In this document: one piece after another, positions 1 to 22,713 of the stretch
Layout of the letters: each line of letters starts with the position of its first letter
Position numbering within the stretch: position 1 is the stretch's first letter
Origin: a virus
Length of the DNA: 22,713 nucleotides
Direction: 5' to 3' (one strand)
Virus record (IMG/VR): IMGVR_UViG_3300025769_000914
Location: 1-22,713 of that record
Program-made: the position numbers and the translations under genes
Notes under the pieces: model-generated
The model's input: the letters and a program-made list of their open reading frames with translations, nothing else
Databases searched by the model: none
Told to the model about the DNA's origin: nothing

Positions 1-42
1 TACCGCCCAATTCTTATTACCAAATTTAAATGTATTTGCCAT
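1..42 (-). CDS. Tail fibre / adhesin gene, 5' end only
   Basis: Only the first 14 codons are inside the window, reading MANTFKFGNKNWAV before the sequence ends. This N-terminus (MANTFKFGN..WAV) resembles the start of the fibre-like proteins that often sit at the distal end of flavobacterial phage virion operons. The ATG lies 1 nt after the stop of the upstream LamG-like fibre gene, so it is the next member of the fibre array. The function of the missing part is inferred from position and from those first residues only. Confidence 0.6.
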   Translation of the reverse strand, partial: MANTFKFGNKNWAV

Positions 43-43
43 A

Positions 44-1348
44 TTATGTTGTTAATTGTTGTAATTCTTCATCTGTAAGTGCTTCGTTGAATACTACAAC
101 TTCTTTTATTTTTCCGTAGAAGTCCAAAACTCCTGTTGCACTTTGAAATTGTAAAGTGTTTAGACCTGTCATATCACCTAAACCTGTTGCGGTTGATTTA
201 TTATATCCATTTATATAAACACTACTGTTAGCCACATTCCATTTGATAGCTATTTTAAAATATTGATTTGTTATAGAAGCATCTGTTACATTAAGAAGCT
301 GTGTTACGGACCCACTCCCCTCCGAAAAGGCTCTTAATCTATAATCTGATGGGTGGTCTTCAAACATTATCCTGTTATCGGCAGAACCATCTGATATAGA
401 TATTCGTGAAGATGTTGTATTACCTTGTATTATCTTTAATTCAGCATACAACACTCCCTCGCTGTCATTAAATACTTGTGCGTTTCCTGCACCGTTAGCT
501 ACATCTGCTGCTCTTGTAACTGCTGAACCAGAAGTGGGTATATAGCTTGTTGGATAGCTTCCTTCTTCGAGTTGTGCTCCCCATAAATATATGTTTCCAC
601 TACTGTTTCCTGTGTATTGTACCATACCTAAACTTTTAGTATTACCTGTGGCAGCATTAGCTAAATTTATCCTAAATCTGTTTGGTGCAGTTGATAATTG
701 TGCTATAATTGTACATCTATACCACCCATTACCAAAATCTTCTATTTTAGAATCTGTAAGAGTTGCTGTGCCGTGTGTAATTGTTTCGCCAAGTGTACCA
801 TTTTCTAAATCAAAAACCTTACTCGCTGTATCAGAATTACCTGTGTACAGTAGTAACAGCTGTACATATTGTTGTGTTCCTTTTTTAGCAAAAATACTTA
901 AAGCATAATCTGTATTTGATGAAGCTGTGATAGTTTTGCTTAACCTGTGAAAGCCAAAGCTGCTGTTTGCCTCTTGAAGTTTTGTGGCATTTAATGAACC
1001 ATCAGGCGATATTGCAGCATCGGCAGTATCGGTGGTTTCACTTCCTGTGTTTTCCCATTGAGTAAAATCCTCACTATAAGTAACAAGATTTGTTTTACTC
1101 GGCTCCAAAAGAAGCGAAGGAGAATCCTGTACTACTCCATCAATTATAGGATAATCTAATCTAGGCGCATCTGCTTCAACTGATTCAATATACCCTAAAG
1201 CATTAACCCTTGTAGCTGTGGTGCTTCTGTCGTGAGTAAAATCACCATTACCACTATATGGTTTTTGGCTATACAGTTTTTCTGCTTTAATCCCAGATGG
1301 AGTCATTATTAAACTAGCTTTATCGTAAAGACTTTCTGTTAATGGCAT
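44..1348 (-). CDS. LamG-like tail fibre / adhesin, paralogue B (434 aa)
   Basis: Probable receptor-binding virion protein. The N-terminal ~95 residues carry a module ending RLDYPIIDGVVQDSPSLLLE and YSEDF, which is shared with the 438-aa neighbour. Residues ~110-260 look like a beta-rich carbohydrate-binding module (FAKKGTQQYVQLLLLYTG, YGNGWYRC-type motif). A hinge YPTSYIPTSGSAVTRAADV follows. Residues ~290-430 resemble a concanavalin A/LamG jelly roll (DSEGVLYAEL, FYGKIKEVVVFNEALTDEEL). It starts 2 nt after the stop of the paralogue at 1351-2667. Compared with that copy it has a few extra N-terminal residues and lacks the short C-terminal extension. Sugar binding is inferred from fold-like motifs; no ligand can be named. 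Confidence 0.75.
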   Translation of the reverse strand: MPLTESLYDKASLIMTPSGIKAEKLYSQKPYSGNGDFTHDRSTTATRVNALGYIESVEADAPRLDYPIIDGVVQDSPSLLLEPSKTNLVTYSEDFTQWENTGSETTDTADAAISPDGSLNATKLQEANSSFGFHRLSKTITASSNTDYALSIFAKKGTQQYVQLLLLYTGNSDTASKVFDLENGTLGETITHGTATLTDSKIEDFGNGWYRCTIIAQLSTAPNRFRINLANAATGNTKSLGMVQYTGNSSGNIYLWGAQLEEGSYPTSYIPTSGSAVTRAADVANGAGNAQVFNDSEGVLYAELKIIQGNTTSSRISISDGSADNRIMFEDHPSDYRLRAFSEGSGSVTQLLNVTDASITNQYFKIAIKWNVANSSVYINGYNKSTATGLGDMTGLNTLQFQSATGVLDFYGKIKEVVVFNEALTDEELQQLTT

Positions 1349-1350
1349 AA

Positions 1351-2667
1351 TTATCTTATTGTATATTCTTGTCCTACTGCCATATCGTTAAATGAATCCC
1401 AAGACGTTAATGCTTCTAGTTCGCTATCGGTAAGTGCTTCTTTGAAGTATGCTAATTCTTTTGTTTTTCCGTAGAAGGGTCTTGTTTGAGGAACTTTTCC
1501 ATCACTAAAAGTTAATTCTTTTAATCCATTTGGTAAATTTGGACTATTATTAGATTCCACTTTAAAACCATTTATAAATAAACTTATAGAACTTGAGTTG
1601 TATTTTAATGATATTTTATTATTTATCGTTTGAATTAAACTACTCTGTAAAACATCTACTGTCGAGCCGCTTGAAACAATACCTTTAACAGCTCCAGAAA
1701 TTTCATCTAACTCAATAGATACAAGATTATAAAAATCATTTCCAATTGCATCTGTAATGGATATTCTCCTACTTGTTCCATCATCAGTTAATGCACTTAT
1801 CTCCGCAAACAACACACCCTCTGAATCATTAAACTCTGCACTTGTTCCTGCGCTATTGCATACGTCTGCATTTCTTGTAACGGTTGCTGTTGTTCCGTCA
1901 TTAGGGATATAGGAAGTTGGATAAGAACCTGCTTCTACTTGTGCGCCCCACATATACAAATAAGCACCGTCATCTGTATCAACACTATTGTCGTTACTTG
2001 CTAAAATACATTGTACTCTTACAGAACTTGCACCACTACTAACATCTTCTGTTATACTTACTCTATACCATCCATTACCATAATACTGTATATTAGTGCC
2101 ATCAGGGTTGTAAAAAGTAGTTCCAATACTTCCGTTATTAATATCATAATCAGCAGCTACACTTACTGCTGCTTTTGTTCTTAAAGTTAATCTTATATAA
2201 TTTAAATCCCCTTTCTTTACAAATATAGAAACTGTGTAAGTAGTATTGTCGCTAACAGTAGGAAAAAACTCTATTCGTGAATTTAAACCATCCGCACTAC
2301 TTTCAACTTTTGCAGCGTTTTGTGTTCCATCAGGACTTATTATTTCATCAAGTGTTACAGTAGATGAATTTTTAGTCCAATCTGCATTACTAAAATCTTC
2401 ACTATAACTTATAAGCTGCGTTCTCGCAGGCTCCAAAAGAAGTGCAGGACAGTCTTGTACTACTCCATCTATTAAAGGATAGTCTAATCTTGGTACGTCT
2501 GCTGCTACTGTTTCTATTAGTCCATCTTTGTTTACTCTTGTTGCAGTACCCTCGTTTCTATCAAAAGTAAAGTCTCCGTTACCGTTCTCTGGAACTATAG
2601 AATATAGTTTTTCAGTTTTAGCGCCAGAAGGTGTCATCATTAAGCTGGCTTTATTATATAGACTCAT
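1351..2667 (-). CDS. LamG-like tail fibre / adhesin, paralogue A (438 aa)
   Basis: Same architecture as the 434-aa downstream gene. The N-terminal module contains GNGDFTFDR, ATRVNKDGLIETV and RLDYPLIDGVVQDCPALLLE. A central beta-rich module carries VSIFVKKGDLNYIRLTLRT and YGNGWYRVSI. The hinge YPTSYIPNDGTTATVTRNAD leads to a C-terminal LamG-like domain (FNDSEGVLFAEI, FYGKTKELAYFKEALTDSEL). The two proteins match best at both ends and diverge in the middle and in the LamG loops, as expected after duplication and divergence of receptor-binding proteins. It ends with a short tail (SWDSFNDMAVGQEYTIR) absent from paralogue B. The start ATG is 1 nt past the stop of the upstream 373-aa fibre gene, so the two are probably translationally coupled. 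Confidence 0.75.
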   Translation of the reverse strand: MSLYNKASLMMTPSGAKTEKLYSIVPENGNGDFTFDRNEGTATRVNKDGLIETVAADVPRLDYPLIDGVVQDCPALLLEPARTQLISYSEDFSNADWTKNSSTVTLDEIISPDGTQNAAKVESSADGLNSRIEFFPTVSDNTTYTVSIFVKKGDLNYIRLTLRTKAAVSVAADYDINNGSIGTTFYNPDGTNIQYYGNGWYRVSITEDVSSGASSVRVQCILASNDNSVDTDDGAYLYMWGAQVEAGSYPTSYIPNDGTTATVTRNADVCNSAGTSAEFNDSEGVLFAEISALTDDGTSRRISITDAIGNDFYNLVSIELDEISGAVKGIVSSGSTVDVLQSSLIQTINNKISLKYNSSSISLFINGFKVESNNSPNLPNGLKELTFSDGKVPQTRPFYGKTKELAYFKEALTDSELEALTSWDSFNDMAVGQEYTIR

Positions 2668-2668
2668 A

Positions 2669-3790
2669 CTATGCTAGAATTAGTTTTTCTGTGTTTTTCA
2701 TAACCTGCTCTGTGCCTTCCGCAACACCACCATCGTCATTTACCCTACTTACAAAATCCATAGTCAATCCGATCACTTTGTAGCTGTTATTTCTATCAAT
2801 AACACTATTAGAGGCTATTTCAGAGGTTACGTGAGCAGATACAGCAGCACTAGTAGGTATTGTAGTATCGTTATCGTTTAATGCTATTGTATCAGCCTCA
2901 TCTACAAATTTAGTGATTGTTATGTTCTCTTCACTATCCTTTAAGGAATTAAATGCAATAGTACCGTTTACATCAAGGGTTTCAGAAGCATCAGTCTTTC
3001 CTATAGCTAAGTTACCTGAATTAATATAACTAGGTCCATCACCTATTAAACTTATTGTGGCATCTCCTTCACCAAAAAGAGCAAACCTAGCCCCGTATGA
3101 AACTCCTTCTAGAAGCATTGCGTAATTACTACTATCAGATTCTTCTAACCATATGCGATTATCACCAAATTTTAAAGACTTGTCTCCTCCAACATTTGTG
3201 CTTATTTGGTTATCTGTAAAAGATATATTTGTATCAGTATCTCCTTCGTGAATTATTGAGTCTGCAACAATTAAATTATTTGAAACAATATTACCGTCTA
3301 CGTCAAGGGCTTCTGACGGGGAAGTCGTTCCTATTCCCACCCTATTGTTAATGTTATCTACAAATAAATCCTGTGTTGTGATTGCAATATCATTAGCATT
3401 TACCGTAACACCTGCGCCTGCGCCAACATTTAATGTAGCAGCTCCTCCATCTTCATTAACACCAGTTAAACCGTCACCCGCATTAACATCTGTAATATCA
3501 GCGGCTACGTTTAAATCTATTGATCCGTCTGCATCATCATACGTTACCGTTACGTTTGTTTGAGTACCGTTAGAGAACATCCCTGAAACTGTGTCCTGGA
3601 TCTTCTCTGTGATATGTGTATCAAAGTTTGTAGATGGAACTACTTCGGTGTCTGTTAGGTTTTCAGCGTCAGTATCGCCATATATTTCAGCAAACATCTT
3701 TCGTACCTTACGAAACGCTGCTCTTAATACATCACCGTCATTAGCGTTATCCGCTGTTCCGATGTTTATATTTTGTTGATTTGTTGCCAT
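2669..3790 (-). CDS. Tail fibre protein with virion-attachment N-terminus (373 aa)
   Basis: Probable trimeric fibre component. Residues 8-40 (INIGTADNANDGDVLRAAFR then KVRKMFAEIY) match the N-terminal module of many phage fibre and baseplate-attached proteins. The middle is Asp/Asn/Gly/Thr-rich beta sequence. Two imperfect repeats of a fibre-shaft motif are visible: VGIGTTSPSEALDVDGNI near residue 150 and LAIGKTDASETLDVNGTI near residue 260. No intramolecular chaperone or enzymatic domain is recognisable at the C-terminus. It is the first large gene of the fibre array, starts 1 nt after the 53-aa gene, and is followed 1 nt later by the first LamG-like paralogue. The attachment role is inferred from family resemblance. 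Confidence 0.7.
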   Translation of the reverse strand: MATNQQNINIGTADNANDGDVLRAAFRKVRKMFAEIYGDTDAENLTDTEVVPSTNFDTHITEKIQDTVSGMFSNGTQTNVTVTYDDADGSIDLNVAADITDVNAGDGLTGVNEDGGAATLNVGAGAGVTVNANDIAITTQDLFVDNINNRVGIGTTSPSEALDVDGNIVSNNLIVADSIIHEGDTDTNISFTDNQISTNVGGDKSLKFGDNRIWLEESDSSNYAMLLEGVSYGARFALFGEGDATISLIGDGPSYINSGNLAIGKTDASETLDVNGTIAFNSLKDSEENITITKFVDEADTIALNDNDTTIPTSAAVSAHVTSEIASNSVIDRNNSYKVIGLTMDFVSRVNDDGGVAEGTEQVMKNTEKLILA

Positions 3791-3791
3791 A

Positions 3792-3953
3792 TTAGTTTAT
3801 TCTGTTTGTTATGGTATCTATTAGTATGTTTACGCTATCTATTAATATTGTTACTACTGCTGTTCCAAACGCTGCTGCCCTGTTAAATCCTATGTGTATA
3901 TAAGATACTAATAGACCCCAGCTAGTTGTTTCGTATACTTTCCCCCAGCTCAT
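3792..3953 (-). CDS. Small probable structural protein (53 aa)
   Basis: An ATG at 3953 opens 53 codons beginning MSWGKVYETTSWG and ending TNRIN at a TAA, 1 nt before the fibre start at 3790. The N-terminus is Trp/Gly-rich. The rest is an uncharged, Ile/Val-rich stretch (AAAFGTAVVTILIDSVNILI, residues ~26-45) that could be one membrane-associated or packing helix. Similar short WGxVY..SWG proteins occur between adaptor and fibre genes in related phages, which is recollection and not something tested here. The tight packing and coding-like composition support a real gene. A virion or assembly role is inferred from position. Confidence 0.6.
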   Translation of the reverse strand: MSWGKVYETTSWGLLVSYIHIGFNRAAAFGTAVVTILIDSVNILIDTITNRIN

Positions 3954-4047
3954 ATTTTTGCTTTCTAATATAACTAGATAGCTTAATTTCGTTCTGCTGC
4001 TTTGGTTTATATTGACCTGTTTTTTTTCTTTTCTTTATAACACCCAT
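3922..4047 (-). CDS. Possible small basic protein (41 aa)
   Basis: An ATG at 4047 lies inside the last codons of the adaptor gene and opens 41 codons in a different frame: MGVIKKRKKTGQYKPKQQNE then a Ser/Tyr/Arg/Lys-rich end. It is strongly basic and bridges the otherwise empty 81 nt between the adaptor stop and the 53-aa gene. It overlaps the former by 13 nt and the latter by 32 nt. Overlaps of a few bases are the rule in this operon, but 32 nt is long, so this could be a chance frame through A-rich DNA. No family recognised. Confidence 0.35.
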   Translation of the reverse strand: MGVIKKRKKTGQYKPKQQNEIKLSSYIRKQKYELGESIRNN

Positions 4048-4538
4048 CCATTAAACGTTACTTCCTTATCTGGATATATCTCTTCATTGTTGTTGCTAAA
4101 ATATTCAGGGAATTTACTAGGAGCATTGAAGCTCATATAGTCTATAAATCTGTTAGTGTAGTAGTCAGCATAATCTCTTTCTTTGGCGATAAGCTGATCT
4201 ATCTCGTTTTTACCAGCAATTTGACTACTTTCGCTACTGTGCTTATGAACACCACCATTTGAAATAGTATATGCTGCAAATGGAAGGTACTCGGACATTG
4301 CATAGTGTATTAGCATATCCTGAATATAATCATTAACTAGAGCTAGATAATCACCAGTTAAGGTGTTTGCAATTATATCTGCGCTAATCTTATCATATAA
4401 ATCACTACCTAAAAAGTTTCTTATATGAATCTCTTGCGCCAATTTAATAAAGTGAATAAACTTATCGGTATCTACATTACCACTTAAAGCTGTATTTTTC
4501 ACTAAATCCTCTCTCTTTATAAAAAGTGCTGTAGCCAT
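4035..4538 (-). CDS. Head-tail connector/adaptor protein, DUF6712-like (167 aa)
   Basis: Predominantly helical protein with the pattern of Bacteroidetes-phage adaptor proteins. There is an N-terminal helix after MATALFIKREDLVKNTALSG, a HFIKLAQEIHIRNFLGSDLY segment (residues ~29-48), then LVNDYIQDMLIHYAMSEYLP and a Ser/His-rich loop. By analogy with HK97 gp6-type adaptors it would bind the portal ring and join head to neck. The family assignment is from memory of the motif order. It directly follows the portal gene with a 1-nt TAATG stop/start overlap, which fits the role. It ends in a short Trp-containing tail (NGWVL). Confidence 0.65.
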   Translation of the reverse strand: MATALFIKREDLVKNTALSGNVDTDKFIHFIKLAQEIHIRNFLGSDLYDKISADIIANTLTGDYLALVNDYIQDMLIHYAMSEYLPFAAYTISNGGVHKHSSESSQIAGKNEIDQLIAKERDYADYYTNRFIDYMSFNAPSKFPEYFSNNNEEIYPDKEVTFNGWVL

Positions 4539-5746
4539 TATTCCTCGATTTCTTCGTTAATTTCTTGTTCCTTTTGTACCTGTGATGGCTTTACACCAGT
4601 CTCCTTCTCTACTTCAGCATCTGTTAGTGCATTAGTAAGATCAGTAAATTCTAGCGGCTGTAGAGTCTGGAAATAGAGGTCTAGGTCAATCTCATTGTAC
4701 TCTAGTATCTTTTCCAATCCATCAATAATAGTGACCTGCATAGGACGAATAACTGTGTTATCCATAAGTAAAGATGCTGTCTCCAACTCCTGTGCGTTAT
4801 TACCTAGTCCAGAGTTATCCTTTATCCCTACCAACATTGGCGATACAATACGGTGAGATACCATAACCTTCTTCATACTTTCATCTGAAAGGAATTGGTA
4901 CTGTTGGTGAGCGTCATTCAGCATAACTGGCTCTATCGAAGCAGCTAATTCTTTACTATCATTGAACGCCAAAATAAATCTACCTGCATTTGAACTGCCA
5001 GAGAACTTTTCATAAATAGCTCTCTCTATATCATCTCGCTGCTCCTTTGACGGAGTACCATTGTTGAAGTTAATCAACATACTAGGTTGCAAGCCGTTCT
5101 GTATATTACTTATGTGATAGTTAGCAATTTCTTCTTCTAATTCAGCATACTGTAATCCCCCCTGATAGTCTACAGGAGAATAATAGTAAAACCCTGCTTT
5201 GTAAGGTCGGATATACATAATTTCAATTCCATCTTTAGAAGTACCAAAGGCAGAAATACGCTTAGGCTTCTCATCCCTTTTCATATCCTGCCAATTAGGG
5301 TGGTAGTAGTAACCTTTCACGTTACCAATAGTAGCCTTTTCAGCTCTCAATGTTTCGATTGGAATATGCTCTACCTGCACAATACGAGAATGGTCTTTAC
5401 TGTATATTATTTGCAAAGCTGCCTGACCCATCATTTTATAGTCATAGCAAATCTTCTTCATACAGTCCTTTTTAAACAACTCACGCATAGCTGTGTATGC
5501 TTCTGGATTCTCTTCGCTGTTAGTGGCTTCTAAGCCTCTTCCGTATATCATTTCAGAAATACCGTTTACAGCAGCATTATTTGTTGGCGAACCATTATAC
5601 CTGTCTATTAGGTATTGGAAATAATTGTTATCTTCACCGTACTCTACCCATTCATCCCTAGCAGTTTCAATTACTGGTGGAGCTGTGTAAGAGGACATCT
5701 TTAAAACGTGAACAGTACTAGACTGATCTTTCTCTTTTTCTTTCAT
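4538..5746 (-). CDS. Portal protein (402 aa)
   Basis: Portal proteins form the dodecameric ring at the capsid vertex through which DNA is packaged. The length (402 aa) and motif order fit the siphophage portal family. Residues ~45-75 contain RYNGSPTNNAAVNGISEMIY, then GRGLEATN. Next are a helical/beta clip region (MMGQAALQIIYSKD, VEHIPIETLRAEK), a stem-like segment (residues ~255-320, RFILAFNDSKELAASIEPV, SHRIVSPMLVGIKDNSGLG) and the helical crown. The acidic C-terminus (EVEKETGVKPSQVQKEQEIN..) is variable in portals. Both ends share TAATG 1-nt overlaps with the neighbours. It lies downstream of the capsid gene, the reverse of the usual order. Confidence 0.85.
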   Translation of the reverse strand: MKEKEKDQSSTVHVLKMSSYTAPPVIETARDEWVEYGEDNNYFQYLIDRYNGSPTNNAAVNGISEMIYGRGLEATNSEENPEAYTAMRELFKKDCMKKICYDYKMMGQAALQIIYSKDHSRIVQVEHIPIETLRAEKATIGNVKGYYYHPNWQDMKRDEKPKRISAFGTSKDGIEIMYIRPYKAGFYYYSPVDYQGGLQYAELEEEIANYHISNIQNGLQPSMLINFNNGTPSKEQRDDIERAIYEKFSGSSNAGRFILAFNDSKELAASIEPVMLNDAHQQYQFLSDESMKKVMVSHRIVSPMLVGIKDNSGLGNNAQELETASLLMDNTVIRPMQVTIIDGLEKILEYNEIDLDLYFQTLQPLEFTDLTNALTDAEVEKETGVKPSQVQKEQEINEEIEE

Positions 5747-6081
5747 TATAATATTACAAAGTCATTATCGTACCCTGTTTGAGATACATATTCATCTTTA
5801 TTTATAAAGAACTTATCCAGTTCTGTTTGATCTGTACAGTATATTAAGCCTCTATAAAGCTCTGTAGAGCCTTCTTTTACTCTGAATGAGTATTGACTAC
5901 CTTCTTTGAGAGAAAAGCTCGCAGAAAGCACCATAAAGTCTCCATCAGTAGTCTTAGTAACCGATATAGTCTCCGTTGTCCTGCTGGTTTTATCCGTCAA
6001 TAGAAATATAGGGTTAGAAGCATCTCTTCTGGCTGCTATCTTAATTGACTGCGTATCTGTTGAGGTCGTTAGTATGTGCAT
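5746..6081 (-). CDS. Conserved-looking phage protein of unknown function (111 aa)
   Basis: A small beta-rich protein (MHILTTSTDTQSIKIAARRD, then LSASFSLKEGSQYSFRVKEG and LYRGLIYCTDQTELDKFFIN) with an Ig-like or beta-sandwich feel. I choose the ATG at 6081; the frame extends two codons to a TTG at 6087, which is a weaker start. It sits just after a strong terminator and just before the portal gene (TAATG overlap), so it may be a virion or connector component. I recall similar ORFs next to portal genes in Bacteroidetes phages but cannot assign a function. Confidence 0.7.
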   Translation of the reverse strand: MHILTTSTDTQSIKIAARRDASNPIFLLTDKTSRTTETISVTKTTDGDFMVLSASFSLKEGSQYSFRVKEGSTELYRGLIYCTDQTELDKFFINKDEYVSQTGYDNDFVIL

Positions 6082-6121
6082 AAACAAATAACTAAAAACG
6101 TATATTCTGTTTTAAAGGTAC

Positions 6122-6148
6122 AAAAAAAGGGCGTACAAATGTACACCC
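6122..6148 (-). terminator. Intrinsic terminator after the major tail protein gene
   Basis: Read on the minus strand, an 8-bp stem GGGTGTAC / GTACGCCC (one T-G wobble) closes an ATTT loop and is followed at once by seven T residues. It lies between the tail protein stop (6172) and the next start (6081). A weaker TTTTCTT tract on the other side means it could also act on plus-strand transcripts. Confidence 0.85.
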
Positions 6149-6171
6149 TTTTCTTATAAAATTGATTGATG

Positions 6172-6756
6172 TTATACAGCGGTTGGTGTGCCAATAACAA
6201 CATCTCCAGTCAATCCTGCCATTTCACTCACAGGGAAAGTAGCTGATGTAGCATCAACCTCAACAAAGTTTGCTGGGTCTTTTTCCATTGCAGTAAAGGT
6301 TAGGTTGTACCCGTTAAAGTCACCTAAAGCATTTCCAGTAGAAACAGTACCAGCTGTTACGTCAGCACCATTTTCTTTACCCATTAAGAATACATTGTCA
6401 TTCTGGTCAACAATAAATACGTGAGGTCTTCCTGCTGCTAACAATTTCAATTCTTTGTGGTCTTCTTTGGTTAATTTCTTCAAAGTAATATTAAGAACCT
6501 GCTCATAGAATACAGTACCATTATCACGAGATGCGTTAACAGTAGTTTCAAATGAGTTGTTCCCTTTTACTTCGTAAGTAAATAAGGTTAAAGAATTGTC
6601 AACAGCACCAACTGTTGTTCCTGTCATATCAGTAATTTCGTCATCTACAGAAGTGATAGTTCCTAACGTTCCGAAGTCTGCGAAATATATTTTTTTGATT
6701 CCTGCTACTGTATCTTTACAAGCTTCAGCACGAGATCGAGTTAAATTACAAGCCAT
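6172..6756 (-). CDS. Major tail (tube) protein, probable (194 aa)
   Basis: Probable tube-forming subunit. Motifs in order are MACNLTRSRAEACKDTVAGI, IKKIYFADFG, EVKGNNSFETTVNASRDNGT, NITLKKLTKEDHKELKLLAA, GRPHVFIVDQNDNVFLMGKE, and GNALGDFNGYNLTFTAMEKD. I associate this set with major tail proteins of flavobacterial phages and prophages; that is recollection. Flanking hairpin terminators on both sides (6774-6809 upstream, 6122-6148 downstream) suggest separately tuned high expression, as expected for an abundant virion protein. Two Cys lie in the first 15 residues. Its position right after the capsid gene, away from the chaperone and tape measure, is unusual. Confidence 0.75.
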   Translation of the reverse strand: MACNLTRSRAEACKDTVAGIKKIYFADFGTLGTITSVDDEITDMTGTTVGAVDNSLTLFTYEVKGNNSFETTVNASRDNGTVFYEQVLNITLKKLTKEDHKELKLLAAGRPHVFIVDQNDNVFLMGKENGADVTAGTVSTGNALGDFNGYNLTFTAMEKDPANFVEVDATSATFPVSEMAGLTGDVVIGTPTAV

Positions 6757-6773
6757 AGTTTTTTGTGTTTAAT

Positions 6774-6809
6774 GAAAAAAGGGCAGGTAGGCTATGTGCT
6801 TACCCACCC
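6774..6809 (-). terminator. Intrinsic terminator after the capsid gene
   Basis: On the minus strand a 9-bp stem GGGTGGGTA / TACCTGCCC (two G-T wobbles) with an 11-nt loop is followed by six T residues. It sits between the capsid stop (6834) and the tail protein start (6756). Partial termination here would raise capsid mRNA relative to downstream genes. Confidence 0.8.
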
Positions 6810-6833
6810 TTAATTCTGAATTATTGTTTATTT

Positions 6834-7817
6834 CTAGTTAGCAGAGTTTGGAATACCGTAAGTAACGATATCTTCAACGTTTGCATACTGTACACCAGCT
6901 GTAAATCGCATAACGATTCTAGCGTTTTGACTTCCGTCTAGGTCAGCCATATCTAACAATTTAACTTCGTTGTGGTCAGCGATTAAGCCTGTTCCGAAGA
7001 ATAAGTTAGATTTAGTAGTGGCGATAGCATCATTGCTTGCTAATCCGTTAGCAACAAAGATTTTTACACCATCGATTTCTAATCCACCGTTCTGATACCA
7101 CATAGTACCCTGTCCGCCAACACCGTTAGCTCCGATAGAACCTACATTTTCGTCTCCTGCTACATTTTGTACTGCTGCAAATCCACCTAAAGCTCTAATA
7201 TAAGCTCTAGCGATGTTTTGAGATACATAGATGTAAAGGTCTTCAGCTCCGTAAAGAGTATCTGGAATAGCGTCAACGATCTTGCCTAATTCAGCAACAA
7301 CGTTAGAAGAAGTGATAGTAGCTCCTGCAATTTCTTGTGCAGCAGGTAGATCAGCATCAGCGGCTAATAAAGTAGAGAATCCGTCAAACTGTCCGCTTGT
7401 AGCAGTTGATCCAGCCCAGATAGACTTTTCAGTACGCTCTGCTACTTTAGCAGCAATGTGTCCTAAAATAAAGTCTGCAAAGCTAGGTGGTACATTGTGA
7501 TAAGCAGAGTAGCCCATCTGTACAGCTTCCCAGTCAGAGGCAAAGTCTTTCTTACAGATTTGTAAGTTTACTTGCTGCTCTTCAGGAGTAAGGATTCTTT
7601 CAGTAAGAGTAATCGTTGAAGTAGGATCGAAGTCGCAAGAAGCGTCTTTTACGATATCATCAACAGATACTTTCTTCAGTACCTCCTTGAATTTAACATT
7701 TGGTTTGATTGTAATACCACCTTTTGCAAGGGTATTAGCTTCTAGTAAAGCTGCAGCAACGTATTGTCCTGCAAATTCACCAGCATAAGTAGTTGTAATT
7801 GAAGTAGTTGTAGCCAT
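6834..7817 (-). CDS. Major capsid protein, HK97 fold probable (327 aa)
   Basis: Abundant shell protein. It begins MATTTSITTTYAGEFAGQYV and has KPNVKFKEVLKKVSVDDIVK near residue 40. A helical segment TEKSIWAGSTATSGQFDGFS (residues ~130-150) is typical of the spine-helix/P-domain part of capsid proteins. An A-domain-like region follows (LYIYVSQNIARAYIRALGGF). The C-terminus has IVMRFTAGVQYANVEDIVTY. Length is normal for siphophage capsid proteins. It starts 6 nt after the scaffold gene and is followed by a strong hairpin terminator, the standard scaffold-capsid pairing. HK97 fold is inferred from context and motif style. Confidence 0.85.
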   Translation of the reverse strand: MATTTSITTTYAGEFAGQYVAAALLEANTLAKGGITIKPNVKFKEVLKKVSVDDIVKDASCDFDPTSTITLTERILTPEEQQVNLQICKKDFASDWEAVQMGYSAYHNVPPSFADFILGHIAAKVAERTEKSIWAGSTATSGQFDGFSTLLAADADLPAAQEIAGATITSSNVVAELGKIVDAIPDTLYGAEDLYIYVSQNIARAYIRALGGFAAVQNVAGDENVGSIGANGVGGQGTMWYQNGGLEIDGVKIFVANGLASNDAIATTKSNLFFGTGLIADHNEVKLLDMADLDGSQNARIVMRFTAGVQYANVEDIVTYGIPNSAN

Positions 7818-7823
7818 TATTGG

Positions 7824-8330
7824 TTAGTTTTGATTGTTTAATCGGTTAAATACTCTGTCTAATGTGTTTTGTGATCTCTGCATTCCGAAATTGTAAATTG
7901 GTTTCTTTTCGGTAGCAGCTTCTGGATTGTGGTTAATTGCTTCAGCAGCAGGTTCAGCAGAAAGTTTTTCCATTTTAGAAGATAACTCTTCTAGCTCTCT
8001 TTTGTAACCCATTTCGCTATCTAACATTTTTGCCATTTCAGCCATTTTAGCCTCCATTTCAGCAATCTTAGATGCAAACGCTTCTTCAGTAACATAACCT
8101 TCCATAAGTTGTGTTTCTTCTGTTTCTAGTTCAGCTTCTTCAGATAATTCTTCAGTAGCTTCTAATACAGATTCTTCAACTTCAGCAGCAGCCTCCACCT
8201 CTTCGGTAGGAGTTTCTTCTGTTACAGCTTCCAATTCAGTTGTCTCTTCGACTACTTTTTCTGGTTCTGCAATAGAGGACAGCTTCTGCAAGATTTCATT
8301 TAGAATTGTTGTTGCTTTTGGACTGTTCAT
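7824..8330 (-). CDS. Capsid scaffolding protein (168 aa)
   Basis: Internal assembly scaffold, inferred from composition and position. Residues ~22-75 are extremely Glu-rich (runs such as VEETTELEAVTEETPTEEVE). Residues ~78-128 form a likely coiled coil with KIAEMEAKMAEMAKMLDSEM. The C-terminal ~25 residues are basic and amphipathic (QRSQNTLDRVFNRLNNQN), like the capsid-binding tail of phage scaffolds. No enzymatic motif is visible. It lies immediately upstream of the major capsid gene and downstream of the protease and two small virion genes. A 54-nt gap without clear signals separates it from the gene before. Confidence 0.75.
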   Translation of the reverse strand: MNSPKATTILNEILQKLSSIAEPEKVVEETTELEAVTEETPTEEVEAAAEVEESVLEATEELSEEAELETEETQLMEGYVTEEAFASKIAEMEAKMAEMAKMLDSEMGYKRELEELSSKMEKLSAEPAAEAINHNPEAATEKKPIYNFGMQRSQNTLDRVFNRLNNQN

Positions 8331-8384
8331 TTTACGAATAATTTTAAGTAGTAATTGTTAATATGCTGTCTGTTCGATTTTTAA

Positions 8385-8858
8385 CTATGCTTTTTGCTGT
8401 ATAATAAACCATTCAGTTCCATTTCCCCAAACTTTTATGCCTTCATATGCTCTATTTAAGTCGAATGCATCGTTAGAACCATCTAATGTTTGAGAGCCGT
8501 AAGGTGTTAAATCTACGTGGGTTGAGTTAGAGAAACTAGAGTCGGTTATGATACGTTTAGTTCTATTTAGGTTCTTATCTAAAGTTAGATCTGGAAGTGT
8601 AAGTGTGGCTCTTCCGTTTCCGCCAACCCAACTAAGAACAATAAGCTCTGCTTCATCGTAAACTTCATTTCCTAAATCGTAAGTTCCACCAGCAACAACA
8701 CTTAAAGTTGTCGGCTCTAGATGATTTACAACAAATCGTTGCACATCTTCCAATGTTGTTTTCTTTGTTTCTGCAGATTGAACTAGAGCTATCTCTTCAG
8801 TTCCTGCAATGTTTATAGCTGTTACTGCTGTTAATTCTGATATTTTACTGTTTGCCAT
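8385..8858 (-). CDS. Putative head fibre / decoration protein (157 aa)
   Basis: The N-terminus MANSKISELTAVTAINIAGT then EEIALVQSAETKKTTLEDVQ (residues 1-40) is the SKISEL..L...L.GTEEI.lVq pattern found at the start of phage head or tail fibre proteins, where it probably mediates attachment. The remaining residues (~55-155) are beta-rich (YDLGNEVYDEAELIVLSWVG, GIKVWGNGTEWFIIQQKA). It sits between the protease and scaffold genes, so a surface head protein is more likely than a tail fibre. It overlaps the preceding stop by 1 nt (TAATG). Confidence 0.6.
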   Translation of the reverse strand: MANSKISELTAVTAINIAGTEEIALVQSAETKKTTLEDVQRFVVNHLEPTTLSVVAGGTYDLGNEVYDEAELIVLSWVGGNGRATLTLPDLTLDKNLNRTKRIITDSSFSNSTHVDLTPYGSQTLDGSNDAFDLNRAYEGIKVWGNGTEWFIIQQKA

Positions 8859-9109
8859 TATAAAGTTATTTTATCGTTGTTTTCTTGTAGTATAAAGTCT
8901 CCATTTTCTAGTAGTAGGTATGAATCACCGTTTGGTGGCGGATCAACTGGAGCTTCAGAAGGAGTTCCTGTTATGCTTCCTATTCCCTGTGCCTGCAAAC
9001 TTCCGTCACAGCACTTAGACGAATATGTTCGCCCATCGGCACATAAGCAGCCTCTTCTACCGCCCTTTCTACTGGTTCTGCTGTATGTATACCTTCTTCT
9101 GCTTTTCAT
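8858..9109 (-). CDS. Small Cys-rich virion-like protein (83 aa)
   Basis: Three parts are visible. A very basic start (MKSRRRYTYSRTSRKGGRRG) leads into a cysteine cluster CLCADGRTYSSKCCDGSLQA (C-x-C then CC, residues ~21-40). A Pro/Gly linker follows. The C-terminal stretch SYLLLENGDFILQENNDKIT contains two copies of a short LLxENGD-like unit. That repeat is familiar from the ends of phage head and tail surface proteins. The four Cys could bind metal or form disulphides. Head completion or decoration is inferred from its place between protease and head-fibre genes, with TAATG overlaps on both sides. Confidence 0.6.
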   Translation of the reverse strand: MKSRRRYTYSRTSRKGGRRGCLCADGRTYSSKCCDGSLQAQGIGSITGTPSEAPVDPPPNGDSYLLLENGDFILQENNDKITL

Positions 9110-10023
9110 TACTTATCTAGTGAGTTAATTTTAGATTCAGACCAGCTTAAAGCTGATTTTCCACCCCACGCATCGTACATCAGTTTACCACATCCGTCAG
9201 AATAGCCTTTAGAAGCCTTTAGATCGCCTTTATGGCGTGAAAGGTAGCTATACATCCTTTTGATGGTAGATACGCTTATAGCCTCTCTATTTGCTAACTG
9301 GGAGGCTCTACGTTTTCCTACAGCAGTTCCGCAGCTTCCCCAACCATTTTCTTCCGCCCATTCTAAGGCTCTTTTAGCATTGTTTGACACAGAGTCTGGA
9401 TAATCGCTATATGAGGCTAGATTAAGCATCCTAGATTCTAATGCGTCAGAAATCTCTTCTAATAGTGAGATAGCCTCTGGGCTATTTAATTCATCATCCT
9501 GACTCATCTCTACTCTGTCTGTAAAGTAACCTTCTATAGAGAATCCAGATACCTTGCCTGTCTTAACATAGTCTTCCCATACCTCATCATTATTTACCTT
9601 CATAGATACCATCCACGTACCTACTGGTAGATTCATTCCATACTTTCTGGATTTGTCGTGAGTTTCATCTTCTATGATCCAAGACTCTACTACAGATAAT
9701 CCGTGAAGGTCTGCCTGATGCTCTAGGGTAGATTTATTCTGGTTGCCTCGCATTAAAAATAATTCTGACGCCTGACGAACTGTATCATCCGAAAAGAAGA
9801 TATAGTATTCTTCATCCTCATTTTGGCGATAAATGTTCTTGTTTGGAATTAAAGCCGCACCCATAAGCACTCGCTTCTCCTCATCAACCTTAGCTAACTC
9901 TACCTTATCCTCTTTAGATAATGCGATAAACTTTTCCTCGATTGCTGGGCGGTCAACTATGCTGATCGCTTCTATTCCTGAAAGCATTGCTTCCTCATCA
10001 ATAATTAATTCTATTATTCTCAT
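9109..10023 (-). CDS. Prohead maturation protease, XkdF-like, with extra C-terminal domain (304 aa)
   Basis: Probable serine protease that processes scaffold and capsid. Residues ~50-170 match the XkdF-type pattern: MGAALIPNKNIYRQNEDEEY, YIFFSDDTVRQASELFL, STLEHQ with His102, VVESWIIEDETHDKSRKYGM, GTWMVSMKV, and SGFSIEGYF with Ser162. By analogy with HK97-type proteases the His and the Ser of GFSxxG would be catalytic, an inference. Residues ~203-304 form a separate module (YPDSVSNNAKRALEWAEENG, GSCGTAVGKRRASQLANREA, GCGKLMYDAWGGKSALSW) that I recall as an appended domain in other phage proteases or portals. The stop precedes the 83-aa start by a TAATG overlap; the start overlaps the tape measure end by 4 nt. 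Confidence 0.75.
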   Translation of the reverse strand: MRIIELIIDEEAMLSGIEAISIVDRPAIEEKFIALSKEDKVELAKVDEEKRVLMGAALIPNKNIYRQNEDEEYYIFFSDDTVRQASELFLMRGNQNKSTLEHQADLHGLSVVESWIIEDETHDKSRKYGMNLPVGTWMVSMKVNNDEVWEDYVKTGKVSGFSIEGYFTDRVEMSQDDELNSPEAISLLEEISDALESRMLNLASYSDYPDSVSNNAKRALEWAEENGWGSCGTAVGKRRASQLANREAISVSTIKRMYSYLSRHKGDLKASKGYSDGCGKLMYDAWGGKSALSWSESKINSLDK

Positions 10024-12323
10024 ATTCCTGCTGTGTTTACTATGTTTCTATCAAATTCTTGCTGATTGGTAACGTCTTTACCTACAACATATGCTTTTAT
10101 TGGTTCGTTTGTTTGTCCTGCTACGGTTTGCGCCAATTGATCTACAGAAGACGTACCTACTACGTTAAAATTGGGAGCTTGTACTGGTGCGCTCGCTGCT
10201 GAAGCCGAAACTCCATCGGTTTTACCACTACTTAATATATTTTTAGCTCTACTCACGGCACTTAGTAATGTTGTGATTTGCTGTATGTATGTTGCGGCTG
10301 CAATAAAAGGAGCTGCTGGACCCGTACCCTGCGATGCCTCTTGGGCTAATCTAAATCCTTGAATCATACTAACAGCGGTGTTAGTTGCTAATGCCGTTAG
10401 GGCTAATCCTTTCGCTAAGTCAGAACCTTCTTTCGCTAATGCAGCAGCAGCATCTAGCATATTTGCTGTTTCAGTAAAAACGCTTAATTTAGAGGCTAAA
10501 ACTACTCTATCTGTTTCCAGATTTATAGCAGCAGTTTCCTCTGCATAACTAGCATCTAAATTTTTCTTTTTCTGAATCAAAGCCTCATAAGCCTCTCCTT
10601 CAGCTTTAGCTAGACTTATTTTCTGATCTAAGGCATTACGCTCAAATTCATATTGTGAATCTAAAAGAGCTTGCTCTATCATTAACTGCTCGCTCCTTTC
10701 TTCGGAAGCTGATCTTTGAGCTTTTAGTCTATCTTGTATGCCTTTTATAGCCTCTAATCCAAAAGCGGATAAATCGTCAAGTATTTGTTGCTCTACAATT
10801 ATGTCTTGCATATTACCATAAGAATCTATAATACTCATAGTGGCATCTGCAAACGAATTTTTTATCTCATCTAAGGATTGCGAATACCTCTTATTAGCTT
10901 CGGTAGCTACTGAAACAAATTGATTAAGAATGTCACTCCTTCTTAAAGAAGCTTTATTTCTAATGTCTTGCTTTTCTTCTTCAGTCTTAGCCTCTAGGAG
11001 CAGTTCAGACTCTTTACTGTTTATTTGATCAAGAAGATTTTGTTTCCTAAGCTCAACACTTTCTATATATGCCTGATAACGAACTTTTTCTCTTTCGGTC
11101 TCATTTCTAGCGGCTAAATCTAATTCCCTTATAGCCTGCTTCTTTCTTATGTCTAAATTTTGTATTTCAGACTTTTTTAAGAATGTTTCTTCTTTCTTCA
11201 ATGCTTTTTCAGCATATCTATCAAAATCCTTTAACCTTAACTCATATGAGTTAAAATATTCTCTATTTGCAATTCTTAGTGACTTAGATCTAACTTTAGA
11301 GCCTTTATCCACCTCTAAATTGAACAATTGCTCAATTTCAATTTTTCGTCTAGTTAGTTGTAAGAATTTACTAGTAGCCGTAACAAACCCTTGTGAGCCT
11401 TCTCGGATAATCTTTTGACCATCTTCATTAACTGCGTTTAATCTAGCCTCTACAATAGCTATTTCTCTCCTAATGTTTAATAATTCTCCAAACTTAACTC
11501 TAAGCTCATTAACGGCTTCCACACCCTTTAATGTTCTTTCAGGATCAAATGTCTTATCGAAACCTTCTCTAATAGTTAATATAGCTCCTTCCTCAATAGC
11601 GTCTAATGCTTTAGCAAACATAGAAGCTGAATCAGCTAGAAGCATATTAGCATCAGCACCTAATTTTCCGATGTTTCCATATTTCTGTACTGCGCCAGTA
11701 AGTCTTTCAAATGACTTTATTTGCTTATCTATGCTTTCGGTTGCTTCGTCTATAGATTTCTGAAACTTACTAGCTTCTTTTGCTGATCCAGAGAAAAATG
11801 CGAATATTTTATCTCCATACGCTATTAAAAGCTGAACACCAATAAGTATACCACCAGTACCTAAGAGAGAATTAGCTAAGTTTCTAAGAGAAGTACCTAC
11901 ATTATCGCTAGTGTTTATAAGCGAACCAAATAAACTAGCTAACTGACCAACGTTATTCGCCACACCATTAAATCCAAATCTAAGGTCAGACGCTGCTCTT
12001 CCTGCTTCTTGTAGTATAGCATTATTTAGACCAACCTGTGTTCTAAACTGTTTAGTTCCTGCGCTTGCCTTTTTAGTAGACATTTCATATACAGCAGCAA
12101 TTTTACCTGCATTCTGCATTTCATAGTTGAGCTTCTTCTGTTGAGCAGCTGCTAACTTCTGTTCACCTCTAAGCGATGCCTGCTCAAATTTATTTTTATT
12201 GCTTTGCTCCGCTAGTACTCCAAATGATTTACTAAGGTTATCAGTACCCTTTTTTAGATCATTGACCCTAGCTTTAGCTTCACCAGACTCAACATTTATG
12301 CTAATTAGAATTTCTTGCGCCAT
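10020..12323 (-). CDS. Tape measure protein (767 aa)
   Basis: Longest tail gene, which sets tail length and is threaded through the tube. The N-terminus MAQEILISINVESGEAKARV then NDLKKGTDNLSKSFGVLAEQ is the usual tape measure opening. A hydrophobic, membrane-compatible segment lies at ~145-178 (LLGTGGILIGVQLLIAYGDK). Residues ~330-620 are long charged coiled coil. A second Ala/Leu/Ile-rich hydrophobic region covers ~645-705 (GLALTALATNTAVSMIQGFR). At about 0.15 nm per residue the tail would be roughly 115 nm. No lysozyme or peptidase domain is evident. It overlaps the 52-aa gene by 23 nt at its start and the protease gene by 4 nt at its end. Confidence 0.85.
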   Translation of the reverse strand: MAQEILISINVESGEAKARVNDLKKGTDNLSKSFGVLAEQSNKNKFEQASLRGEQKLAAAQQKKLNYEMQNAGKIAAVYEMSTKKASAGTKQFRTQVGLNNAILQEAGRAASDLRFGFNGVANNVGQLASLFGSLINTSDNVGTSLRNLANSLLGTGGILIGVQLLIAYGDKIFAFFSGSAKEASKFQKSIDEATESIDKQIKSFERLTGAVQKYGNIGKLGADANMLLADSASMFAKALDAIEEGAILTIREGFDKTFDPERTLKGVEAVNELRVKFGELLNIRREIAIVEARLNAVNEDGQKIIREGSQGFVTATSKFLQLTRRKIEIEQLFNLEVDKGSKVRSKSLRIANREYFNSYELRLKDFDRYAEKALKKEETFLKKSEIQNLDIRKKQAIRELDLAARNETEREKVRYQAYIESVELRKQNLLDQINSKESELLLEAKTEEEKQDIRNKASLRRSDILNQFVSVATEANKRYSQSLDEIKNSFADATMSIIDSYGNMQDIIVEQQILDDLSAFGLEAIKGIQDRLKAQRSASEERSEQLMIEQALLDSQYEFERNALDQKISLAKAEGEAYEALIQKKKNLDASYAEETAAINLETDRVVLASKLSVFTETANMLDAAAALAKEGSDLAKGLALTALATNTAVSMIQGFRLAQEASQGTGPAAPFIAAATYIQQITTLLSAVSRAKNILSSGKTDGVSASAASAPVQAPNFNVVGTSSVDQLAQTVAGQTNEPIKAYVVGKDVTNQQEFDRNIVNTAGI

Positions 12324-12459
12324 AGTAAGTACGTTTTAGTGTTTGTTTAAGTTCCTTTGCGTCTTTAACCGCCTTATACTTGCCTTTGGCAATATCTATA
12401 TTTTCTGATACACCGTACCATTCGTTGCTATTAAGTAGCTCTAGTATATTCTTTATCAT
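12301..12459 (-). CDS. Small unknown protein between tail-tip and tape measure genes (52 aa)
   Basis: An ATG at 12459 shares ATGA with the stop of the 762-aa gene and opens 52 codons: MIKNILELLNSNEWYGVSEN then IDIAKGKYKAVKDAKELKQT and a Tyr/Arg/Asn end. It is helical, Lys-rich and charged, with no membrane segment. It overlaps the tape measure start by 23 nt. The 4-nt coupled start and the coding-like composition make it a likely real gene. Position suggests a small tail-assembly factor, but nothing in the sequence proves that. Confidence 0.6.
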   Translation of the reverse strand: MIKNILELLNSNEWYGVSENIDIAKGKYKAVKDAKELKQTLKRTYYGARNSN

Positions 12460-14744
12460 TCTACTATTTCTTCTGCATTAAGGTTTATCAGTTCTAATGT
12501 TGACTTACCTGTTGTTAAATTTGTAGTTATAGAATTAATGCGATACACTACATCTTGTATCTTTAGTTGGTCGTTTAATTTGTAATGTATTAAGAAACTA
12601 GGCGGTAAGTATGCCTCGAACTTAAACATTCTTTTTGTCGGATCAAATACACTCTTAATGTAGTTTCTGTAGTATTTAGCAAATAATGAATTGTCTGTAT
12701 ATCCATCATCAACAGTAGTCCATTCATCTGGCTCTGATCCAAAGTTTAAACTGTATTCGGCTGGGTTAGATACTGTGCTATCTTCATTTCTATTTGAAGC
12801 TCTCCAATATCCTGTATATCTACCAGATGTCTCAAAGTTTGGGTTACTGTAGTTAAAAGGATTTGCCGAAGCATCAACTTTGAGTCCGTAGAATAGTAAT
12901 GGAGGCATATTTGTGGAGGTGTATCCCCCTTTTGGAGGTCTAATGTCGTTTAGGTCAGAATAGTCTGGGTCTTGTGGAGAAAAATCACCTCCTGCTGCAA
13001 AACCCCATTGTATATTTGTGTCAATTATTCTTTCATACTTCAACTTACCAAAAGGTAACTTAACTTCATACTTTTTGCCAAGGAATAATGTTGGATATAA
13101 ATTCTGAACTTCTAGTACTGAATCGCCAAAAGTCTTTCCGAACAAATTAGTGTGATTTTCCATCAGTAGTGTGTCTGATTCCTTAAACTTAAACTCTATT
13201 TCTGAAAATGGAACAGAAGTATTTACTACGTGACTAGAAACATCTATATACTTACTAACGTCAATTATTCCTTTAGATTGATTGTTTACAGCATCAGCAT
13301 AGTAATCGTCTAGCGTTATACATTTTATTACTGGTGTTGTTGCATTGTATTCTGGATCGTTCTCGTCATCAATATAATAAGCTGTCAAATTAAACATCTT
13401 AAACATTCCCGTTAAGAAATCTAAAATCTTTATATCAGGAAGATGCTCCCTTACTGACAGGATTATGTTTAATGTAGCTATATCATCAAAATTAATTCCA
13501 GTATTATCATCATCAGCCTTATAAACGTCTCTAATTAATCCTCCGAATGAGGGCTGAAGCACCTCAACACTCACTTCAGTTCCAGCCATAGGATTCTTTG
13601 ATGAAATCTCTACTTCATACACTAAGTCTGGATCACCTTCAGTTCTCGGAGTAAAGGAATAGTCTCCCTGTATATCATTAGTTCCGTCTATACTAAAAAC
13701 AACCTCTCCTGTGCTTTTATCTATTAGCTTAATAGAATATTCAGCTCCTTGATGTACATCAGAGGCACTACCTTTGATTCTTATATTATAATATTGTTGA
13801 CCAACATAAGAGCCTGTTTCCTGACCTATTCTTAATTCAGAACCAGATACTGTAAACCAAGGAATGTCCGCATTATCATCAGGGTGGGTAGTGTATTGAG
13901 TTGCAATTGTCTTGTATGGATATTCATCAGACCCTTCATCACCGAAAATATTACCAGCTGAATTGCTTAACCATAGGTACAAATTGGATATTGCATCATT
14001 ATGTTTAGAGAAGAAATCTTTAGTACCTTCCGAGTCGTTAGGTATTAATGTTATCCCATACTTAGACTCAATAGCCTTTATGATGTGGTATACCTTTATA
14101 GCAGGTTTTAGGTCGTGATTAGTTACACCTCTTTTGAAATACCTATCAGTATCTCCTGTTATAGGATCAGGTCTATATAGGTTTCCCTCAAAGTTATTGT
14201 TATCGTTGTTAGCTAATGTGCTATCATAGAATAACCTTTTTTTCGATGTAATTAACGGGTATATGAGTGCTGAAGCATCCCCATCAACCTCTAGCCCATC
14301 GCCAGCTATGTAAGCTCCAACACCAGCATAAGAATATTCGTGATCGAATGATTGTAAGTCTAGGGCAATCAATTTATCATCGCCAAATAAATCAGTTAAT
14401 GATACAGTATTTCCAAAGAAGGTAACGTTATAGGTATGCGGAACATTATTCTTCATATTAACGCCATTTAAGAATATCTTACCCTTCTTAAATAGTAAGC
14501 TATTTATAAATATTTTAGCTTCGTGACGTACCCTACCATCAAATCCACCAGATATATTGAAGTTATAGAAGTGTTTGAATATCTTGTTATTTTCAGCAGA
14601 GGCTGGTAAAGCAAACGACTGACTGTAATCGGTAAAAACTTTGCTTATATCTTTAGCATCCTGAATCGAAGATGTTACCTCTATACTCTCGTCTTTGAAC
14701 AGATCAATTCTTTGATCCTCTATATATATCTGTACTTCTCTCAT
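12456..14744 (-). CDS. Large tail structural protein, probable baseplate/tail-tip component (762 aa)
   Basis: The N-terminus (MREVQIYIEDQRIDLFKDES, then DISKVFTDYSQSFALPASAE, NNKIFKHFYNFN) is a module I associate with large structural proteins of Bacteroidetes phages. A central region contains SVREHLPDIKILDFLTGMFK and MFNLTAYYIDDEND (~residues 425-460), which resembles the hub part of tail-associated proteins. The C-terminal ~60 residues (LIHYKLNDQLKIQDVVYRIN, SITTNLTTGKSTLELINLNA) are beta-rich. By size it is a tip or hub candidate (Tal-like), but it precedes the tape measure. It is coupled to the 373-aa gene upstream by TAATG and to the 52-aa gene downstream by ATGA. Confidence 0.6.
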   Translation of the reverse strand: MREVQIYIEDQRIDLFKDESIEVTSSIQDAKDISKVFTDYSQSFALPASAENNKIFKHFYNFNISGGFDGRVRHEAKIFINSLLFKKGKIFLNGVNMKNNVPHTYNVTFFGNTVSLTDLFGDDKLIALDLQSFDHEYSYAGVGAYIAGDGLEVDGDASALIYPLITSKKRLFYDSTLANNDNNNFEGNLYRPDPITGDTDRYFKRGVTNHDLKPAIKVYHIIKAIESKYGITLIPNDSEGTKDFFSKHNDAISNLYLWLSNSAGNIFGDEGSDEYPYKTIATQYTTHPDDNADIPWFTVSGSELRIGQETGSYVGQQYYNIRIKGSASDVHQGAEYSIKLIDKSTGEVVFSIDGTNDIQGDYSFTPRTEGDPDLVYEVEISSKNPMAGTEVSVEVLQPSFGGLIRDVYKADDDNTGINFDDIATLNIILSVREHLPDIKILDFLTGMFKMFNLTAYYIDDENDPEYNATTPVIKCITLDDYYADAVNNQSKGIIDVSKYIDVSSHVVNTSVPFSEIEFKFKESDTLLMENHTNLFGKTFGDSVLEVQNLYPTLFLGKKYEVKLPFGKLKYERIIDTNIQWGFAAGGDFSPQDPDYSDLNDIRPPKGGYTSTNMPPLLFYGLKVDASANPFNYSNPNFETSGRYTGYWRASNRNEDSTVSNPAEYSLNFGSEPDEWTTVDDGYTDNSLFAKYYRNYIKSVFDPTKRMFKFEAYLPPSFLIHYKLNDQLKIQDVVYRINSITTNLTTGKSTLELINLNAEEIVE

Positions 14745-15865
14745 TAACGAATGCTTTGTATAAATTCAGAATCCATTTCAAACTGTAGTTCGTAATTGAT
14801 AAGTTTATCGTCTCTCTTTGTTTTGAAGTCTAGTGAATTAGTAACCACACTTATCGGTATAGCTAGATTAGCTGCTGGATTGGTTGGACTAAGCTTAAAG
14901 TTATCGTGAATATATACATACTCCGAAACTAGCAGTTGCTTCATAACCTCATTATAACTCTCATCAATAAATCCAGTATTCATTGTGATAGATTCTCTAC
15001 CCTGATTCTCTAAGTATACTCTCTGGTGATCCGATATATTGTATGAAGCTCCTGTTGCGCCAATAGAAAGCGTATTCTTTTTATACTGCTCTCTCTGTGA
15101 AGATATACTGTCCCTACGTTTGGCGAAGAACCATATATCCTGCATTACACCAAATTTGTTAATAAACGACACTTTATGCGGTGTATTCTTGCACTCATCT
15201 ATACATTTGACTTCAATGCTTTTTGTCAATCCACTAGACGTAGCATACTCTATAGCTGTTATTCCATCTATTATTTGAGCAACGTCTGTTGAGTCTTCTG
15301 GATTCGCAGCTAATGAAGCTGTTTTATCTATTGTTATAACAGTTCCAGAGGGATTTAAATGTATGCTTTGAGCCACAGTATAAGGAGTGACGCTACCAGT
15401 AGCTGAATCGGTAGCAGGAGATTCAGCTTCATAAGAGGCATAGCTAATCTTAGTTACACCATCCTCGCCTCTAGTATAAAATGGTATTGTTAGGGGAGCG
15501 CCACATAGATTATGAACTACATTATTTGAAACTAACAAATCTTTAGATAGCTGTGGATTTATGCCATCTTCTAATTCACCATATCCCCTAAAAGCAATAG
15601 CGTCTACGACATAAAAATCTTCAGTATCGTCATCATAAGTCCTAGTGACTTTATAGTGAACCCATTTAGTTTGTTTTAGACTGCCATAATCACCATTAAA
15701 CTCTATTGTGATATGGTCTTTTATGAGTTCAGAAATCTCAAATACAATCGATGTTTCTGTAGACAATCTAGTTTTAGTTAACGTATAGTTAGGTGTGTCT
15801 GGAATAGCCTCTATGCTCCCTCCATAAACGTATAATTCTAACTTAGCTTTTGTTAATTCTGCCAT
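14744..15865 (-). CDS. Tail/baseplate structural protein, unassigned (373 aa)
   Basis: Begins MAELTKAKLELYVYGGSIEA and has an extended beta-rich first third (SIVFEISELIKDHITIEFNG, KWVHYKVTRTYDDDTEDFYV). A Ser/Thr/Ala-rich linker lies near residue 150 (YEAESPATDSATGSVTPYTV). A Cys-containing segment (IEVKCIDECKNTPHKVSFIN, KFGVMQDIWFFAKRRDSISS) covers residues ~217-257. The end contains FKTKRDDKLINYELQFEMDS. I recall similar proteins in flavobacterial phage tail modules without a defined role. A distal tail (Dit-like) part is possible because it neighbours the large 762-aa protein, but no diagnostic motif supports that. Confidence 0.55.
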   Translation of the reverse strand: MAELTKAKLELYVYGGSIEAIPDTPNYTLTKTRLSTETSIVFEISELIKDHITIEFNGDYGSLKQTKWVHYKVTRTYDDDTEDFYVVDAIAFRGYGELEDGINPQLSKDLLVSNNVVHNLCGAPLTIPFYTRGEDGVTKISYASYEAESPATDSATGSVTPYTVAQSIHLNPSGTVITIDKTASLAANPEDSTDVAQIIDGITAIEYATSSGLTKSIEVKCIDECKNTPHKVSFINKFGVMQDIWFFAKRRDSISSQREQYKKNTLSIGATGASYNISDHQRVYLENQGRESITMNTGFIDESYNEVMKQLLVSEYVYIHDNFKLSPTNPAANLAIPISVVTNSLDFKTKRDDKLINYELQFEMDSEFIQSIR

Positions 15866-15890
15866 TTTTATTATATTAGTAGGTAAAACT

Positions 15891-17144
15891 TTATGATTCT
15901 GGGGATGAAACTAACTGAAAAGTTTGGTTTTTCATAATCTGTATACCGTTTAACCAATATTGATTTAGTGTAAGTGAGCCAGATTCTAAGTGGTTAAATT
16001 GATTAGGAGCAACAGTTCCCAATCTATTTACGGTAAATGTTTGTTTGTTAGTGCTGTTATTTAAGTTGCTTATTAAAGGCGCTCCAGCGCTTGAACCATC
16101 TATTCCTAATCTTGATACTAAACTTTTATCTCCAATTACAAACGTTCCAACTGCTTTAGTTATAAATGCTTCATCATTAACTCTAGTGTCACCAGTAAAA
16201 AGTTCAATTGTGTGTGAGGAGAAATTAACCTCATAATTTCCGTTATATGTATTGTCCTGCCCAGTAAATTGATTCATCTCAAAAACATTAGTATCGTTAT
16301 TTAAGCTGTCTGCTGGTCTATAAACAACAGTATGATTAGGAGAGTTCCATACGGGTAAATTCCGTTCTTCTACGTGCTTTGTGTTTAGGTAAAATGGAGC
16401 TAAGTCTGGTGTGTATACTCCAAAAACATAGCTAACAGCTGTACCTTGCTCTGGTAATGTCAGCCAATCAGCGTCTACACCATTAAGCTTATTTGGAATA
16501 GCTGCATCATACGATGGATCAACATTGTTGTTATATATACTCATAATAACAACTACATTCTGTCCGCTATCTTCTGCTACAGAAACAACTGCATTAGGAC
16601 AATCTACAGCAAAGTTTACACTAGCTAAGTGTATTATAGGATGAAATATTTCCAATACCACAGTTTCTCCGTATGTATCTATATCCGACTGTGTGGAGGT
16701 GTATGTTATTGTTTGGTCGTTTCCATCTGGATTGGTTGCTATTGTTGTAGATGAAGGTGTTGGCGTTCCTACTGAATTTAACCAATCGTTATCGCTGTTT
16801 ATCCATCCAGCCATAAACGTATAATCAGCTGGCATATTTCCTTTAATTCCTATCTTAGCATAGAAAGGAACTGTAATTCCAGTAAAATCTATATTATAAT
16901 CACCAATTTGTTTTCCTACCGTTGAAATCTCATATCTATATATTCCAGTCTGAACACCTATATTTCTAGTGTCTCCACAGCTCATTGTGATAGTTGTAAT
17001 TGTTGGCTCTGTTGGCTCTACAAATGGTTCTTCTCCACCTCCTGTATCATCGTCTTCAACTCCACCTTCCGAAACAGGCTTAGTTACATTTACGAAGTAT
17101 GGACTTCTTACATTTATTTTTCTTAATTCTTCTTCTGACGCCAT
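15891..17144 (-). CDS. Tail structural protein, unassigned, with acidic linker (417 aa)
   Basis: The short N-terminal segment ELRKINVRSPYFVNV is followed by an acidic Gly/Glu/Pro linker (EGGVEDDDTGGGEEPFVEPT, residues ~26-46). Several beta-sandwich-like stretches follow (TITMSCGDTRNIGVQTGIYR, YNIDFTGITVPFYAKIGIKG, TVVLEIFHPIIHLASVNFAV). Two Cys at ~54 and ~180 bracket a possible domain. The final third contains FTGDTRVNDEAFITKAVGTF. It looks like a surface or tip protein carrying Ig-like domains; no enzymatic motif is seen. It starts with a TAATG overlap after the neck-like 191-aa gene and lies 25 nt from the next gene. Confidence 0.5.
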   Translation of the reverse strand: MASEEELRKINVRSPYFVNVTKPVSEGGVEDDDTGGGEEPFVEPTEPTITTITMSCGDTRNIGVQTGIYRYEISTVGKQIGDYNIDFTGITVPFYAKIGIKGNMPADYTFMAGWINSDNDWLNSVGTPTPSSTTIATNPDGNDQTITYTSTQSDIDTYGETVVLEIFHPIIHLASVNFAVDCPNAVVSVAEDSGQNVVVIMSIYNNNVDPSYDAAIPNKLNGVDADWLTLPEQGTAVSYVFGVYTPDLAPFYLNTKHVEERNLPVWNSPNHTVVYRPADSLNNDTNVFEMNQFTGQDNTYNGNYEVNFSSHTIELFTGDTRVNDEAFITKAVGTFVIGDKSLVSRLGIDGSSAGAPLISNLNNSTNKQTFTVNRLGTVAPNQFNHLESGSLTLNQYWLNGIQIMKNQTFQLVSSPES

Positions 17145-17719
17145 TATACGAATTTTATTGTTTTACCCTTTAGATCAAAGCCTGCCTCCCTTAGAATATC
17201 CTCCACACTCTCTTTTACATCCTCCACTACAGGAGCAACTACCTTTAGGTTTTTTAGGTGGCTTTGTACTGTTTCTGTTATAAACCCTGTTGGGTCGATT
17301 CCATTTGAGTTTATCTTTTTGGTTATTCTTTTTGCCAACTGGAGTACTGTTGGACTGTTCGCCGAGTACTTCGAGTAATTGGTTGTTCTGTTTCCGTTGA
17401 TGTCCTTGTACCCTAGAGGTTTGCTCACTATCCATTCAGCTATATCTGTTACTTTTGCTCCGCCAGTTGGAGTACCTCCTGAATCTATATTTTGGAGGTA
17501 ATCGTCACCAACGATATTTATATTTAATCCGTTTTCTAGTTGTTTTTTTGTATATTGTATTCTTTTCGCCGACTCTCCAGTATTATTTATTACTGGATTC
17601 AGAAAACCTCTAGCAGTTCTACTATTAACAGGAGAATTCATTTTCTTCCGAAGGAGTATCATTAGCTTCTTGGCGTAGTTTTCCATATAGGCTTCGGTAT
17701 TTTTAGTTTTTATGGACAT
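17144..17719 (-). CDS. Neck / tail completion protein, HK97 gp10-like (191 aa)
   Basis: Lys/Asn-rich protein with a basic helical N-terminus (ENYAKKLMILLRKKMNSPVN) and a beta segment RIQYTKKQLENGLNINIVGD. A loop-plus-helix follows (DSGGTPTGGAKVTDIAEWIV then SKPLGYKDINGN, residues ~79-110). Near the C-terminus is the helix SPTVLQLAKRITKKINSNGI and the segment GFITETVQSHLKNL. Size, basic charge and position next to the tail-terminator candidate resemble HK97 gp10-type neck proteins; that is an inference, not a firm match. It overlaps the upstream gene by 10 nt and the 417-aa gene by 1 nt. Confidence 0.55.
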   Translation of the reverse strand: MSIKTKNTEAYMENYAKKLMILLRKKMNSPVNSRTARGFLNPVINNTGESAKRIQYTKKQLENGLNINIVGDDYLQNIDSGGTPTGGAKVTDIAEWIVSKPLGYKDINGNRTTNYSKYSANSPTVLQLAKRITKKINSNGIDPTGFITETVQSHLKNLKVVAPVVEDVKESVEDILREAGFDLKGKTIKFV

Positions 17720-18201
17720 TGGCTTCCGTCTGCATTTATTAACGCCATATCATTATTTGGCATATTAATATTAACCGTCATCGACCATCCTGTTACTTTG
17801 TTCTCGAATCTATCTTCAAATAATTGCGCTGTAGGGTTGCCGTCTATTTCATAGTTAGCATCATACATACCGCCTCTACGTAAAGAAGATTGTATACCAT
17901 TTACAACGTTTAGTAACGAATTGTGGATATCGTGAGTATTGTCTAAACCTAAGTGTGGCTTTTCCTTAGATAGTTTATCATCTTTTTCATCATCAACAAT
18001 ATCCATAACAATTATATTCAAAGATACGGTCATAATGTATTCCTGAAATGTAATCGAAGATACGCCAACGTGAGCTAATGGGAATATTGTCTGCTTTGAC
18101 AAATCTACCTCTAATAGATCGCCAAAGGTAACTGTATTGATCAAACTGCTGCCATTTAAGTAGGCGAATAGCTTATCGATTAAGTTGTAGTATGTTTTCA
18201 T
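17710..18201 (-). CDS. Tail terminator-like / minor tail protein (163 aa)
   Basis: Small alpha/beta protein: an N-terminal helix (MKTYYNLIDKLFAYLNGSSL), then strand-rich segments (LSKQTIFPLAHVGVSSITFQ, IMTVSLNIIVMDIVDDEKDD). A helix follows around residues 85-110 (DIHNSLLNVVNGIQSSLRRG), and the last strands include VTGWSMTVNINMPNND. This order resembles lambda gpU/HK97 gp9-type tail terminators, which cap the tube and join it to the head. The start shares ATGA with the stop of the frameshifted chaperone frame, not with the 0-frame stop. That is extra support for translation of the shifted frame. Confidence 0.55.
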   Translation of the reverse strand: MKTYYNLIDKLFAYLNGSSLINTVTFGDLLEVDLSKQTIFPLAHVGVSSITFQEYIMTVSLNIIVMDIVDDEKDDKLSKEKPHLGLDNTHDIHNSLLNVVNGIQSSLRRGGMYDANYEIDGNPTAQLFEDRFENKVTGWSMTVNINMPNNDMALINADGSQCP

Positions 18202-18964
18202 TGTTTATATTGTTTTCGTATCATTTTAGCTTCTAGTTCATTCTTCTCCTTCTCAAACGTTAGGAATGTTAGGCATTGGTGGAGGGGGATTGTCGTAACT
18301 TCATCAAATCTTCTGACATCTCCCTTAGCAAGCGCATAGATACTTTGATACCATCCCCACTTTTTTCCAAAGCCATCCTCACTTGAGATGTTATGTCCTC
18401 CCTCTGAAGAGTCTTCTCCATAAAGTTCAGGGTAGTCGCCGATAACTCGATCCCTAAATTGTAAAAAAAAAGCGTACAACTCATCACTACACTCAAAGGC
18501 ATCTCCTTCATTAATTCATTTATCTCATCACTAGGCTCATATGGAGCTATAGTATAGCGCTCTTTTGATCTAAAGTTTACTGGGCGATACAATACAGCCA
18601 TAGCCTTATGCATATCATCCCAATTACCAAAGTAATTCTCTACATCAATATATTCGCCCAAAGACATATCATCCAGTTTCGGAATGAATCCCATATCAAC
18701 ATCTAGCAGTTTGAAGTGGCGAATAAGATCGTAATCCTTCTCAAAAGCCATTTTAAGCACTCCTAAGAGACTTTCTATGTCTCGGTAAGGTATCTTATCC
18801 ACTAGGTCGTATTCGATGCCGCAAAACGCCTCTATGAGCTTCTTATTGATAAACTCCGCATCCTTTACCTCATCTTTACCCTTTATTGCGCCCAAATAAT
18901 ATTGGTACTGCCCTAAGGATATCTCTTCTAGACTGTCTGGTACGATTAGCTTTAATTCTTCCAT
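18198..18964 (-). CDS. Tail assembly chaperone, -1 frameshift long form (gpGT-like, 255 aa)
   Basis: Predicted product of a -1 shift at the T9 run (18463-18471). It has 167 residues in the start frame, then 88 residues from the overlapping frame, which is open to 18198. The shifted C-terminus reads LQFRDRVIGDYPELYGEDSS and later GFGKKWGWYQSIYALAKGDV (Trp203 and Trp205 of the fusion), ending in a Lys/Glu helix. WGWY..LAkGD followed by a charged helix is what I associate with tape measure chaperone C-terminal domains of flavobacterial phages. The shifted frame ends in an ATGA overlap with the next gene. By analogy with lambda gpG/gpGT, the long form would bridge the tape measure and tail tube subunits. 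Confidence 0.7.
18269..18964 (-). CDS. Tail assembly chaperone, 0-frame form (gpG-like, 231 aa)
   Basis: Starts MEELKLIVPDSLEEISLGQY and continues with AEFINKKLIEAFCGIEYDLV, DVDMGFIPKLDDMSLGEYID and YRPVNFRSKERYTIAPYEPS. This is the usual ILPxxxxxIxLGQ-like opening and helical layout of chaperone N-terminal domains in this phage group (recollection). Without frameshifting it runs 64 codons past the slip site, ending in a Met/Glu/Leu-rich helical tail (FMEKTLQREDITSQVRMALE, LRQSPSTNA). A 0-frame tail this long after the slip site is unusual; in the lambda system it is only a few codons. It is the first gene of the virion operon. Confidence 0.75.
   Translation of the reverse strand: MEELKLIVPDSLEEISLGQYQYYLGAIKGKDEVKDAEFINKKLIEAFCGIEYDLVDKIPYRDIESLLGVLKMAFEKDYDLIRHFKLLDVDMGFIPKLDDMSLGEYIDVENYFGNWDDMHKAMAVLYRPVNFRSKERYTIAPYEPSDEINELMKEMPLSVVMSCTLFFYNLGIELSATTLNFMEKTLQREDITSQVRMALEKSGDGIKVSMRLLREMSEDLMKLRQSPSTNA
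18463..18471 (-). promoter_or_regulatory. Slippery site for -1 frameshift in the chaperone gene
   Basis: Nine consecutive T residues on the coding strand contain a perfect T-TTT-TTT heptamer in the start frame (18470-18464, codons 166-167). Shifting -1 changes CTT-TTT-TTT-TAC reading into TTT-TTT-TTA-CAA. A weak AGGG/CCCT pairing is possible downstream, but no strong pseudoknot is visible. A T9 run could also cause polymerase slippage, giving the same fusion from a heterogeneous mRNA. Confidence 0.7.
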
Positions 18965-19022
18965 TGTTATATTAACTGTGTTTATTGTTTATGTACTGAA
19001 GGGAATCTCCAACTGATAGATT

Positions 19023-19160
19023 GACACCTCTATACATAAAGTATGTATATATATTATACACAATAGTGTATATATACTGTATACTTGTATACTGTATGTA
19101 AAATATATATAAACCCTTAGTTATAGTATATATACTATTATATATATATGTGACAAAATG
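19023..19160 (-). promoter_or_regulatory. Extremely AT-rich leader upstream of the virion operon
   Basis: Between the 94-aa gene and the chaperone start is a TA-alternating stretch. I count 21 G/C in 110 bases over 19051-19160 (about 19%). It holds an 8-bp inverted repeat TATACATA-aag-TATGTATA (19032-19050), repeated TGTATACT units near 19078-19098, and a 16-bp perfect palindrome (19123-19138). No TAnnTTTG box is present. It is the expected place for the late promoter or a regulator site. Confidence 0.45.
19123..19138. repeat. Perfect 16-bp palindrome ATAGTATATATACTAT
   Basis: Exactly self-complementary over 16 bp, inside the AT-rich leader about 160 bp upstream of the chaperone start. In a TA-rich context some palindromy is expected by chance, but the ATAG/CTAT ends make this a candidate dimer-binding operator. 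Confidence 0.5.
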
Positions 19161-19176
19161 ACACTTGGAAATATTT

Positions 19177-19461
19177 CTAATTTTTGGTGTCATAGTAGTA
19201 GCAGTAGAGTTCCCAGATTTTGGCATATACTTCTTTTGGCGTATATTTTTTAGGAGATTTTATCTTTATTCCGTTCTGGTCAATCGCTATTGTCATTTCG
19301 CCAGTAGGAATGTGGTTAGGTCTGTATTTATTCTTACTTGTGTTGATAGAATCCACCTCAACCCAGATAATGATTCCGTTTTTTAAGCACCATTGCTTAC
19401 AAATATGCATATCATCCCTGAAATAATCATCACTAACAATCTTCTTATACCTCTTAGCCAT
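19177..19461 (-). CDS. Unknown protein (94 aa)
   Basis: The frame opens with a TTG at 19467; I prefer the ATG at 19461, giving MAKRYKKIVSDDYFRDDMHI. It is basic and Tyr/Lys-rich, with a central stretch GIIIWVEVDSINTSKNKYRP and a C-terminal helix KKYTPKEVYAKIWELYCYYY. The part PTGEMTIAIDQNGIKIKSPK resembles two short strands. No signal peptide or membrane helix. I do not recognise the family. It stands alone between an unexplained segment and the AT-rich leader. Its location just before the virion operon would suit a late regulator, but there is no motif for DNA binding. Confidence 0.6.
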   Translation of the reverse strand: MAKRYKKIVSDDYFRDDMHICKQWCLKNGIIIWVEVDSINTSKNKYRPNHIPTGEMTIAIDQNGIKIKSPKKYTPKEVYAKIWELYCYYYDTKN

Positions 19462-19464
19462 ACA

Positions 19465-19495
19465 CAAATATAGTCAATTACATTCACACCAGCAA
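19465..19495 (-). promoter_or_regulatory. Candidate Bacteroidetes promoter for the 94-aa gene
   Basis: On the minus strand TTG (19495-19493), a 20-nt spacer, then TATATTTG (19472-19465) fits TTG-N17-23-TAnnTTTG. The expected start point would fall about at the ATG (19461), implying a leaderless or very short-leader mRNA. The match may be accidental in AT-rich DNA. Confidence 0.4.
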
Positions 19496-19752
19496 ATATG
19501 TTTGTCAGTTGGAAACTAAGTCTTGTGTAGAGAGTAGGGTAATAAGGTATACTACGATGCTTTTCCGGCAGAGTTGCCATATAAGCTACTTAAATTGCTC
19601 CAGCTATACCAATACACCACCCAATAGGCAAAAGGCTCTTAAATCGCTTAAAAAGTGCCTTAAAATCGATGTGAGGGAGGGACGGAGCTATCAAATCACC
19701 CTTTTTTAATCCAACTTATAATGATTCCCAGCAACTTACAAAAATAAAGCAC
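19496..19752. other. Gene-free segment of unknown nature
   Basis: No confident gene. It looks richer in G/C than its flanks. On the minus strand one frame is open from about 19700 to 19383 except for a single TAA at 19590-19592. It reads PSLPHIDFKALFKRFKSLLP then IGWCIGIAGAI, stop, VAYMATLPEKHRSIPYYPTL. A hairpin-prone stretch with AAGGC and GCCTT arms flanking two TTAA tracts lies near 19625-19655. It could be a decayed or stop-interrupted gene, a structured RNA, or an untranslated leader. Confidence 0.3.
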
Positions 19753-19779
19753 AAAAAAAGAGGGCTAAAAAGCCCCCTT
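19753..19779 (-). terminator. Intrinsic terminator closing the six-gene operon
   Basis: Minus-strand hairpin GGGCT-TTTT-AGCCC, extended by three outer pairs past one mismatch, is followed by seven T residues. It lies 37 nt downstream of the zinc-ribbon gene stop and separates this operon from the virion genes. Confidence 0.85.
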
Positions 19780-19815
19780 ATAAATTAAAAATGTTAATCT
19801 ATTGCATAATTAATT

Positions 19816-19953
19816 TTATTTTATTTCGGGTAAACCGAATTCATTTATTTCTATGCTAAGATCCAAAGGTACTCCGCATTCTTCGCCCTCACAAATGAAA
19901 TTGTCTTCTGGATTATTGTACCCGCAAAAGTTGCAAATGTTTTTTGTTTTCAT
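19816..19953 (-). CDS. Small zinc-ribbon peptide (45 aa)
   Basis: An ATG at 19953 opens MKTKNICNFCGYNNPEDNFI then CEGEECGVPLDLSIEINEFG and ends LPEIK. Cys7-x2-Cys10 and Cys21-x4-Cys26 form a compact four-cysteine zinc-ribbon or rubredoxin-like knuckle; the last 20 residues are acidic. Such tiny zinc ribbons often bind nucleic acid or act as adaptors, but the partner here is unknown. It is the last gene of the operon, 7 nt after the 57-aa gene, and is followed by the terminator. The four-Cys pattern makes a chance ORF unlikely. Confidence 0.7.
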   Translation of the reverse strand: MKTKNICNFCGYNNPEDNFICEGEECGVPLDLSIEINEFGLPEIK

Positions 19954-19960
19954 AATGTAA

Positions 19961-20134
19961 TTATTTTAGTTTGTCGATTTCTTTCAGCGAATTAATAGCA
20001 TTGTTATAAATTATTCTTGCTTCTTTGGCGCTTATATCGGTCAAGATATTAGAAATTAAGCAAGATATAATCTGCTTTTGTTCATATTCTTTTAGCTGTA
20101 TGCATTCCTTTATTATTCTTTGTACTTCTTTCAT
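19961..20134 (-). CDS. Small helical protein, unknown (57 aa)
   Basis: An ATG at 20134 opens MKEVQRIIKECIQLKEYEQK then QIISCLISNILTDISAKEAR, ending LKEIDKLK. It is almost entirely predicted helix, with heptad-like Ile/Leu spacing and two Cys (residues 11 and 25), and is soluble. It begins 3 nt after the 84-aa gene stop and ends 7 nt before the zinc-ribbon gene, so it is a tightly packed operon member. No family recognised; a small dimerising or adaptor protein would fit. Confidence 0.6.
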   Translation of the reverse strand: MKEVQRIIKECIQLKEYEQKQIISCLISNILTDISAKEARIIYNNAINSLKEIDKLK

Positions 20135-20137
20135 AAC

Positions 20138-20392
20138 TTAAATTGTTGTTGGTTTATTATTTATATTTATCGTTGTGGTATTATCTCGCCAAAAAATAAC
20201 GCTACTTTTTAAAGCTGCTGCTAGTTCTTTGCGTTGCTGGTATTCCCTCTCTCTTTGTACTGGATCTAGTAAGCGCAAATAAAACGTTTTAAGGCGTTGC
20301 GCTTTGTCTTTTATAGGTTTAATCGGGTTACTATCCAAAACGTTGTTAAGGTGCTTTAATTTGTCTTTAATTTGTTTATCTGTTAATTTCAT
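20138..20392 (-). CDS. Unknown basic protein (84 aa)
   Basis: Starts MKLTDKQIKDKLKHLNNVLD and is rich in Lys, Arg and Gln, with a central basic helix (KAQRLKTFYLRLLDPVQRER then EYQQRKELAAAL). The C-terminal part (KSSVIFWRDNTTTININNKP) looks extended. The start shares ATGA with the stop of the 79-aa gene, indicating translational coupling. Nucleic-acid contact is plausible from charge alone; no recognised domain. Confidence 0.6.
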   Translation of the reverse strand: MKLTDKQIKDKLKHLNNVLDSNPIKPIKDKAQRLKTFYLRLLDPVQREREYQQRKELAAALKSSVIFWRDNTTTININNKPTTI

Positions 20393-20628
20393 ATTATATT
20401 TTTTTGTATTAATGTTTGTTTGTATGTTTCCTCTGGATTATCGTCCTCAATACTTTTGTAATATTGTAGGATCTCTTTTTCGTATTGCTGGAAATTATGC
20501 GCCTGTTCTGTGTATCTAAATTGGCTTATTTTTTGTATCATATCGGACAGGCTGAAATTCTCATCTCTTTCCTTTAATTTTATCTCAATATAATAGGCTA
20601 TAAAGTTTCTTTTTTGCAATGGTCTCAT
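20389..20628 (-). CDS. Unknown protein (79 aa)
   Basis: Starts MRPLQKRNFIAYYIEIKLKE and continues with NFSLSDMIQKISQFRYTEQA and YEKEILQYYKSIEDDNPEET. It is helical, aromatic-rich and mixed in charge, without membrane segments or Cys. It begins 1 nt after the HhH-like gene stop and overlaps the next gene by 4 nt, so it is made together with both. No family recognised. Confidence 0.6.
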   Translation of the reverse strand: MRPLQKRNFIAYYIEIKLKERDENFSLSDMIQKISQFRYTEQAHNFQQYEKEILQYYKSIEDDNPEETYKQTLIQKNII

Positions 20629-20629
20629 T

Positions 20630-21229
20630 TTAGTAAATATTTTTATTTCTTAATGCTTCCCAGATTATTGCCTGATATTCATAGCCAGCTAGACCAACCT
20701 TTTCCGCTTCCTGTAAAGTGATCTCTTGCAGTATCTCGTAATTTTTAGGTGTTAACCCTGTTTTTATTGTAGTACCAAAACAGGCACGTAAATGCCAAAG
20801 GTCTATTGTAACAAAGTTTCTATCTAGGCGTGCTATATTGTTGACAAAGGCAAAGGTCTTTTTACTGGTCTCTTTAATTTTCTCCTCACCTTTGGCGATC
20901 CTGAATGCTTTCTCTTTATTTGTGTTAAATGTACAAACCTTAACCGCATTGGGTTTCTTATTAAGTCTTACCGCTCTTAATACATTTGCAGCGTCCAGAA
21001 TATTCCTTTCCCACTTATTGCGGGGACTTAATGCGCTCAATACGCCTGCAACCTGTTCTAAGGTAAAAACGTTTTTATTGTCCTGTTGCAGCTTTAAACA
21101 AATTTCGTGGGCAGTTTTATACCAACTTTTGCCGCTCTTTATTTCTTTGTTTTGTGCCTCGTTAAAAATAGCATTTAGGCTTTCTCTTACTTTGTTTTTT
21201 CTGTAATAATTTAATTGTGGTAATTTCAT
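20630..21229 (-). CDS. Helix-hairpin-helix DNA glycosylase-like phage protein (199 aa)
   Basis: Helical protein of a type I recall as common but uncharacterised in phages. Key segments are FTLEQVAGVLSALSPRNKWE (residues 55-74), NAVKVCTFNTNKEKAFRIAK (94-113), KKTFAFVNNI (123-132), FVTIDLWHLRA (139-149) and GYEYQAIIWEAL (182-193). The SALSP helix, the GxxKT-like Lys-Thr before a helix, and an Asp (D143) in xIDxWxxRA parallel the hairpin and catalytic Asp (VDxHVxR) of HhH-GPD base-excision glycosylases. Neither the canonical LPGVG hairpin nor an iron-sulphur cluster is visible, so enzymatic activity is uncertain. It is the second gene of a separately promoted operon, after the membrane peptide. 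Confidence 0.6.
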   Translation of the reverse strand: MKLPQLNYYRKNKVRESLNAIFNEAQNKEIKSGKSWYKTAHEICLKLQQDNKNVFTLEQVAGVLSALSPRNKWERNILDAANVLRAVRLNKKPNAVKVCTFNTNKEKAFRIAKGEEKIKETSKKTFAFVNNIARLDRNFVTIDLWHLRACFGTTIKTGLTPKNYEILQEITLQEAEKVGLAGYEYQAIIWEALRNKNIY

Positions 21230-21255
21230 TTTTTTGTCTTTTTAGTTGTTAGTGT

Positions 21256-21384
21256 TTAGGCGTTCGCGTTAATTAATACGGTAGTGAGAAAGATAATAAA
21301 AGTACCGAACCCGATACCCAACTGAATAAGTTCACCAGTTGAAAAAATACGTTCGTTTTTTGTGTTGTTGTTTTGTGTTTTCAT
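21256..21384 (-). CDS. Single-helix membrane peptide (42 aa)
   Basis: An ATG at 21384 opens MKTQNNNTKNERIFSTGELI, followed by QLGIGFGTFIIFLTTVLI and a NANA end. A polar Asn/Lys-rich N-terminus of 18 residues precedes one uncharged transmembrane segment (~19-38) and almost no tail, so it is probably a small inner-membrane peptide with a cytoplasmic N-terminus. It is the first gene after the promoter at 21420-21449, about 30 nt from the expected mRNA start. Holin-like or toxin-like roles are conceivable but nothing proves them. Confidence 0.6.
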   Translation of the reverse strand: MKTQNNNTKNERIFSTGELIQLGIGFGTFIIFLTTVLINANA

Positions 21385-21419
21385 AATAAATAAATTTAAG
21401 TTAGTGTTAATTATTGGTA

Positions 21420-21449
21420 CAAATGTAAACTAATTTTTCCAACTGCCAA
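21420..21449 (-). promoter_or_regulatory. Bacteroidetes-type promoter of the six-gene operon
   Basis: On the minus strand TTG (21449-21447), 19 nt, then TACATTTG (21427-21420), an exact match to TTG-N17-23-TAnnTTTG. The predicted start is near 21414, giving a leader of about 30 nt before the ATG at 21384. One copy of a 15-bp repeat (21456-21470) sits just upstream of the -33 box. Confidence 0.7.
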
Positions 21450-21455
21450 ACAAAT

Positions 21456-21470
21456 TTAGCGAAAAAACGC
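21456..21470. repeat. 15-bp repeat, copy 1, next to promoter
   Basis: TTAGCGAAAAAACGC, with GCG/CGC arms around A6, located 7 bp upstream of the -33 box of the operon promoter. An exact second copy lies 66 bp away at 21522-21536. Likely a binding site for a regulator. Confidence 0.6.
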
Positions 21471-21521
21471 TATTTATATTCATTCTAAATAAGCCTTATA
21501 TATATTAATGACAGAAAGAAA

Positions 21522-21536
21522 TTAGCGAAAAAACGC
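21522..21536. repeat. 15-bp repeat, copy 2
   Basis: Exact same-orientation copy of the 15-mer at 21456-21470. The 66-bp offset is about six helical turns, so both sites could be held on one face of the DNA by a looping protein. Confidence 0.6.
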
Positions 21537-21568
21537 AAACTACTATGCACGCATAATATATGGAAAAC

Positions 21569-21589
21569 AAAAACCCCCGACTAAGGGGG
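21569..21589 (-). terminator. Intrinsic terminator after the nuclease-like gene
   Basis: Minus-strand hairpin CCCCC-TTAGTC-GGGGG followed by five T residues. It lies about 85 nt downstream of the stop at 21673 and closes the upstream gene cluster. Confidence 0.8.
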
Positions 21590-21663
21590 GTATTAAATTC
21601 ACATTTGACCCTATTAGATTCATAGGGGTATTAAATTCACAAAGGGGTATTAGATTCACATTT
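21587..21663. repeat. Cluster of four TATTARATTCA direct repeats
   Basis: Units GGGGTATTAAATTCACATTT (21587-21606), CCCTATTAGATTCATA (21609-21624), GGGGTATTAAATTCACAAA (21625-21643) and GGGGTATTAGATTCACATTT (21644-21663) share TATTARATTCA in the same orientation, with core spacings of 21, 17 and 19 bp. Three carry a GGGG prefix. They fill the gap between the nuclease-like gene stop and its terminator. They look like iterons or operator sites. Confidence 0.7.
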
Positions 21664-21672
21664 CTCTGCTGC

Positions 21673-22176
21673 TTATTTTATAAACATATTTAGTTTGTCG
21701 TTTTCTATTTCCCAATTATTTGCACGCAGATTAAAAACATCATTCCCTCTTTTTCTAAGACTACCCTTTTTATATAAAGTAGCTTTCTTATAAAACTCAT
21801 CCTTACTAATCCATCCGCAGATTGTAAGCGTTTTACTTTCTGTGTTCAAGGAAGTAAATATATATCCATCACAGTTGTGATTTCTTTGATCATCAAATAT
21901 ATTATTCACATAGTAAGGAAGGGGCTGTCTCTTCCTTCTCATAGACTTTATATCTAATTTTAATGAGTTATAAGTTATGTCAAAACCTCCGTCCCAACCA
22001 GAATTATGCTTCATTAAGTCTAATCCTAGATAATTTCTTACTGTGTTCTCTGAAATAATCCCTACCAATTGCTCTGTCTTACTTCCATTATTCCTAATTC
22101 TATTACCTAGATTAGTTGATTCTGAAAACTTAATACTATAATCTATTATTGACTGTTGCAATGGTATATGTATCAT
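21673..22176 (-). CDS. PD-(D/E)XK nuclease-like protein (167 aa)
   Basis: Starts MIHIPLQQSIIDYSIKFSES. The pattern GWDGGFDITYNSLKLDIKSM (residues 60-79), with Asp66, Asp75-x-Lys77 and an upstream helix containing Glu43, fits the E...D...(D/E)xK active site of restriction-endonuclease-fold enzymes. The following segments (PYYVNNIFDDQRNHNCDGYI, LTICGWISKDEFYKKATLYK) match the later strands of that fold. Similar small phage proteins act as DNA-processing or anti-defence nucleases; the target here is unknown. It starts 15 nt after the 52-aa gene and is the last gene before a terminator. Confidence 0.6.
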   Translation of the reverse strand: MIHIPLQQSIIDYSIKFSESTNLGNRIRNNGSKTEQLVGIISENTVRNYLGLDLMKHNSGWDGGFDITYNSLKLDIKSMRRKRQPLPYYVNNIFDDQRNHNCDGYIFTSLNTESKTLTICGWISKDEFYKKATLYKKGSLRKRGNDVFNLRANNWEIENDKLNMFIK

Positions 22177-22191
22177 AAATTCTTAATCTAA

Positions 22192-22350
22192 CTATATTGC
22201 GTTGTCTAGCTTCTCTATAAGATATCTTATCTCTGATCTCTCTAGCGTAATATCTATAGGCTTTGAGCTAGGATAAATTATAGATAGCAAATAGTAATCT
22301 TCTCTGCTGGTTTCTTTTACTTCTACTTTAAAGTCGTTCTGTTGGTTCAT
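22192..22350 (-). CDS. Small unknown protein (52 aa)
   Basis: An ATG at 22350 overlaps the upstream TGA (ATGA) and opens MNQQNDFKVEVKETSREDYY, then LLSIIYPSSKPIDITLERSE, ending in a helix to DNAI. It has two likely strands followed by one helix and is acidic and soluble. The coupled start and good packing support it. No family recognised. Confidence 0.6.
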   Translation of the reverse strand: MNQQNDFKVEVKETSREDYYLLSIIYPSSKPIDITLERSEIRYLIEKLDNAI

Positions 22351-22538
22351 AGTTCTAATTTATCTTCTAATTCATACATCCACTTCTTATGGTCTGGTAA
22401 CTCTACTTCTCCGTTATCCAAAAGACCTTCTAGTGTTTTTATATGGTGGGTTACTAAGCTCGACATAAGAGCTATTTCTTTTACTGTGTAGTAATTTGCA
22501 TACACATCATTTCCGTTACTGTCCTTCTTTGTTCTCAT
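22347..22538 (-). CDS. Small unknown protein, possibly DNA-binding (63 aa)
   Basis: Starts MRTKKDSNGNDVYANYYTVK and continues EIALMSSLVTHHIKTLEGLL, ending in an acidic helix (WMYELEDKLEL). The YTVKEIALMSSLVTHHIKTL stretch could form a helix-turn-helix, but the fit is loose. It overlaps the preceding 51-aa frame by 23 nt and couples to the next gene by ATGA. Confidence 0.55.
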   Translation of the reverse strand: MRTKKDSNGNDVYANYYTVKEIALMSSLVTHHIKTLEGLLDNGEVELPDHKKWMYELEDKLEL

Positions 22539-22671
22539 ATGGTATCTTTCTAAATACTGATTTTGATCTCTTATTTTCTATTGGAAACCCTGTTATAGGG
22601 TTGTAAGGGTAGTGCCAAAAGTCTACAGGCATCGGTGGAGTTTCTTTACTACCCCTAGTTTCTTTCTTCAT
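22516..22671 (-). CDS. Small unknown protein (51 aa)
   Basis: An ATG at 22671, sharing ATGA with the upstream gene stop, opens MKKETRGSKETPPMPVDFWH, then YPYNPITGFPIENKRSKSVF and ends ENKEGQ. It is basic and rich in Pro, Tyr and aromatic residues, with a short motif DFWHYPYNPITGFP that does not look random. It overlaps the next gene by 23 nt. No function assigned. Confidence 0.5.
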   Translation of the reverse strand: MKKETRGSKETPPMPVDFWHYPYNPITGFPIENKRSKSVFRKIPYENKEGQ

Positions 22672-22713
22672 ATTTCATCAAAGTTGTATCTCTCGCCCTC
22701 TATTTGAATCCAT
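22668..22713 (-). CDS. 3' end of an upstream gene
   Basis: The frame open from the window edge encodes WIQIEGERYNFDEI and stops at 22668-22670, overlapping the next ATG by the ATGA pattern used elsewhere in this phage. Fourteen residues are too few to identify the protein. Confidence 0.5.
   Translation of the reverse strand, partial: WIQIEGERYNFDEI

Follow-up and report, generated by a model that had tools for sequence, protein, structure and literature searches.

Evidence for two selected C-terminal tails downstream of a conserved T run in a late gene of Bacteroidota phages

The gene described here, referred to as the slip gene, lies on the minus strand of the window, which is the whole 22,713-nucleotide stretch of viral DNA that was analyzed. 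Its frame 0 begins with the ATG at 18964, stops at 18269 and encodes 231 amino acids. The heptamer T_TTT_TTT is found in frame at 18470-18464 and ends codon 167; it is part of a run of nine Ts that spans codons 165-168 and is the longest homopolymer of the whole window. Past the heptamer, 64 codons are open in frame 0 and 88 in frame -1, and the predicted fusion protein has 255 amino acids. The initial annotation had described the heptamer, the lengths of the two open frames and an ATGA overlap with the next gene, and this layout was correct; the strand, which it left unstated, is minus. The features are as follows:

18269..18964, minus strand: frame-0 gene, consisting of the shared N-terminal domain (codons 1-167) and the frame-0 tail (open reading frame, phrog_32199 match and structure model)
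18463..18471, minus strand: T9 slip run, CTT TTT TTT TAC in frame 0 (read from the letters; A9 on the plus strand)
18198..18464, minus strand: frame -1 tail, 88 amino acids and a stop, with the KKWGWYQSIYALAKGD motif (alignments; no conserved start lies ahead of it, and slippage appears to be the only route)
18269..18463, minus strand: dual-coding stretch, 64 frame-0 codons and the stop, which also codes for the frame -1 tail (synonymous change reduced in both frames)
18454..18456, minus strand: TAG stop of the third (+1) frame, 3 codons past the T run (the third frame is closed in relatives too)
18198..18201, minus strand: ATGA, in which the frame -1 stop (TGA, 18200-18198) overlaps the start of the next gene (ATG, 18201-18199)
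17710..18201, minus strand: next gene, 163 amino acids, phrog_30964 of unknown function (open reading frame and PHROG match)
10020..12323, minus strand: tape measure-like protein, 767 amino acids (assigned by its length, composition and position; the Galbibacter locus has the same gene order)

In 79 of 119 non-redundant relatives, the following gene begins at the ATGA offset. The region before the slip gene (18965-19180) is AT-rich with repeated 'tatata' and without a convincing open reading frame, and it is possibly a promoter region.

Residues 5-180 of the frame-0 protein matched phrog_32199 (function unknown) with an E-value of 1e-16. The frame-0 protein was modelled with a mean pLDDT of 82, and its tail forms helices at residues 157-187, 193-201 and 205-225, along which the confidence drops from 79 to 61-71 and is lower still at the very end. 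The -1 tail modelled alone (pLDDT 65) contains helices at residues 28-45, 50-56 and 61-87. A curated chaperone family was sought for the slip-gene product, and we found no Pfam or NCBIfam match of weight and only a PHROG without a function. Individual alignment members had NCBIfam matches, but these were sporadic and unrelated to phages, and they were rejected. A fold search of the PDB with the frame-0 model gave no match at E 0.001, and a second look at the PDB gave mostly helix matches to residues 165-231 with Z-scores under 6. Among predicted viral structures, many uncharacterized phage proteins matched, and one annotated tail assembly chaperone matched weakly (E 0.21). Two of the uncharacterized proteins, A0A6J5N0W0 and A0A516L5A8, matched the frame-0 model and, with a weaker match, also that of the -1 tail; judged from the models, they may be counterparts of the fusion that are encoded in a single frame. 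Flavobacterium phage 6H was considered after a structure match and then dropped.

When viral contigs were searched with the fusion protein, 80 first relatives were obtained; in all 80, a T heptamer lies in frame and both reading frames continue far beyond the T run. Further scans and genome searches brought the collection to 350 loci, and both the N-domain and the -1 tail were readable in 344 of them; no -1 tail was recognized in the other six because, mostly or in all cases, the contig ends there. Grouping by shared DNA words reduced the 344 loci to 121 non-redundant ones. The run is T9 in 227 loci, T10 in 113, T11 in two rows and T12 in two rows, and the last four rows represent two contigs, each fetched twice. 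None of the 344 loci (121 non-redundant) has a run shorter than nine Ts, and the runs fall into four registers; a fifth, GGT TTT TTT TTG, was seen in locus L354. The run of at least nine As or Ts that characterizes transcriptional-slippage genes is present in all 344 loci and also in L353 and L354. Conservation of the slip site among homologues had been proposed as a check, and the T run was indeed kept.

The carriers of the slip gene are a family of phages and prophages whose hosts are Flavobacteriia and other Bacteroidota. Among isolates, it was found in Nonlabens phages P12024L and P12024S, and it is also present in the Galbibacter pacificus genome; 3 of 397 Galbibacter-family genomes carry it. 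One relative (L086) lies on a contig that was binned as an epsilonproteobacterial genome, and its slip gene shows 97-100% protein identity to two marine viral contigs (L168-L169); this assignment is probably a binning error. In another case (L057 and L059), the slip gene stands at both ends of one 37,967-base contig, like an assembly with repeated ends.

Homopolymers are error-prone, and an error of sequencing or assembly in the T run would mean that the true gene is one continuous frame. Deviating runs are known from T8 in L355, T7 in L356 and the T11 and T12 of two viral contigs. However, a run that keeps the frames apart is common to 340 of the 344 loci from many samples, to two isolated phages and to two bacterial genome assemblies, and selection acts on both frames, as described below. 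Error is refuted as a general explanation, and we give it practically no credence. The two records with the shortest runs, CP045836.1 (L355, Lysinibacillus) and NZ_CP040811.1 (L356, Escherichia fergusonii), are 'plasmid' records of 66-67 kb that contain a slip-gene relative, and L356 has other frame breaks as well. Their short runs are probably sequencing errors, and the two records appear to represent one phage with long-read errors, possibly a contaminant. The T11 and T12 contigs (L198/L273 and L199/L274) are related to each other, and their frames are fused or shifted, through either an error or a variant.

Counted from the end of the run, frame 0 continues for 54-83 codons in 118 of the 121 non-redundant relatives; in the remaining three it continues for 15 codons, 24 codons and, in the T12 contig, 2 codons. 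The two short-tailed relatives, Nonlabens phage P12024L and L210, are paired on a long branch of the tree. The tree was rooted at its midpoint for drawing only, and whether the short or the long tail is the older state is not read from it. The annotation of P12024L (L082, 10528-10695) assigns the last part of the -1 tail to a small gene of its own, the ATG of which overlaps the frame-0 stop.

An open frame 0 of this length could be a by-product of base composition and a conserved -1 protein, so that the fusion alone would be functional. This would agree with the -1 motif GKKWGWYQSIY, which itself spells a stop-free stretch of frame 0, and with the low structural confidence of part of the frame-0 tail. 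It is opposed by the 118 relatives with a long frame 0 and by the results of recoding: when the -1 tail was recoded at random with synonymous codons, frame 0 stayed open in 0.95% of trials for the window and in a median of 0.7% for 40 relatives. In the reverse test, the other frame was kept open in a median of 0.3% of trials.

Synonymous change was compared with an expectation taken from the single-coding N-terminal part of the same pairs. For 17 close pairs, the ratio of observed to expected change was 0.46 for frame -1 in the overlap, 0.30 for frame 0 in the overlap and 0.73 past the overlap. In a larger set of 66 disjoint pairs, we found 431 changes against 1093 expected in frame -1 of the overlap (0.39), 283 against 1045 in frame 0 of the overlap (0.27) and 222 against 322.5 in frame -1 past the overlap (0.69). 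In the first 32 codons of the overlap, frame -1 showed 0.25-0.34 of expectation. The ratio of 0.69 points to some constraint on the gene end even in the absence of frame 0, and the next gene's start may be its cause; 0.39 is therefore best compared with 0.69.

The short-tailed relatives provided a natural control, because their frame 0 ends early and the rest of their -1 tail is coded only once. Past the overlap, frame -1 showed 12 changes against 10.6 expected in the pair L082/L209 (1.13) and 18 against 18.2 in L082/L210 (0.99); these two ratios, close to 1, are a further point against a functional fusion alone. The pair L082/L083 showed 5 against 1.4 (3.7, z 3.2), a ratio that rests on five differences because the two genomes are very close. 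L208 is a second copy of L082, and its pairs repeat those of L082. No suppression of frame -1 synonymous change past the overlap was found in the short-tailed pairs, which are few and all share L082, and this control speaks for the dual-coding reading but would not suffice for it by itself.

Synonymous change is reduced in both frames, and therefore both tails are selected; purifying selection on both frames of a shared stretch is the mark of a dual-coding gene. As far as nucleotide sequences can tell, the dual coding is real, and the view that frame 0 is an idle by-product of the fusion is very improbable. One N-terminus with two long C-termini, as the initial annotation had proposed, is strongly supported by these comparisons. 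The reduced synonymous change that it had named as a check was observed in both frames across the overlap and was weak or absent where only one frame is open.

With regard to the route to the -1 tail, no start codon column was widely shared ahead of its last codons, and the upstream starts were scattered. No RNA structure stood out past the T run, where mean z values ranged from -0.24 to 0.18 over four window choices. The third frame was closed within 0-3 codons of the T run in all 340 loci tested, which follows in part from the coded residues. Since we found neither a conserved internal start nor an RNA structure, the -1 tail is most likely made via slippage on the T run, and both proteins are presumably produced, at some ratio.

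In the proposed mechanism, the T9 or T10 run at codons 165-168 would be the slip element. Most expression would read straight through it and give the 231-residue protein with the helical frame-0 tail. In a minority of cases, the polymerase would add a U, or the ribosome would step back by one base, and the 255-residue protein with the -1 tail would result. Because the frame -1 stop overlaps the next start, expression of the next gene may be coupled to slippage.

Bacterial RNA polymerase slips efficiently at nine As or Ts (PMC5009743), and the run here has 9-10 Ts in every register, which leans slightly towards the polymerase over the ribosome. About six switches of register or length were counted on the tree, read by eye from its labels. 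In the ribosomal version, the ribosome would slip by -1 on T_TTT_TTT, as in P2 E/E+E' and lambda G/GT; the extra Ts would reflect coded residues only, and both long tails would be as described. The in-frame heptamer is always present, P2-like phages use T6G, T7G or T7C without an RNA structure (PMC3931495, PMC3091744), and the well-studied tail cases that we found are all ribosomal. Nine Ts, however, hold a heptamer in every frame, so that the heptamer is not independent evidence, and P2-like runs vary between T6 and T7, whereas none here is shorter than nine across five states of register and length. The flanking codons encode conserved hydrophobic or aromatic residues that favor flanking Ts and partly explain them, and the run-length argument for the polymerase is only suggestive for this reason. 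By judgement rather than computation, we consider RNA polymerase slippage slightly favored as the source of the second product, and ribosomal slippage a serious candidate that falls somewhat short of even odds. The broader proposal, that the ratio of two proteins from a phage late gene is determined by polymerase slippage instead of ribosomal frameshifting, with both long C-termini encoded by the same DNA and selected family-wide in Bacteroidota phages, could equally well prove right or wrong.

To place the slip gene among the late genes, its neighborhood was compared with that of the Galbibacter locus, which has the order terminase, slip gene, genes of 149 and 165 amino acids, two larger genes, tape measure-like gene and protease. 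Compared from the slip gene on, with the terminase not included, the window has the same series and one extra gene, and five genes stand between its slip gene and its tape measure-like gene. By position, the next gene (17710..18201) would be a head-tail connector or tail terminator, and the likely tube gene is found at 6172-6756, beyond the capsid gene. In gpG/gpGT systems, the gene is flanked by the genes for the major tail protein (tube) and the tape measure; the slip gene is not, and we describe it as working like gpG/gpGT rather than as a member of that group.

A tail-chaperone identity had been proposed for this gene, and it is plausible from the architecture and the tail-gene context; it found no support in Pfam, PHROG or the PDB, and the position is unlike that in lambda and P2. 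Likewise, the WGWY..LAKGD motif, previously read as a chaperone-like signature, is highly conserved but matches no curated chaperone family. The products might instead have another late function near the head-tail joint, such as that of a connector or terminator accessory, and not chaperone the tape measure. In P12024L and Galbibacter, the slip gene stands between the terminase and two genes that are connector-like by place, an arrangement that, together with the missing family and fold matches, fits such a function. Against it, a tail-region gene that yields two products by a -1 shift is the characteristic sign of tail assembly chaperones across many unrelated phages (PMC5009743, PMC3091744), and the weak match among predicted structures was to an annotated tail assembly chaperone. 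We consider a function at the head-tail joint rather unlikely, though it deserves attention, and tail chaperone is the most likely role of the slip-gene products, held with fair rather than high confidence by analogy with known systems. By the same analogy with lambda gpG/gpGT, binding of the tape measure would fall to the shared N-terminal domain, and the WGWY domain of the rarer fusion would bring in the tail tube protein. Taken together, the best explanation of the locus is a late slip gene with two selected tails and a probable role in tail assembly, to which we assign a probability of roughly 0.7.

In the tail-chaperone slip genes that were compared, frame 0 ends early and the products differ mainly by an added domain (PMC10885494). 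Here both products end in long selected tails, which suggests a separate job for each. The slip gene is a natural system for the study of one DNA stretch that serves two proteins, and its constant run of 9-10 Ts is present in an isolated phage and in a cultured host genome, so that experiments can directly distinguish between polymerase and ribosome. Gene finders will overlook the -1 tail or call a second gene there, as happened in P12024L, and the annotation of this locus is therefore probably wrong in many phages.

The gpG/gpGT-type chaperones are made at a product ratio near 30:1, are absent from the virion and bind the tape measure and the tube. The slip gene resembles lambda gpG/gpGT in having one start, two predicted products by a -1 shift at a slippery site and a place in a late-gene operon, with a rarer fusion that adds a C-terminal domain; this resemblance is one of sequence layout. 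The two differ in that the lambda gene lies between the tube and tape measure genes, and no alignment or sequence relation to lambda G and T was found. The slip-gene protein nevertheless probably works like gpG/gpGT.

Thermus dnaX and Shigella mxiE and spa13, which depend on RNA polymerase slippage, are also similar in that a homopolymer in the coding frame and an added base give a second product (PMC5009743), and the slip run of Thermus dnaX consists of nine As or Ts (PMC5009743). In contrast to the slip gene, they are not phage tail genes, and for the slip gene slippage of this type is only a candidate mechanism. The P2 E/E+E' genes and their relatives share the T-run slip, the -1 shift, the lack of a downstream structure and a fusion frame that overlaps the next start (PMC3931495, PMC3091744). 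The P2-like runs are T6-T7 (T6G in P2 itself) compared with 9-10 Ts here, and P2 E' reaches 37 nt back into E, whereas about 160-250 nt are double-coded here. In two collections of tail chaperones, the mean distance from slip site to stop is 26-36 nt (PMC10885494), compared with a frame-0 tail of 64 codons in the window and 54-83 in nearly all relatives. Compared with the textbook cases from phages, the stretch of DNA that is used twice is far longer here, and more than 300 related viral sequences have kept the arrangement.
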